64,000 bases of DNA from Pseudanabaenaceae cyanobacterium SKYG29. Its GTDB lineage: Bacteria > Cyanobacteriota > Cyanobacteriia > Pseudanabaenales > Pseudanabaenaceae. Numbering within the stretch: position 1 is the first letter of the stretch; each line of letters begins with the position of its first letter. The notes beneath the pieces were generated by a model. The model was not told where the DNA came from and searched no databases. It saw nothing but the letters and a program-made list of their open reading frames with translations. The translations under genes and the position numbers were made by a program. Location of the stretch: assembly GCA_025055675.1 (NCBI GenBank), contig JANWWT010000007.1, positions 62,001 to 126,000 of the forward strand, written 5' to 3'. Below, piece by piece: positions 1 through 64,000 of the stretch.

Positions 1-2215
1 GTGGCAAGGGACGAAATGATTTTAATACTAACTCCTGTTCTGCTAGAATTTGGTCGACTTCTAAGCAAAAATTTTGGTTTTTAAGGATCAACACTGGTTT
101 AGCCTGTTGTTTACCTAGCGCATAGAACCCTGCCTGTAGGGAGGTATTAGCTCCAACAACGTAGGGATTTGTACGATTGTATGTGATTAAGTCTGCTAGG
201 GACAAAATTGGCAGTAACTGACCATTGAAAGTTAGTAGACGTTTGTGATTCTGGATTTGTATTTGCTCAGGTAAAGGCAAAAGAATCTGGTGAATACTGT
301 CAATTAAGAAGCCATAGGGAATACCCTGGGATTGGCAAACTAATAGATTAAGAGTTGTTAAATTGACGGGAATTTCTAAGGTAAAAGTAGTACCAATATC
401 TACTTCTGAGTGGAGGGAAATCGAAGACTCGATCGTTTTTAGTTTACTCCTTACAACATCCAAACCTACCCCCCTACCTGATAGTTCACTCAACTGAGAG
501 GCAGTAGAAAAACCAGGTACAAATAACAGTTCTGCCAGTTCTTCTGGTGATAAGCGGTCGGTTTCACTGATTAGCCCTTTCTCTATCCCCTTCTGTCTGA
601 TCCTTTGCCAGTTAATCCCCTGTCCATCATCCTTTACCTGTATGGTGATACGATTACCAAAATGTTCTGTATGAATGACTATTTTGCCTGTTTCGGGTTT
701 ACCCTTCTGGCGGCGAACTTCAGGTGTTTCAATGCCATGATCGAAAGCATTGCGAATAAGATGGAGGAGTGGTTCGTATAACTGTTCGACAATACCCTTA
801 TCAACTAGAGTGGGGTTGCCCGTTATCTGTAACTCTACTCGTTTCTTGTAGGAATGGGCTAACTGTTGTACCATTGGTGGGAAACGCTCTAGCAGAGTCA
901 CTAAAGGTACAGTACGTGCCTGCACCAGATGTTCTTGGGCATCAGCTAAAATACGTTTTTGTTTCTTGAGAGTCAGTTGCCCTATCTGTAAAAGGGAATT
1001 GACATCCTCTAGTTTCTCTTCCAGAGCTGACATACTCTCTAAAGTTGCCTGCAGCAGGATATGGAGTTCGCCATACTGATCCATTTCCAAACTATCAAAC
1101 TGCCCTGCCCGAAAGGCTATATTCACTGTGCCCGCCAGATAACGATCGGACCAATCTTTTACTCGTCTCAGTTTTTCGCGACAGTCATAGAGTACTAACA
1201 AAGAATTCTTTGTTGTTGCTCCAATCTGTTCATTGTTTAAGGACTGCTGGTTGAAATTAATCAGTAGCTCCCCTAAATCATAGTTGAGATTTTCTAGTTG
1301 CTCAATCGGTACCCTCACTGTCAAAACAGTCTTAACTTCTGCTGCTTCCTCTGCCACTTTCTCCACAGTAGGTTGTGGTTTTACAGATGTGGTCTGGGCT
1401 ACTGCTATAGAAGTTGGTTCTGATTTCTGCGGTTCTTCGCCAGTAACCACTTGTTGGGCTGGTGCAGGTGTACCGCGATTGCCTGCTACTATTTCCTGAC
1501 AGATTTGCCGATAGTTTTCCAAAGCTACCTGTGCCATCATCTTAAGCGTCTCTGGCTCTGGCTGGGTACTCAACATATCTAGTACCTGTTGGGCACAGTT
1601 TTGCCACGTTGGCAAGTTGTAGGATTGGGCAATCCCTAAAAAGAATTCCGCCTGTTGTTGCAAGGTAGAACGGATTTCCTGCTCATCACCTCTGTTAATT
1701 ACTACCTCCAGTTGGTTCAATTCTTCAGGAATACTGTCTTGGAAAATTGCCGCAACAACATCATAGCCCAAATCCGCAGAACTTAGAACAGGTGCTTCTT
1801 GTCCAAAGAAATCCCCTAGTTTGTTTTGTAGACGAGCAAATACGGTGGCAGTGCGATCGAGTATCTCTTCTTCATCATATGGCAAGCCATTTATCTCTGC
1901 TGTTAAAGGTAATTTCAGACACTCAAAACCCTCAATCAACAAACCGCTTAACTCACTGTCAAATTCGATATTGGGGTCGTATAAGGACTTGAAGACATCT
2001 TCCAGGTGATGAGCGATCGTTTTAATTGTTGTCTTACCCACACTCGCTGCTGAACCCTTGAGGGTATGGGCATTCCGCATTAAGTTGTGCACTAGTTCTA
2101 CTGAGTGACCTGCCAGCAGTTGATAGAGGTCTTGCTCTATCTTTTGCATCAGCTCTGGCGCTTCAATCAGAAAGTATTGATATATCTGTTGTTGAATTTC
2201 CGCATCAGTGGTCAT
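1..2215 (-). CDS. CheA-type chemotaxis histidine kinase (PixL/PilL-like), 3' end outside window
   Basis: The gene starts at ATG 2213-2215 and stays open to the left edge, so at least 738 codons are visible and the C-terminus is missing. An N-terminal HPt domain carries NAHTLKGSAAS, with the phospho-accepting histidine near residue 52. A linker with Pro/Gln-rich stretches follows, then a dimerisation-like helical region, then the HATPase core with LIRNAFDHGIE (N box) and GRGVGLDVV (G box). The visible end is a CheW-like regulatory domain. PixL/PilL proteins usually carry a further receiver domain, which would lie beyond the edge. The start overlaps the end of the upstream coiled-coil gene by 11 bp, so translation is probably coupled. 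It should phosphorylate the PixH-like regulator at 9932-10297 in response to the six-GAF receptor. The family is certain; assignment to PixL rather than another Pil/Tax CheA is inferred from gene order. Confidence 0.93.
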   Translation of the reverse strand, partial: MTTDAEIQQQIYQYFLIEAPELMQKIEQDLYQLLAGHSVELVHNLMRNAHTLKGSAASVGKTTIKTIAHHLEDVFKSLYDPNIEFDSELSGLLIEGFECLKLPLTAEINGLPYDEEEILDRTATVFARLQNKLGDFFGQEAPVLSSADLGYDVVAAIFQDSIPEELNQLEVVINRGDEQEIRSTLQQQAEFFLGIAQSYNLPTWQNCAQQVLDMLSTQPEPETLKMMAQVALENYRQICQEIVAGNRGTPAPAQQVVTGEEPQKSEPTSIAVAQTTSVKPQPTVEKVAEEAAEVKTVLTVRVPIEQLENLNYDLGELLINFNQQSLNNEQIGATTKNSLLVLYDCREKLRRVKDWSDRYLAGTVNIAFRAGQFDSLEMDQYGELHILLQATLESMSALEEKLEDVNSLLQIGQLTLKKQKRILADAQEHLVQARTVPLVTLLERFPPMVQQLAHSYKKRVELQITGNPTLVDKGIVEQLYEPLLHLIRNAFDHGIETPEVRRQKGKPETGKIVIHTEHFGNRITIQVKDDGQGINWQRIRQKGIEKGLISETDRLSPEELAELLFVPGFSTASQLSELSGRGVGLDVVRSKLKTIESSISLHSEVDIGTTFTLEIPVNLTTLNLLVCQSQGIPYGFLIDSIHQILLPLPEQIQIQNHKRLLTFNGQLLPILSLADLITYNRTNPYVVGANTSLQAGFYALGKQQAKPVLILKNQNFCLEVDQILAEQELVLKSFRPLP

Positions 2216-4169
2216 AGTTCATCCCCCGCAAGTTCGCTAGTTTTTGCGCAGTCGATTGCAGTAGCTGGCGCTCTTGCAGTAAAGCCTGACGATCGAGTTC
2301 TAGCTGTTCCCGATCGGCGTTTAACCGCAGTTCCTGTTGTTTGAGGTCATGGGCTTTTTCCTGCAGGAGTCGCTTTTCTGCTTGTAGATGCTCCCACTCC
2401 TGCCGTTTTGCTTTCAGTTCTACTTCTAATTCATCTCTCGCTCTTTGTATCTCTTGATCTAGCAGCCTTCTTGTCTCTGCCTTCTCTGTCTCCAATTTCT
2501 GACGCTGCCACCGCAACTGTAGCTCAAACTCCTGTAATCGCACCTGCATTTCTTCCTCTAGCTGAACTAGACGTTGACTGATCTCCTGTTGTACTCTTTC
2601 GCGCAATCTTTGATTCTCTTCCTGTTGTTTTTGATATTCTTGGAAGAGTAGCTCCCGCTGTTGCAATTGTCTGAATGATTTTTCCGCTTCAATTTCTGCC
2701 TGTAACTTCTGGAGGGCTTCCTGTCGTTCTTGCTCTAGTTCTTGCTGTTGCTGCTGACGCTGTTGTTCTACCTCGGCTAACATCTGTTGCCGTAATGTTT
2801 CTATATCTGACTGCAATTGCTGTTTTGCTTCGATCGTTTCTCTCTCCAATCTTTTTTGTTGTTCTAGGCGCTGTCGTTCCAACTCCTGTTGCAGAAGAAG
2901 ACACTCTTCCTGCCGCTGTTGTTCTAATTGGACTTCTAATTCCCGTCTACCCTGTTGATATTCTTCCTGTAAGAGATTTTGCAGGTTGCGTTCCACTTCT
3001 TGTCGTTGGTATTCTAGTTCCAAGGCGAGTTGCTGTTGTAAACGCTGTTTTTCCTCTGCCCAACTTTCTCGCTCTTGCTGTAGTGCCTGTCTTGTCTGGG
3101 TAATTTCTTGTTCCAGTTCCGCTCTAGCTTGATTTTGTTGCGCTGCCAATTGGTCTTCTAGACGGCGTTTTTCTACCTCCCACGCTTCTCGCTCCTGTTG
3201 CAAGGCCTGTCTAACCTGACTGATTTCCTGTTCCAGCTGTATCCTTGTCTGCTGTTGCTCGGCTAAAATTTGTTGGCGCAGCTGCTCTAGTTCCTGGAGT
3301 GTCTTTTGTCTTTCTGCCTCTATCTCTTCCCGTGCCCGCCGTTGTTCCAGGAGGACTTGCTGCTGCATCTGCTGCACCTGGGCAATTTGTTCCTCTTGTT
3401 CTAACTCGAAGGCTTGCCGTCTCTGAATCAACTCTTGTTCTATTCTTTCCCTGGCTTGACGTTGCTCCAATTCAAACCTTGTCTGTAACTCCTGCATAGC
3501 ATTTAGCTGTTTCTCCCATTCCCGCGCTATTTTTTGCTGCTCTACTTCTTTCTCCGCTTCCCATTTTTCTTGGGCAGTTTTGAGAGCAATCAGCTGGGCT
3601 TCGATTTCTTGGTCAGCTAGTTGTCTTCTCTGGGCTAATTCCGCTTCTAACTGCTCGATCGCTTGCTGTCTTTGCTGTTCCCAGGCTGTCTGCATCGCCT
3701 GCAAATGGGACTGTCTCTCTTCCAGGTTTTTTGTCAAATGGATTAACTGTTCGCGTTCCTGTTCTAGTTCCTTGCTAGAGGCTTCTAACCCCTGAATTGC
3801 CTGCCGACAAAAGCCTTCAACTAAATTAGTCAGATCAGCTTCATCAGGGGCTGTCTCTGCTGTAATCGCTTGCTTGATTTTTTCACAGCCAACAAGGGCA
3901 ATTTGCAGTCGCTGTGGGCGAGGAATCCCCTCATAACCCTGGATCAAAAGACAAAACCGCAAGAGTAACCGCACTAGTTTCTTAATTGTGGCCAGATTAG
4001 AACTTTGTAACTTCCGCTCTGCCCATACAGATAGTAGACGATCAATTTGACTGTGATACTCTTTGTGTTCCTCCAGGATGGGATAGACTCTGGCAGGATT
4101 ACCATTACTAGTGTAGGTCTCCTCTAGGAGTCGGACAATGAACTGTTCTTCCCTCGTTGGCGCTTTCAT
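2205..4169 (-). CDS. Large Gln/Glu/Arg-rich coiled-coil protein of the chemosensory operon
   Basis: 654 residues. The first ~125 residues look globular and helical, with mixed hydrophobic composition. The rest is an almost unbroken heptad coiled coil built from Q, E, R and L, with repeated units such as LEQEREQ, QQRQQ and AELEQEIxQxRQALQQERE. No membrane segment, signal peptide or catalytic motif is visible. It starts 1 nt after the receptor gene ends and overlaps the cheA start by 11 bp, so it lies between receptor and kinase in one transcription unit. That position suggests a structural or polar-localisation partner of the chemosensory array, but this is inference; the standard pixGHIJL set has no such protein. 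Low-complexity DNA produces many open frames on the opposite strand here; I treat those as artefacts. Confidence 0.85.
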   Translation of the reverse strand: MKAPTREEQFIVRLLEETYTSNGNPARVYPILEEHKEYHSQIDRLLSVWAERKLQSSNLATIKKLVRLLLRFCLLIQGYEGIPRPQRLQIALVGCEKIKQAITAETAPDEADLTNLVEGFCRQAIQGLEASSKELEQEREQLIHLTKNLEERQSHLQAMQTAWEQQRQQAIEQLEAELAQRRQLADQEIEAQLIALKTAQEKWEAEKEVEQQKIAREWEKQLNAMQELQTRFELEQRQARERIEQELIQRRQAFELEQEEQIAQVQQMQQQVLLEQRRAREEIEAERQKTLQELEQLRQQILAEQQQTRIQLEQEISQVRQALQQEREAWEVEKRRLEDQLAAQQNQARAELEQEITQTRQALQQERESWAEEKQRLQQQLALELEYQRQEVERNLQNLLQEEYQQGRRELEVQLEQQRQEECLLLQQELERQRLEQQKRLERETIEAKQQLQSDIETLRQQMLAEVEQQRQQQQQELEQERQEALQKLQAEIEAEKSFRQLQQRELLFQEYQKQQEENQRLRERVQQEISQRLVQLEEEMQVRLQEFELQLRWQRQKLETEKAETRRLLDQEIQRARDELEVELKAKRQEWEHLQAEKRLLQEKAHDLKQQELRLNADREQLELDRQALLQERQLLQSTAQKLANLRGMNYDH

Positions 4170-4170
4170 C

Positions 4171-7100
4171 TTAGTCCACCTTGAATTTGCTAACAGTAAT
4201 TTCCAGTGCCTGGGCGGTCTGCAGCAGTTCCTGGAAGGCTTGGGCTATCTCAGCAGCGCGTACGGAAGTACGATGGGCGATCGTGGCAACATCATTCATT
4301 TGCTGCGTGACAATTTGCGATTGTTGTTCTTCCACCTGGGTCGCCTGGGTAATGCCAGTCACTAACTCGCTGATTTTCTGCGTCAGTTGGGCAATGCTCT
4401 GCAAACTTTGGCGCGTTTCGTTGACCAGGTTGGAGCCTTTCACTACCTGACTGATCCCCATCTCCATTGCTTCAATCACACCGTTAGTCTCCGTTTGAAT
4501 TTCTTGCACCAACCGTTCAATTTCTGTGGTGGCATTGGCGGATTGATAGGCTAAGGATCGGACTTCGTCGGCTACAACAGCAAAACCTCTGCCAAATTCC
4601 CCTGCCCTGGTGGCTTCAATGGCGGCATTCAGAGCTAACAAGTTGGTCTGGGTGGCAAAGTTCTCAATCAAGTTCACCACCTTGGAGATTTTCTGAGAAG
4701 ATTCCCCTAGGCGTTTGATCTTCTTCGCTGTCTCTGACACTGTCTCTCGTACCTCTAGGATACTGGCAACTGTCAACTCTGCTAAAGAGTCCCCTTGCTG
4801 GACAACTCGATTCGCTTCTTCTACTGATTGTTGCACGGTCTGGGCACTGGTGGTGATTGCCTCCACAGAGTGCAACATTTGCTGGAGGTACTGCAACGCC
4901 TGTTCTAGTTTGTTCACCTGCTCTTGCGCTTGTTGGGATAGCTCACTCACCGCCGCACTGTTACTACTAGAAGCCTGGGTTACCCTTGTGGCTGCTCCCT
5001 GCACTTGCCGTACTAACTCCCGCAGAGTTTGAATCGTCGTGTTGTAACCATCGGCAATTGTCCCCACTTCATCCTCCGACAACGGTGCTCGCACAGTCAA
5101 ATCCCCTTTGAAAGAGGGCTCGATCGCTCGCAAAATGCGCAGGGCTGACTGTTGTAAGTTTTCTCGCGCTTGTTTTTCCCGCTCAGCAGCAATGGCAAGT
5201 TGTTCGGCTTGGGCTTGAATTTGTGCTAAATACTCTGCCTGTTGCAAAGCGACAATTAGCTGTTGGGCTGTCTGTTGCATGAAGGTCACTTCTGATTCCT
5301 TCCATTGGCGCGGCCCTGAGTTCTGATATGCTCCCACTAGACCCCACAGCTTGCCTTTTTGGTAGATGGGCACAATGATATAGGCGCGGGCTTGGTATTT
5401 CTCCAGGGAGTTAATGTAACACTGGGGAAAGTTTTGCTGATAAATATCTTCTACTACTGTGCAGGTCACACCTTCAGCGTATTTACCGCCCTTTGTCTCC
5501 TGTAAATAGGTGTCCCGATCGATGATGTCTGCCCCTGCCCATTTCCTGAGAATACACCGATCGTTTTGGGTCCTATCCCCCCTTAACACTTCGTCTGTTG
5601 TCTGTTCAATTAGGAGAGACACCCAGCCCGCCCCCACTGACTCAGCAATCACTTGCCCGCTGAAATCTGGATTGAATTGGTAGACAACGGTGCGATCAGC
5701 TTTGAGGGCTTGGCGAATTTCCTGGGTGACCACTCTGAAAATAGTATCAATCTCTAACTCCTGGGTCTGCCGAATCTTGTCGGAAATGCGATTAAGGGTC
5801 CGCTCTAGGTTAGCAATTTGTGTCAGTTCCTCCGATCGGGCTTGAATTTCCTTGAGATACTCTGCCTGCTGCAACGCTAACCCCAACTGTTGAGCGATTC
5901 GCTTGACAAAGAAACATTCGTCATCTGTCCACTTCCTCGCTCCTGTGTTTTGATAAATCCCCACCAGTCCCCATAATTTGCCGCTTTGATAGACAGGCGC
6001 AATCACATAGGCTTTAGCCTGGTATTTCTCCAAAGAAGCCACATAACAGGCAGGGAAGTTCTGAGCGTAAATGTCATCGATCGCTGTGAAAATCTCTCCC
6101 TGAGCATACTTGCCCCCCCTGGTCTCTTGCAGATAGGTATCTCTTTCGATGATGTCACCGCTTGACCATTTGCGCAGGATACACCGATCGTTTTGGGTCC
6201 TATCCCCCTGCAAGACGGGGTCATTTTGTTGCTCAATCAAAAGAGACACCCAACCAGCGCCGACGGATTCTGCTACTACTTGACCGCTGAAATCAGGATT
6301 GAACTGATAGACCACCGCCCGATCAGTACCCACTGCCAAGCGCATTTCTTCCGTGGTGACACGAAAGATAGTGTCTAGGTCTTGTGCCAGACGGACTTTT
6401 TCCGTGATCTTGTTCAGTACCCTTTCTAGTTCTGCCTTGCGGGTGAGGGCTTGGGAACGAGCTTCAATCTGATCCAGATATTCCGCCTGTTGCAAAGCAA
6501 TACTTAGTTGTACCCCCGCCTGAATCAATACATCTAACTCATAGTTCTCCCAATGGCGCGGACCACTGTTTTGATAGACCCCGAGAATCCCCCATAACTT
6601 CTGCCCTTCAAAAATAGGAGTGAGCATGTAAGCCCTTGTCCCCCACTGCTTCAGTAAATTGAGATGGCATTCATCCTTGGTTTGGCTATAAATATCATCT
6701 ACCCGCAGGCTTTCCCCCAAGCGATAACGACCGCCCTGGGTCTGTTGCAGATATTCGTCTTTCAGGTCGGAACCCACCAGCTTGATCCATTCTTCCCCCA
6801 CATCTTCATAAATAAACCGACCACTCCAATCTGCAAAGAACTGATATACTACCGCCCGATCGGCTTTTAATACCCTCCGTAATTCCTTGGTCGTGTAGGC
6901 AAATATATTCTCCAAAGACGATCGTTCCTGCATCTGCACAACATTTCTTTGCCCCAATTGATAGATGAACTTGGTGGCTTCTTCTTCCTGCTTCTCAAAC
7001 CGATCGAGGTAGTCCTGCTGCTGGCGATAACTCAGGCTTTGGCTGACCACCTGCCCCAAATGCTCCATCAACTTAATCTCCAGGTTTTGCCAGTGTCTGA

Positions 7101-8637
7101 CCTTGCGACTGTAGAACAGCAACAGACCCCATAATCGATCGCCCACAAATAAAGGCACAGAGACGTAGGAACGCACTTCTGCCCCTGCTAATAACTTCTT
7201 GTGCTTAGCATCTAGGTCCGACTTGTCCACATCGTTAATGACAAAAATCTCTCGGCTGACATAGCGTCCCCCCTTCATCTCCTGGAAACACTCATCCTTT
7301 GTCGAATTACCAACTAAGGGCAACATACCAGGGGCACAGGCTTCTACAATATAATCCCCACTCCAATCAGGGTTGAATTGATAGACCGCTGCCCGATCGA
7401 GATGAAACCGATAGAGGGCTTCCTGGGTCGCTACCTGTAATAGTTCCGTCACATTTTGCGTGTTGTTCAAACGACTGCCCAGTTGGTCTAGCTTTTGGTA
7501 AGCGCTGAAGGCATGGTAAGCCAGATACTTTTCCAGAATTTGACTGACTGTCTGTAAAAACTGCACTTCCGCCGGTTGCCACTGCCGCGCCCGATCGTTT
7601 TGATAAACCTCCAACAAGCCCCACAAGCGCCAATTTTCTTCTACTCTGATCGGCACACTTATCAATGCCTTTGCCTGAAACTGCTCTAACACAGGTACAA
7701 GACAACTTGCTACCTTGCCGTTGTGGATGTCATCCACTACTAAACTTTCCCCCTTGGCAAACCTCCCCCCCTTGAGGGAATGGAAATGTTCATCGGCAAT
7801 GCTGACACCTACTAGGGGCGGCACCCCAGGCGCAACCGCCTCCACAATATAGTCTCCTGTCCAGTCAGCAGCAAATTGATAAATTGCCACCCGATCGACC
7901 TGCAATGCCTGACGCACATCGATCGTGACAACATGTAGAAGCTGCTCCAAACTCTGGGAAGGTTGCAGTCGCTGTATCTTGGCTTGAATCTGCTGGGCGT
8001 AGTCACTCAAAGCCTGCCATTGGGCCATTTCTCCCTTGACCCGCTGTACCAGCAACTGGGCTTCCACTTCTTGAGCAACCCGCTCCCAACCCGTCAACTC
8101 CGCCTTTGTCCAGTCCTTTGTCCCGCTACACTGATGACCCACCAACACTCCCCAAAGCTTACCCTCCACTAATAGGGGGCTTGCCACCATTGCCCGCACC
8201 TGATACTGCTCCCACAATTGCTTCTGATAGGGCGTAAATTCTCCCCGACTCACGTCTGCTATTGTCACGGCCTCCCCATTGCCAACAAACACGATCGGTA
8301 ACTTCTGGGCCAAAGCAGGTGTGAATCCTGGCGTGAGTGCTTCTGCCACCACCACTTCTCCTGCCAATTGGTAGACCAGGACACGGTCTAGCTTAAGGGC
8401 TTCCTGTAAGCCTCGAACAGCCTGTGTGAGCAAATCCTGCTGCCGGTCACAACCTCGAAGAGCCGCAATCAAGTCCTGCCACACTGTAGACGGTTCCTCA
8501 TGGAAGTTAAGATTGTTGGCGATTTCCTTTAAGCGCAATAGCTTTTCCTGTAAAACCTTGCTATCGACTTGCCGTGCACGACTACTGTCGTTAACTAAAG
8601 CAGTGAGTTCATTGAGGAGTTGTTGTTGGGAGTTCAT
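4171..8637 (-). CDS. Soluble methyl-accepting chemotaxis protein with six GAF domains (PixJ-like)
   Basis: 1488 residues with no transmembrane segment. GAF repeats lie at roughly 60-190, 230-365, 395-525, 575-705, 750-915 and 960-1120. A HAMP-like segment follows at ~1165-1215, then a chemoreceptor signalling domain with the hairpin tip around 1322-1362 ([17 protein letters not shown]). Cysteines sit at or near bilin-attachment positions: C312 in GAF2, a DECF motif (C450) in GAF3, C657-H658 in GAF4, C864-Y865 in GAF5 and C1073-Y1074 in GAF6. C-H followed by a conserved helix is the signature of phytochrome and cyanobacteriochrome GAFs, so light sensing is plausible but unproven, since many related cyanobacterial GAFs do not bind bilin. 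GAF5 and GAF6 are close duplicates. It follows the CheW-like gene after a 236-bp AT-rich gap. PixJ is the usual name at this position in phototaxis operons, though classical PixJ has membrane segments. Confidence 0.92.
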
Positions 8638-8873
8638 AGCCTTTCCTAAAACCTAAAACAGCAGACAGGGATGGGCAAAACCATACTTAGTTGTAATGTA
8701 TTCTAACTTAGAACTAAAAATAGAGTATTGAGTTAGTAATATTTTTCATACTTGTTCATTATTTACATAGCAAAATCCTACTACAGAATCTAAATCTATA
8801 GAAGAAAATCTATGTAAAGAAAGAAAAACAAACCCTAGGTTATTTATCGACTTTTGTTAAGTTTCTGTAACAC

Positions 8874-9392
8874 TTATACACCCAAAAAGGTTTCGACTAT
8901 ACCTTGGGGTTCTAGGACTAATAGGGGTTTGTCCTGGAGGTAGTAACCTTGAATAAATCTACTGGGAATCGGGTCAACTATTTGCGCCGTCAGGGGCAAT
9001 AAATCGGTATTGTTCAAGGTAGCAATACCTTCAACTTGTTCTACGACCATCCCCAAATATTGTCCCTCTAGGGGCATGAGCAAACACAGACAGTTTTCCC
9101 GAAAATTGCTCCCTATACCTGTCAACAGTTCCTGTAAATCTACTAACCAAGCCAGATTCCCCCGCCAGTTGTAAATACCTAGTACATATTTCTCTAGCCC
9201 AGGCATGAGGGTAACTTGGGCAAGATTGATGCTAAAGATTTCCTGCAGATTTGCTAGGGGAAACAAAAATTCATACCCCCCCAAGGGGAACTGTAAGAAA
9301 CGGGTTTGCTCGGTGAAGACAGGAATGGCACGATCGTTGAATAAATCTGCCGTGATTTCCCTGGTAAACACATCTAAAGTTGCTAACTCCAT
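8874..9392 (-). CDS. pixI: CheW-like coupling protein (PixI/PilI type)
   Basis: 172 residues forming a single CheW domain. The segment QTRFLQFPLGGYEFLFPL opens the domain, and GLEKYVLGIYNWRGN matches the CheW 'G.. N.RG' signature (here YNWRGN). About 40 extra residues precede the domain. CheW proteins bridge receptor and CheA, which fits its place upstream of the receptor and CheA genes. It begins 2 nt after the small coiled-coil gene. The pix name follows gene order (H, I, J, L); it could equally be called pilI of a twitching-motility system. Confidence 0.85.
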   Translation of the reverse strand: MELATLDVFTREITADLFNDRAIPVFTEQTRFLQFPLGGYEFLFPLANLQEIFSINLAQVTLMPGLEKYVLGIYNWRGNLAWLVDLQELLTGIGSNFRENCLCLLMPLEGQYLGMVVEQVEGIATLNNTDLLPLTAQIVDPIPSRFIQGYYLQDKPLLVLEPQGIVETFLGV

Positions 9393-9394
9393 AA

Positions 9395-9925
9395 TTAGTT
9401 CTCCCTTTCTCTCTGTAGAAGTTCTAGCATCGATCGGATGTACTCATCTTGTTCATCCAGACGTTGTAACATTTCGTTAAAGCGGGCATCGCTCCTTTCT
9501 CGCTCCTGGCGCATCTCTTCCCTGGTTGTTTGCAGCTCCTGGAGCATTTGATCAAATCTCAGGTCATGTTCCGCTAGGCGCTGAAATACTGCCTTGAACC
9601 TCCGATCGTTCTCTTCCAGCCGCCGAAATACTTCCTCGAATTTGCTGTCGAAGTTTTGCACGATCTCACGGAGGGTCTGCAGATTAAAGCCACTTAAAAA
9701 CTGGTCGATCAGGACTTTCAGCTGTCCTTCCTGGGCATCGAGGCGTTCGTGGAGGCGTTGCATCTCAGCGTTATGGCGCTCTTGCTGGTCGACCACCCTC
9801 TGCAGGATTTCTGTGAGTAGAGTTATGTTAGTGTTCATAGTGGCTTGGGTTTGGATAAGTTGGTTAATCAAGACTTCGTGGTTGTTGAGCCTTGCATGGA
9901 TGGGGTCGAGGGGGCTGCTGGTCAT
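9395..9925 (-). CDS. Small coiled-coil protein between PixH-like and PixI-like genes
   Basis: 176 residues, predicted almost entirely helical. The second half repeats an Arg/Phe/Glu/Asp unit: RRLEENDRRFKAVFQRL, AEHDLRFDQMLQEL, DARFNEMLQRLDEQDE. This resembles generic cyanobacterial coiled-coil proteins of unknown role. There is no signal peptide, membrane segment or enzymatic motif. Spacing is 6 nt from the upstream response regulator and 2 nt to the CheW-like gene, so it is clearly part of the operon. A role in array assembly or oligomerisation is inferred from position only. Confidence 0.8.
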   Translation of the reverse strand: MTSSPLDPIHARLNNHEVLINQLIQTQATMNTNITLLTEILQRVVDQQERHNAEMQRLHERLDAQEGQLKVLIDQFLSGFNLQTLREIVQNFDSKFEEVFRRLEENDRRFKAVFQRLAEHDLRFDQMLQELQTTREEMRQERERSDARFNEMLQRLDEQDEYIRSMLELLQREREN

Positions 9926-9931
9926 GGGACC

Positions 9932-10297
9932 TTAGATGTTGAGGGCTTGTTTGACCGTGGTAATTAGCAATTCTGGTTCAACAGGCTTGGTGAGATAGGA
10001 GTTTGCTCCTCCCATGCGTCCCCAGGTTTTGTCTACTTCTGTGTTCTTGGTAGAGCAAATAACAACGGGGATGTTGGCGGTAGCGGGGTCATTCTTGATG
10101 CGACGGCAAAATTCGAACCCACTCTTGCCAGGGAGTATAACATCCAGCACAATAGCATCGGGACGATCGGTAGCTATAATTGCTTCCGCTTCTTCACTGG
10201 AACCAACAGCCCGCACTGTAAAACCAGCATTAGTAAGATAGAGACTGATCTGCTCCCGCTCTGTCAGACTATCTTCCACCACTAGGATTTTGCGCAT
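9932..10297 (-). CDS. pixH: Single-domain response regulator (PixH/PilH, CheY-like)
   Basis: The start is placed at ATG 10295-10297, giving MRKILVVEDS and 121 residues, the usual length of a lone receiver domain. An upstream in-frame extension exists to 10411 but has no receiver homology. The phospho-acceptor Asp lies in AIVLDVILPGKSGFEF, and the conserved Lys in SYLTKPVEPE. The segment STKNTEVDKTWGRMGG is typical of PilH/PixH regulators of cyanobacterial motility. It is the first gene of the operon that continues to the left edge. A PatA-type PixG, which precedes pixH in other species, is absent; the neighbour on that side is the divergent leuS. Confidence 0.9.
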   Translation of the reverse strand: MRKILVVEDSLTEREQISLYLTNAGFTVRAVGSSEEAEAIIATDRPDAIVLDVILPGKSGFEFCRRIKNDPATANIPVVICSTKNTEVDKTWGRMGGANSYLTKPVEPELLITTVKQALNI

Positions 10298-10447
10298 ATA
10301 GTTAACACAAACCATGACAAACTCTAGTCTAGCATCAACTGTTATGCTTGCTATGCCCCTTGCTAAACAAGTGCAAAAATTCCGCAAATCAGTAGGCGCA
10401 AAACAGAACAACTCCCCCTACAATCAAGTGTATTATCAGTAGCAAAA

Positions 10448-12982
10448 ATGAGTTCTATGTACGACCCCCTCTCCCTGGAAGCTAAATGGCAGGCTCAATG
10501 GCAAACAAACGGTATTTACGCTACCCCGGAGGAGGATAGCCGTCCTAAGTTCTATGCCTTGTCTATGTTTCCCTATCCCTCCGGCAGCTTGCATATGGGG
10601 CACGTGCGTAACTACACCATCACTGACGTAATTGCTCGCTGGTATCGCATGTCTGGCTACCGGGTGCTACACCCCATGGGTTGGGATGCTTTTGGTCTGC
10701 CCGCGGAAAATGCTGCCATCGATCGGGGGATTCACCCCCGCACTTGGACGTTACAGAATATTGCCCAGATGCGGGAGCAGTTGCAACAGATGGGTCTCTC
10801 CTATGACTGGGAGCGGGAGGTAACAACTTGTCTGCCGGACTACTACCGCTGGACGCAGTGGCTGTTTCTGCAATTGTTTGACATGGGTTTGGCTTACCAG
10901 AAGGAAGCAACGGTAAATTGGGACCCTGTGGATCAGACGGTACTAGCCAATGAACAGGTGGATAATGAGGGGCGCTCATGGCGATCGGGGGCATTGGTAG
11001 AGAAACGTAAGTTGCGCCAGTGGTTTTTGAAGATTACGGACTACGCGGAGAGATTGTTACAGGATTTGGACAGACTCCCCCATTGGCCTGAAAAAGTTAA
11101 GGCGATGCAAATTAACTGGATTGGTAAATCAGTGGGAGCAGAGCTGCATTTTCCTGTGGTGGGGAAAGAAGTTAAGATCACGGTCTTTACTACTCGCCCT
11201 GATACTGTGTTTGGTGTGAGTTATGTTGTTTTAGCGCCTGAACATCCTCTCGTCATGGAGTTGACGACCCCCGATCGGTTACCAGCAGTCACAGAATTTA
11301 TTAAACGGGTACAGCAAGAGTCAGAAACGGAACGGACAGCAGCGGACCGACCTAAACAAGGGATTCCTATCGGTGCTTATGCTATTAATCCTTTCACAGG
11401 CAAAGAGATTCCCATTTGGATTGCTGACTATGTTTTGTATGAGTATGGTACGGGGGCAGTGATGGGAGTGCCAGCCCATGATGAACGGGATTTTGCTTTT
11501 GCTAAGCAGTATACTTTGCCTGTGGTGAAGGTGATTGTGCCGCCTACGGGGGAAGAGATTACCGATCGGGCTTATACAGAACCTGGTGTACTAATTAATT
11601 CAGGGGAATTTACAGGACAGACCTCTTTAGCAGCAAAAGACTTGATTGTGGCTAAGGCAGAGAAGGAAGGATGGGGAAAACAACGTGTACAGTATCGATT
11701 GCGGGATTGGTTGATTTCACGGCAACGGTATTGGGGTTGTCCGATTCCTGTTATTCATTGTCCGGACTGCGGGGTTGTCCCTGTACCAGAAGACCAGTTG
11801 CCGGTTTTGTTGCCAGAGAATGTGGAGTTTACAGGACGTGGACCTTCTCCGTTAGCTAAGTTGGAAGAGTGGGTAAAGGTAGATTGTCCGCGCTGTGGCA
11901 AACCCGCCAGACGTGAAACAGATACAATGGACACATTTATTGATTCTTCTTGGTATTTCTTTCGTTATAGTGACCCCAAAAATACAGAAAGACCTTTCGA
12001 CATTGAAAAGATAAGAGAGTGGCTACCGGTAGATCAATATGTGGGTGGCATTGAGCACGCTATTTTGCACCTGCTCTACTCCCGCTTTTTCACCAAGGCT
12101 CTCTATGACAGGGGGCTAGTTACCTGCGAAGAACCTTTCGATCGTTTATTGACCCAGGGTATGGTGCAGGGCTTGACCTACAAAAATCCTGTAACTGGTA
12201 AGTTTATCCCGCCGCATTTGATTGCTGACTTGAATAATCCCACTGACCCTGACACGGGCGAAAAGTTGGTGACTGTATATGAGAAAATGTCCAAGTCCAA
12301 ATACAATGGTGTGAATCCGGGGGATGTGATTGCCAAGTATGGAGCAGATACTGTGAGAATGTTTACGCTGTTCAAAGCGCCGCCCGAGAAAGATTTGGAG
12401 TGGGATGATGCTGATGTAGAAGGTCAGTTCCGTTTTCTCAATCGTGTATGGCGACTGGTAACAGAGTTTGACCCCCACCAAGTAGAGGATGGAACCGATA
12501 AGAAACTGCGCCGATCGATTCACAAAGCAATCCAAGCGATCAAGGAGGACTTCCAAGAGGGGTATCAATTTAACACGGCTATTTCCGAGTTGATGATTCT
12601 CAGTAATGCTCTCCAGGATGCGGAAAACAAACGCTCTCTTACCTATAAAGAAGGCATAGAAACTCTACTACTGTTGCTAGCTCCTTTTGCGCCCCACATT
12701 GCCGAAGAACTCTGGCATCGGTTAGGACACGATCGGTCTATTCATCTGGAGCGCTTACCAGAAGTTGATCCTTCTGCTTTAGAGGTGGAAGAAATTACGC
12801 TGGTGATTCAAATCAATGGCAAAGTGAAGGGGAGTATTCTTGTACCTGCCAAAGATGCCCAGGATAAGGCGTTGTTGGAAGCCTATGCCCGCAACTCGGA
12901 AGCAGCCCAGCGCTACTTGGAGGGTAAGGCAGTGAAAAAAGTGATTGCCGTGCCTGGTAGATTAGTCAACTTTGTGGTCTAA
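10448..12982 (+). CDS. leuS: Leucyl-tRNA synthetase
   Basis: 844 residues, full length for a bacterial LeuRS, charging tRNA-Leu in the cytoplasm. The class I HIGH motif appears as [12 protein letters not shown] near residue 45-56. A CP1 editing domain follows, containing [13 protein letters not shown] and the GVPAHDERD segment. The KMSKS loop is at residues 613-617 ([16 protein letters not shown]). The C-terminal anticodon-binding and tail domains end in [14 protein letters not shown]. It is transcribed divergently from the chemosensory operon, and its last 4 bp overlap the convergent queA stop. The gene contains at least seven CGATCG hexamers. Confidence 0.98.
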
Positions 12983-14025
12983 GCTGACTTACGCAGGATG
13001 AGATTGGCATCACCAAAGGAGTAAAAGCGATAACCTTGCTCCAGGGCAATCTGATAGGTATGGAGGAGAAATTCTCTTCCCCCTTCTCCCAAAAAAGAAG
13101 CCACTAACATCAACAAAGTTGAGCGGGGGAGGTGAAAGTTAGTAATCAGTCCATCTAGGACTTGCCACTGATAACCCGGATAGATCATTAAATCAGTCTT
13201 ACCGACAAAGGGTTTGCCCTTGGTGCTTTCCAATGCTCTTGCTACGGTTGTACCTACACCAATCACTCTCTTGCCTGCCGCCTTCGTCCTTTGGATTTTG
13301 TCTGCCACTGCTTCTGTCACCTGTAACCATTCTTCGTGCATTTTGTGTTGGGTAATGTCTGTCACTTCTACAGGACGAAACGTGCCCACACCCACATGAA
13401 GTGTCAACCAAGCTAGTTCTATGCCTTTCTCTTGTAATTCAGATAACAACCGATCGGTAAAATGCAGCCCTGCGGTGGGGGCAGCTACAGCTCCTGGTGT
13501 TTTGGCATAGACGGTCTGATATTGGTCAGGACTGGTCTTGCTCTCGGTGATGTAGGGGGGAAGAGGCACTGTGCCAAATTGAGATAAAAGTTCTATCACA
13601 GTTTGGTGGGGGGGATGATGAAACTGTATGATCCGCCCCCTTGTTTTCTCTTCTCTGGTAATCACCTCTCCCCAAAACTCCTCATTGAAAAAGATGATTG
13701 TCCCTACTGGTACACGGCGACCAGGTTTAACTAGAGCTAACCACCGATCGGTCTCTATCTCCTCTAACAGCAAAACTTCTACTTTTGTTCCTGTTTGCTT
13801 ATAGCCATACAGACGGGCGGGAATTACTTTGGTGTCATTGAATACTAGCAGATCACCAGGTTGTAGGAATTGGGGTAGGTCAAAGAAATAGTGGTGAGAG
13901 ATTTGCCGATCGGGAGTGATGACCATGAGACGGGAGTGGTCCCTAGGCACAGCAGGCATTTGGGCGATCGCGCTCTCAGGTAAGACGTAGTCATAGTTAG
14001 AGAGAAGATGATCAGGATTAGTCAT
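12979..14025 (-). CDS. queA: S-adenosylmethionine:tRNA ribosyltransferase-isomerase
   Basis: QueA transfers and isomerises the ribosyl moiety of SAM onto 7-aminomethyl-deazaguanine in tRNA, forming epoxyqueuosine. I place the start at ATG 14023-14025 ([17 protein letters not shown]), giving 348 residues; the frame is open 12 codons further upstream. Family segments are [52 protein letters not shown] and [13 protein letters not shown]. The start overlaps the end of the upstream RNA methyltransferase gene by 8 bp, so the two RNA-modification genes are probably translated together. It is the last gene of a run that includes comF and the fused kinase. Confidence 0.97.
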
Positions 14026-14899
14026 ATCTTTTGAGTAGGACAGTAAAAGCACCAGCACCAATATAACTCTGGGGCATGAGACGATAACAGGGAATCGGTG
14101 TCAAATGGGACTGATACTCTGCCAAATGGTGTACCACCTGGGCTTGGAAGTGAGGGAATCGTTGCAAAAACCAAGCTACATTCTCTTCGTTCTCTTCTGG
14201 CGAATAGGTACAGGTCATGTAGGCTAGATACCCCCCTTTTTGCACAATTTTGGCAGCATTAGCCAGGATACGGCGCTGTCTCTGGGCATTGCGGGTGATC
14301 ATAGTAGGATGAAAACAACCTTCGTTTTTCTGCTGCTTGGCTAACAGAGACTGACCAGTACAGGGAGCATCCACAATCACTACTTCTCCCTGCTCAGCAT
14401 ACTTGCTCGCCACAAACTCTACGTCCGATTGTAACACATAGTAGTTGCTGATGCGACAACGTTTGAGATTAGCTGCCAAGACCCACGATCGTTTAGCAAT
14501 TACTTCATTGACATAGAGCATCTGGGGTTGCCACAAGCGCCAGGCAAAAATTGCTTTTCCCCCAGGAGCAGCACAGAGATCAAAGACAACTTCTACTTTC
14601 TCAGGAATCGCCATCAACACGCTAGCTGCAAAGATGGAAGACAGGTCTAAACAGTAGTAATATCCCTGGTCATGTAGTTGATGCTTACCGGGTCTGCTGT
14701 CAACAGGTAACCGATCGGTAAAAGATGGCTGCCAAGGAAAGGGAGTAAGACAGGGGAAAGGTTTGGGTTGATAGTCATGACACCATAAAATAGAAGGGTG
14801 GAGGGGTTGGGGTTCTGTCAAAGCTTGAATAAAAGACAGTTGTTTATCTTCCTCTGTATAAAGTTGCCGACTGAGTTTGACTAGCAGACTAGAGACCAT
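14018..14899 (-). CDS. RsmB/NSUN-family RNA cytosine-C5 methyltransferase
   Basis: 293 residues with a SAM-dependent Rossmann fold. Motif I is DLCAAPGGKAIFA. Motif IV is VDAPCTGQSLL, carrying the Cys that resolves the enzyme-RNA adduct. Motif VI is MTCTYSPEENEEN, carrying the nucleophilic Cys. These two cysteines define the NOL1/NOP2/Sun m5C methyltransferases. The protein lacks the N-terminal NusB-like domain of RsmB, so it is a short form closer to archaeal-type NSUN or RsmF cores. The target (rRNA or tRNA) cannot be read from sequence. It sits 3 nt after comF and overlaps queA. Confidence 0.88.
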   Translation of the reverse strand: MVSSLLVKLSRQLYTEEDKQLSFIQALTEPQPLHPSILWCHDYQPKPFPCLTPFPWQPSFTDRLPVDSRPGKHQLHDQGYYYCLDLSSIFAASVLMAIPEKVEVVFDLCAAPGGKAIFAWRLWQPQMLYVNEVIAKRSWVLAANLKRCRISNYYVLQSDVEFVASKYAEQGEVVIVDAPCTGQSLLAKQQKNEGCFHPTMITRNAQRQRRILANAAKIVQKGGYLAYMTCTYSPEENEENVAWFLQRFPHFQAQVVHHLAEYQSHLTPIPCYRLMPQSYIGAGAFTVLLKRYD

Positions 14900-14902
14900 A
14901 GG

Positions 14903-15559
14903 CTAACGATCGTGTAACCCCGTCCTTGCCAAAACCAGAACAGCACCTATTCTATAACCAGCTTGAGTGAGAGTTGCAGTTGCTTCCCTAATGGTAGCAC
15001 CACTAGTGTAAATGTCATCTAGTAAGAGAATTGATTGTTTTGTCTTGTTTGGGCAAGCAGTGAAAGCTCCCTTTAGATTCTCTTTACGCTCTTCTGCGCT
15101 CTTTGTTTGCATTTGGGGCTTAGTGTTTTTAATCCGTTGTAGTAACCTAGGACGACAGGGCATACCCGTTACATCACAAAATCCCCGGACCAACAGCTCT
15201 GCCTGATTGAATCCGCGCTGCTTCAGCTTTTCTGGGTGCAAGGGTATGGGTACTACCGCCATCTTGGTCAGTTTCTGTGTTTCTTTCTCCTTGCCCCATC
15301 TTAAACCCATCTGCTGCCCCAGAAATGTGGCAATACGGGGTTGGTTATTGTATTTGCAGGTAGCGATTGCTCGTTTTAAGGCATCATCGTATATTCCCCA
15401 GCAAAAGAGAGGTTGCGGTAGATTCATTTCCCAAAATTTTTCTGCTTGGCAAGCCATCAGGGCACGACTGCAATAGACACAAACATAATCAGGGGTAGAA
15501 CGCCCACAAATAGGACACCGCCGCTGTAAAAACAAGTCCAGGAACCGATCGATGACCAT
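14903..15559 (-). CDS. ComF-family phosphoribosyltransferase-like protein
   Basis: 218 residues. An N-terminal zinc-ribbon with CPICG and CVYC pairs is followed by a double-zinc-ribbon-type linker and a PRTase fold. The PRPP-binding loop is LLLDDIYTSGATIREA near the C-terminus. ComF is needed for DNA uptake in naturally competent bacteria, including cyanobacteria, although its biochemical activity is unclear. The gene begins 2 nt after the kinase-PstS fusion and ends 3 nt before the methyltransferase, so it lies inside an operon rather than with other com genes. Confidence 0.9.
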   Translation of the reverse strand: MVIDRFLDLFLQRRCPICGRSTPDYVCVYCSRALMACQAEKFWEMNLPQPLFCWGIYDDALKRAIATCKYNNQPRIATFLGQQMGLRWGKEKETQKLTKMAVVPIPLHPEKLKQRGFNQAELLVRGFCDVTGMPCRPRLLQRIKNTKPQMQTKSAEERKENLKGAFTACPNKTKQSILLLDDIYTSGATIREATATLTQAGYRIGAVLVLARTGLHDR

Positions 15560-15561
15560 CT

Positions 15562-17394
15562 CTAATTCAAGCTAACATACCCTTCCTCTGTAAAAATTTG
15601 CTGCCCCTCCTTTGTCCGTAAGAGTTTTGCATAGGCTGTGCCAGCTTCTAACGATCGTTTGTCATTTTTTTTGAAGGCAACCACCATGAAACTAGTGACA
15701 GGATAGTCGGCATTAATAAGAGCAGCGATATTAGCTTTGCGGGGACAGTCATCATTATTCAAAACAGGGGATACCAATTTACCAGAACTAAGACCAATAG
15801 GAATAATTTTTACCTCACAGGCTTTACTCATAAGCCCCAAAGAAGCCCAAAAAATAGAGCCTGCTCTCTGCTTTAGCATATCTATTCCCTCTTCTGCTGT
15901 TTTCACTCTAGTGACAGATAAAGGCAGCGAATGACTTCTAATTCCATGACCCAAAATTGACTTTGCTCCTCCGTCCAACACACTGGGACGCACGATCGGT
16001 TTAATTTCTAAATCATTGCCCCCCACTTCCCGCCAATTTTTAATCTTGCCCAAGTAGATATTCTGTATCTGTTCCAAGGTCAAACCAGGAATGTTGACAG
16101 AAGGATGGACAGCTACTGCCAATCCCCCAATCGCTACCTTTTCCTGGTGCAATTCAATACCCCTCGCTTTAGCCTTGTCCCAGACCTCTTGCTCTAGAGG
16201 GCGAGAAATCAAAGCAAAATCAATCTCCCCATCTAATAGCATTTCGATCGCTTTGCCGCTGCTGGGTTGACCATCGATCGGTTTGACAAAAGCAAAAATC
16301 AACTCTGGATGAGTAGTCTTTAACTCTTTCTCTAGGCGTTCCCGCACGGGTTGCCAACTTGCACCACTGCTAAAGCGAAACGACCCCTTAGTCACACTGC
16401 GACAGGAGCGCAACTCTCTGCAAGCATTGGCTCTGACATTAACCGCAACAAAAAGACCACCCACCACACTAAGAAGAATAGCAACAGCAAGGGCACCCAT
16501 ACCCAAGGATTTGACAGACGGAAAAGACAACTTTCTCTTCTCTGACACTTCCGTGGGGGGATGGGGAGCTATATCCAGAGTACTGACTTCCAAAGCTTGT
16601 AGCACCTCTTCAGCTGTAGCAAATCTCTGACGGTAATCTCTTTTCACCATCTTTTCCAAGATGGCAACTAGATTGGGGCTGATTAAATTCATATCCACAC
16701 ACATCTGCCATTGCACTTCCCCTTGGCTGTCTTCTCCGAAATGACTGGGGGGAACACCTGTCAAAGCCTGAATTGCTACCATCCCCACAGCATAAATATC
16801 ACTGGCAAATTTAGGTTTGCCCTGGGCTTGCTCAGCAGGGATGTAACCAGAAGTCCCGATCGCTACTGAGACATTGCTTTTATCATCTGTATCCTGCATG
16901 ACCTGTTTGACAGCGCCAAAGTCAATTAGCACCAACTTCCGATCGCTGTGGCGGCGCATGATATTTTCTGGTTTGATGTCGCGGTGAATCACCCCTCGCT
17001 TGTGCAAGACTACCAAAATAGACAGAATGTTTTGCAAAAAGTCTATCACTTGGGGTTCATCCCAGGGCTTGTTTGGCTCTAACTCCTCACTTAAGGGGCG
17101 ACCGTCAATGAATTCTTGTACCAGATAGAATTGCTCATCCTCTTCAAAATAGGCATAAAGGCGAGGGACTTGGTCAAGGTCTCCCAGTTTTTCTAAGGTT
17201 TCTGCTTCTGTGGCAAAGAGTCGACGGGCAACTGCTAGAAATTCAGGATTGTTACTGCGAGGGCGGAGATGTTTGACTACACAAGGAGGGTTACCCGGTC
17301 GTTTAGTATCTTCTGCTAGATAGGTGTGACCAAAACCGCCCTTACCCAGTAGTTTCTTGATGCGATAGCGCCCATCCAGCAGTCGTCCGATCAT
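15562..17394 (-). CDS. Membrane Ser/Thr protein kinase fused to a periplasmic phosphate-binding-like domain
   Basis: 610 residues from ATG 17392-17394 (MIGRLLDGRYRIKK). The cytoplasmic Hanks-type kinase occupies ~10-280: glycine loop GKGGFGHTY, K41, catalytic HRD at 137-139 with KPEN, and DFG at 158-160. One hydrophobic span lies at ~300-325 (GMGALAVAILLSVVGGLFV). The outer ~270 residues resemble PstS/PBP-like solute-binding proteins, with DFALISRPLEQEVWD, GGLAVAVHPSVNI, TLEQIQNIYLGKIKNWREV and VRPSVLDGGAKSILGHG. By topology the outer domain would sense a ligand, perhaps phosphate or another anion, and control the kinase; the ligand is an inference. It heads a close-packed set with comF, the m5C methyltransferase and queA, and hemL lies 59 bp upstream. 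Confidence 0.9.
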   Translation of the reverse strand: MIGRLLDGRYRIKKLLGKGGFGHTYLAEDTKRPGNPPCVVKHLRPRSNNPEFLAVARRLFATEAETLEKLGDLDQVPRLYAYFEEDEQFYLVQEFIDGRPLSEELEPNKPWDEPQVIDFLQNILSILVVLHKRGVIHRDIKPENIMRRHSDRKLVLIDFGAVKQVMQDTDDKSNVSVAIGTSGYIPAEQAQGKPKFASDIYAVGMVAIQALTGVPPSHFGEDSQGEVQWQMCVDMNLISPNLVAILEKMVKRDYRQRFATAEEVLQALEVSTLDIAPHPPTEVSEKRKLSFPSVKSLGMGALAVAILLSVVGGLFVAVNVRANACRELRSCRSVTKGSFRFSSGASWQPVRERLEKELKTTHPELIFAFVKPIDGQPSSGKAIEMLLDGEIDFALISRPLEQEVWDKAKARGIELHQEKVAIGGLAVAVHPSVNIPGLTLEQIQNIYLGKIKNWREVGGNDLEIKPIVRPSVLDGGAKSILGHGIRSHSLPLSVTRVKTAEEGIDMLKQRAGSIFWASLGLMSKACEVKIIPIGLSSGKLVSPVLNNDDCPRKANIAALINADYPVTSFMVVAFKKNDKRSLEAGTAYAKLLRTKEGQQIFTEEGYVSLN

Positions 17395-17453
17395 AGCTCT
17401 TGCCCCGACTCCTAGTCCCATTATGCCAGACCAGTCAGGGCAAAAGTTAGGTT

Positions 17454-18758
17454 TTAGGGTTCAATCTGGCTGAGGACTTCCCGCATCGCTGCCAAAGTAG
17501 CTTCTACGTCTGCTTCAGTGTGGGCAAGGGAGGTAAAACCAGCCTCAAACTGGGAAGGTGCCAAATAGACCCCCCGCTCCAGCATCCCGCGGTGGAATTT
17601 GCTAAATTTCGCTAGATTGCTGGTCTTAGCATCACTGTAGTTGTGCACAGGACGATCGGTAAAAAACAAGCCAAACATAGCGCTTAAATGACCACCAGTG
17701 GCAGCGTGTCCCGTCTCTTTCGCTACTTGCAGCATTCCCTGACTAAGTTTAGCTGTGATGTTCTCCAGATATTCATAGGTGCCGGGGCGTTGCAAAATTT
17801 CCAAGGTTTTGATGCCAGCTGTCATTGCCAGAGGGTTGCCAGAGAGAGTCCCCGCCTGATACACACTGCCTGCCGGAGCTACCATCGCCATAATTTCCCT
17901 TCTGCCCCCATAGGCACCCACGGGCAGACCACCACCAATGATTTTGCCTAGACAGGTTAGGTCCGGCATAATGCCAAACTTAGCCTGGGCACCACCATAG
18001 GCAATCCTAAAACCTGTCATCACTTCATCAAACACCAATAACGCCCCGTACTCCTGGGTAACCGCCCGCAAGCCCTCTAAAAAGCCCGGCTGGGGCATAA
18101 TAAAACCAGCATTGCCCACCACCGGCTCCAAAATTACCCCCGCGATCGTGTCTGGATTAGCCTCAAACAGGGCTTTCACTGCCTCTAGGTCGTTGTAGGG
18201 AGCCGTCAAAGTATTGGCAGTCACAGACTTGGGCACACCGGGGGAATCAGGTAAGCCCAGGGTAGCCACACCCGACCCCGCCTGCACCAGGAACATATCA
18301 CCGTGCCCATGGTAGCAACCCTCAAATTTGATCACCTTGTCCCGTCCCGTAAACGCCCGCATCAAGCGCAATACAGACATACAGGCTTCCGTACCAGAGT
18401 TGACAAAGCGCACCATCTCAATGGAAGGGACTGCCTCGATCACCATCTCTGCCAACTGATTTTCCAATACCGAAGGAGCGCCAAAACTTGTGCCCTTGGT
18501 GGCAGCTTTTTGAATTGCCTCGATCACCTCCGGGTGGGCATGCCCCACGATCGCTGGCCCCCAGGTGCCTATATAGTCGATGTAGCGGTTGCCATCAATG
18601 TCGTAGGCGTAGGCTCCTTCTACCCGATCGAACACTACAGGTTCACCCCCGACGGATTTGAACGCCCGCACTGGGGAACTGACTCCCCCCGGCATGAGTT
18701 CCTTTGCCCGCTTGAATACTGCTTGAGAACGGGAAGTATTAAAAGTGCTTGCTACCAT
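17454..18758 (-). CDS. hemL: Glutamate-1-semialdehyde 2,1-aminomutase
   Basis: PLP enzyme that makes 5-aminolevulinate in the C5 route to chlorophyll, haem and bilins. I use ATG 18756-18758 ([15 protein letters not shown]), giving 434 residues and matching the usual N-terminus. A second ATG at 18780-18782 and a TTG at 18783-18785 are in frame, so a slightly longer product is possible. Family motifs are [45 protein letters not shown] and the PLP lysine in [17 protein letters not shown]. It follows a rhodanese gene by 42 bp on the same strand. Confidence 0.97.
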
Positions 18759-18800
18759 GTTTTTATTATCTGTCGCTATCATCAACTTCCATATTATGGC

Positions 18801-19148
18801 TCAATAGAGACCCACTGTCGGGTCAATTTCTCGCGCATAGGCATCAATGCCGCCAGCAATGTTTTTGACTTGCCTAAACCCTAAGTTAACAAGCACTGCA
18901 CATACCTGCGCCGATCGGATACCGTGATGACAAAGTACCAGGGTTTCCTTATCAGGGTTAAGAGTCTGGCAAATTGTGCCATACCACTGGGGAAACTGAC
19001 TGAGGGGCAAATTGAGAAAGCCGGGAATTCTTGCCAGTTCTAACTCTTCTGGTTCTCGCACATCCACTAGTTGTAGCTGGGAGGTATCCTGTTGCAACCT
19101 CTGGGCTAGCTCCTGGACAGTCACAGTGGCAAAATTCGGTAATATCAT
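18801..19148 (-). CDS. Single-domain rhodanese-like protein
   Basis: 115 residues from ATG 19146-19148 (MILPNFATVTVQELAQRL). The frame is open to 19265, but the extra 39 residues are not rhodanese-like. The active-site loop is LCHHGIRSAQV, with the catalytic Cys followed by two His. The upstream CH2A-like segment LVDVREPEELELARI is typical. Such proteins carry sulfane sulfur or act as thiol redox partners; the partner here is unknown. It reads toward hemL and is divergent from the small unknown gene at 19268. Confidence 0.88.
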   Translation of the reverse strand: MILPNFATVTVQELAQRLQQDTSQLQLVDVREPEELELARIPGFLNLPLSQFPQWYGTICQTLNPDKETLVLCHHGIRSAQVCAVLVNLGFRQVKNIAGGIDAYAREIDPTVGLY

Positions 19149-19200
19149 CGTCAATTCATAGTCTACTAGCACTAACCAATGAGCATACACCAAAACACCT

Positions 19201-19218
19201 GCTAGTCTTTTAACTAGC
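19201..19218. repeat. Short inverted repeat in divergent intergenic region
   Basis: GCTAGT, a 6-nt spacer and ACTAGC form a perfect 6-bp inverted repeat. It lies between the rhodanese gene (start 19148) and the unknown protein gene (start 19268), upstream of both. It could be an operator or a chance palindrome. No consensus promoter is clear next to it. Confidence 0.35.
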
Positions 19219-19267
19219 TGAGACAGATAATCCGCTACAATATAGCTATCAGATGGTATAACCAACT

Positions 19268-19669
19268 ATGCTATCAAGCCAAAACAATGACATCATCAAC
19301 AACCAAGTAGCAATCATTAACTGGCTACAAAGACAGGCTGCCCAGGGCAATAGCTCTTTACAACAGACAAAAGACCTGGTGCGAGTGATCAAACAGGCGA
19401 TCGATTGCTATCAAATCTTACTGACCATTGGGGAGAGAAAACAAACAGGTTCAGCGATGCCCGATCGGCCTGCCGCCTCAGAGGAAGTCAAACTCCCTGC
19501 AGAAGATACTCCCTTTTACTCCCTAGAGGAGGCTTACAATGATGCAGTAGCCCAGGGTTGTTTGATCTCTCAGGGTGTTTTTCGCAAACGTCTGTCGGAA
19601 GGTGGAACGCTTTACGGATGGCGCAAAGACCCTACTCGCGGTAACCGCCCCAGTTACTACAAAATTTAG
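19268..19669 (+). CDS. Unknown 133-residue protein
   Basis: I do not recognise this protein. It starts at ATG 19268 and ends 51 bp before alr. Residues 1-60 look like an amphipathic helical domain (IINWLQRQAAQGN, RVIKQAIDCYQILL). A Pro/Glu-rich linker follows, then a compact C-terminal segment: FYSLEEAYNDAVAQG, GVFRKRLSEGG and YGWRKDPTRGNRPSYYKI. The basic, aromatic C-terminus could bind nucleic acid, but no named domain is evident. There is no signal peptide or membrane span. Codon choice and the CGATCG content match the neighbours, so there is no sign of transfer. Confidence 0.65.
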   Translation: MLSSQNNDIINNQVAIINWLQRQAAQGNSSLQQTKDLVRVIKQAIDCYQILLTIGERKQTGSAMPDRPAASEEVKLPAEDTPFYSLEEAYNDAVAQGCLISQGVFRKRLSEGGTLYGWRKDPTRGNRPSYYKI

Positions 19670-19720
19670 ACCATTTCTTCCTCGAGGGGGTACAATCTAG
19701 CCCAGTCATAAGGGAAAGCT

Positions 19721-20827
19721 ATGTTACAGCCAAACCATCGTGCCTGGGTGGAAATTGATCTGAATGCTGTCACCAGTAATGTCAAGAAACTGAAGCAATT
19801 GTTGCGCCCAGAGACAGGGTTTATGGCAGTAGTAAAAGCAGATGCCTATGGGCATGGGGCAGTGGCAGTGGCTAAAGCCGCTATTGCTGGGGGGGCGAGT
19901 TGGTTAGGGGTAGCCACGATCGAGGAAGGAATAGAACTGCGGCAACAGGGTATCACGGTGCCAATTTTAGTCCTGGGGGCGACAACGACAAGGCAAGAAG
20001 CCTACGCTCTGCTGGAATACCGTTTGCAACCCACGGTTAGTAACTTAGCGGAAGCCCAGCTCTGTCAGGGGGTAGCCCAAACCCTTGGTCTATGTCTGCC
20101 TGTCCATGTCAAGATCGACACGGGTATGTCCCGGCTGGGTGTGCTATGGCACAGGGGAGCTGAATTTATTGAGGCGGTGCAAAAGTTTTCCTGCTTAGAT
20201 GTAGTCGGCTTATATTCCCATCTGGCAACGGCGGATGAACCAGATACCAGTTTCGTGGCAGTACAACACGATCGGTTCCGTGCGCTTCTTTCCTGTTTTG
20301 CTATTCCCTATGGGCATTTGTGTAATACGGCGGGCTTATTACTCGATCGGGCTTTGCACTACAACCTAGTTAGGGTAGGTCTGGGCATCTATGGCTATGT
20401 ACCTGCGCCCCATTTTCAGCACTTGGTGGAATTGCAACCAGCTATGACGGTCAAAGCGAGAATCAGTCACATCAAAACCCTGCCCCCTGGTACGGGAGTA
20501 AGCTATGGTCATCACTTTTACACGACGAGGGAAACGCGCTTGGGGGTAGTGACCATCGGCTATGCAGACGGACTGAGCAGGGGGTTATCCAATCGCGTGC
20601 AGTTTCAATACCAGGACAAATCAGTGGCTCAAATTGGTATGATCACTATGGACCAATGTATGGTAGACTTAACTGACTTGCCCCAAGTCCAGGTAGGCGA
20701 CACTCTAACGGTGATGGCAAATGCAATGGACTGGGCAAGTAAACTGCACACCATTCCCTGGGAGATTCTCTGCAGTTTCAAACAGCGGCTGCCCCGCCTA
20801 ATCTGTGACCGCAACAAAAATTTTTAG
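19721..20827 (+). CDS. alr: Alanine racemase
   Basis: 368 residues. This PLP enzyme makes D-alanine for peptidoglycan. The PLP lysine is in MAVVKADAYGHGAVAVA near residue 40. The catalytic tyrosine region is PGTGVSYGHHF, and VTIGYADGLSR and IGMITMDQCMVDLT are also family segments. A Shine-Dalgarno-like AGGGAAA stands just before the ATG. A response-regulator gene begins 40 bp downstream on the same strand, so the two are probably co-transcribed. Confidence 0.96.
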   Translation: MLQPNHRAWVEIDLNAVTSNVKKLKQLLRPETGFMAVVKADAYGHGAVAVAKAAIAGGASWLGVATIEEGIELRQQGITVPILVLGATTTRQEAYALLEYRLQPTVSNLAEAQLCQGVAQTLGLCLPVHVKIDTGMSRLGVLWHRGAEFIEAVQKFSCLDVVGLYSHLATADEPDTSFVAVQHDRFRALLSCFAIPYGHLCNTAGLLLDRALHYNLVRVGLGIYGYVPAPHFQHLVELQPAMTVKARISHIKTLPPGTGVSYGHHFYTTRETRLGVVTIGYADGLSRGLSNRVQFQYQDKSVAQIGMITMDQCMVDLTDLPQVQVGDTLTVMANAMDWASKLHTIPWEILCSFKQRLPRLICDRNKNF

Positions 20828-20867
20828 CATTACGTCTCTACAATGGGAAGTAACCAAGGACAGAGCT

Positions 20868-21560
20868 ATGGCAGGACATTTACTATTGGTAGATGACGAA
20901 CCCGGACTGCGGGAGGCGGTGAGTGCCTACTTGGAAGATAGTGGCTTTACCGTGAAGGTAGCGGCTAATGGCAAGGAAGCCTGGCAGAGTATCGAAACCG
21001 ATCGCCCTGACCTGGTTATTTCCGATATTATGATGCCCCAAGTAAATGGCTATGAGTTTTTGCAGAAAATCCGATCGGATGAACGGTTTCTCAATCTCCC
21101 TGTCATCTTCTTAACGGCGCGGGGGATGACTAGTGACCGCATCAAAGGTTATCAAAGCGGAGTCGATGCTTATATCGCTAAACCCTTCGATCCAGAGGAA
21201 TTAGTAGCAATTGTCCAAAACATACTCAAACGCAAACAGATGCAGTCCAGCACACCCGAAATTCAAAATTTGGCAGGACAATTAGCAGAAATCCGTGCTT
21301 TGCTCAAACATCAGCAAACGGAAGAGGAAAAGCAAGAACCAGATGTAGAAATTAACTTCACGCCGCGGGAAGAGGACATCTTAGAATTGGTGGTAGATGG
21401 GCTGATGAACAAAGAGATTGCCAAACGTTTGGGCACAACAGTGCGCAATGTGGAAAAGTATGTCAGCCGTTTGTTTGCCAAAACGGGGACTGGCAGCCGT
21501 ACGGAACTGGTTCGCTACGCCCTGCAACATCATCTAGTACCTATCAAAAAGAAGTCCTGA
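20868..21560 (+). CDS. LuxR/FixJ-type response regulator (Ycf29/Rre1-like)
   Basis: The start at ATG 20868 (MAGHLLLVDDEPG) gives 230 residues and has AAGGA upstream. The receiver domain covers ~1-125, with the phospho-acceptor Asp in LVISDIMMPQVNGYEF and the Lys in IAKPFDPEEL. A ~45-residue linker follows, then a C-terminal LuxR-type HTH (FTPREEDILELVVDG, NKEIAKRLGTTVRNVEKYVSRLF). The arrangement and wording resemble the cyanobacterial/plastid Ycf29 (Rre1) group, but I cannot exclude another NarL-family regulator. The 3' end overlaps the convergent cysteine desulfurase gene by 17 bp. Confidence 0.85.
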   Translation: MAGHLLLVDDEPGLREAVSAYLEDSGFTVKVAANGKEAWQSIETDRPDLVISDIMMPQVNGYEFLQKIRSDERFLNLPVIFLTARGMTSDRIKGYQSGVDAYIAKPFDPEELVAIVQNILKRKQMQSSTPEIQNLAGQLAEIRALLKHQQTEEEKQEPDVEINFTPREEDILELVVDGLMNKEIAKRLGTTVRNVEKYVSRLFAKTGTGSRTELVRYALQHHLVPIKKKS

Positions 21561-22698
21561 GTGCCTGTACCTGCTCAATGACCAATTGGGCAACCCGATC
21601 GATTTCCACCGCCGTATTGAACCGACTGATCCCAAAGCGTAGGGAAGCTGCTGCCAACTGGGGGGAACGCCCGATCGCTGTTAGGACATGGGAAGGTTGA
21701 GGGGAACTAGAACTACAGGCAGAGCCAGAAGATAGAGCGACTGACTGTCTTAGGGCAGCGAGGAGAGTATCGCCTCTGATACCACCGAAGGAGACGTTGA
21801 GATTACCCGCCAAACGGTTTTCCCAGTGCCCATTAAGGTAAATATCAGGCAAAGCTTGCAGTTGTGACCACAGACGCTCCCGCAGTTGGCGGATATACTG
21901 CTGTTCCTGGGTTTGCTGCTCTACTGCCAAGGTCAGAGCCTTTGCCATACCCACAATCTGGGGGGGGTAGAGAGTACCCGATCGCAGTCCCCCTTCCTGT
22001 CCGCCCCCGTGTAATTGGGGAGCAATTTGTACTTTGGGATTTTGCCGCACATATAAACCGCCGATGCCCTTGGGTCCGTGACACTTATGGGCAGTGAAAG
22101 ACAACAAATCAATTCCCAGCGCCTCCACGTCCAGGGGAACTTTGCCCACTGCCTGGGCTGCATCTGTATGGAAGAGAACACCCCGTGCTTTGCAGATACG
22201 ACCGATCGCCCCTAAATCCTGGAGTACACCAATTTCATTGTTTGCCGCCATCACCGAAACTAAAACCGTATCCCCTCTGATAGCTTTGGCAACATCCTCT
22301 GGGTCAATTAAGCCCTCCCCATCTACCGGCAAATAGGTGACTGTAAACCCTAAACTTTCCAGGTAGCGCAGGGGATCGAGCACTGCCCGATGTTCCGTCT
22401 GCACTGTGATAAAGTGTTTGCCCCGATCGTAATAGGCTTCCGCCACACCTTTGATAGCTAAATTATTGGACTCCGTTGCCCCACTGGTAAAAATGATCTC
22501 CTCTGGTGCTGCCCCCAAAAGGCTGGCGATGTCCGCCCGTGCCTGCTCAACCGCTGCCGCTGCCTCCCACCCGTAGAGATGGGTTTTACTGCTGGGATTG
22601 CCAAAACACTCACCAAAGTAAGGGAGCATTGCTGCCAATACCCTGGAGTCAAGGGGCGTAGTGCTGTGGTTGTCCAGGTAAATGGGGCGTGCCAACAT
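21544..22698 (-). CDS. Cysteine desulfurase (NifS/IscS family)
   Basis: 384 residues from ATG 22696-22698 (MLARPIYLDNHSTTPLD); the open frame extends upstream but without homology. The enzyme takes sulfur from cysteine for Fe-S clusters and thio-modifications. Key segments are FTSGATESNNLAIKG, the HTEHR-like QTEHRAVLDP, the PLP lysine in SFTAHKCHGPKGIGGLYV, and the catalytic Cys in SGSACSSSSPQPSHVL. The SSGSAC loop is of the IscS/NifS (group I) type. It is divergent from the OmpR-type regulator gene, 66 bp apart. Confidence 0.93.
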   Translation of the reverse strand: MLARPIYLDNHSTTPLDSRVLAAMLPYFGECFGNPSSKTHLYGWEAAAAVEQARADIASLLGAAPEEIIFTSGATESNNLAIKGVAEAYYDRGKHFITVQTEHRAVLDPLRYLESLGFTVTYLPVDGEGLIDPEDVAKAIRGDTVLVSVMAANNEIGVLQDLGAIGRICKARGVLFHTDAAQAVGKVPLDVEALGIDLLSFTAHKCHGPKGIGGLYVRQNPKVQIAPQLHGGGQEGGLRSGTLYPPQIVGMAKALTLAVEQQTQEQQYIRQLRERLWSQLQALPDIYLNGHWENRLAGNLNVSFGGIRGDTLLAALRQSVALSSGSACSSSSPQPSHVLTAIGRSPQLAAASLRFGISRFNTAVEIDRVAQLVIEQVQALRTSF

Positions 22699-22764
22699 AA
22701 TCCCGACCTTAAGAAAAGCAGAGGGTGATCTGATTGATGGTACGATCGTACTGAATTTGCTAGG

Positions 22765-23508
22765 ATGAGCGATTTGGTTATGCTTTCTACTGAGGCTCTC
22801 AGACCCCCACAACCGGAGTATACCCTGGGTAGTATTCTGATCGTGGAAGATGAAGATACCATTCGGGAAACTATTGCCTTAGCCTTACAGGAAGAAGGAT
22901 ACGCAGTCCTCCTCGCTGAAGATGGCTATGCCGCCCTCAGTATGGCTCACCGATCGAATCCCCTTGATCTGATAATCCTGGACATCATGTTACCCTACAT
23001 CAACGGTTTGGACCTCTGTCGCATGCTGCGCCATGAGGGGAATAGTGTGCCCGTTTTGATGCTAAGTGCCAAAGGCAGTGAATCCGATCGGATTGTAGGC
23101 TTGGAAGTAGGGGCAGATGACTATCTCACCAAACCCTTTGGTATGGGGGAACTGATTGCTAGGTGCCGTGCCTTGATGCGCCGCCGCCGTTTTGACAATC
23201 AGGTACAGGGGAACGTCCTCAAATTCGGTGATATTACTATGTATCCCCAGGAATGTCGTGTTACAGTACGGGGGGAAGAAATCAGTCTCTCGCCCAAGGA
23301 ATTCCGTATTCTAGAACTGTTTATGGGACATCCCCGCCGCGTGTGGTCGCGGGAACAGCTCTTGGAAAAAATTTGGGGCACTGACTTTGTGGGGGATAGT
23401 AAAACTGTAGATGTACATATCCGCTGGCTCAGGGAAAAACTAGAATCTGACCCCAGTGACCCCAAATATCTGTTGACAGTGCGGGGCTTTGGCTATCGCT
23501 TAGGGTGA
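22765..23508 (+). CDS. sphR: OmpR-family response regulator (SphR/PhoB-like)
   Basis: 247 residues. The receiver domain follows an ~18-residue N-terminal extension; the phospho-acceptor Asp is in LIILDIMLPYINGLDL and the Lys in YLTKPFGMGEL. The winged-helix effector ends with DVHIRWLREKLE and VRGFGYRLG. The kinase gene starts 3 nt after the stop. The pair resembles the cyanobacterial SphR-SphS phosphate-response system, mainly from the sensor's architecture. No Pho box was recognised in the 66 bp upstream, so the name is an inference. Confidence 0.85.
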   Translation: MSDLVMLSTEALRPPQPEYTLGSILIVEDEDTIRETIALALQEEGYAVLLAEDGYAALSMAHRSNPLDLIILDIMLPYINGLDLCRMLRHEGNSVPVLMLSAKGSESDRIVGLEVGADDYLTKPFGMGELIARCRALMRRRRFDNQVQGNVLKFGDITMYPQECRVTVRGEEISLSPKEFRILELFMGHPRRVWSREQLLEKIWGTDFVGDSKTVDVHIRWLREKLESDPSDPKYLLTVRGFGYRLG

Positions 23509-23511
23509 TTA

Positions 23512-24657
23512 ATGGGATTTCTGTGGGGATGCTTGGTAGGCATTGCCTTGATGGCAACTTGGTACAGAGTCAAGCGCCCCCCCGGGCGAGAGCATTGGCA
23601 GTATCTCTGGCAGTCCGCTCCCATTGCCTACCTGGAGGTAGACCAGGAAAATCGCCTGTGCTGGGCTAATTCCTTGGCGGAGAAACTCCTAGGCATTAAA
23701 CTTACTCCCCGCCGTCTGTTACTGCAGATTGTACGCTCCTACGAACTAGACCAGCTAATTCAAGAAACCCGCCTCCAGCAAGTCGCCCTGGAAAAATCCT
23801 GGGTGCACCATCTTGTCTCCCCTAACCCCCTGGAATCCCTCCCCAGTCTGCATTTGCGCGCCTACAGTATTCCCCTCCCCCAAGGACACGTAGGGGTGTT
23901 TCTGGAAGACCGCTGCGAAGCTGTACAGCTTGCTCAACAAAGGGACCGCTGGACTGCTGATGTTGCCCACGAGCTGAAGACGCCCCTAACTTCTATGCGA
24001 CTAGTGGTGGAGACCTTGCAAGACCGTAGCCCCCCAGACCTGCGCCCCTGGCTCGATCGGCTCCTCAAGGAACTGATTCGCCTTAGTGACATCGTGGCAG
24101 ACCTCCTAGACTTAGGACAACAGGACATGGGCAAAGTGCCCACCCTCAACCTCAGCCGCCTTGACCTCCCCTATCTCCTCCACCAAGTTTGGCAAACCCT
24201 GGAACCCCTGGCACAGCGCAAGCAAATCAGCCTGCACTACGTCGGACCTGCTCAACTGGAATTAGAAGGGGATGAAGCCCGCCTGCACCGTTTATTTTTG
24301 AACCTGCTGGACAATGCCATTAAATTTAGTCCTCCTAATCAGCCCGTCCGCCTAGAGGTAACCCCAGGGACAGAAATAGTCACGATCGATATTATTGACT
24401 ATGGTTCGGGTTTTAGTGCGGAAGACCTACCCCATATTTTCGATCGGTTTTATCGTGCAGACCCCTCTCGTTCTCGTCCTGACGTAGGTTTAGGGGGCAG
24501 TGGACTAGGTTTAGCTATCGTCAAACAGAGCGTCCTACTGCACCAAGGCAGCATCAAAGCTAATAATCACCCCGATACCCAAGGAGCCTGGATTAGTCTT
24601 ACCCTACCCCTGCGCCAGGAACGGAGAAGGGGGGATTCGAACCCCCGATGGCTGTGA
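23512..24657 (+). CDS. sphS: Sensor histidine kinase (SphS/PhoR-like) whose 3' end overlaps tRNA-Ser
   Basis: 381 residues. A short N-terminal hydrophobic helix (~3-17) is followed by a PAS-like domain (~30-135), as in SphS. HisKA carries H153 in DVAHELKTPLTS. HATPase shows NLLDNAIKFSPP (N box), DYGSGF (G1), FDRFYRAD and GGSGLGLAIVKQ (G2). The real kinase fold ends around LPLRQE. The last ~11 residues (RRRGDSNPRWL) are read from sequence antisense to the tRNA-Ser gene, and the stop lies inside it. Family assignment as histidine kinase is firm; SphS is likely from the membrane helix-PAS layout and the regulator next to it. Confidence 0.87.
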   Translation: MGFLWGCLVGIALMATWYRVKRPPGREHWQYLWQSAPIAYLEVDQENRLCWANSLAEKLLGIKLTPRRLLLQIVRSYELDQLIQETRLQQVALEKSWVHHLVSPNPLESLPSLHLRAYSIPLPQGHVGVFLEDRCEAVQLAQQRDRWTADVAHELKTPLTSMRLVVETLQDRSPPDLRPWLDRLLKELIRLSDIVADLLDLGQQDMGKVPTLNLSRLDLPYLLHQVWQTLEPLAQRKQISLHYVGPAQLELEGDEARLHRLFLNLLDNAIKFSPPNQPVRLEVTPGTEIVTIDIIDYGSGFSAEDLPHIFDRFYRADPSRSRPDVGLGGSGLGLAIVKQSVLLHQGSIKANNHPDTQGAWISLTLPLRQERRRGDSNPRWL

Positions 24658-24708
24658 CACCATAACAGATTTCGAGTCTGCCGCATTCAACCACTCTGCC
24701 ACTTCTCC
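24623..24708 (-). tRNA. tRNA-Ser (anticodon CGA)
   Basis: On the minus strand the 86-nt sequence folds as a class II tRNA. The acceptor arms are GGAGAAG and CTTCTCC. The anticodon stem-loop is GCAGA-CTCGAAA-TCTGT, giving anticodon CGA for UCG codons. A long variable arm and a GGTTCGAATCC T-arm are present. CCA is not encoded. It overlaps the last 35 bp of the sensor kinase gene on the other strand and lies 21 bp beyond the 3' end of gyrA. Confidence 0.96.
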
Positions 24709-24729
24709 AAATCTCAATTATACCAGGAG

Positions 24730-27321
24730 TTACTCCTCTCCCTCTTGCAGAGCAGGGGGCACCAACGTCGTTGCCACGATCACATCGTCGGGATCAAGGC
24801 GCTGCAGTTTTACTCCCCTCGCTGTACGGGATTGACAACTTATATCATCGATTGCTTGCCGCATCACTACCCCCCGACTGGTAATGATCATAATTTCATC
24901 ATTGACATCTACCAGGCGCAAAGCTGCCACACCATCCTGTTCAGATTTGAACTTGGTAATCCGCAAGCCTTTACCCGCCCGCTTTTGAATGCGAAATTGA
25001 TCCACTGGTACCCGCTTGCCATAGCCACCCTGGGTGACAACTAACACCCAAGGTCCTGTTTGCTTGTCGCTGCTTGTTTCAGGACAATCATTCCCCCCCC
25101 CATTTTCTTCTGCCTCTAAGCTGTCCTCTTCGTTATCTTCCCCTTCTATCTCCGCTAAACCCGCTGGTAAAATCGTCATACTGACAATCTGGTCATCCCC
25201 CTTGAGGGTCATAGCTTTCACCCCTTTAGTATCTCTGCCCATCGGACGCAGTTGTTCATCGTCAGCGCGAAAACGAATAGACATCCCCTGGCGCGAACCA
25301 ATTAAAATTGTGTTACTACTGGTTGCCCTGCGCACCCACCGCAATTGGTCATCGGGGTTGAGGGAAATGGCAATCAAACCATTGGCACGAATGTTACTAA
25401 AGGCAGAAAGACGAGTCTTCTTGATGTAGCCCCCTGCTGTCAACATTACCAAGTATTCTTCTTCAGAAAAATCCCGCACAGCTACTAGGGATGTCACCTT
25501 TTCATCCGCTGCAATCTGTAACATCTGTACCACCGCCGTCCCCCTAGCAGTGCGACTGCCCTCCGGTATTTCGTAGGCACGCAGACTGTAAACCTTCCCC
25601 CGATCGGTAAAAAACAACAGATAATCATGCGTCCGACAGGCAAGGAAATGCTCGATCGTATCATTCTCCTTCATCGTACTACTGGCTTTGCCCCTAGTGG
25701 CGCGATTTTGGGCAGTGAAGGTGTTGACGGGCAAGCGTTTAATGTAGCCCTGGGAAGTAAGCAGGATCAGGGTTTCGTTGTTAGCGACTAGATCAACTAC
25801 CGCAATTTCCTCTTCGTTGGCAGTAATTTTCGTCCGGCGGGGAGTAGCAAACCTAGCTTTTATCTCCCGCAATTCGGCAACCGTGATGTCCAAAATGCGC
25901 TGGCGCTGGGCGAGAATATCTTTGAGGTCAGCAATGCGGGCTAACAGTTCTTCATGTTCCTGCTGAATTTTGTCCGCTTCTAATGCCGTTAACCGCCGCA
26001 ATTGCATCTGCAAGATGGCATCGGCTTGGACAGGAGTGAGATGATAACGATCGATGAGGGCTGTCTTAGCAGTACTGGTGTCAGAGGCAGAACGAATCAA
26101 TTCAATTACTGCATCAAGGTTAGCCAAGGCGATCAGCAAACCCTGGAGCACATGGTCCCGTTCCTCCGCCTGGCGTAAAAAGTACCGTGTCCGGCGGGTG
26201 ATGACCTCATAGCGAAAATCCAAAAAAACCTGTAACGCCTGCTTGAGATTCAACAACAGCGGGCGGGAGTCCACCAACGCTAACATATGACAACTGAAGT
26301 TACTCTGCAGTGCCGTCATCTTAAACAGATTGTTTAGCACTACCTTAGCCTGGGCATCTCGCTTCAGTTCAATCACCAGGCGCATCCCCTCCCGATCAGA
26401 TTCATCCCTAATATCAGCGATACCTTCAATACGTTTGTCGTTGACCAGTTCCGCAATTTTTTCGATCAACAGCGCCTTATTGGTTTGATAGGGCAATTCC
26501 GTAACCACGATCGCTTCTCGCTCCTGCCTACCCGCCGAGCGGATTGTTTCTATGTGGGTAACCGCCCGCATTGTAATCGAACCCCTGCCAGTGGTGTAAA
26601 TTTCCTGTAGGGATTCCTTGCCCACGATCGTTGCCCCCGTAGGAAAATCCGGACCCGGGATATAGCCCATTAAATCCACCGCTGACAGGTCAGGATTGTG
26701 CACCAAAGCAATCAAACCATCCACTAGCTCCCCCAGATTATGGGGAGGGATATTTGTCGCCATACCCACCGCAATCCCCGCCGAACCATTCAAGAGCAAC
26801 TGGGGGATACGGGAGGGTAGAACCAAAGGTTCCTGCTGCGAGCCGTCGTAGTTAGGGACAAAATCAACCGTTTCTGCCTCGATGTCCTGTAGTAAACCCT
26901 CCTGGGCAATCGCCGTCAGCCGACATTCGGTGTATCGCATCGCCGCTGGGGGGTCATCATCCACACTGCCAAAATTGCCATGCCCGTCCACTAGGCGCTC
27001 GCGCATGGAGAAATCCTGGGCCATCCTTACCAACGCTTCGTAGACGGAGGTATCGCCGTGGGGGTGATATTTACCGATAACATCCCCTACTACCCTGGCA
27101 CACTTGCGGAAGGGACGATCGGGAGCCAACCCCAATTCGTGCATAGCATAGAGAATGCGGCGGTGGACAGGTTTCAGACCATCTCTGGCATCTGGGAGAG
27201 CACGCCCCACTATTACACTCATAGCGTACTCAAGATAGGAACGGGACATTTCTCCCCGTAAGTCTGTAGGGATAATGCGGTCTTCTTGAGGTGGGGTCAA
27301 GTTGGTCACGATCGTCGCCAA
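24730..27321 (-). CDS. gyrA: DNA gyrase/topoisomerase IV subunit A
   Basis: 863 residues. Type IIA topoisomerase breakage-reunion subunit. The catalytic tyrosine is Y130 in [13 protein letters not shown]. The quinolone-region loop reads [17 protein letters not shown], with Thr and Glu where E. coli GyrA has Ser83 and Asp87. The C-terminal beta-pinwheel repeats are present ([19 protein letters not shown]). The GyrA-box position reads QNRATRGK rather than QRRGGKG. An acidic insertion ([17 protein letters not shown]) interrupts the pinwheel. Cyanobacteria can carry two A-type subunits, so this could be the second, ParC-like copy; length and the full pinwheel favour gyrA. Confidence 0.88.
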
Positions 27322-27395
27322 ATCCTTGTTACTACTACATTATACGCCCTCTCTGGTATGCTCAATCTACTACGGACAAGGGGAGGATGATACGG

Positions 27396-28088
27396 ATGAG
27401 TTGGGCAGGCAAAAAAGCACTGGTCACAGGCGGTAGTCGGGGAATTGGCAAAGCCATCGCCCTTGCCCTAAAGGAGTTGGGGGTCGAGGTGGCAGTACTG
27501 AGCCGATCGGTCGAGAATTTACCCTGCCGTACCTACCAGTTGGATTTGTTAGATATTCCCCAGGTCAAACCAACCGTACAAAGGATTGTGGCAGACTGCG
27601 GTGGCATTGACATCCTAGTCAACAATGCGGGGACAGCCTATGTGGGGGAAATCATCCACACGCCCCTAGAGGAATGGCAGCGGGTATTCGACCTCAATGT
27701 CACTAGCGTTTTTCAATGTATCCAGGCAGTGCTGCCCACCATGCGACTGAGACATAGCGGCACGATCGTCAACATAGTCTCCATTGCCGGCAAGCAAGCA
27801 TTTCCCAAGTGGGGGTGCTACTGCGCCAGTAAATTTGCCCTGCTCGGATTGACCCAGGCACTAGCCCAGGAGGAACAAAGTCACGGCATTCGGGTAATGG
27901 CTCTCTGTCCAGGGGCAGTGGATACGGAACTGTGGGATGGTCTCGACCCCGCAGTATCTAGTCAGTTCGATCGTGCCCAGATGCTCTCCCCCCTGGATGT
28001 AGCCCAGAGTTTAGTACAGTTACTCCTGTTGAGTGAACGGCTGTTGATCCCTGAGTTGACAGTCATGCCCAGTGCAGGAGTTCTGTAA
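27396..28088 (+). CDS. Short-chain dehydrogenase/reductase
   Basis: 230 residues from ATG 27396 (MSWAGKKALVTGG). GGGGAGGA lies 8 nt upstream, which favours this start over ATG 27387 three codons earlier. NAD(P) binding is shown by GGSRGIGKAIA and NNAGTAYVG. The catalytic set is a Ser in NIVSIAGKQA and YxxxK in GCYCASKFALLGL. It resembles FabG-like and 3-ketoacyl reductases, but the substrate cannot be told. It is divergent from gyrA, about 75 bp apart. Confidence 0.9.
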   Translation: MSWAGKKALVTGGSRGIGKAIALALKELGVEVAVLSRSVENLPCRTYQLDLLDIPQVKPTVQRIVADCGGIDILVNNAGTAYVGEIIHTPLEEWQRVFDLNVTSVFQCIQAVLPTMRLRHSGTIVNIVSIAGKQAFPKWGCYCASKFALLGLTQALAQEEQSHGIRVMALCPGAVDTELWDGLDPAVSSQFDRAQMLSPLDVAQSLVQLLLLSERLLIPELTVMPSAGVL

Positions 28089-28153
28089 AAGTGGGGCTAA
28101 ATTGCGTAAACTAGAAGGAGCACGCTCTTTACATTTCTTAAGGGAACTACTCT

Positions 28154-28504
28154 ATGGCAGGCTTCTTCGGCTGGTTATTCAACCGCAACAACGACCAAGG
28201 TGGGGATAGTTACTTCCTTGACCCTGACACAGCAAAGACCCTAGGGGACATAAACTATATGCGCAAACCCTCTACCGTGCGGCGTACCTTTGCCAAAACT
28301 AAGAGCGGTGGCGGCGGGGAAGTAGTGGTGCAAGTCTCTTCCCTGGAAAAGAAGGTGATCGAGGAAAAACCTGGTATGGACAGCTCCAGTAGTACCACTA
28401 ACCAAACCCAATTCACACCCCAGCCCACCGATCGACGCAGCGCCAAAGACTCCAACAGTCTGGACTTCTTCCGCAACATGGCAAAAGAAATCCGCCGCAA
28501 CTAA
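28154..28504 (+). CDS. Small conserved-looking cyanobacterial protein of unknown function
   Basis: 116 residues. It starts with a hydrophobic patch (MAGFFGWLFNRNND), followed by YFLDPDTAKTLGDINYMR, STVRRTFAKT and a Ser/Thr/Gln-rich disordered tail ending in LDFFRNMAKEIRRN. The segments NYMR...TVRRTF look like conserved cores of a small cyanobacterial family, from memory only. No catalytic motif is seen. GGGA precedes the ATG. It is convergent with the ABC ATPase gene, with no bases between the two stops. Confidence 0.7.
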   Translation: MAGFFGWLFNRNNDQGGDSYFLDPDTAKTLGDINYMRKPSTVRRTFAKTKSGGGGEVVVQVSSLEKKVIEEKPGMDSSSSTTNQTQFTPQPTDRRSAKDSNSLDFFRNMAKEIRRN

Positions 28505-29134
28505 TTACTTGATGGGGGTAACCACTCCCCCTCTAATTTGCCAAGCCCGATCGGCAAGGGGCAGCAATTCCTCTGGTTCATGGGTGACTACCAACAACAT
28601 CCACTCCTGTTTTAGTTGGGTGAGGAGCTGCACAATTTGCCGCCGCATCGACCAATCCAAACCCGCTGTTGGTTCATCCAGGAGTAAAACGCTGGGGTGA
28701 CGAATCAATTGCACAGCCAGAGCCAGACGACGTTGTTGTCCACCACTGAGAGACTGCGGCGCAGTATCCAAATTGACATCCCCCAAACCCACCGCCCACA
28801 ACGCTCCCTGGATTTCCTCATTGCTGAGGCGGGGATGACCCAACCGCAGCTCCTCTAGGACTGTACTACCGCAAAAGTGCCGTTCAGGAAACTGAAATAC
28901 CAGCCCGCAAATCTGCCCTAGTTGTTCTGGCAGTAACTCTTCACTGTGCCAATAGATTGACCCCGACTGCCACTGGGCAAACCCTGCCAAAATTTCCAAC
29001 AAAGTACTCTTCCCTGAGCCACTAGGACCAACAAGAACGCCCAGTTGCCTGCTAGCCAGACTCAAGGTCACTCCCTGCAAAATCGGTTGGCTGGTAGCGG
29101 CAGGGTGATAAACCAAATCTTGAACAACTAACAT
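28505..29134 (-). CDS. ABC transporter ATP-binding protein (EcfA/CbiO-like)
   Basis: 209 residues, a single nucleotide-binding domain. Walker A is GPSGSGKSTLLEILAG, the Q-loop is in LVFQFPERHFCGSTV, the signature is SLSGGQQRRLALAVQL and Walker B is VLLLDEPTAGLD, followed by the switch His in VVTHEPEELL. The FQFPE-type Q-loop is typical of energy-coupling-factor ATPases for cobalt, nickel or vitamins and of their plastid relatives. No membrane partner lies next to it. It starts 17 bp after citrate synthase ends, so probably shares its transcript. Confidence 0.88.
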   Translation of the reverse strand: MLVVQDLVYHPAATSQPILQGVTLSLASRQLGVLVGPSGSGKSTLLEILAGFAQWQSGSIYWHSEELLPEQLGQICGLVFQFPERHFCGSTVLEELRLGHPRLSNEEIQGALWAVGLGDVNLDTAPQSLSGGQQRRLALAVQLIRHPSVLLLDEPTAGLDWSMRRQIVQLLTQLKQEWMLLVVTHEPEELLPLADRAWQIRGGVVTPIK

Positions 29135-29151
29135 TAGTGACTGAGAAAAAT

Positions 29152-30348
29152 CTAGCCAGCTGGATGGGGACTGACCAAACTACCATCTGGTACAGTCGGT
29201 TGAAGCGTGGAAACACGTTTCTCGATCGGTGTATAGGGCACATCGTGCAGCCCCGTATAGACCTGGGTGGGACGGAACAGACGATTATCCGCCAGTTGCT
29301 CCTTCCAGTGGGCTAACCAACCAGCCGTACGCGCGATCGCAAAGATAGGGGTGAATAAATCCGTGGGAATGCCCAGTTTGCGATAGATTAAACCCGAATA
29401 GAAATCCACGTTGGGGAAGACTCCCTTATCCCCCAAATACTCCTTTGCCTGGTGTTCTAACTCAATGGCAACGTCAAAATAGCGATCGTGACCAAACTTG
29501 TCAAATAACTTGATAGCTAACTCCTGCAAGATTGTCGCCCGCGGGTCTTTCACCTTATAAACACGGTGCCCGAAGCCCATGATTTTCTCCTTGTTTTTGA
29601 TCTTGCGTTCCAAGTAGGGGCGGACATTTTCCACGGTGCCAATCTCTGCCAACATTTTCATCACCTGTTCATTAGCACCCCCGTGCAATGGACCGCTCAA
29701 AGTACCGATCGCTGAAGTCAGCACCGTATAGGGGTCGGTGAGGGTAGAAGCCGTCACTAGGGCACAGAAGGTAGAGGCGTTCACCGTATGTTCCGCATGG
29801 AGCATCAGACAGACATCAAAGACCCGTGCTGCCAGGGGGTCAGGCTCCTTCTCATTGAGCATATACAAAAAATTAGAAGGGTAATCGAGGTCATCCCTGG
29901 GGCGTACGGGGTCGTTACCCTGGCGCATGAGGTGGAAAGTTGCCACCATTGTCGGCATTTTGGCAATCAGACGGGCACTAGCATGGTAAATAAGGGCGGG
30001 GTCATGGAGGTCAGGCAGGGGGTAGAACATCCCCAGGGCAGCAATACAGGCCTGCAAAGCATCCATGGGGTGACCGCTTTCAGGAAAACACTTAATCATG
30101 TCCCGAATGCGATACTTGATACGCCGACGGTAGGTGACATCCCGTACAAAAGTTTCGTACTGTTCGGCAGTGGGCAGTTCTCCAAAAATGAGGAGGTAGG
30201 CAGTTTCCAAAAAGTTGCTATGTTCGCAGAGTTCCTCAATGCGGATGCCCCGATATTCCAGTATGCCCCGCTGACCGTCAATGTAGCTAATATTTGACTG
30301 CGTAGCGGGAACACCCTCTAACCCTGGTTTATACTCTCCAACTGCCAT
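29152..30348 (-). CDS. gltA: Citrate synthase
   Basis: 398 residues from ATG 30346-30348 (MAVGEYKPGLEGV); the frame is open 12 codons upstream. It condenses oxaloacetate with acetyl-CoA. Catalytic residues are the His in GPLHGGANEQVM, the His in GFGHRVYKVKDPR and the Asp in FPNVDFYSGLIY. The short N-terminus is of the type seen in Gram-positive and cyanobacterial enzymes, not the long NADH-sensitive E. coli form. It lies downstream of psbY and upstream of the ABC ATPase on the same strand. Confidence 0.96.
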   Translation of the reverse strand: MAVGEYKPGLEGVPATQSNISYIDGQRGILEYRGIRIEELCEHSNFLETAYLLIFGELPTAEQYETFVRDVTYRRRIKYRIRDMIKCFPESGHPMDALQACIAALGMFYPLPDLHDPALIYHASARLIAKMPTMVATFHLMRQGNDPVRPRDDLDYPSNFLYMLNEKEPDPLAARVFDVCLMLHAEHTVNASTFCALVTASTLTDPYTVLTSAIGTLSGPLHGGANEQVMKMLAEIGTVENVRPYLERKIKNKEKIMGFGHRVYKVKDPRATILQELAIKLFDKFGHDRYFDVAIELEHQAKEYLGDKGVFPNVDFYSGLIYRKLGIPTDLFTPIFAIARTAGWLAHWKEQLADNRLFRPTQVYTGLHDVPYTPIEKRVSTLQPTVPDGSLVSPHPAG

Positions 30349-30387
30349 AGTGAACTTCTGTACAATTGCCCCACAGTTTAGCACCAG

Positions 30388-30412
30388 TAGGGGAGCAGTT
30401 TCGCATCCCCTA
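30388..30412 (-). terminator. Hairpin downstream of psbY
   Basis: On the minus strand TAGGGGA, an 11-nt loop and TCCCCTA form a perfect 7-bp stem starting 11 nt after the psbY stop. No U-run follows, so it may stabilise the psbY 3' end or partly terminate before citrate synthase rather than act as a classical terminator. Confidence 0.45.
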
Positions 30413-30422
30413 GTACATTTAT

Positions 30423-30581
30423 TTACTTCTTGGTGTTTTCCGGCGCAAAAGGATTGTTACCCCGGGCACCAAAGAGTTTGGCTTCACCCCGCAGCGCCGC
30501 CCCAATAATGTTGTAAGCAGCCCACAGCACTACTAACACTACCGGTGCTAACACAATTAACGGTCTTAAATCAATGTCCAT
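30423..30581 (-). CDS. psbY: Photosystem II protein Y-like small membrane protein
   Basis: 52 residues, MDIDLRPLIVLAPVV at the start. One transmembrane helix spans about residues 7-30 (LIVLAPVVLVVLWAAYNIIG). A charged stromal-side tail follows, ending ENTKK. The N-terminal pattern MDxDxRxxxVLAPxxxxxxWAxxNI matches cyanobacterial PsbY, a single-helix subunit at the edge of photosystem II. The tail is longer than the ~40-residue PsbY I know, which leaves some doubt. A strong Shine-Dalgarno AAGGAG (30590-30595) sits 8 nt before the ATG. The gene is divergent from uppP. Confidence 0.72.
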   Translation of the reverse strand: MDIDLRPLIVLAPVVLVVLWAAYNIIGAALRGEAKLFGARGNNPFAPENTKK

Positions 30582-30633
30582 ACTGTATTCTCCTTAACCA
30601 TCTATCCTTGATTATCGCAGTTTCACCAGGACC

Positions 30634-31437
30634 ATGGCATATCTACAGGCAATTTTCTTAGGCTTAGTGCAAGGTATCACTGAGTTTTTACCCATCAGCA
30701 GTACGGCCCATCTCTTGGTCGTAACGCAAATCTGGGGCTGGCAGGAAGTAGGGGAAAAGTATTATGTCGATGCCATGCAATTTGGCAGTGTGGTAGCGGT
30801 AATTCTCTATTTTTATAATGACATCCGGTTGCTGGTGGCAGGCACTGTTCAAGCCTGCAAAACTAAGGACTGGCAAGGGGAGGAATGGCGCATCACTGCA
30901 GGGATTGTGGTGGGGACAGTGCCCGTTTTAGTGTTGGGGTTTATATTCCGCCATGTAATTCCTGAAAGCCCGATCGTGATTGGGGTCACTTCAATTGTCA
31001 TGGCGATTCTCCTGGGGCTAGCTGAACTAAAAGGTACGAGGAAACGCAGCTTTGCCGATTTACAAATTTGGGACGGGCTGTGGGTAGGCTTGGGACAAAC
31101 CATTGCCCTTATCCCTGGGGCATCCCGATCGGGTACCACTCTAACTACTGCCCTGTTCCTGGGGCTAGAACGCCAGACCGCTGCTCGGTTTTCCTTCCTC
31201 TTGGGCATTCCCACTTTGACTATTGCTACTTTATTTCAATCCCGGCAAGCCTTTGGTCACAGGGATACCCTTCTTCTTTTAGGTGTAGGTATGATTTCCT
31301 CTTTTGTATTCTCCTATTTAGCGATCGCCTGGCTATTGCGGTTTTTTCAGACTAAAAGTAGTTGGGTGTTCATCTGGTACCGTCTCACTTTTGGCATAGT
31401 CTTAATTGCTAGTAAGTTACTACTGCCGTGGCAATAA
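30634..31437 (+). CDS. uppP: Undecaprenyl-diphosphatase
   Basis: 267 residues with about eight membrane spans. UppP (BacA) removes a phosphate from undecaprenyl pyrophosphate to recycle the peptidoglycan lipid carrier. Signature segments are LGLVQGITEFLPISSTAHLL at the N-terminus (catalytic Glu in this region) and PGASRSGTT in the middle, the phosphate-binding loop. AGGA precedes the ATG. Confidence 0.96.
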   Translation: MAYLQAIFLGLVQGITEFLPISSTAHLLVVTQIWGWQEVGEKYYVDAMQFGSVVAVILYFYNDIRLLVAGTVQACKTKDWQGEEWRITAGIVVGTVPVLVLGFIFRHVIPESPIVIGVTSIVMAILLGLAELKGTRKRSFADLQIWDGLWVGLGQTIALIPGASRSGTTLTTALFLGLERQTAARFSFLLGIPTLTIATLFQSRQAFGHRDTLLLLGVGMISSFVFSYLAIAWLLRFFQTKSSWVFIWYRLTFGIVLIASKLLLPWQ

Positions 31438-31492
31438 ATTAGAAATTAGTAGCAAAAAATACACCCCTCAACCCTTATCTAGCAATACTTTC

Positions 31493-31512
31493 TCAATAAA
31501 GAATCTTATTGA
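31493..31512. promoter_or_regulatory. Palindromic operator candidate upstream of dpsA
   Basis: TCAATAA, a 6-nt spacer and TTATTGA form a perfect 7-bp inverted repeat. Its right arm covers the first four bases of the -35 box of the dpsA promoter, so a bound protein would block RNA polymerase. AT-rich palindromes in this position fit a Fur/PerR-type or other dimeric repressor, which is inference. Confidence 0.55.
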
Positions 31513-31538
31513 CAATAGTCTGAGGTTTCATCTATAAT
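31509..31538 (+). promoter_or_regulatory. Consensus sigma70-type promoter of dpsA
   Basis: TTGACA (31509-31514) and TATAAT (31533-31538) are both perfect consensus hexamers with an 18-bp spacer. The dpsA ATG lies 45 bp downstream of the -10 box. GGGGGA near 31571 serves as the ribosome-binding site. Confidence 0.8.
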
Positions 31539-31582
31539 CAGGCTAGTAAACACTCAGCATGTTTTATAGAGGGGGAACAATC

Positions 31583-32131
31583 ATGGCAATTGCGACTACA
31601 CCGGTGCAGGCGTGGGGGACGGTAAAGGCTAATGTCATTGGTTTAGAAACCGATGTCACTGTCCCCATTTGTGAAGGGATGAACATTGCTCTAGCCAGTT
31701 TCCAAGCTTTGCAAATTCAGTATCAAAAGCATCATTTTGTGGTGGAAGGCAGTGAATTTTATATGCTGCACCAGTGGTTCCAAGAAAGTGCCGATGAGGT
31801 GCGCGACCACATCCACACGATCGGGGAGCGGTTGAACGGTTTGGGTGGTGTACCTGTAGCTAGTTTTGCCCGTTTAGCAGAGTTGTGCTGTTTTACCCCT
31901 GAACCTGATGGAGCTTTTACCTGTCGCGAGATGCTCAGCCATGACCTGGAAGCCGAACAGGCTTTGGTTAATCTCCTGCGGCGGTTAGCAGCGCAGGCAG
32001 AGAGCTTAGGAGATAGAGCTACCCGTTACATGTATGAACAAATCCTCATGAAGACAGAGGAGAGAGCTTACCACAACGCTCACTTCTTGGCGCAAGACAG
32101 CCTCACCTTGGGATTTGTTGCCCGCGCTTAA
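31583..32131 (+). CDS. dpsA: DpsA-type ferritin-like DNA-protection protein
   Basis: 182 residues from ATG 31583 ([12 protein letters not shown]); GGGGGAACAATC precedes it. The frame is open 8 codons further upstream. Dps proteins form 12-subunit cages that oxidise and store iron with H2O2 and protect DNA. Ferroxidase residues are visible in [18 protein letters not shown] and in the spaced [20 protein letters not shown]. The C-terminal ~50 residues carry extra His (AYHNAHFL), as in cyanobacterial DpsA with its haem/iron role. The promoter and operator candidate are listed separately. Confidence 0.94.
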
Positions 32132-32142
32132 GTTACCCTTGC

Positions 32143-32167
32143 CCCCCAGTCACCCAAGGATTGGGGG
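32143..32167 (+). terminator. GC-rich hairpin after dpsA
   Basis: CCCCCA and TGGGGG form a 6-bp GC-rich stem with a 13-nt loop 11 nt after the dpsA stop. No T-run follows, so termination strength is uncertain. Confidence 0.35.
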
Positions 32168-32261
32168 TAAACACCGTACTGGCAGGGGCTGTAGGTTTAG
32201 ACCCAAAATTTTAAGCAACATTTGCTATGATATTTGTCTGTCTATAAAGTAGTGGAGATAA

Positions 32262-32513
32262 ATGGTCAAACTGCGGCTCAAACGCTTTGGCAAGAAGGGA
32301 AAACCTACCTTTCGCATCATTGCTATTCACAGTACCACCCGTCGCCAAGCCATTCCTTTGGAGGAACTGGGCTTCTATGACCCCCGCACTAAGGAGACCC
32401 GCCTGGATGTGGAGGGGATTAAGCGTCGCCTATCCCAAGGGGCACAACCCACCGATCCCGTCCGTCGTCTTCTGGAAAAGGCTAACATCCTAGAACCGAT
32501 CGCCCGTGGTTGA
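32262..32513 (+). CDS. rpsP: 30S ribosomal protein S16
   Basis: 83 residues, the normal bS16 size. Family segments are [28 protein letters not shown] and [22 protein letters not shown] lies 5 nt before the ATG. The stop overlaps the GTG start of the KH-domain gene by 8 bp; the S16-KH pairing is common in bacteria. Confidence 0.98.
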
Positions 32514-32802
32514 TTTCTACAGACTCAGTCACTTTGTCTTTGCCTCCCTAGTAGAGGACCGAGAAGAATTGGCAATCGATTGCGAAACAACGGGGGGAGG
32601 ACGTTATGTCCTAGTGCGGGTTGCTGTAGCTGACAACGATCGGGAGCGGGTGATTGGTAAAGGGGGCAGGACTCTTAACTTAATTAAGACAATTCTGGGA
32701 CTGGCTGCTAAAAATAGTGGTCAAACTGTGGAACTCAACCTCTACACGGAGGAAAGTGGGTCATCCTCACCGCGTAAATCCCGCCGCAGCCGCCACCGCT
32801 AG
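32506..32802 (+). CDS. KH-domain RNA-binding protein (KhpA/YlqC family)
   Basis: 98 residues from GTG 32506, overlapping rpsP by 8 bp. One KH domain with the GxxG loop in [18 protein letters not shown] basic Ser/Arg/Lys tail ([13 protein letters not shown]) ends the protein and could add RNA affinity. KhpA proteins bind RNA with KhpB/Jag in other bacteria; the partner is not in this window. The position after rpsP is typical of the family. Confidence 0.92.
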
Positions 32803-32818
32803 ATTCAGATAAGACTAC

Positions 32819-33913
32819 TTAACTATCACTATCAGTCAAGTTTTCTCCTTGAGGCTGTATAGTCTCAGTTTCTGTTGTAAATACCAGCTCAGGTATATCA
32901 GGGGAAGAGGATTCGATAGAAGAGGGCGATAGCTTTTGCTGTGCTGGAGATGGTGCTGACACTACAGCGATCGGTTCTGTAGACTTCTGCTGTCCTGCTG
33001 TTGTCGTCGGTTCATCTGGGGTGGTCTCTGGCTGGCTTTCCTCGGTCACTGCTGGTGCTTCTCTTTGTTCCTCTCTAGTCACTGTTGCTTCTTCTGAGAT
33101 AGTCTCTGGCTGGCTGCGCTCAGTCATTACTGTTACTGTCATTGGGGCAGACTCCGTTGTTTTTTCTGGGGTAGTCTCTGGTTGGCTTTGCCCAGTTACT
33201 GCTGGCGCTTCCCTGTGTTCCTCTTCAGCTGCCGTCGCTGTCCTTGGTTCAGAATCATCTATTACTGCCTCTGATTGGGTAGTAGCAGCTTGCTGGGCTG
33301 TCGTATCTGAGGTAAAGCTCCATAGATGTTGACGGGGTGCACCCAGAAGAGTAAAGTCTTCCTTAACTTTTTGGGGGTTATATTCCTCTTCTAGTTCGCT
33401 GGCAGGGAGAACCAGGATTCGTAATGCCACAACCCCTAACTGGGCACAGACATTAGCTACGAGAAAGAAGGTTAACGCCCAGAGAATTCCGAAAAATCGC
33501 CATCCACTGGGAAAAGGAGCAATAGCAGCAGCCAGAGGAGCAGCAATGTAGAGCTGACGGAAGATGGAATAGAGCAGAATTCCCACAAATAGAGCAATCC
33601 AACCCGTGGCAGGCCGTTTGACAATAGCTAAAATTTGCCGCTGGCGGAGATTAAGGTACTCTGGGGATTGATACATCAGCCCCAAGCTAAAAGGGTAGAA
33701 GGGGCGCTGCCACTGTTGCCACACGGTATAAGCAATGATGGGGATAGCCAAAATAGGCATCTCCAGCCAGCTGGGCAGCAGGGGGTCTCCCACCGCTAAA
33801 CCTGCCATTGTCAATATCAGAGCCAGGGGCAGTACTGCTAGGAGGGATAGATGTGCCCATAGAAACAGTTCACTGCTCTGTTGTCGTTGTAGGAATTGCT
33901 CTAGGATGGTCAT
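32819..33913 (-). CDS. Membrane protein with long low-complexity acidic tail
   Basis: 364 residues from ATG 33911-33913 (MTILEQFLQRQQSSELF). The first ~185 residues contain about four membrane helices (LSLLAVLPLALILTMAGLAV; MPILAIPIIAYTVW; WIALFVGILLYSIF; FFGILWALTFFLVANVCAQLG). The remainder is a Thr/Glu/Pro/Ser/Gln-rich tail with imperfect repeats (EREAPAVT-like and SQPETTP units). It matches the cyanobacterial 'low-complexity tail membrane protein' type, whose function is unknown. It is divergent from the S2P-like gene with only 32 bp between starts. Confidence 0.8.
   Translation of the reverse strand: MTILEQFLQRQQSSELFLWAHLSLLAVLPLALILTMAGLAVGDPLLPSWLEMPILAIPIIAYTVWQQWQRPFYPFSLGLMYQSPEYLNLRQRQILAIVKRPATGWIALFVGILLYSIFRQLYIAAPLAAAIAPFPSGWRFFGILWALTFFLVANVCAQLGVVALRILVLPASELEEEYNPQKVKEDFTLLGAPRQHLWSFTSDTTAQQAATTQSEAVIDDSEPRTATAAEEEHREAPAVTGQSQPETTPEKTTESAPMTVTVMTERSQPETISEEATVTREEQREAPAVTEESQPETTPDEPTTTAGQQKSTEPIAVVSAPSPAQQKLSPSSIESSSPDIPELVFTTETETIQPQGENLTDSDS
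33015..33224 (-). repeat. Imperfect 60-bp direct repeat, 150 bp apart
   Basis: The blocks 33015-33074 and 33165-33224 align without gaps and differ at roughly ten positions. They encode the repeated SQPETTP and EREAPAVT-like units of the low-complexity tail. A shorter third copy begins near 33100. Confidence 0.75.
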
Positions 33914-33945
33914 AGGTCTTCTGCTCGCCAACTCCGAATTATTGT

Positions 33946-35178
33946 ATGGGAATGAGTGCAAACTTTAGCAGTAATCTGGAATTTGTTAACCCATACTGGC
34001 TCTGTCTGTGTTGGGGCATTGCGATCGGCAGTGCCCTGTATGCCTACTGGGGGCAGTCGCAGGCAAAGGGAGTTGTTTGGCTGGTGGGTATTCCCATTTT
34101 TTTTTCCATCGCTGCTCTCCTGTTACCTATACCAACTACAACTCAGGGGGGAATAGTTTTAGGTTACTTAACAATTGTGCAATTGTGGCTCCTTGGTTCC
34201 CGACCCCAGTTAGTCGTCAGCCCCCCTGAGCAGGCTACCATTTACCGCTGTTTTGCTGATAGTTTGTTTAACTTAGAATCTATTCACATCACTTCCGATC
34301 GTTTAATCTGTGTGGGCAGATTTCGCAGTGATAATTATTCCCTCATCCAACAGCAATTGCAGACACGGTTTGATCATTTATTGCCCCAACAATACTATGT
34401 AGCAGTTGCTCAGGGTGTGTTTCAATCACCTAGTTGTCATCTCTTGCCTGTCCCTAGACAGAACTCGATGTTATTGTGGCTATCACGTTTTCTAGCAGCA
34501 GTGGGGGCTGTTTTGATGATGCAGAAGAATTGGTTATATGTGCTGTGTATTCTTGCTATTTTAGTGGGCAGGGAGTGGGCGCGGGCAAGAGTAGGGGGAC
34601 GGTTACAGCTATCACCATTGTTGACTATTCCTGGCAATGTTGCTTTTCCGATCCTAGGGATGGGACGGCATACAACTATTCCTGCTCCCGATCGCCGTTT
34701 TCTATTTTGGTTCGGTCTCACACCAGCCGTGGTAGGGCTAGTTTTATCTTTGTTGTTGTTGGTGCCAGGTTACCTGGGGGCAGAACCGAGAGCCGAGGCA
34801 GTCAGTTTTCCCAATTGGTTAGGGGGTATGTTGGGGGCGAAACTGGGGGGACTACCTCCTTGGGCTGAGGCGGGTTGGCATGGTCTGTTGATTACTGGGT
34901 TGGGTCTGCTACCGATCGGGCAGTTGGAGGGGGGACACCTGCTCCATAGTTTAGTGGGCAGTGCCAAGGCAACTTTAGTCAGTCGGATTAGCCGCGTGGT
35001 GTTACTGGCAGTGAGTTTAGTACACTACCACATATTATTGCTGCCTGCTTTAGGAGCGTTCTGGGTGGATGTAGACCGTACACCAGCGGGCAATGACCTT
35101 GATGAACTGCCAGAAGCCTATGATCTCTGTGCCATCGCCTGTTTGGGCTTGGGTCTATTGATTCTCTTCCCTGGGTGA
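33946..35178 (+). CDS. Site-2-protease-like membrane protein lacking zinc-ligand histidines
   Basis: 410 residues, multiple membrane helices, starting at ATG 33946 or 33952. The layout follows the cyanobacterial/chloroplast EGY-type M50 group. The position of the zinc motif HExxH is taken by REWAR (R209-E210-x-x-R213), so both histidines are arginine. The second family motif survives as LLPIGQLEGGHLLHSLVG (residues ~321-338), with Glu where the catalytic-site Asp is expected. Flanking helices such as WAEAGWHGLLITGLGLLP are well kept. It is therefore probably a non-catalytic homologue, like plant EGY3. The stop overlaps the start of recF (TGATG). Confidence 0.8.
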   Translation: MGMSANFSSNLEFVNPYWLCLCWGIAIGSALYAYWGQSQAKGVVWLVGIPIFFSIAALLLPIPTTTQGGIVLGYLTIVQLWLLGSRPQLVVSPPEQATIYRCFADSLFNLESIHITSDRLICVGRFRSDNYSLIQQQLQTRFDHLLPQQYYVAVAQGVFQSPSCHLLPVPRQNSMLLWLSRFLAAVGAVLMMQKNWLYVLCILAILVGREWARARVGGRLQLSPLLTIPGNVAFPILGMGRHTTIPAPDRRFLFWFGLTPAVVGLVLSLLLLVPGYLGAEPRAEAVSFPNWLGGMLGAKLGGLPPWAEAGWHGLLITGLGLLPIGQLEGGHLLHSLVGSAKATLVSRISRVVLLAVSLVHYHILLLPALGAFWVDVDRTPAGNDLDELPEAYDLCAIACLGLGLLILFPG

Positions 35179-36302
35179 TGTTCCTCCAGCAATTACAACT
35201 GCAGAGCTTTCGCAACTACACAGACCAACTCGTAGTATTTGACCAACCAAAAACGATCGTAGTGGGAGCTAATGCCCAGGGTAAGTCAAATCTATTGGAA
35301 GCTATTCAACTGTTGGCAGTGTTGCAATCATTTCGGGTGCACAGAGACAAGGATTTAGTGCAGTGGGGTCAGAGCCAAGGGGTGATTCACGGGAAATGTG
35401 TGCGGCGTTACAGTACAGTAGATTTATGCCTCCGTTTATTTCCCCAACAGCGGCGCACGATGGTAGTCAATGGGGTGGCAGTCAAAAGCAGAGATGAATT
35501 TCTAGGCAACCTCAATGCTGTCCTCTTTTCTGCCCTCGATTTGGAGTTAGTGCGGGGTAGCCCAGAGTATCGGCGGGACTGGTTAGATAGGGTGTTATTG
35601 CAATTGGAACCCCTCTACAGTCGGTTACAGCAGGCCTACCAACGAATTTTGCAGCAACGCAATGCCCTCCTCAAAAATATAAAACAGGGAAAGATGCGCT
35701 ATGACCCTGCTCAAATGGAGTTGTGGGACCAACAACTGGTCACGATCGGCAGCAAAGTGATGTGGCGGCGGCGGAAGTTAATCGATCGTCTATCTCCCCT
35801 TGCCCAGGCGTGGCATCGCACCATCAGTGCCACTGAAACTCTGAGCTTAAGCTATTTACCTCGCTTTCCCTGCAGTAACGACATCAACGCCATTCAAGCA
35901 GCCTTTTATGACCATTTGCAGTTACGGGCAGTTGCCGAACAACAGCAAGGCACCACTTTGGTTGGTCCCCATCGTGACGATGTGCAACTACAAATCAATG
36001 ACCAGCCTGCTAAAGAATACGCCTCCCAAGGACAACAGCGCACTCTCGTTCTGGCACTCAAACTGGCGGAATTAGAACTATTGCAGACTGTGATCGGTGA
36101 ACCGCCTCTGTTGTTACTCGATGATGTCCTAGCAGAACTTGACCTCAGTCGCCAACAAGCTCTACTGGCTGCCGTACAACCCGCTGCCCAGACAATTATC
36201 ACTACCACGCACCTACACAACTTTGCCGATCGGTGGCTCAACTCTGCCCAAATCTTGACTGTCAATGGCGGGCAAATTCAGGTCAGTAAGAAATTGGTTT
36301 GA
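35178..36302 (+). CDS. recF: DNA replication and repair protein RecF
   Basis: 374 residues from ATG 35178, overlapping the previous stop by 1 nt; a GTG at 35175 is also in frame. RecF is an SMC-like ATPase that loads RecA at gaps. Walker A is VVGANAQGKSNLLEAIQ. The signature and Walker B lie at SQGQQRTLVLALKLAEL and LLLLDDVLAELD. LFSALDLELVRGSPEYRRDW is also typical. Coupling with a membrane S2P homologue is unusual and may only be local gene packing. Confidence 0.96.
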   Translation: MFLQQLQLQSFRNYTDQLVVFDQPKTIVVGANAQGKSNLLEAIQLLAVLQSFRVHRDKDLVQWGQSQGVIHGKCVRRYSTVDLCLRLFPQQRRTMVVNGVAVKSRDEFLGNLNAVLFSALDLELVRGSPEYRRDWLDRVLLQLEPLYSRLQQAYQRILQQRNALLKNIKQGKMRYDPAQMELWDQQLVTIGSKVMWRRRKLIDRLSPLAQAWHRTISATETLSLSYLPRFPCSNDINAIQAAFYDHLQLRAVAEQQQGTTLVGPHRDDVQLQINDQPAKEYASQGQQRTLVLALKLAELELLQTVIGEPPLLLLDDVLAELDLSRQQALLAAVQPAAQTIITTTHLHNFADRWLNSAQILTVNGGQIQVSKKLV

Positions 36303-36312
36303 CTAGGGCTGT

Positions 36313-36337
36313 GGTTGCCCAACGGGAGCGAGCAACC
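36313..36337 (+). terminator. Hairpin downstream of recF
   Basis: GGTTGC, a 13-nt loop and GCAACC form a perfect 6-bp stem, with an outer GGCT/AGCC pairing nearby and a short T-run (CCTTTAAT) after it. It may end the recF transcript. The rest of 36338-36496 shows no gene. Confidence 0.45.
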
Positions 36338-36496
36338 AAACTAGCCTTTAATCCCTGGTAGGTAAAAGTAAATTGCAACTGTACTCACGACTGACATACC
36401 CTAGCCGCAAGATTGCAGCTTCTCCATAGAGGTATACTCTCATAAATCGAGACAACCACTTGCTAATATGCTCTTCTGGGCAGGGGAGTACATATT

Positions 36497-36817
36497 CTAG
36501 CTTGCTGAGCATTGGGGCATGGTCTGGAGCGTTTTCAGTTGGTTTTTGGCTGCCTGGGCAATTTTTTCCAGATTGGCGATTTCCTGTTGTGTCTCTTTCA
36601 CTTTTGCTTGAAAGTTATCCCATTGACGGCGGGAGATGGCTCCCTCTTGGTGCAGCATAGTCATTGTTTTTGTCCGCTGTTGTAATTTGGCTAAATCCGC
36701 CCGCAGGGTCTGCAGAGCTGTCTGTGCCTGGAACAAGGTTTCTTCTGTCTGGCGCAGGAAGGGTAGGCAGGAGGGGTGCACAGCGAGTAACAGAGAAAGA
36801 TAACCGCCCCAAAGCAT
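36497..36817 (-). CDS. Small secreted helical-hairpin protein resembling an HlyD-type coiled coil
   Basis: 106 residues from ATG 36815-36817. The first ~22 residues (MLWGGYLSLLLAVHPSCLPF) look like a signal peptide or membrane anchor. Two helices follow, TLFQAQTALQTLRADLAKLQQ and DNFQAKVKETQQEIANLEK, joined by LHQEGAISRRQW. That joint matches the tip of the alpha-helical hairpin in HlyD/RND membrane-fusion proteins, but the lipoyl and barrel domains are absent. It lies 113 bp downstream of the Ca2+/H+ antiporter gene. The function is unknown; it may be an independent periplasmic helper or a remnant. Confidence 0.6.
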   Translation of the reverse strand: MLWGGYLSLLLAVHPSCLPFLRQTEETLFQAQTALQTLRADLAKLQQRTKTMTMLHQEGAISRRQWDNFQAKVKETQQEIANLEKIAQAAKNQLKTLQTMPQCSAS

Positions 36818-36930
36818 TTTAGTTGACCTGTTTCTGTTGATGTTCCCGCAAAAGGTCTCTGGTTGGGCAGGACTATAGCCGTATCCAACCACTAGTATTC
36901 TTTCAGTTTAGAGCACAGTCGAAAATATCT

Positions 36931-38001
36931 CTAGGCAGGGTGGAAATAGAAAGTAATGCCCAAAACTAGGTAAGTAGCTAGGAGCAGTGCCCCTTCTAAC
37001 CAGTTAGAACTACCATCGGCGGTAATGGAATTGGCAATCAGCACGGCTATCCCCACTGCTAGGAGTTCAAAGGGATTAAAATTTAAGTCCATGGGTTGAC
37101 CAAGTACCCAGCCGAGCAGAACCAGTAGGGGAGCAACAAATAGAGCAATTTGCATACTAGAGCCTACAGCTACGGACATGGACAGTTCCATCTTGTTCTT
37201 CATGGCTACAGTCACCGCAGTGGCGTGTTCTGCCGCATTACCCACAACAGGTAGTAAGATCACCCCTGTAAATAAAGCAGTTAGCCCTAAACTCTCAGTC
37301 GCTTCCTCCAGGGTATCTACTAATAACTCGGACTCGATGGCAATCAATACCGTTGCTGCCAGCAGTACGCCAATCCACAGCCAGAGGTTGACTTTACTGG
37401 GGTCATGTTCTGTTTCCTCTAATTCCACCATACCCACATCGTACAAGTAGGCGTGAGTTTTCATAGAAAATAACAGGGTAGACAGGTAAACCAGAATAAG
37501 CACGATCGATACTGCTACCGATAGTCCCTGTAGTTTGGACTCGGTGACACCAGCAGTAAAGAAATTGAAGCCCGTGGGCAACAAAATGGCTACGACGGCT
37601 AAGTTCATCACCGAAGCATTTACCCGTGCCATGGTCGGTTGAAAGTTCTGTTCTTTGTAGCGCAAGCCTCCCAGTAACATCGACAGACCCATCACCAACA
37701 GTAGGTTGCCAATAATAGAACCAGTTAAACTTGCCTTGACAATGTTGACAAACCCCGACTTGAGAGCAACGATGCTGATAATCAGTTCTGTAGCATTACC
37801 AAAAGTAGCATTGAGTAGTCCCCCCCAGGAGGGACCCAAAACTACAGCAATTTCCTCTGTGGCTGTACTTAACCAGGAGGCAAGGGGTATGATAGCTAAA
37901 CAGGAAGTACAAAACACTAACGCTGCCCCCCCATGGAAAAAAAACGCCCCGATCGACAGGGGAATAAACAACAGGAGCAAGTAGGAAAGCCAATTTTTCA
38001 T
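36931..38001 (-). CDS. Ca2+/H+ antiporter (CaCA/CAX family)
   Basis: 356 residues from ATG 37999-38001 (MKNWLSYLLLLFIPL), with about eleven hydrophobic spans. The two inverted alpha-repeats carry GNATELIISIVALKSG and GNAAEHATAVTVAMKNK, the cation-binding signatures of CAX exchangers. It should export Ca2+ from the cytoplasm in exchange for protons. The start lies 15 bp from the divergent OmpA-like gene, so the two must share control sequences within their 5' ends. Confidence 0.93.
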   Translation of the reverse strand: MKNWLSYLLLLFIPLSIGAFFFHGGAALVFCTSCLAIIPLASWLSTATEEIAVVLGPSWGGLLNATFGNATELIISIVALKSGFVNIVKASLTGSIIGNLLLVMGLSMLLGGLRYKEQNFQPTMARVNASVMNLAVVAILLPTGFNFFTAGVTESKLQGLSVAVSIVLILVYLSTLLFSMKTHAYLYDVGMVELEETEHDPSKVNLWLWIGVLLAATVLIAIESELLVDTLEEATESLGLTALFTGVILLPVVGNAAEHATAVTVAMKNKMELSMSVAVGSSMQIALFVAPLLVLLGWVLGQPMDLNFNPFELLAVGIAVLIANSITADGSSNWLEGALLLATYLVLGITFYFHPA

Positions 38002-38016
38002 CGTCACCAGCCGAAG

Positions 38017-38484
38017 ATGTCCAAACCTAAGGGTAGCACGAGAAGGACTCCCCACTCGCCCCTGGGTCTAGTCTTGGCGTTCGCCTTTTCTACAGGGCTA
38101 GGGATCGGGCTAGCACAATGGCAACCCCAGTGGTTTCCCCTCCTATGGGGCAATCACACCCCTCCGTCCGGTAAGCGCTTTGTCTTAGCCAGTAACCGCC
38201 TCTTTTTCCCTGTCGAAGCTACCCTCAGGCAGGAAGCCCTTCCCCTCCTCGACCAAATTGCCCAAAGCTTTCCTCCTAATCCCCGCAGCCATGTGCGTGT
38301 GGTGAGCTACTCCCGATCGGTGGATACACCCCAGGAAAGCCTTAATCTGTCCTACCGCCGCGCCCTAGCAGTAGAAAGTTATCTGCGGAGTAAAACAAAT
38401 AACGATCGGTATTATTGGTTTGCCAGTGCTGTTGCCAGTTCAGAGCCAGAAGAAGAGCGCCTTGAAATTATCATTAGCCCCTAG
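38017..38484 (+). CDS. Membrane-anchored OmpA-like domain protein
   Basis: 155 residues from ATG 38017 (MSKPKGSTRRTPHS). A basic N-terminus and one hydrophobic helix (LGLVLAFAFSTGLGIGLAQ) suggest an inner-membrane anchor or uncleaved signal. The rest resembles an OmpA/MotB peptidoglycan-binding fold: RQEALPLLDQIAQSFPP, VRVVSYSRSVDTPQESLNLSYRRALAVESYL. The usual Asn-rich NxxLSxxRA loop is kept as LNLSYRRALAV. The stop overlaps the convergent rseP stop by 4 bp. Confidence 0.75.
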   Translation: MSKPKGSTRRTPHSPLGLVLAFAFSTGLGIGLAQWQPQWFPLLWGNHTPPSGKRFVLASNRLFFPVEATLRQEALPLLDQIAQSFPPNPRSHVRVVSYSRSVDTPQESLNLSYRRALAVESYLRSKTNNDRYYWFASAVASSEPEEERLEIIISP

Positions 38485-39548
38485 AAAATCTGTTCCAGAT
38501 AGTCCTGCAGCAGGTTATAGGAATCGCGAAAAATCATAAACATCCCCAGACTGAGGAGCACTACTAACCCTCCCTGCATAACATTTTCCTGGATTTCTTT
38601 GGGCAGAGGATTGCCACCCCGCAGGGCTTCCAGGAGGAGAAATAACAACTGCCCCCCATCCAAAGCGGGTAAAGGCAAAAGGTTGATTATTGCCAAGTTG
38701 ATGCTGATAATAGCCGCAAAGTTTAATAACTCCGTCCAGCTGGATTGGGCAATGCGGGAGCCCGTCGCCACGATCGCTACTGGACCTGCCAACTGTTTGG
38801 CAGTCTCACTAAAGTTAGTCAGCAAACCCTGTAAGCCCTGGAGGGTGATCTGACAGAGATTAGCAAAACTAACTGCTGCTGCCTGCATAACAGCTAGAGG
38901 ATTGGTAAAGGGTTGGCGAATTGTCCTGCCCGCATAGTCCAGGAGAATGCCAATACGGGGAGGGCTGCCCTGGGGCGAAACAGACAAAAAGAGCCTTTCC
39001 CCCTGACGAGATATGGTAAGAAGCATCGATTGGTCTTTGTGGCGCGCCACCTCCTTTTGAAATTCAGCAATAATGTTTTCCCCATTGCCCAGGTCACGAT
39101 CGTCCACTGCTAGGATAATATCCCCTGGCTTGATCCCTGCTACCGCCGCTGGGGAATTGGCATAGCTATAGTTGAGCACCCGTAAGCCTGGTTGGTCGAG
39201 GACCTGGGTACCTGTCTGCCACGCCACAATTACTAGCAGCAAATAGGCAAAGATAAAGTTAGCCGTCACTCCCGCCAACATCACGATCGCCCTTTGCCCC
39301 AGGGGACGATGAGCTAGTAAATCCTGGGTCTCCTCCTCGCTGTCATCGGGGAAACTGACAAAGCCCCCCAAGGGAATCGCCCGCACACAGTAGGTCACCT
39401 CTTTGCCTTGCCATTGCCATAAAACAGGACCAAAGCCCAGGGAAAAACTATGCACCCTGATCCCCTGCCAGCGGGCTGCCAGGAAGTGACCTAGTTCATG
39501 GACAAACACTAAAACGGCGAGGACAAGTATGGCAATGACTGTAAACAT
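38481..39548 (-). CDS. rseP: Site-2 metalloprotease (RseP/RIP, M50)
   Basis: 355 residues, starting in a first membrane helix. Zinc site HELGHFLAARW at residues ~18-28, a central PDZ domain (YANSPAAVAGIKPGDIILAVDD), and the second catalytic motif LLPLPALDGGQLLFLLLE. All catalytic residues are present, unlike the homologue at 33946. It performs regulated intramembrane proteolysis, for example of anti-sigma factors. Confidence 0.94.
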   Translation of the reverse strand: MFTVIAILVLAVLVFVHELGHFLAARWQGIRVHSFSLGFGPVLWQWQGKEVTYCVRAIPLGGFVSFPDDSEEETQDLLAHRPLGQRAIVMLAGVTANFIFAYLLLVIVAWQTGTQVLDQPGLRVLNYSYANSPAAVAGIKPGDIILAVDDRDLGNGENIIAEFQKEVARHKDQSMLLTISRQGERLFLSVSPQGSPPRIGILLDYAGRTIRQPFTNPLAVMQAAAVSFANLCQITLQGLQGLLTNFSETAKQLAGPVAIVATGSRIAQSSWTELLNFAAIISINLAIINLLPLPALDGGQLLFLLLEALRGGNPLPKEIQENVMQGGLVVLLSLGMFMIFRDSYNLLQDYLEQIF

Positions 39549-39593
39549 AACCCTGGCTGGCTGATCTGAATCTGTATAGATTTCTATACTACA

Positions 39594-40955
39594 TCATGGG
39601 ATGGATAGGGGAATAGCAATAGTAAACTCTGTGCCTTCTCCCTCTACAGAAGTGCAGGTAATTTGACCCTGATGTTGCTCTTCCACAATTTTGCGACTAA
39701 TCGACAGACCTAACCCCGTCCCCTTCCCCACAGGCTTAGTGGTAAAAGTAGGCTCAAAAATTCTCTGTTTGATTCCCTCAGGTATACCAGGTCCATTGTC
39801 TTGAATCTGAATAACTACTTTGTCACTCTCCACTTTGGTGCGGATGTGGATTTGCGGTGTACGGTCGCGACCAGTCTGAAAATACTCATCAAAAGCATCA
39901 ACAGCATTTGCCAATATATTAATAAACACCTGATTCAATTGCCCCAAGTAGCATTTTACTGGCGGTAAATCTCCGTACTCTTTTACAACCTGAATCTCTG
40001 GTCTTTGGTTTTTGGCTTTGAAACGATGCCCTAATACCAGCAGGGTACTATCAATTCCATCATGGATGTTGGCAGGGATGGCTGTAGTGCTATCCGATCG
40101 GGAAAAGGTGCGCAGGGAGCGAGAAATATTGGTGAGCATATTCGCTCCCACTTGAAAGGAATCCATGATTTTGTGTAGATCGGTGATGATAAATTCTAAA
40201 TCGAGAAATTCTAAGACCTCTGCCACTTCCATTACAGGGTCAGGATAGTAGGTCATAAACAGACGAATTAAACGGGTTAACTCCGCCACATACTCCTTGG
40301 CTGGCTCCAAATTGGTGGCAATAAAGTTGACAGGGTTGTTGATTTCATGGGCTACTCCCGCCACTAGTTGACCCAGGGTTGCCATCTTCTCTTGCTGAAT
40401 CAGTTGCAATTGGGTTTGTTCCAAATTGTGGAGTGCGTCTTTCAACTCCTTCGTGCGCTTTTCTACCAGTTTCTCTAGGTTGTCCGCTAGTTCTTTTAGC
40501 TCTGCTTCTGCCTTCATACGCGCTGTCACTTCTGCCTTTAGTTGCAGGTTTTGTTGCGCTAAACTTTTGTTTAGACGGCTAATTTGTAAATGAGTCCGCA
40601 CTCTGGCAATAACTTCATCCTGCTGGAAGGGCTTAGTGATGTAGTCTACTGCTCCCAAAGACAAACCCCGCACCTTATCCACTGTCTCTGACAGTGCTGT
40701 CATGAAAATAATAGGTATTTCTGCTGTCTTAGGGTTAGCTTTTAAGCGTTCGCAGGTCTCAAACCCATTCCAACCAGGCATCATCACATCAAGAAGGATT
40801 AGGTCTGGCGGATCATAGGTGGCTCTTTCTAAGGCAATTTGACCATTTTGTGCTACTCTTACCTCAAACCCCGCTTCGTCTAATACATCTGATAAAACAT
40901 TGAGGTTGGTGGGATTGTCATCGACAATTAAAATCACTGTTCTCTCTTCGTTCAT
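39594..40955 (-). CDS. Response-regulator/histidine-kinase hybrid (REC-HisKA-HATPase)
   Basis: 453 residues. The N-terminal receiver has its Asp in [16 protein letters not shown] and Lys in [12 protein letters not shown] coiled coil (~120-200) links it to HisKA with [14 protein letters not shown]. HATPase shows [24 protein letters not shown] and [13 protein letters not shown]. This is a soluble kinase controlled by its own receiver, common in cyanobacteria. The start overlaps the stop of the REC-GGDEF-EAL gene by 4 bp, so they are surely co-translated and probably act in one relay. Confidence 0.93.
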
Positions 40956-43105
40956 ATCTTTCCCCTAATTACCCGATCGGTTTGCCAGTGCTGTAACAGT
41001 TCTGTTACTACTTCGGCAGGACTTGGTTTATGGAACAGATAACCCTGCCCATAGTCACAGCTCAAAGACTGCAATATGGCTAGCTGCTCTGCCGTTTCTA
41101 TCCCTTCTGCTACTACATCCATGTTTAATCCCCTCGCTAACGTAATAATGGTTCTTACCAGGGCTAACCCGCCATTATCAGAAATCATGCGATTGAGAAA
41201 AGAGCGATCGATTTTCAGAGTATCTGTCGGTAACTCATGCAGACGACTCAAAGAGGAGTAGCCTGTGCCGAAGTCATCAATACAGAGTTTTGTCCCCGCC
41301 TGTCTCAAGTTGATCAAAGCATTCACCTCTGTATCCAGCACACCCAATAGCGAACTCTCCGTGATTTCCAATTTGATCGCTCGCCTGGGCAGATTGTAAT
41401 ACTTGTGTAACTCACTGATCGATTCGCATAAACCTGCTTGATTCAATTGTAGAGGGGAGATATTGATGTTTACAACTAAATTCCGTTCTGGAAACCTATC
41501 GTACCAAATTCTAGTCTGGGCAAAGGCATTTTCCATGACCCATTGTCCAATCTGTTTGATCGAACCTGTCTCTTCCGCAACGGGGATAAATTTAGCTGGT
41601 GAAATCCACTGCCCATTACTGTGCTGCCAGCGCACGAGGGACTCAAACCCTGTAATCTCTCCAGTAGAGAGGGAGACGATCGGTTGGAAAAATAGGCGTA
41701 ACTCCTTGCGTTCGATAGCTTTTTGTAGGTCCTGCTCTAACTGCAAACGTGACATTGCTAGGGCTTGCATAGAGGGATCAAAGACTTCATAACGCCCTCT
41801 GCCATTAGCTTTGGCTTGATACATAGCAATATCGGCATCTCGCAGCACATCTGCCGGCTCCTGGTAATTGTTGGTGCTAAAAGTAATGCCAATGCTTAAC
41901 CCTGTGCAAACTTCGTAGGCTCGCAAACGAAAGGGCTTTCTAAATTCTGCTTGTAACTGCTCCGCTAGGGTCTCCGCTTGGTTAAAGGTCTCTAAATCCC
42001 GCAGTAAGATAATGAATTCATCACCCCCAAATCGACCCACAACCCCCCCCTGTGGCTCTACTACTGCTTTCAGTCTTTGGGCGGCTTCTCTGAGTAGTTC
42101 ATCCCCTACTAAATGACCAAGACTATCGTTGATGACTTTGAACCGATCGAGGTCCGCAAATAAAACAGCATACTTGTAGTCATCTACTTTTTGCGTTTTG
42201 ATAATTGCTTCGGTGAGGGCATCCATGAACTGCAACCGATTGGGAAGTTTGGTCAGACTGTCGTGGTAGGCATCATAGCGTAGTTGTTCCTTAGCAAGTT
42301 TGAGGGCTTGGTTAGCTGCTTCCAGTTCTAGCATAGCTTTTTGTTTACTGGCAACAGCAGCACTCAGTTTGATCATTTGTTTTTGTAAGATCGCCTGATT
42401 CTGTTTTAGCTCTTCATTGCGCTGTTGTAGCTCGGCTGTTCTTTGGGCTACTTCCAACTCTAGGGCATCTTTCAGCTTTAACAGTTCTTCTTGGGCGATC
42501 TTGCGTTCTTGGACTTCTGCTCTTAACTTTTGGGCTATCTTTTCAAAGACTTTGAACCAACTGGTTTCCTGGAAATTATGCTGCTCAAACAGCTGAATTT
42601 CTAGTTCCATCAAGTGGTGTTCTGCTTCTGCTAGCTGTCGCTCTTGTTGTTCTACTAGATGGCGTAGTCGTTCTTCTGCTTGACGACGTGCCTGGTTTTC
42701 TGCCTGTAGTTGTTTGGTCATCGACCGCAAGGATAAATGGAGCTTGACCCTGGCAATCACTTCCTCTAGGCGAAAGGGTTTGGTTATGTAATCCACTGCC
42801 CCAGCATTGAATCCTTTAACTTTGTCTTCTGTCTCTGCTAGAGCAGTCATGAAAATAACGGGAATGTCTTTTGTCTGGGGAGAAGCTTTTAGGCGCTCAC
42901 AGGTGCTAAACCCATCTAGCCCTGGCATCATCACATCCAATATGATTAAATCGGGCAATTCCAGGCTAGCTTTGCGTAGGGCATTTTCCCCGTCCAAGGC
43001 TACTCTGACATCAAACCCAGCTTCGTCCAGGCATTCCGAGAGTACCTCTAGGTTCTTGGGGTTGTCATCAACAATAAGAATCACCCCATTAACTGGGTCG
43101 GACAT
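40952..43105 (-). CDS. REC-GGDEF-EAL c-di-GMP signalling protein
   Basis: 717 residues. Receiver at ~8-125 (Asp in LIILDVMMPGLDGFST), long coiled coil to ~275, GGDEF at ~285-440 and EAL at ~450-705. The cyclase site is intact, GRFGGDEFIILL. No RxxD product-inhibition site is visible in front of it. The phosphodiesterase motifs are kept: FESLVRW (ExLxR), INISPLQL, EITES, DDFGTGYSSL, KIDRSFL and EGIETAEQ. The enzyme may therefore make and degrade c-di-GMP, switched by phosphorylation of the receiver. It follows the cryptochrome gene by 15 bp. Confidence 0.95.
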   Translation of the reverse strand: MSDPVNGVILIVDDNPKNLEVLSECLDEAGFDVRVALDGENALRKASLELPDLIILDVMMPGLDGFSTCERLKASPQTKDIPVIFMTALAETEDKVKGFNAGAVDYITKPFRLEEVIARVKLHLSLRSMTKQLQAENQARRQAEERLRHLVEQQERQLAEAEHHLMELEIQLFEQHNFQETSWFKVFEKIAQKLRAEVQERKIAQEELLKLKDALELEVAQRTAELQQRNEELKQNQAILQKQMIKLSAAVASKQKAMLELEAANQALKLAKEQLRYDAYHDSLTKLPNRLQFMDALTEAIIKTQKVDDYKYAVLFADLDRFKVINDSLGHLVGDELLREAAQRLKAVVEPQGGVVGRFGGDEFIILLRDLETFNQAETLAEQLQAEFRKPFRLRAYEVCTGLSIGITFSTNNYQEPADVLRDADIAMYQAKANGRGRYEVFDPSMQALAMSRLQLEQDLQKAIERKELRLFFQPIVSLSTGEITGFESLVRWQHSNGQWISPAKFIPVAEETGSIKQIGQWVMENAFAQTRIWYDRFPERNLVVNINISPLQLNQAGLCESISELHKYYNLPRRAIKLEITESSLLGVLDTEVNALINLRQAGTKLCIDDFGTGYSSLSRLHELPTDTLKIDRSFLNRMISDNGGLALVRTIITLARGLNMDVVAEGIETAEQLAILQSLSCDYGQGYLFHKPSPAEVVTELLQHWQTDRVIRGKI

Positions 43106-43120
43106 AGGTTTAGGGCAGGG

Positions 43121-44614
43121 TCACGATCGCCTACGCTTTTTGATCTTATCTTGCTTCCCTTTGGCTTTCAACGCCTGATTATAGATTTTCTCCTGCTCCC
43201 CCACGGAGCGATCGAGGTCGACGATGGGTTTAGGGTAATCCCTACCGGGGGTGAAGTGGTAGAGTTTTTGTTCGGTAGGGTTCAACTGCCAGGGGGTATG
43301 CACAAGGTGGGGGGGGAGGGAACGCAAAACGGGCAGCCAATGTTTGACGTATTCCCCCTGGGGGTCGTAGTCCTGGGCTTGTTTGCGGATGTTAAAGTAG
43401 CGGAATCCTCGGGCGTCATTGCCTACCCCTGCAGTGTAGTTCCAGTTGCCCCAGTTGCTGCATACGTCGTAATCGATCAATTGGGACTCAAACCACTCGG
43501 CTCCCCAGCGCCAATCAATCCCCAAATTCTTGGTCAAAAAACTAGCAACGTTCTGCCTGCCCCGATTGGACATAAACCCTGTTAGTAGCAGTTCCTGCAT
43601 ATTAGCATCTACTAGGGGAAAGCCCGTTTTGCCTAGCCGCCATTGCTCGAATAAGTCCCGATCGGTACGCCAAGGCAGGTCAATTCCCCGCAATCCCTCG
43701 CGGTGGAATACCCGATCGCCGTGTTTCAGGACAATAAACCGAAAATAGTCCCGCCACAGCAGTTCAAACACCAACCAGTAGGTGGAGTCGTTTTTAATGC
43801 GATCGGTTTCGTATTGTTTTACTTGGGCATAGACGTAGCGGGGACTGAGACAGCCCAGGGCTAGCCAGGGGGAGAATTTGGAGGAGTAGTTTGCCCCCAG
43901 CATACCATTGCGGGTTTCTTTGTATGTCCTAAGACAGTCCTGCTGCCAAATGTAATCCCGCAATCTGGCTAAACCTTGGGTTTCACCTCCCCGAAATTGT
44001 AGAACAGCCCGATCGTCCACCACAGGCACAGGTAATCCCAGTTCCTCTAGGGTAGGCAAAGGTTCACTGGGGGGGAGGTCAGGAGTGGGGATATGGCTGG
44101 GGGTGGGGAGGGGCGGGGGCGGCGTGAGGGATTTTTCCACAATTTGGCGGAAATTGGTAAAAACTTCAGGTAAATCGGCAATAGCAAAGGGCAAATCCTG
44201 GAGGGGATAGAGGGTATGTCCCCAAAAGCCCACTAGCTTTACCCCCAGGGGAGCTAACCTGTCTGCTAATTTTCTCTCTACCCTGGTTTCTTCGGAGGCG
44301 ACTTCCTGATGGTAGTAGACTGCCGTTGCTTGGCACTTTTGGACCAATTCAGGTAAAATCTCCTCTGGCTTGCCCCGATAGACCAATAAATCACTACCCC
44401 GCTCCCGCAACTGCTTGCGCAAGTCTACAACACTCTCTAGGAGAAACTGCGCCCGCCAGGCTCCCGTCTTGGGGAACTGCAACAGGTCAGTAGTCCCAAA
44501 TTGCCGTGGGTCAAAGCAATAGACAGGAATTACCTGGGCTGGCAGGGCGGCAACAAGTGGTTGATGGTCGTGTAGACGTAGGTCGTTGCGCAACCAAAGA
44601 ATAATGGGGGACAT
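43121..44614 (-). CDS. Cryptochrome DASH / photolyase-family flavoprotein
   Basis: 497 residues. An N-terminal photolyase alpha/beta domain (ILWLRNDLRLHDHQPL) is followed by a C-terminal FAD-binding helical domain. DASH-type features are NWGNWNYTAGVGNDAR and YFNIRKQAQDYDPQGEY, together with the GRQNVASF segment. The tail is strongly basic (KGKQDKIKKRRRS). CRY-DASH proteins bind FAD and usually MTHF, repair CPD in single-stranded DNA and may signal blue light. The ATG begins right after the flavodiiron stop codon, so the two are translationally linked. Confidence 0.92.
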   Translation of the reverse strand: MSPIILWLRNDLRLHDHQPLVAALPAQVIPVYCFDPRQFGTTDLLQFPKTGAWRAQFLLESVVDLRKQLRERGSDLLVYRGKPEEILPELVQKCQATAVYYHQEVASEETRVERKLADRLAPLGVKLVGFWGHTLYPLQDLPFAIADLPEVFTNFRQIVEKSLTPPPPLPTPSHIPTPDLPPSEPLPTLEELGLPVPVVDDRAVLQFRGGETQGLARLRDYIWQQDCLRTYKETRNGMLGANYSSKFSPWLALGCLSPRYVYAQVKQYETDRIKNDSTYWLVFELLWRDYFRFIVLKHGDRVFHREGLRGIDLPWRTDRDLFEQWRLGKTGFPLVDANMQELLLTGFMSNRGRQNVASFLTKNLGIDWRWGAEWFESQLIDYDVCSNWGNWNYTAGVGNDARGFRYFNIRKQAQDYDPQGEYVKHWLPVLRSLPPHLVHTPWQLNPTEQKLYHFTPGRDYPKPIVDLDRSVGEQEKIYNQALKAKGKQDKIKKRRRS

Positions 44615-46327
44615 CTAGTAGTGATTGCCGACTTTACGGTGGTGGGCAGCGGTGAGAGCGTCTGGCTTGGATACTTTACCATCTTCCGCTACAGCATAGA
44701 CAACCCAGTGGTCATGGGCATCCATACGGCTGACTACTTGACATTCTACATAGGCGAGGGCTTCCGTGAGGATGGGGATACCCTTAGCCGAGGGTTGAGT
44801 TTTAACTCCTGCAAACCGATCGGCACCGGGGGCAAATCGTTTGAGGAAGTGGCGGAGGAGATGGCTATAGTTGCCTTCTTCTAAAATGTTGAGGACAAAG
44901 TGATCTCCCACCTGCATCAGGGCTTCAATGGCGCGGTCCTTAGCCACGGCAACGGTAATCCCCAGGGGTTTGAAACTGGCTTGGGAAACCCAGGAAGCCA
45001 CCATAGCACTGGTCATTTCCCCCTTCTTGGCAGTAACAATGTAGAGTCCGCCGGCAATCCGACCCATTGCCCTGTCTAAATCGCTGTCGAGGGCTTTAAT
45101 TTGTTGAATGTTCTGTTTGCGGGTTAGGAGTTGTCCTAGGTCAGTGCCTGCCTCTTCACACATTTGGTAGGTAGTCTGGCTGGGAGTAGCTTTGATGCGC
45201 AGGAGGGGGAAGCCCAGTACAATCCCCAGGTCTTTGCACCGATTGGCGACTAAATCGATCGCTTCCTCATCCCCGCCAAAGGACTCATAAATACCCACCG
45301 CTTGCTTGGGCTGCAGAGAACCGAGGATGGTTGCTACAGCTGTCTGTACAGAGGGCAGAGACTGGGGCGGCGTGGTGAACACAACCCCGCTGGCATGTTC
45401 CACCAGTTCCCGAATTTCCTGCAGGTCAGTAGTGCGCAAGTCCCGCATTTCCAGGGCTACCCCTGTTTTCCCTACCCCCCGCGCAATCGCCTGGGATAAG
45501 CGATCGCTGTAACCATAGTCGGACACATAGAAAATTACCACGTTAGTATCATGTTTAGTCTGGGCTTGGCTCCAGGTGCGGTAATTCTCCGTCAGTTCCT
45601 TGAGGTTGTACTTCAGCAGCGGTCCATGCCCATTGGCTACAATCTGCACAGGGGGCAACTCATCCATCCGTTTCATGGCAGAAAGTACCGATCGGGCATT
45701 GGGAGCCATCAGACATTCGTAGTAAAAACGGTAGTCAGGCAGAATAGCCGGTAGGTTTTCGTCAAATACCGAACTATCGCAGTAATGCATGCCAAAAATA
45801 TCGCAGGTAAAAAGGACTCCCGTCTTGTGGTCATAGGTCATCATTGTATCGGGCCAATGGAGGTTGGGAGCATTGACAAACTGCAATAGATGTCCCTTGC
45901 CTAAGTCCAGCTGATCGCCATTTTTGACTGCCTGTTGCTTAAAGTCTATGTGCACTAAATCCTGCAGGAATTGCAATGCTACCTTTGTCCCCACTACAGT
46001 CACCTGGGGCGCTAGCTGCAAGACATCCTTGACTAAGCCACTGTGGTCTGGCTCTGTATGACTGATAATCAAATAATCTAGGCGGGAGAGGTCAACTTGT
46101 CTTTGTAACTCTTCCAGGTAAAGAGAACGAAACTTAGCGTGGGAGGTATCCACCAGAGCAATCTTGTCCCCCCAAATTAAGTAGGAATTGTAGGTAGTGC
46201 CGTTTTGCAAGCCAAATTCAATATCAAATCTGTCTCTGTCCCAATCTAACGACCGTATAGTTACCGTCTCTTCTGCGATCGTCAGGGTCTGCAGGGACAA
46301 TCGAGGGGCAGCAAGAGTGGTAGTCAT
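44615..46327 (-). CDS. flv3: Class-C flavodiiron protein (Flv3-like)
   Basis: 570 residues in three domains: beta-lactamase-like diiron domain (~1-265), flavodoxin (~270-420) and NAD(P)H:flavin reductase (~430-570). Diiron ligands are all present: HTEPDHS, the His in NLHWPDT, the Asp in CDIFGMHYCD and the His in NGHGPLL. Flv1 and Flv2 lack several of these, so this is an Flv3- or Flv4-type subunit; the N-terminal wording (RSLDWDRDRFDIEFGLQNG) fits Flv3. It reduces O2 to water on the acceptor side of photosystem I. AAGGAG lies 7 nt before the ATG. It heads a run with CRY-DASH and two signalling genes. Confidence 0.92.
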   Translation of the reverse strand: MTTTLAAPRLSLQTLTIAEETVTIRSLDWDRDRFDIEFGLQNGTTYNSYLIWGDKIALVDTSHAKFRSLYLEELQRQVDLSRLDYLIISHTEPDHSGLVKDVLQLAPQVTVVGTKVALQFLQDLVHIDFKQQAVKNGDQLDLGKGHLLQFVNAPNLHWPDTMMTYDHKTGVLFTCDIFGMHYCDSSVFDENLPAILPDYRFYYECLMAPNARSVLSAMKRMDELPPVQIVANGHGPLLKYNLKELTENYRTWSQAQTKHDTNVVIFYVSDYGYSDRLSQAIARGVGKTGVALEMRDLRTTDLQEIRELVEHASGVVFTTPPQSLPSVQTAVATILGSLQPKQAVGIYESFGGDEEAIDLVANRCKDLGIVLGFPLLRIKATPSQTTYQMCEEAGTDLGQLLTRKQNIQQIKALDSDLDRAMGRIAGGLYIVTAKKGEMTSAMVASWVSQASFKPLGITVAVAKDRAIEALMQVGDHFVLNILEEGNYSHLLRHFLKRFAPGADRFAGVKTQPSAKGIPILTEALAYVECQVVSRMDAHDHWVVYAVAEDGKVSKPDALTAAHHRKVGNHY

Positions 46328-46506
46328 GGCTTATCTCCTTGGGGTTGTACTAGGTATAAACTACTGGCATCTTAGCACTGTGTCATCCTGTCTAGGGGCG
46401 GACTTGAGCAGAAATGTGATTTATTTTACTAATAGTAGACTGCAAGGACAGGCTATAGACTCTTGGGATTTTGCTAATATAGACCTGCCTTAGATGTGGT
46501 TCCCCT

Positions 46507-48891
46507 ATGCGCATTTCCCTCCGTTGGCTGCGTGAGTTGGTAGATTTCGACCTCGATGCCTATGCCCTGGCGGAAAAGTTGACTATGGCAGGGTTTGAAG
46601 TAGAAGACATTGAAGACCGCTGGAGTTGGGCTGAGGGTGTTGTGGTGGGCAAGATTTTACAGGCAGTGCGCCATCCCAACGCGGATAAATTGCAGGTCTG
46701 CCAAGTGGATGTGGGGCAAGGGCAACCTTTGCAGATTGTCTGTGGGGCAGCGAATGCGCGGGCAGGCTTGTATGTGCCAGTGGCGACGGTGGGAACATTT
46801 TTACCCAAGGCGGGGGAGGGGTTGCGGATTAAGGCGGCAAAATTGCGGGGGGAACGCTCGGAGGGGATGATCTGCTCCTTAGCGGAACTGGGGTTAGAGA
46901 AAGAGTCTGCCGGTATCCATGAATTTCCCCTGGAATTACCCTTGGGGGCAGATGTACGCCCCTATCTGGGTTTAGACGATGTGATTTTAGATGTCACTTC
47001 CACTGCAAATCGAGCGGATGCCCTCAGTGTCGTGGGGATTGCCAGGGAAGTAGCTGCCCTCACCGGGGGAAAATTGAAGTTGCCAGAGGTAAAAACGATC
47101 TCTATTCCCCTAGCCGACTGGTTGACGGTGGCTGACCCCAAAGCCTGTCCCGCCTACATTGGCACAGTAGTAGAGGGGGTAAAAGTGGCTCCCAGCCCCC
47201 CTTGGCTGCAACAGAAACTAAAGGCCTGCGGTATGCGTCCCATCAACAACATAGTAGATATTACTAATTACATTTTGCTCCTGTGGGGGCAGCCTCTGCA
47301 CAGTTTCGATCGGGACAAACTGGACCCTGAGCTAAAGATTGGTGTGCGGCACGCTCGGCGGGGAGAGACTCTGAAAACCCTGGACGGACAGGAACGTGCC
47401 CTGGAAACTGTCAATTTAGTTATTACCAGTAACGATCGTGCGGTTGCCCTAGCAGGGGTGATGGGGGGGGAGAGCAGTGAAGTCAGTGACAGCACCACCA
47501 ATATTTTGTTAGAGGCGGCGCTCTTTGATCAAGCAGTGATTCGCAGGTCAGCCCGCAGTCAGGGTTTGCGCACAGAGGCATCAGCAAGGTATGAACGGGG
47601 TGTCAACCAAGCTACCTTAGAAATTGCCGCTCGCCATGCTCTACAACTGATTGAGGAGCTAGCAGGAGGTACGGTTAGCCAGCAGGCGGTGGTAGATTAT
47701 CGCCAACCTTTGACCCGCAGGATCGAGTTAAGTCTGGACCAAGTACGGAGTATTTTAGGCTACTTGGAAGAGGGGATAGAGATAACAGGCGAGATTGTAG
47801 AGGATACCCTTGGTCGTCTTGGTTTTACTTTGACCAAGCAGGAAGCAGATAGGTGGCAGGTGACAGTGCCCCCCTACCGTTACGCTGATATTGAGCGTCC
47901 TATAGATTTAATTGAAGAAATTGCCCGCATCTACGGCTACGACCGCTTTAGTGAGAGTCTACCCGCTTTGACGGTGGGGGGATATTTGCCCCCAGAGCAG
48001 GAGTTTTTACGGCAGTTGCGTTCCTGCCTGTTGGGTCTAGGCTTGACAGAAGTGATGCACAACTCCTTGCGCTTACCTAATGATTGTCAGTCTGATCAGG
48101 TACTGTTAACCAATCCCATTGCCCAGGAATACAGTGCCTTGCGGTCTGATCTAATCAGCGGTTTAATTGATGCCTGTTGTTTTAATTTAAGTCAAGGGAA
48201 TGGCATTATTCCTGCTTTTGAGATAGGGCGGGTCTTTCGTCTGCAAGACGGGGAAGTGATCGAAGCTGACCATGTGGCAGGGCTTGTAGGGACAAGGCTA
48301 GACCGATCGTGGCGGGCGCAACCTCCTATGGACTGGTTTATGGCGAAGGGTTTACTAGAAGCTATCTTCGATCGGTTTAATTTGACCGTGGAATATCAAC
48401 CGGATTGCAAAGACCAACGCTTACATCCCGGCAGGACAGCGTCCCTGTGGCTAAATGGCAATCGTTTGGGTACCCTGGGGCAACTCCATCCCCAATACCG
48501 TGCTGAAAGAGAATTACCCCCTGCCATCTATGTTTTTGAATTGGATTTAGAAGTTTTGTATGATGTCATTCTCGATCGTTCTGTACCCGTCTTCCAGCCT
48601 TTTTCTCTCTTTCCTGCCAGTGATAGAGATATTGCTTTTTTTGCCAGGATCGATATTACAGTGGCAGAAATTCAACGGGCGATTGTGCAGGCGGCGGGGG
48701 ATATTTTGGAGTCAGTAACTCTCTTTGATGAATACAGAGGCGAAGGCGTACCGGCAGGACATCGCAGTTTAGCCTTTCGTTTAGTCTATCGTTTAGCCGA
48801 TCGCACCCTGACCGACGATGATGTTAACCCTGTGCATCAGAGAGTGAGGGATATGCTGGAGGAAAAATTCTCAGTAATTTTACGCAGTTAG
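46507..48891 (+). CDS. pheT: Phenylalanyl-tRNA synthetase beta subunit
   Basis: 794 residues, normal length. The N-terminal tRNA-binding domain ([18 protein letters not shown]) is followed by B3/B4 editing ([15 protein letters not shown]), B5, the catalytic-like core ([18 protein letters not shown]) and a C-terminal FDX-ACB anticodon-binding domain ([11 protein letters not shown] to KFSVILRS). pheS is not in this window, so the two subunits are encoded apart, as is usual in cyanobacteria. The last 4 bp overlap the convergent gene. Confidence 0.97.
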
Positions 48892-49409
48892 CGGGGATTA
48901 TCTATCTTTTGGCGGAAGGACTCAATTTGATCGACGGGCACCATCCACAGCTTGTTTTGGTAAGGTCGCCAAACGGCACTCATGATATAAAAATTGCGCA
49001 TACAGATGACATGGACATGGGGAATATCGGAGTGCTTAAAACAAACGCGCAAAAAATCCAGACTACGAATCAATCGTTCCTGTAAAAATTTTGCCACCTC
49101 TTCACTACAATTTTGGCGGTGGAGGGGGACGGGGCGTGGTTCGCCAAAACCGCGTACTTCGTATAAAATATTAGTCTTGCCCTTAAACTCTATCTTACGG
49201 GATTTTACCGACCAGTCACAGAGGATCGCGTAACCCAGTACCGCCATCCCTAAATCGATGGGAAAGTCGCGCATTTGGAACCTAGTATTGCAATTGGGGT
49301 CTTTGTAGGTGTTAAAGCCTGTCCAGCGGTGGAAGCTCTCCAGCGGCTCGTCCATAATATCGATCGTGGTAGTGTAGGCAGATACACTAGATTGTTCTTG
49401 CTCGGGCAT
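48888..49409 (-). CDS. DUF1817-like protein, possibly Crr6
   Basis: 173 residues, soluble. The conserved-looking core includes [53 protein letters not shown] and [18 protein letters not shown] associate this with the DUF1817 family, which includes Crr6, an assembly factor for the NDH-1 complex in cyanobacteria and chloroplasts; this is from memory and not certain. An ndhM gene lies about 9 kb away but there is no operon link. It is convergent with pheT. Confidence 0.6.
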
Positions 49410-49464
49410 AGGCTGTCACGATGGTCGGTTACTCCATTATTTACTAGTATTGCTTAAACGTAAA

Positions 49465-50310
49465 CTAGGAGGGGAGCTTAGGTGGTTTCCGCTGGCGGTA
49501 GAGGATGACATCAGCAATTTTGCCCAAGCCCAGTAAAAATAACAAACCCAGCAGTCCTGCCAAGGGATTTCCCCTGATCCCTGTAATAACCGACGGTACT
49601 ACTTCCAGCCCCAAAAATAAGCGCCCCATATCGACAACAGCATGCACCCACACCAAGCCCCCATGGAAACCGATCGGTAACGCCAATCTTCCTTCAGTCA
49701 AGCGCCGCGCCAATACCAAATTGCGCCCTAGGAGCAGGAGACCCCAAAACTGAGTCCAGCGGTAAAAGATGGCATCCCAACTCAAAAAATGGCAGACAGT
49801 AAAAATAGTAGTACTGATCCAAAGAGAGCGATTAGGGCTATAGTCCCGTTCCAGTTCCGTCAACAACCAACCCCGAAATAGGAGTTCTTCCGCAAAGCCC
49901 ACCCCCAGACCCAGTAATAACCCAGGGAGAATATATTTAGGTGCCTCATTGAGGTACTGCCACTCTGCCCACTCTAGCCACACTTGAATTTGCAGTAGTA
50001 ACAAGTAGCTACCTGCCCCAACCCCCAAGCCAAGGAAAAACTCCCCTAGCGCCCCCCGATCGAACCGAAGTCCATAGTATCGGTAAGGGTGGGATTGTTC
50101 CTCAATGCGTTTGCCCCAGAAGCCAATAAACCAGACGAACAGGCAGTAGAGCCAAATCATCAAATATGTCCCACTTTGCTCCCCGACAGTCAAGTAAACG
50201 GGGATGGCAATGGGCAGCCAAAACAGGAGGAGGCAAGACAAAAAAAGCCCCAATCTGCCAGGGGCACGGAGTGCTCTAATTTTTTGCAGCGGATTAGTCT
50301 TCGGGTTCAA
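49465..50310 (-). CDS. CPBP-family intramembrane metalloprotease
   Basis: 281 residues, about seven membrane helices. The family motif is EELLFRGWLLTE, with the EExxxR signature, and a His in FTVCHFLSWD is the next ligand. Such proteins (Abi/CAAX type) cleave membrane substrates, but the substrate here is unknown. Its start overlaps the clpS stop by 17 bp, so it is co-translated with the ClpS adaptor. Confidence 0.88.
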   Translation of the reverse strand: MNPKTNPLQKIRALRAPGRLGLFLSCLLLFWLPIAIPVYLTVGEQSGTYLMIWLYCLFVWFIGFWGKRIEEQSHPYRYYGLRFDRGALGEFFLGLGVGAGSYLLLLQIQVWLEWAEWQYLNEAPKYILPGLLLGLGVGFAEELLFRGWLLTELERDYSPNRSLWISTTIFTVCHFLSWDAIFYRWTQFWGLLLLGRNLVLARRLTEGRLALPIGFHGGLVWVHAVVDMGRLFLGLEVVPSVITGIRGNPLAGLLGLLFLLGLGKIADVILYRQRKPPKLPS

Positions 50311-50575
50311 TGGTGCTTGTCAGTCCCTTACTTTTTAAGCCTTCGCAGTAGTACTCCGCGTGCTCTTTGACGCAGGTAATTACTAGAGCGACCCCATTAG
50401 TGTGAGCTTCCATCATTATATCCACAGCTTGGGGCTGGGTTAAACCGTTGACTACCTGCATCAAGGTCATCACGACATACTCCATCGTATTGAAGTCGTC
50501 GTTGTGGAGCAGAACACGGTAGCGCGGCGCTAACTTGCGGACTGTACTAGTGCGCTCGATCGTTTGGGTAGACAT
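50294..50575 (-). CDS. clpS: ATP-dependent Clp protease adaptor ClpS
   Basis: 93 residues from ATG 50573-50575 (MSTQTIERTSTVRK); the frame is open 9 codons upstream. ClpS delivers N-degron substrates to ClpC/ClpA. The core YRVLLHNDDFNTMEYVV carries the N-end-binding Asn-Asp-Asp, and VVNGLTQPQAVDIMMEAHTNG and CVKEHAEYYCEGL complete the fold. Cyanobacteria often have two ClpS copies; which one this is cannot be told. Confidence 0.95.
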   Translation of the reverse strand: MSTQTIERTSTVRKLAPRYRVLLHNDDFNTMEYVVMTLMQVVNGLTQPQAVDIMMEAHTNGVALVITCVKEHAEYYCEGLKSKGLTSTIEPED

Positions 50576-50647
50576 AGGTTTTCCACTAACTACTACTGCC
50601 AAAGTATAGACTAAGTATTATTTCTACTGTATCTATCCTAACCATTA

Positions 50648-52126
50648 TCAAGCAGTCAGGGGGAGGGGACGGGAAGTAGCAATTAAAATTTCTTCCACCT
50701 GGCGGGGGGTAAGGTTAGGGTTAGCCTGCAGCATCAGGGCGATCACTCCTGCCACATGGGGCGTAGCCATGGAAGTACCGCTAAAACTGCCATACCGATT
50801 ATTGGGTAAAGTGGAAAGCACACTCACCCCAGGGGCGACAACAAAGGGAAATTCCCCCAACACTACCCCCGCCGGATTAGAGAAACTGGCAATATTAGCA
50901 TTGCGATCGATCGCCCCCACAGCAATGCCCACGTCCGCCAAAGCCGCATCCCGCGCCGGGAAACTGGGTACCGTTGCCCCGCGATTAGCCTCATTGCCCG
51001 CTGCCGATACCACAATTACCCCCTTTTCTTCCGCATAGCTGAGGGCAGCACGGAGCACACTGGCATTCATGTTGGCCCCCAAACTCAGGTTAATAATGTC
51101 TGCGCCGTTGTCCACGGCATAGCGAATTCCCTGGGCAAGGGTACTAGCTGTATTCCCAAATCTCCCTCCCAATACGCGTACAGCCATGATCTTGACATCG
51201 GGCGCTACTCCCTGTACCTCAAACTGGTTGCCCCGGCTGTCTGTAGTGATACCATTGCGTAAAGCAGCGATCGTGCCTGCCACATGGGTGCCATGACTAG
51301 AGCCATTTTCCCTGCCAGGGAAAGGAGTGTTGTCCCGGTCGCCAAAATCCCAACCATGGACATCATCCACGAAGCCATTTCCCTCATCGTCGATACCGTT
51401 GCCAGGGACTTCCCCCAAATTAACCCAGATGTTAGCTGCCAGGTCAGGATGAGAAATATCTATCCCTGTGTCCAGAACTGCCACTGTCACCCCCGCTCCC
51501 GTTATACCCTTTGCCCAGACTGCTGGCACATTGATTAAGTTGAGGTCACCCCAGTTGTTAGGCACATTAGAAGTAACAGGAGACCCAGGTGTAATCTTTT
51601 GTCCCAACGCCATACCAACCGCCGCACTGGCATCTACCAAGCCAAAGCCAAAAACGGGATTAAAGTTCCCTGCACTGGGGGGGGTGGTAATCTCTGTGCG
51701 GATTGTGAGGTTGTACGTGGTATTGCCTTGGTATTGCTCCACTAGCAGAAAATATTCTCCTGGCAGCAGGTTAGTTAGACGGATAGATTCAGGAGCATTG
51801 CCCCAGCGCTCCGAACTAGCGATAATCTCATTGTTGTTGACCAACCGATCGCCATTGAAATCCCGCACCAAGAATAGGTCAGCATCGGCACTCAACTGTG
51901 TCAAATCAATACTGATGTTGCCCGTCCCCGTCAGGGTAAAACGAAAGACATCGATGGGGTCCGTGACAGTCACTGCATCAGTAAACTGAAATTCCCCCTG
52001 CAGGTTGCCAATATCTAGGGCTGTGGGCAGAGAATTACCAGGGGTCACATTCAGGGGAAAAACCTCAGGGCTGAGCATACCCCGATCGTCTATCCCACCT
52101 GCATAAAACAAATCACAGGGCTGCAT
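50648..52126 (-). CDS. Subtilisin-like (S8) serine protease with N-terminal PPC domain
   Basis: 492 residues. A PPC-type beta-sandwich (~40-150: FQFTDAVTVTDPIDVFRF, LPGEYFLLVEQYQGNTTYNL) precedes the protease. The catalytic triad is Asp in VAVLDTGIDISHPDLA, His in GSSHGTHVAGT and Ser in SGTSMATPHVAG, with the oxyanion Asn in VSAAGNEAN. Acidic loops such as DRDNTPFPGREN may bind calcium. No clear signal peptide is visible. A GFGLVDASAAV segment lies before the catalytic domain. Targets are unknown. Confidence 0.93.
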   Translation of the reverse strand: MQPCDLFYAGGIDDRGMLSPEVFPLNVTPGNSLPTALDIGNLQGEFQFTDAVTVTDPIDVFRFTLTGTGNISIDLTQLSADADLFLVRDFNGDRLVNNNEIIASSERWGNAPESIRLTNLLPGEYFLLVEQYQGNTTYNLTIRTEITTPPSAGNFNPVFGFGLVDASAAVGMALGQKITPGSPVTSNVPNNWGDLNLINVPAVWAKGITGAGVTVAVLDTGIDISHPDLAANIWVNLGEVPGNGIDDEGNGFVDDVHGWDFGDRDNTPFPGRENGSSHGTHVAGTIAALRNGITTDSRGNQFEVQGVAPDVKIMAVRVLGGRFGNTASTLAQGIRYAVDNGADIINLSLGANMNASVLRAALSYAEEKGVIVVSAAGNEANRGATVPSFPARDAALADVGIAVGAIDRNANIASFSNPAGVVLGEFPFVVAPGVSVLSTLPNNRYGSFSGTSMATPHVAGVIALMLQANPNLTPRQVEEILIATSRPLPLTA

Positions 52127-52183
52127 AGTATTACCTCAATGGGGCACACTCTTAGGACTATTATGCCCAAAAGGTAGTTTAAG

Positions 52184-55100
52184 TTACGCACTGAAATATT
52201 TGGCAACGGGGTGATAGGCAATGATGGCAGTAGTGGACTGCTCGGGGTAGAGTTGCTCGCTTTCGTCCATGTACATGCCAATTCGTTTTGCCTCTAACAG
52301 ATCAAGGAGGGTGTACTGGTCTTGCATGTTAGGACAAGCAGGGTAGCCAAAGCTATAGCGCGATCCCACGTATTTCTGTTGTAGGACGGCATGGATGTTG
52401 TCTGGTTCCTGTTCCCCAAAGCCCAGCTCGCGCCGAATGCGGGCGTGTGTCCATTCCGCCAATGCCTCTGCCATCTGCACAGCTAAACCATGGAAGTAAA
52501 GATAGTCAGTGTATTGATTGTCCTGGAAGAGTTTTTGGGCATATTCCGTCGCTATCTCTCCCACAGTCACCGCCTGCATAGGAAAAACATCTCTTATTCC
52601 CAGTTCTCTGGGGGCATAAAAGTCTGCTATGCACAAACGGCGTCCTGACTTCTGCCGCGGAAAAGTAAAACTAGCAATCGATTCTCCCCTAGGTTCCTCA
52701 GGATCAAAGATAAAGACTGTATTCCCTTCTGCCACTGCAGGAAAATAACCATATACTACTTGGGGTTCTAGTAAGTGCTCTTGGATCACTCTCTCTTGCC
52801 AGGCCGCCAAGATGGGATAAACCTTCTCTTGTAAAAAGACCTCATACTCCGATCGGGACTGTTCCTTTGGTTTACGGAATTGCCACTGCCCTGCCACTAG
52901 CGCCTGTACGTCTAGATACCAGAATACCTCTGCCAAAGGAATGTCGGCGGGCGTAAGTATGCGTGTCCCCCAAAACGGCGGCTGCGGGCGAGGAATATCC
53001 ACAGGGACAGCTTCCGATCGCTTGGTGTCTACCACCTTGTCTTCTTTTGGCTCTTCTTTCTCCTCTCTCTTCTCTGTTCTTTCCAAATCTACCTTGATGG
53101 GATTGCCCTTTTCATCCAAAAAACCTAAGCGATCGTCCCACCTGCCCTGCGCCTTTGCCTGCATGTAGGCATCCATAAAGTTCAGGTCAGAGAAAGCATC
53201 TTTGCCGTAGATTACTTGACCGTGGTAGGTCTGCTGACAGTCTTCATAGACAAACTTGGGTGTGAGAGCCGCTCCCCCTAAAATGACAGGTACAGTAATC
53301 CCCCGCCGATTGAATTCCTCCAAATTCTCTTTCATAAAGGCAGTGGATTTCACCAACAGACCACTCATGGCAATACAGTCCGCCTTGTGTTCTTCGTAGG
53401 CAGCAATGATGTTTTCCACGGGCTGTTTGATGCCAATGTTGATGACGCGATAGCCATTGTTAGAGAGAATAATATCTACCAAGTTCTTACCAATGTCGTG
53501 CACATCTCCCTTAACAGTAGCAATAACAAATGTACCCTTGTGTGCTCCCTCTGCTTTTTCCATGAAGGGTTCCAAATATGCCACCGCTGCCTTCATTGTT
53601 TCCGCACTCTGCAGGACAAAGGGCAACTGCATCTGCCCCGACCCGAATAGCTCCCCCACTACTTTCATGCCCTCTAGGAGAATCTCATTGATGATGTCTA
53701 GGGGTGCATACTTTTGTAATGCCTCTTGCAGGTGTTCTTCTAACTTTTGTCGCTCCCCATCAATGATATGGCGCTTTAACTTCTCTTCAATCGTAAGACT
53801 GTTGTCCTCTGTTTTCACTTCCTTCGTCGAGACTCCCGCATAGCGATTGCTAAATTCCGCTAGGGGGTCATATACACAAATACCGTTTTCGTCATAACGC
53901 CGTCGATCGAAAATCAAATCCTCTGCCAGGGCAATCTCTTCTGCAGACAGTTTGTGCAGGGGCAGAATCTTACTAGCATGCACGATCGCACTATCCATCC
54001 CTGCTTGACAGGCTAAATGCAAAAAAACAGAGTTCAACACCACGCGGGCAACGGGATTGAGACCAAAAGAGATGTTAGATACCCCCAGCAAAATGTGGCA
54101 CTCAGGCATGGCTTGCCGAATACGCTTAATTGCCTCGATCGTGGCTGCGCCGTTGGCGCGGTCTTCTTCTATACCTGTAGAAATGGGTAAAGCTAGGGGG
54201 TCGAAGAAAATCTCATGGGGAGGAATACCAAACTCTAATGCCTGGTGATAAGCCCTCTGGGCAATTTGCAATTTCTTCTCTGCTGTGCGTGCCATCCCCT
54301 CTTCATCGATCGTGCCAATCACTACTCCTGCTCCGTAGCTCTTTGCCAGCTCTAGGACTTTGAAAAATCGTTCTTCCCCATCTTCATAGTTAGTAGAGTT
54401 GAGGATGCACTTGCCCCCTGCTACTTTCAAGCCCGCTTCCATCTTTTCCCACTCCGTGGAATCCAACATCAAGGGCAGAGTGACATTAGTCACCAGACGG
54501 GACACCAATTCCCGCATATCCCGCACCCCATCCCTACCCACATAGTCCACATTCACATCAATGACATGGGCACCTTCTTTCACCTGGGAGCGGGCTAGTG
54601 CCACCAAACCATCCCAATCTTCCGCGTTCAAGAGATCACGACATTTTTTCGAACCACTGGCATTCAACCTTTCACCAATGATCAAAAAGGAATTATCCTG
54701 CTTGTAGGGCTGGGAGGTGTAGATAGAAGCACAACTGGGGGGATGGAATGGTTGACGGGGCTTGGGCTTGAGGTCTTTGGCAATTTCTGCCAAGGCGCGA
54801 ATATGTTCAGGCGTCGTACCGCAACAACCACCAATAATCTGCACGCCTAGTTCTTCCACAAAATACCGCAGATGATGGGCTAAATCCGCTGGCGATAGGC
54901 GATAGACTGCTTTCCCCCCCACATTTTCTGGCAACCCTGCATTAGGAATACAAGAAATGACAAAGGGAGAGTGGGCAGATAGATACTTGATGTGTTCAGT
55001 CATCCGATCGGGACCTGTAGCACAGTTCATGCCCAAAATGTCAATCTTAAAGGGTTCCAGAATCGTGACTACGGCGTTTATTTCCGTCCCCACCAGCATA

Positions 55101-55705
55101 GTGCCCGTCGTTTCCATAGTGACAGAGACCATCAGGGGCACTCTCTCTTTTCTGTCCTGGAAGACAGACTCGATCGCTCTTAGTGCTGACTTAATCTGCA
55201 AAATATCCTGGCAGGTTTCCACAATCAAAAGGTCGACACCACCATCTAGTAGTCCCTCCACCTGTTCCCGATACGCCTGCTCCATTTGCTCAAACTGAAT
55301 ATGCAATAGAGTAGGGAGCTTAGTAGTAGGACCGATCGAGCCAGCCACAAATCTGGGCTTATCGGGTGTGGAGTAGGATTGGGCGATTGACTTAGCTAGG
55401 GCTGCTGCTTCCCTGTTGATCTCATAGGCTAGAGCTGCGAGGTCATATTCCGCCAAGACAATGGAGGTAGCACCAAAGGTATTCGTCTCAATTACGTCTG
55501 CCCCCGCCTCTAGGTAAGCACGATGGACTTTTGCCACCGCCTCAGGCTGGCTAATCACCAAATATTCGTTACACCCTTCATACTGGGCACCACCAAAGTC
55601 TGCTGCTGTCAGGTTTTGCATTTGCAGAGCTGTCCCCATACCGCCATCAAAAACGATAACGGGGCGATCGGGACTATGCAGACGTTGCAGGAAAGGATGG
55701 GGCAT
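52184..55705 (-). CDS. metH: Cobalamin-dependent methionine synthase
   Basis: 1173 residues, all four modules. The homocysteine domain (~1-320) has zinc ligands Cys in GMNCATGPD and Cys-Cys in [10 protein letters not shown]. The pterin domain follows (~350-610, [22 protein letters not shown]). The B12 cap and B12 domains (~640-880) carry the lower-ligand His in [11 protein letters not shown]. The AdoMet activation domain (~950-1160) has [12 protein letters not shown] Lys/Glu-rich linker of about 40 residues precedes the activation domain. No cobalamin riboswitch fits into the 51 bp upstream. Confidence 0.97.
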
Positions 55706-55756
55706 GGGCAGTCGTAACGCTGGACTGTCCTGATTTTAACCCATTTCCCCTTCGCC

Positions 55757-56512
55757 TTACTTTTGGGCGGGTGGATTAGCGGGTTGGTTTTTGATAATCC
55801 ATTCGTAGGCAGCGCGGGAGGGGATGAAGGTAAATTTCTCTACATCGGGACTGGGCTTGTTCTTCTCAGTAGTCACCATAGCATCAAGGACATTGAACAG
55901 GTTTGCCACCTGAATTCTGGCATTTTTAGCAATGTTGGGTTGTCCCTTAGCCGCGTTGTCAATCATATTCTTCAGGTCTTGTTGTTCAAAGAAGAAAGGT
56001 ACAAACTGCTTGCCCTGCTGTTCGATCGTCAATAAACCTTCCTGTCCGCCAGTACCACCCACGGCAAAAAAGACAGGGATGTTGGGCAATTGTTCAGGGG
56101 GCTTGCCATTCACCGTCAGCAGAGTGCGAGCAGAGTCCAAACTGGACTTAGAGGGAACAATTTGAAAGGTGAGCTTTTTATCTTTGTTTTCCTTGATCAC
56201 TTTGTAGGCATCGTTCATCGATCGGACAATCACCCTAGCTTTCTTGCCCAGGTCAGGGTTAGCAGTTTGCACCTGTTTCAGCATGGATTGGGCATCATTG
56301 GGATTGAGAAAAAATAGGAGAATTTGGTTGTCTCCTGCCTGTTTATTGGTGGCGAGCAGGGGAGCACCTTTATCGTCGGTGATTGTAAACACCGGTACAC
56401 CACTGAGACGTTCGAGGACTTGGGCTTCCGTCATCGCTTCTACCTGCCCGAAGGGAGACAGGACAAAGGGTAGGGTCAAGGCTGGTAGCAACTTTTTCGT
56501 AATCACGGACAA
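55757..56512 (-). CDS. Tic22-family periplasmic protein
   Basis: 251 residues with an N-terminal signal-like segment (MSVITKKLLPALTLPFVLSPFGQVEA). Two related halves follow: GVPVFTITDDKGAPLLAT with ILLFFLNPNDAQSMLKQV, then NIPVFFAVGGTGGQEGLL with FVPFFFEQQDLKNMI. This internal pseudo-repeat is typical of Tic22, a periplasmic (chloroplast intermembrane) factor thought to help outer-membrane protein biogenesis. The C-terminus is a Pro/Ala tail. It is upstream of metH on the same strand. Confidence 0.88.
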   Translation of the reverse strand: MSVITKKLLPALTLPFVLSPFGQVEAMTEAQVLERLSGVPVFTITDDKGAPLLATNKQAGDNQILLFFLNPNDAQSMLKQVQTANPDLGKKARVIVRSMNDAYKVIKENKDKKLTFQIVPSKSSLDSARTLLTVNGKPPEQLPNIPVFFAVGGTGGQEGLLTIEQQGKQFVPFFFEQQDLKNMIDNAAKGQPNIAKNARIQVANLFNVLDAMVTTEKNKPSPDVEKFTFIPSRAAYEWIIKNQPANPPAQK

Positions 56513-56576
56513 TCTCCTGAGTCAAGTTGGCATTACTTTAGCAAAGATTCCCCCGCTTGGCTAGATAATTTGCCCC

Positions 56577-57896
56577 TCAGCTACTCAAGAGCAAGATTGA
56601 AACAAAGCTGCCTGTATTCCACAGGCTGTGTAGCACAATAGGACTGATGAGGTTGCGACTGCGGTCGTAGACCACACCCAAAACAACGCCTAAAACTGTC
56701 AAAGGCAGTATGTCATTTATATTCATGTGAGCTACAGCAAATAGGAGGGCACTGAGCAAAATTGCTACTCTGATATGGAGGTACTTAGTAAAAGTAGGTA
56801 GTAAAAAACCTCTAAACAATAGTTCTTCAAATAGGGGCGCACTGATACCTAAAGTAATCCAGAAAATAGTGATTGACCAGTAATTTTGGCTGTGGCTAAT
56901 GATTTCTAGCAACGGGTTCCCACCCCCGCGACCGCGTAAAGCAAATTGTTGCACTAAGGAGCTAGAAACCACTAGGGGAATAGCCCCCAGGTATCCCCCC
57001 CCTCCCCATAGTATAGTTTTCCAGTTGAGGGGAGAAAACTTATATAGAATACTTTGCCAGTTAGGAAATCTGCTCAAGAAAATCCTGAAAATTACCAGTA
57101 GTGGCACCATGGAACCAACGTAACTAATGCCAATAACAAATGCCTGACCAAAATTAAAATTACTAAACCACCCTCCCAAAACTCTGGGCAAAGTTTGCGC
57201 TACCAAAGTATAAGTGCAAAACCAACTAACTAAGACGTACCATAGAGTTTCCCCATCCCAGGGTATTTGCCATGCTAACCGATCGCTTTGCCGCAGTTTT
57301 AAGCCATAAACAATTAGCACAACTAGACCGAGCAAACTACCAACAATGGGAATAAAATTGACTATGATTAAACGCACAAAAGCTGATTCTGCCTCGATCG
57401 TTTCTTGCAGAGTAAATACAGGTAATAGTTGGGGTTTAGCTAGTTCGTAGAGGCGATAGAGAGCAAAATACTCGTACCAACCGTCCAACTTTTGTTTAAT
57501 CAAATCTTCCGCCCCTGATAAAACTTGGGGGTTTGGTTGCCATAGGTGGCGCAGACACATCTGCAGACTATCTTCTTCCTCCCACAGGGTGAAAGCCTTT
57601 TCTAGTTGTCCCGTCTTGATATACAACAATCCCACCTGATAAATAACCTGGCTGCGGTCTGTTACCTTCAGATAGTCATCCAGGGCAAGGCGGTAGAAAT
57701 TGTTAATTAAGTCTTTATCCAAAAAAGACCGCACCCGATCGCTAGTGATCGCCTGTAGAATCAGGTCAGTTTGTAAACGATCGAGGCGAGTTTGGGGCGG
57801 GGGAGTAAACCAACTGCGATAAAGGTTAAGAAAGATGATATAACAAGCAAAGACAGAGAGAATAAGAAAGCAGAAGCGACGCAGACTCTGGAGCAT
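56577..57896 (-). CDS. CPBP-family intramembrane metalloprotease with extended N-terminus
   Basis: 439 residues. An N-terminal helix (CFLILSVFACYIIFLNLY) is followed by a ~120-residue helical, TPR-like region (VIYQVGLLYIKTGQLEKAF), then about seven membrane helices with the CPBP motif PLFEELLFRGFLLPTF and the His in AVAHMNINDIL. The two ligand motifs are present, so it is probably active. Its start overlaps the DUF2996 stop by 1 nt, placing it as the third gene after ndhM. Confidence 0.87.
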   Translation of the reverse strand: MLQSLRRFCFLILSVFACYIIFLNLYRSWFTPPPQTRLDRLQTDLILQAITSDRVRSFLDKDLINNFYRLALDDYLKVTDRSQVIYQVGLLYIKTGQLEKAFTLWEEEDSLQMCLRHLWQPNPQVLSGAEDLIKQKLDGWYEYFALYRLYELAKPQLLPVFTLQETIEAESAFVRLIIVNFIPIVGSLLGLVVLIVYGLKLRQSDRLAWQIPWDGETLWYVLVSWFCTYTLVAQTLPRVLGGWFSNFNFGQAFVIGISYVGSMVPLLVIFRIFLSRFPNWQSILYKFSPLNWKTILWGGGGYLGAIPLVVSSSLVQQFALRGRGGGNPLLEIISHSQNYWSITIFWITLGISAPLFEELLFRGFLLPTFTKYLHIRVAILLSALLFAVAHMNINDILPLTVLGVVLGVVYDRSRNLISPIVLHSLWNTGSFVSILLLSS

Positions 57897-58234
57897 CAGT
57901 TAGGCAGCAACCACTTTTGGGCATTCAGTCTTTGCATGAGACCAAAAACAATCAAATTAGTATCCACCTTGCGTTCGTCGCCCAAAAAAGGTTCGATCGT
58001 TTGGGGTTGTGCTTGTCCATCACTGCAAGCGAAGGCTTTCTGCCCGTTCACGTCTTCCTTAGCAAAAAATAGGAGGAATTGTCTTTGGTTATTGCGCCAC
58101 CTACCCTGCAGTTTGAGGTCTTTGTATTCCAGAGTTAAATCACTGATACCCCGATCGCTAAATGCTTTTTGAATGGCAGGGATCAGTTCGCCGGTCATGT
58201 AGTCAGTAAAGGAAGGAGTTGCTACTTCTGTCAT
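57896..58234 (-). CDS. DUF2996-like cyanobacterial protein
   Basis: 112 residues, soluble. Core segments LQGRWRNNQRQFLLFFAKEDVNGQKAFACSD (read in two parts, GRWRNNQRQFLLFF and EDVNGQKAFAC), FLGDERKVDTNLIVF and LNAQKW recall the DUF2996 family restricted to oxygenic phototrophs. Its function is unknown to me. It lies directly after ndhM with no gap and 1 nt overlapping the protease gene, which may link it to NDH-1 or membrane-complex upkeep. Confidence 0.75.
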   Translation of the reverse strand: MTEVATPSFTDYMTGELIPAIQKAFSDRGISDLTLEYKDLKLQGRWRNNQRQFLLFFAKEDVNGQKAFACSDGQAQPQTIEPFLGDERKVDTNLIVFGLMQRLNAQKWLLPN

Positions 58235-58585
58235 TTATTTTTCCTCTGCTTCAGTATTGATCACTTGCGGTAAACCCATGCTATAGTTTAAGACGCGGTG
58301 GTTGAGATTGTAGGTGATCTCCCCCTTTTGCAACAAAGAACGGATGAAATGCTCTAGATCAGACCCGATTCTTCTGACATTGTAATCAGTCAAATCTGCC
58401 CCCTTGTAGTCTGCCACCAATTCCTCAAACTTTTTGTTCACCTTTTCCACAGCGCTGGCAGACCAGTTAAACTCATTGTCGGGGTCAAGGTCAAGGGTGA
58501 GTTCGGTTTCACTTTCCACCAACTTGTCATCTTTGACAGTGGCGCTATAAATATGGACATGACGGGTTGTGCATTTAATTAACAT
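58235..58585 (-). CDS. ndhM: NAD(P)H-quinone oxidoreductase subunit M
   Basis: 116 residues. NdhM is a small hydrophilic subunit of the oxygenic-phototroph NDH-1 complex, which carries electrons from ferredoxin to plastoquinone for cyclic flow and respiration. Matching segments are MLIKCTTRHVHIYSA, LTLDLDPDNEFNWS, DYNVRRIGSDLEHFIRSLL and ITYNLNHRVLNYSMGLP. It is the first gene of an apparent ndhM-DUF2996-CPBP operon and is divergent from agmatine deiminase. Confidence 0.92.
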   Translation of the reverse strand: MLIKCTTRHVHIYSATVKDDKLVESETELTLDLDPDNEFNWSASAVEKVNKKFEELVADYKGADLTDYNVRRIGSDLEHFIRSLLQKGEITYNLNHRVLNYSMGLPQVINTEAEEK

Positions 58586-58642
58586 AGGTTTCTGTAACCA
58601 AGTCTGGGCAGGAGTTTAACGCTACAAACAACTGTGACCAAG

Positions 58643-58670
58643 TTGCAAATAGCTTATCCTATTGTAAGAT
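58643..58670 (+). promoter_or_regulatory. Possible promoter for agmatine deiminase
   Basis: TTGCAA (58643-58648) and TAAGAT (58665-58670) are separated by 16 bp and lie 26 bp before the ATG. Each box differs from consensus by one or two bases, so this is only a fair candidate. Confidence 0.4.
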
Positions 58671-58696
58671 ATTCCAGGCAAGTTGGGGGTAGCTAG

Positions 58697-59689
58697 ATGC
58701 AAAATTGGCGGTTGCCTGCTGAGTGGGAGGAACATCGTTGCTGTTGGTTGGCTTTCCCCAGCGATCGATCGTTATGGGGCGATTACCTAGAACCAGCCCA
58801 GCAGGAATTTTTGGCACTAGCGCAGGCGATCGGGGCAAGTGAGAGGCTAGAGATTTTGGTCAACAACGAGACAGATAAACAGCGGATAATTACTGCCTTA
58901 GTCAACTGTAACCTGCGCTGTCATGCTATTCCCTATGGTGACATTTGGTTGCGGGATACTGCTCCCTTTTTCCTAGTAGATGAAATGGGTTCACAGCAGG
59001 CAGCTTGTTTTGCTTGGAATGGCTGGGGTAATAAATATTTGCTAGAACATGACGATCGGGTAGCAGCCCAAATAGTGCAAGCTCTGGGCATAGAATCGGT
59101 CACCTATGACTGGGTGCTAGAGGGGGGAGCAATTGAAGTAGATGGCACAGGTCTATGTTTAACAACAAGGCAGTGTCTGTTAAATTCCAATCGTAATCCC
59201 ACGATGGATCAAATAGCAATAGAAACTGCTCTTAAATCGGCTTTGGGATTGACAAAAATTCTCTGGCTCGATCGGGGTTTATTGAATGACCACACTGATG
59301 GGCACATTGATACAATTGTTCGGTTTTTTGCCCCTGGGAAAGTGTTGTGCATGGAAGCACAGAGATGTGATGACCCCAATACCGAAGTGCTGACAGAAAT
59401 TAGGGAGACTTTGTACCAATGGCAAGACCAAGGGGTATTGAAAGAAGTAGTTTGTCTGCCTTCCCCTGGCTTAGTGGTAGATGATCAAGGAGCAATTATG
59501 CCCGCTAGTTATCTCAACTTTTATATCAGTAACACTACTGTGATTGTGCCCACCTATGATGCCCCTTGGGATGAGGCTGCCGTAGAAGTGATTGCTAAAT
59601 GTTTCCCTAGTAGAAAAACGATCGGGCTAAGTGCTAAAGCAATTTTGACAGGGGGCGGTGCTTTTCACTGTATTACTAAGCAACAGTAG
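58697..59689 (+). CDS. aguA: Agmatine deiminase
   Basis: 330 residues. It hydrolyses agmatine to N-carbamoylputrescine in polyamine synthesis. It has the pentein fold: MQNWRLPAEWEEHRCCWLAFP at the start, DIWLRDTAPFF, LEGGAIEVDG, the His in LNDHTDGHIDTIVRF and the catalytic C325 in TGGGAFHC. The gene is followed by a PLP decarboxylase 180 bp downstream on the same strand, so the two may serve one amine pathway. An aguB-type amidase is not in the window. Confidence 0.94.
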   Translation: MQNWRLPAEWEEHRCCWLAFPSDRSLWGDYLEPAQQEFLALAQAIGASERLEILVNNETDKQRIITALVNCNLRCHAIPYGDIWLRDTAPFFLVDEMGSQQAACFAWNGWGNKYLLEHDDRVAAQIVQALGIESVTYDWVLEGGAIEVDGTGLCLTTRQCLLNSNRNPTMDQIAIETALKSALGLTKILWLDRGLLNDHTDGHIDTIVRFFAPGKVLCMEAQRCDDPNTEVLTEIRETLYQWQDQGVLKEVVCLPSPGLVVDDQGAIMPASYLNFYISNTTVIVPTYDAPWDEAAVEVIAKCFPSRKTIGLSAKAILTGGGAFHCITKQQ

Positions 59690-59869
59690 CAACGATTTTG
59701 TGTTACTCTATAAACTAGAGTGGGCAGCAAAAACTAAGTACAAAGTTTAGGGGCAGATGTATAAATTATTCATCGGTATTTGTTTAGCATATATACAGAG
59801 AAATACTACAAAAAATCTGCTGTACGCTCAAATCGGGAGAGACAATTTGCAAACGCTGGCTGTTTGGGG

Positions 59870-61213
59870 ATGAAGGATCAATTTCTGTTACCTGACCATA
59901 GTAATCGGGATGCTCTCCGCCAGATAGGGTATGCATTTGTCGATCTGATTATCGATCGGGTATTAGCCCAGCAGGGGGGAGATTTCGTTGCTAAAACAGC
60001 AGATTTTCTGCTTAATGTACCCGAATTAGGCAACAGCTTGGCAGAGATACTGTCAGTCCTACAAAAAGATATTCTCCCTAGAACAATTAACTTACATCAT
60101 CAGGGTTATATGGGGCATATGGATAGTGTTCCTCTAGCAATTACAATTTGGGCGGATGCTCTTATCTCTGCTATCAATAACAATATGCTCAGTAAGGAGC
60201 TTTCCCCTATTTTTACAGAACTAGAAGGAAAATTACTAAACTGGTTTGGGCAGCAATTTGGACTGCCTGCTGCTTGTTTCGGTACCCTGACAGCGGGGGG
60301 TAGTTTAGCCAATATTACCGCTTTATTTTTGGCAAGAAATCATCACGATCGTTCCATCTGCCAACGGGGTAATCAAAAACCTCTCTATGCTTTTGTCTCG
60401 GAGGCTGCCCATACTTCCTTTGATAAGGCAATGAATGTACTGGGTTTGGGTAAGAACCACCTGATCAAAATTCCCACAAATTACCGCGGTGAAATATTAG
60501 TTGACTGCCTAGAAAGTGAGATAGAAAAAGTAGTGGGAGAGGGCGGTATTCCCTTTGTAATTATTGCCGTGGCGGGGACGACCGTGACAGGAGCGATTGA
60601 TTCCATTCACGATTTAGCCGACATAGCTAAGAAGTATAACTGCTGGTTCCATGTTGATTGTGCCTATGGCGGGGCTGTGATTTTCTCCCAGACATGGCGG
60701 CATCTATTGCGGGGTACCGATCGGGCGGATTCCATTACTTTTAACCCCCAGAAATGGTTAGGCATTGCCCGCACCTGTGCTATGTTACTAGTCCGCAATA
60801 GGGAAACTTTAGAGACAGCCTTTGCCCAAGATTTACCCTACATGAACGACCACGACCTGAATTTTGGCAATCTTACCCTCCAGGGAACCAGAAGGACTGA
60901 TATTTTGAAACTATGGTTAGCCCTACAAACAATGGGACGCAAAGGGTGGGAAAGCTATATCGATCGTTCCTTTGTCCTCAGGCAAGAATTCTGTCAGATC
61001 ATCGATCGATCGCCCCGTGTCCGTCTAGCCCTAGAGCCAACTCTAAACATCGTCTGCTTTGACTCAACCGACCCCCAAACTACTAATAGAGAATTACAGC
61101 AAGAGCTACAACAGAAACAGCAGTATTGGTTTTCTTTGCCCCAGTGGCAGGGGAAGGAGTTGTTAAAAGCAGTTTTGCTCCATCCCTACCCCAACCTAAC
61201 GGACATTCTCTAG
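59870..61213 (+). CDS. Group II PLP-dependent decarboxylase
   Basis: 447 residues from ATG 59870 (MKDQFLLPDHSNRD), a likely start; the frame is open 30 codons upstream and the exact N-terminus is uncertain. Family motifs are HQGYMGHMDSVPLA, FGTLTAGGSLANITAL, FHVDCAYGGAV and the PLP lysine in TFNPQKWLGIARTC. This group holds glutamate, aspartate, diaminobutyrate and aromatic-acid decarboxylases, and the sequence does not fix the substrate. Neighbouring agmatine deiminase hints at amine metabolism. The 3' end overlaps the convergent HlyD gene by 18 bp. Confidence 0.88.
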   Translation: MKDQFLLPDHSNRDALRQIGYAFVDLIIDRVLAQQGGDFVAKTADFLLNVPELGNSLAEILSVLQKDILPRTINLHHQGYMGHMDSVPLAITIWADALISAINNNMLSKELSPIFTELEGKLLNWFGQQFGLPAACFGTLTAGGSLANITALFLARNHHDRSICQRGNQKPLYAFVSEAAHTSFDKAMNVLGLGKNHLIKIPTNYRGEILVDCLESEIEKVVGEGGIPFVIIAVAGTTVTGAIDSIHDLADIAKKYNCWFHVDCAYGGAVIFSQTWRHLLRGTDRADSITFNPQKWLGIARTCAMLLVRNRETLETAFAQDLPYMNDHDLNFGNLTLQGTRRTDILKLWLALQTMGRKGWESYIDRSFVLRQEFCQIIDRSPRVRLALEPTLNIVCFDSTDPQTTNRELQQELQQKQQYWFSLPQWQGKELLKAVLLHPYPNLTDIL

Positions 61214-62653
61214 GCTCTTAGCTTTGCTGACAAATTGACTCAAGAAGATAGACAATACACTGCGCTTGTGGGTTTTGATGTTAGTATTGACCGACATACC
61301 AGCCTGTAGAGGCAAAATCACGCAGTCATTCTTGCGCCTGGGGTTGTCACAGTCCCCTGACCTGAGCACCTGAGTTTCCAGCTCAATCTTAGCCGGGAAA
61401 GAATAAAAGGGACGCTCTGGTACGGGCGCTAGGGCATCACTCCCCACCCAAGCCAATTTGCCCTTGATGCTGCCAAACTCCAGATTGGGGAAGGAGTCAA
61501 CTTGAACTTCCACCTCGATCGGCTCTTTGCTCTCTAGGCGCTTGTTGATAAAGCCAATGTCCCGATTAGTGATATAGACCTTAGCCACCAGCTTGTCATT
61601 GGGCACAATCTTCATTAGGGGTTCAGCGCTGTTTTGGGGAATGACATAGCCCGGCCCTGTCACCTTGATGTCAAATACAGTGCCATCGATGGGGGCTTTG
61701 ATCTCCTGGTATTTGAGGGTCTGGTCCGCCCGCTCCAGTTGGGCATTGACTTCATTCAGGCGCTGCTGGATATTGGCAATCCGTTCCAAAATATCTCGCT
61801 CCGTCTGGGCGATCGTGTTCCGCAACCGTTCCTCTGCTTGGGTAATAGCAGCTGTGAGCCTATTTTCTTCCCTGGACAGACGTTCTATATCCGCTTTGAT
61901 GCTGGCAATTTGGGATTGTCGACTCAACACCTCTGCCCGCCGCGACTCCACTTCAATCGCCTGCCGATCGTATTGCAATTTGGATAACGCCCCTGAATCC
62001 TTCACAGGCTCCATAGCAATCAAAATATCCTCACTTTTTTTCAGGATAGTCTCCGTCTGGGCGAGAATTCCCTCATTGGCTATCAACACTTCCTGGGCAC
62101 GGCGGAGTTGTTGTTGTGCTTGGTCTAGTTGCGTCCGCAGTTGGGCAATTTCCTGCTCTGTAGCCGCCTGACGTGTACGCCGCTCCAATAGACTGGCTGC
62201 CAGCAAGCGCTCCTGGGTAGCAACAAATTCTGCACCGGGGTCAATGTTGAGACCAGGGAGAGAGCCACCATTTAATTGAGCTTCGTAAAACCGCACCTGG
62301 GCCTCCAAAGATGCCTTCACTTTCATCAATGCCTGTTTTTCCGCCTTAGTAACCCGTGTCTCCAAAGTCAGGATGACATCCCCCGCCTTTACCTGCTGAT
62401 TCTCCTTCACCTTGAGTTCCCGCACTACGCCCCCCACCGGTGCCTGCACATTTTTTACTGCCCCATCGGGTTCCAGCTTCCCTGCTGCCGGTACGGACTG
62501 GTCAATCTGGGCAAAGTGCGCCCATGTTACTAACGCCGTAGCTACCCCCATAATCGTCCACATGAACAAACTGGAAAGGAGAATGGGCTTCTCCAAAATT
62601 ACGGGCTGTTCCACAGGGGGGAGATAACGCGGGCGATCGAAGGCTTTTGTCAT
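61196..62653 (-). CDS. HlyD-family type I secretion membrane-fusion protein
   Basis: 485 residues. A single membrane helix (~30-50, SLFMWTIMGVATALVTWAHF) is followed by a lipoyl half (PVGGVVRELKVKENQQVKAGDVIL), a long coiled-coil hairpin (~110-330), the second lipoyl half (YQEIKAPIDGTVFDIKV) and a barrel (VEVQVDSFPNLEFGSIKGKL). HlyD proteins bridge the inner-membrane ABC exporter to TolC. AAGGAG precedes the ATG, and the ABC gene ends 15 bp upstream, so they form an operon. Confidence 0.93.
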   Translation of the reverse strand: MTKAFDRPRYLPPVEQPVILEKPILLSSLFMWTIMGVATALVTWAHFAQIDQSVPAAGKLEPDGAVKNVQAPVGGVVRELKVKENQQVKAGDVILTLETRVTKAEKQALMKVKASLEAQVRFYEAQLNGGSLPGLNIDPGAEFVATQERLLAASLLERRTRQAATEQEIAQLRTQLDQAQQQLRRAQEVLIANEGILAQTETILKKSEDILIAMEPVKDSGALSKLQYDRQAIEVESRRAEVLSRQSQIASIKADIERLSREENRLTAAITQAEERLRNTIAQTERDILERIANIQQRLNEVNAQLERADQTLKYQEIKAPIDGTVFDIKVTGPGYVIPQNSAEPLMKIVPNDKLVAKVYITNRDIGFINKRLESKEPIEVEVQVDSFPNLEFGSIKGKLAWVGSDALAPVPERPFYSFPAKIELETQVLRSGDCDNPRRKNDCVILPLQAGMSVNTNIKTHKRSVLSIFLSQFVSKAKSLENVR

Positions 62654-62668
62654 CTTCAGTTTCTCCTT

Positions 62669-64000
62669 TTAGGTTTGGGATTCCTGTTGCATATACAGGC
62701 AATAGTAGCGACCGCGCATCTGCATCAGCTCTCTGTGTGTCCCCATCTCCACGATCGCGCCTTGGTCCATCATCAGAATTATGTCAGCATTTTTAATCGT
62801 GTTCAAGCGGTGGGTGATAAACAGCACTGTCCTGCCGGCGCATGCTTCCGCTAAATTATTACATACCTGCCGCTCCGAGTCATAGTCTAAAGCACTAGTG
62901 GCTTCGTCTAAAATCAGCAAGCGGGGTTTCTGCAAAATGGTACGGGCAATGGCGATGCGCTGGCGCTGTCCCCCCGATAAACCTGCTCCCCGTTCCCCTA
63001 CGATCGTGTTGTAGCCATTGGGCAAGGTCATAATGAATTCGTGGGCAGCAGCAATTTTGGCAGCTTCGATAATCTGGTCAGAGGTCGCCTCTGGGTTGGT
63101 GAGAGCGATATTTTCCATAACCGTCCCGTTGAACAGCAGCGTATCCTGCAACACCATACCAATCTGCCGCCTTAGGGAATACAACTCCACTTTAGAAATG
63201 TCGTAGCCGTCGATGAGAATTCGCCCGGAGAGCGGGGGATATAAGCGGGGAATCAACTTGGTCAACGTACTTTTACCGGAACCGCTCTGCCCCACAATGC
63301 CCACAAAGGAACCCGCGGGAATATGCAAGTTGATATTCGCCAGTTGCATGGGACCCTGGGCACCAAAACGGAAACACACTTCCTCAAATTTGATCTCTCC
63401 CTTGATTTCGGGCATGGGAATATTGTCCCGATCGAGTTCATCCACTTCTTCCTTGGCATCGACAATATCAGCCAGGCGTTCGATGGACATACCCACTTCC
63501 TGGAAGTTTTGCCATAGTTGAGCCAAACGGAGAAGAGGCTGAGTCACATAGCCAGAGATGATGCGGAAAGCAATTAATTGACCAAGGGTGAACTTGCCAT
63601 TACTATTGAGGACTTCAAAAGCTCCCACCCACAAAACTGCTAGGCTAGAAAAGTTGTTGAGAAAACTGCTGATTGAACTAGCCCAACTAGAAGTCAGCAC
63701 TGTACGGAAACCAGCATTGACATAGCGGGCATACTTTTCCTGCCACTGCCATCTAGTCTTGAGCTCTATATTTTGTGCCTTGACAGTCTGAATACCAGAG
63801 ACTGCTTCCACCAGGTAGGACTGCGTATCAGCGTAGCGCTCTGCTCGTACCCGCAGTTGCTTTCTAATAATGGGGGATGCCACATAGGCTAGTAGGATGA
63901 AGAAGGGCACGGTGGAAAGGGCAACAAAAGTTAATTTCCAGCTGTAGAGGAACATGATGGCAATGTAAGCCAGGGAGAAGAAAGCATCCAAAACCGCTGT
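62669..64000 (-). CDS. Type I secretion ABC exporter (HlyB-like), 5' end outside window
   Basis: The frame is open to the right edge, so the N-terminus is missing; about 443 residues are visible. The membrane domain (FVALSTVPFFILLAYVASP, FLNNFSSLAVLWVGAFEV) precedes an ATPase with Walker A GQSGSGKSTLTKLIPRLY, signature GLSGGQRQRIAIART, Walker B LLILDEATSALD and switch His FITHRLNT. The order TM-NBD and the following HlyD gene identify a type I exporter. Upstream C39 peptidase or cyclic-nucleotide domains, often found in cyanobacterial homologues, would be outside the window. The cargo is not encoded here. Confidence 0.93.
   Translation of the reverse strand, partial: TAVLDAFFSLAYIAIMFLYSWKLTFVALSTVPFFILLAYVASPIIRKQLRVRAERYADTQSYLVEAVSGIQTVKAQNIELKTRWQWQEKYARYVNAGFRTVLTSSWASSISSFLNNFSSLAVLWVGAFEVLNSNGKFTLGQLIAFRIISGYVTQPLLRLAQLWQNFQEVGMSIERLADIVDAKEEVDELDRDNIPMPEIKGEIKFEEVCFRFGAQGPMQLANINLHIPAGSFVGIVGQSGSGKSTLTKLIPRLYPPLSGRILIDGYDISKVELYSLRRQIGMVLQDTLLFNGTVMENIALTNPEATSDQIIEAAKIAAAHEFIMTLPNGYNTIVGERGAGLSGGQRQRIAIARTILQKPRLLILDEATSALDYDSERQVCNNLAEACAGRTVLFITHRLNTIKNADIILMMDQGAIVEMGTHRELMQMRGRYYCLYMQQESQT

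What the first reader, a model, noticed from the sequence alone, without database searches (positions are those of the whole stretch)
39594..46327. Apparent operon joining flavodiiron protein, CRY-DASH, c-di-GMP enzyme and a REC-kinase
Four minus-strand genes follow with 0, 15 and -4 bp junctions: Flv3-like O2 reductase, CRY-DASH, REC-GGDEF-EAL, REC-HisKA. Cotranslation of an O2-photoreduction enzyme with a blue-light flavoprotein and a c-di-GMP switch suggests a light/redox-to-lifestyle circuit. I know of no standard operon of this composition. A strong SD precedes the first gene and a 179-bp promoter region lies before it.
Basis: partly seen in the sequence, partly recalled or inferred. Interest (0 to 1): 0.66.

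Follow-up and report, generated by a model that had tools for sequence, protein, structure and literature searches.

The report
Genus-specific light-protection and c-di-GMP operon
In one small genus of Pseudanabaena-type cyanobacteria, genes for an oxygen-scavenging photoprotection enzyme, a blue-light flavoprotein and a two-gene c-di-GMP signalling module are packed into what looks like a single operon; it is conserved in that genus but was not found elsewhere, and a light-to-lifestyle circuit is possible but unproven.

Summary
Four minus-strand genes (flv3, cry-DASH, REC-GGDEF-EAL, REC-histidine kinase) abut at 0, 15 and -4 bp, with a strong SD and 179 bp before divergent pheT. A fifth same-strand gene, an rseP-type protease, follows after 45 bp. 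Catalytic motifs tested are intact. The block is kept in both other genomes of the genus; in the more distant one both flanks differ, and about half of nearby gene adjacencies are broken. A 15-bp promoter-like element before flv3 is shared by all three species and not found before flv3 elsewhere in the family. Outside the genus the flv3-cry neighbourhood was not found: 0 of 79 other CRY-DASH loci, and 0 of 30 phylum-wide genomes holding both genes. The two signalling genes are a recurrent cyanobacterial module; in the best comparable loci they follow a hybrid sensor kinase, and here flv3-cry occupies that place. Most likely this is a genus-level operon that co-expresses photoprotection with a c-di-GMP two-component pair lacking its own sensor. 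Signalling from CRY-DASH into c-di-GMP is an attractive but untested hypothesis. In the distant genome the cry frame is broken, perhaps by assembly error.

The parts
46328..46506 (-). intergenic region between flv3 and divergent pheT; presumed promoter region
46351..46365 (-). 15-bp element AGTAGTTTATACCTA, 24-38 bases before the flv3 ATG; 14-15 of 15 matches in all three species of the genus; presumed core promoter
   Evidence: no match above chance before 26 other flv3 genes of the family (their start codons were set approximately)
46335..46340 (-). Shine-Dalgarno AAGGAG of flv3
44615..46327 (-). flv3, class C flavodiiron protein with canonical diiron ligands (HTEPDH, LHWP, CD, GHG)
   Evidence: 68-73% identical to flv3 of the family
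43121..44614 (-). CRY-DASH flavoprotein
   Evidence: TIGR02765 613.6 bits; PDB matches 6kii and 1np7
40952..43105 (-). REC-GGDEF-EAL c-di-GMP enzyme, catalytic motifs intact, no RxxD inhibitory site detected
39594..40955 (-). REC-HisKA-HATPase kinase without a recognised sensor domain
39574..39589 (.). perfect palindrome GTATAGAAATCTATAC just after the kinase stop codon; single copy in this genome and in G002
38481..39548 (-). rseP-type M50 protease, possible fifth gene of the transcript (45 bp gap)
   Evidence: kept behind the kinase in G001 and G002

Best explanation
A genus-level operon (flv3-cry-dgc-hk, possibly with rseP) transcribed from one promoter upstream of flv3. Shown: gene order, tight junctions, intact motifs, conservation in all three held genomes of the genus, and a conserved upstream element. 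Inferred: one light- or redox-responsive transcript makes Flv3 (O2 photoreduction, probably with Flv1 encoded elsewhere) and CRY-DASH, the latter coupled to Flv3 by stop-start reinitiation. The same transcript would set the level of a two-component c-di-GMP pair in which the REC-kinase phosphorylates the REC domain of the GGDEF-EAL enzyme. The link between the photoprotective half and the c-di-GMP half is co-expression; a direct signal from CRY-DASH is not required.
For: Junctions 0/15/-4 are identical in G002 and 1/about 21/-4 in G001. In G001 the block is bounded by hisG instead of pheT and by a different gene after rseP. Over about 40 kb compared with G001, 11 of 15 same-strand and 4 of 14 opposite-strand adjacencies survive, and flv3..rseP is the longest surviving run. 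A 15-bp element before flv3 is shared by the three species only. Motifs are intact in dgc and hk of all three. REC-HK and REC-GGDEF-EAL are also neighbours in G056 and G040. A cotranscribed kinase and REC-GGDEF regulator, CdgK-CdgS, has been shown in Anabaena (PMC9927289).
Against: There is no transcript data. The promoter and terminator scan is at background. In G001 the cry reading frame is broken in two places and split between contigs; an assembly fault is likely but decay is possible. Same-strand retention is high in the region anyway (11 of 15), so block survival alone is modest evidence.
Confidence: 0.64

Rival explanations
1. Sensor replacement: blue or UV-A light sensed by CRY-DASH (perhaps with Flv3-dependent redox state) modulates the sensorless REC-kinase, which phosphorylates the GGDEF-EAL enzyme and shifts c-di-GMP, changing motility, phototaxis or aggregation.
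For: Elsewhere the same pair, or its GGDEF-EAL enzyme alone, stands behind a hybrid sensor kinase (G056, G040, G016), where flv3-cry stands here. Neither dgc nor hk has a sensor domain. CRY-DASH Sll1629 is reported to inhibit negative phototaxis in Synechocystis (PMC3546692).
Against: No physical or genetic evidence. CRY-DASH proteins are also photolyase-like repair enzymes. The REC domains could receive phosphate from any kinase in the cell. Whether the hybrid kinase survives elsewhere in this genome could not be searched.
Confidence: 0.13
2. Chance join of two unrelated units: a stress bicistron flv3-cry and a separate signalling bicistron dgc-hk that came to lie 15 bp apart in the ancestor of the genus and have not been separated since, without a shared function.
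For: The dgc-hk pairing exists without flv3-cry elsewhere. The arrangement is restricted to one genus. cry is frameshifted in G001.
Against: The 15-bp cry/dgc gap leaves no room for a promoter outside cry. The block was kept while the flanks on both sides changed in G001.
Confidence: 0.2
3. Assembly or annotation artefact.
For: The genomes are draft assemblies; at least G002 is a metagenome-assembled genome.
Against: Same order on an independent 606,900-base contig (CALGKB010000004.1) and in a third genome; all frames intact in G000 and G002.
Confidence: 0.02

Closest known systems
Cyanobacterial flv3-flv1 operons (class C flavodiiron proteins)
   Same: Flv3 with canonical ligands at the head of a transcription unit; a second, non-canonical Flv1-type copy exists in the genome
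   Different: flv1 is 72 kb away beside a chorismate synthase gene; the downstream partners are cry-DASH and a c-di-GMP pair. PMC4390876 notes that flv1/flv3 organisation is not conserved
CdgK-CdgS two-component system of Anabaena PCC 7120
   Same: histidine kinase and REC-containing c-di-GMP enzyme encoded together; phosphorylation of the REC domain controls c-di-GMP output (shown in PMC9927289)
   Different: CdgK is a 12-domain membrane-anchored hybrid kinase upstream of the cyclase; here the kinase has no sensor, lies downstream, and the enzyme carries both GGDEF and EAL
Hybrid kinase / REC-GGDEF-EAL / REC-HK clusters (loci in G056 and G040)
   Same: same enzyme and kinase architectures, adjacent
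   Different: no hybrid sensor kinase here; flv3-cry occupies its place
CRY-DASH of Synechocystis (Sll1629, structure 1np7)
   Same: same family (E 3e-190 to 1np7)
   Different: no flv3 neighbour in any of 79 CRY-DASH loci outside the genus; the Synechocystis locus itself was not examined

Membership tests
Class C cyanobacterial flavodiiron protein, Flv3 type | ODP + flavodoxin + flavin-reductase domains with canonical diiron ligands | tested here: met
Class C cyanobacterial flavodiiron protein, Flv3 type | closest to Flv3 rather than Flv4 | tested here: met
   69% to the flv1-linked copy and 56% to the next copy in G004, which has two such pairs; G000 has only two copies; no tree built
CRY-DASH | above the TIGR02765 cut-off | tested here: met
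   613.6 against 317.05 bits
CRY-DASH | photoreceptor or single-strand DNA photolyase activity | not testable with these tools
   needs biochemistry
REC-GGDEF-EAL c-di-GMP enzyme | GGDEF, ExLxR, DDFGTG and the other catalytic motifs | tested here: met
   all three genomes
Two-component pair | the kinase phosphorylates the adjacent REC domain | not testable with these tools
   phospho-acceptor His and Asp motifs present
Operon | single transcript | not testable with these tools
   indirect support only: junctions and conserved order
Light-controlled c-di-GMP enzyme | photosensory domain within the GGDEF/EAL protein or its kinase | tested here: not met
   no photosensory domain in dgc or hk; coupling in trans through CRY-DASH is untested

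The most novel reading that the evidence does not exclude
In this genus CRY-DASH has taken the place of the hybrid sensor kinase and, with Flv3, feeds light or O2/redox information in trans into a sensorless REC-kinase / REC-GGDEF-EAL pair: a cryptochrome-controlled c-di-GMP switch encoded together with its own photoprotection enzyme.
Probability: 0.12. Interest if true: 0.8.

Novelty: new variant of a known kind. Interest (0 to 1): 0.42.

Why it matters
The in vivo role of cyanobacterial CRY-DASH is poorly settled, and no partner of it in second-messenger signalling is known to me. A conserved operon that ties it to an O2-photoreducing enzyme and to a c-di-GMP pair without its own sensor gives a concrete, testable candidate link between photoprotection and the motile/sessile decision. 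If it is only co-expression, it still shows how photoprotection and lifestyle genes were combined in a small-genome lineage.

Tried and rejected
Sigma-70 and terminator scans were uninformative. The 15-bp upstream element was considered as an NtcA box and rejected: GTA-N5-TAC, not N8 (own knowledge of the NtcA consensus). The palindrome 39574-39589 was considered as a regulon operator; it is single copy in G000 and G002, so no regulon is visible. Flanks of flv3 and cry in a neighbouring genus (G003, G010) held no dgc or hk. G055 has a flavodiiron gene near cry-DASH, but it is Flv1-type and convergent, so not the same arrangement. Literature searches found no paper describing a flavodiiron/cryptochrome operon or a cryptochrome/diguanylate-cyclase operon (open-access library only). 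No structure was predicted, because domain identities were already certain.

Full report
OBSERVATION. The four genes, their coordinates and their junctions are exactly as described. Domain searches confirm a three-domain flavodiiron protein, a CRY-DASH well above the family cut-off, a REC-GGDEF-EAL protein and a REC-HisKA-HATPase kinase. The flavodiiron protein has the canonical diiron ligands (HTEPDH, LHWP, CD, GHG) and is 68-73% identical to flv3 of its family. The genome's only other copy lacks the ligands, is Flv1-type and lies 72 kb away beside a chorismate synthase gene. The GGDEF and EAL motifs, the receiver aspartates, the kinase histidine and the ATP-binding boxes are intact in all three species. 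An rseP-type protease follows on the same strand after 45 bp and belongs to the same conserved block.

CONSERVATION WITHIN THE GENUS. Two other genomes of the genus are held. G002 (a Pseudanabaenaceae metagenome-assembled genome, CALGKB010000004.1) has the same order with identical 0/15/-4 junctions. G001 has flv3 1 bp from cry, cry about 21 bp from dgc, and the same 4-bp overlap of dgc and hk, followed by rseP. Its contigs C136 and C89 meet inside cry, with only about 24 query bases unmatched between them, at a C-rich stretch, so their continuity is inferred. Upstream of flv3, G001 has divergent hisG instead of pheT. Downstream of rseP it has an alcohol dehydrogenase-like gene (by reading the ORF). 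Its pheT lies on another contig with 2.1 kb of unrelated upstream sequence. Across about 40 kb of window compared with G001, 11 of 15 same-strand adjacencies and 4 of 14 opposite-strand ones survive, and the flv3..rseP run of five genes is the longest. Contig ends in G001 may inflate the broken count. Caveat: the cry frame in G001 is interrupted in two places. The genome is a fragmented draft (390 contigs, 5% contamination), so an assembly fault is likely, but decay cannot be excluded.

UPSTREAM ELEMENT. The three flv3 upstream regions share a 15-bp element AGTA[GA]TTT[AG]TACCTA whose last base lies 24 to 36 bases before the ATG. It is present even in G001, where the neighbouring gene differs. 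Best matches before 26 other flv3 genes of the family are at chance level, with the caveat that their start codons were set approximately. I read it as the core promoter; no TSS data exist.

OUTSIDE THE GENUS. In 58 relatives from 24 families, flv3 and cry-DASH are never neighbours outside the genus; the nearest pair I saw is 18 kb apart in G013. In a phylum-wide sample, 30 other genomes hold both genes and none has them adjacent; the nearest is about 33 kb, in G192. Of 80 CRY-DASH loci with flanks of up to 6 kb (shorter where contigs end), only the G002 locus has flv3. The GGDEF-EAL enzyme has no match below E 1e-170 outside the genus.

THE SIGNALLING HALF IS A KNOWN KIND OF MODULE. REC-GGDEF-EAL and REC-HK occur together elsewhere. 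G056 has hybrid kinase - REC-GGDEF-EAL - REC-HK. G040 has hybrid kinase - REC-HK (4-bp overlap) - REC-GGDEF-EAL. G036 has hybrid kinase - REC-HK. In nine loci of the most populous genus of the family, the REC-GGDEF-EAL gene has a second REC domain encoded just upstream; in G016, the one read in full, this is the end of a 1594-aa hybrid sensor kinase. The pattern is not universal: in G003 the upstream gene is unrelated, and in G051 it is not resolved. So the distinctive point of the window is not the c-di-GMP pair. It is that the pair has no neighbouring sensor kinase and stands behind flv3-cry instead. The precedent for a cotranscribed kinase and REC-GGDEF enzyme in cyanobacteria is CdgK-CdgS of Anabaena (PMC9927289).

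INTERPRETATION. The best-supported reading is one operon giving co-expression of photoprotection and a c-di-GMP two-component pair. A direct signal from CRY-DASH to the kinase would make sense of the missing sensor and of reports that CRY-DASH Sll1629 affects phototaxis (PMC3546692), but nothing here tests it. Flv1/flv3 gene organisation varies among cyanobacteria (PMC4390876), so an unusual partner of flv3 is not in itself remarkable. No paper in the open-access library describes this combination.

VERDICT. Real, conserved in one genus, new as an arrangement, ordinary in its parts; a circuit is possible but unproven.

Noticed in passing
window 39574-39589: Perfect palindrome GTATAGAAATCTATAC between hk and rseP, conserved in G002 and single copy in both genomes; function unknown (possible rseP operator or weak hairpin).
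   Followed up: partly
L098 6034-7761 (G000:C7:34045-35757): Flv1-type flavodiiron gene without canonical ligands, next to chorismate synthase, far from flv3; no Flv2/Flv4 pair in this genome.
   Followed up: partly
L216 4033-9279 (G055): In an unrelated family a CRY-DASH gene follows a photolyase/cryptochrome-like gene of another type on the same strand, with a convergent Flv1-type gene about 0.5 kb away.
   Followed up: no
L097 64-495 and L096 2-975 (G001): cry-DASH reading frame broken in two places in this draft genome; assembly fault or decay.
   Followed up: partly
window 43121-43165: CRY-DASH ends in a lysine/arginine-rich tail (KAKGKQDKIKKRRRS), similar in G002 and G001.
   Followed up: no
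L096 4598-4775 and L097 upstream of flv3 (G001): C/G-rich repeat-like sequence (CCCTCTCCC...GGGAGAGGG type) in both intergenic regions that flank the block in G001.
   Followed up: no
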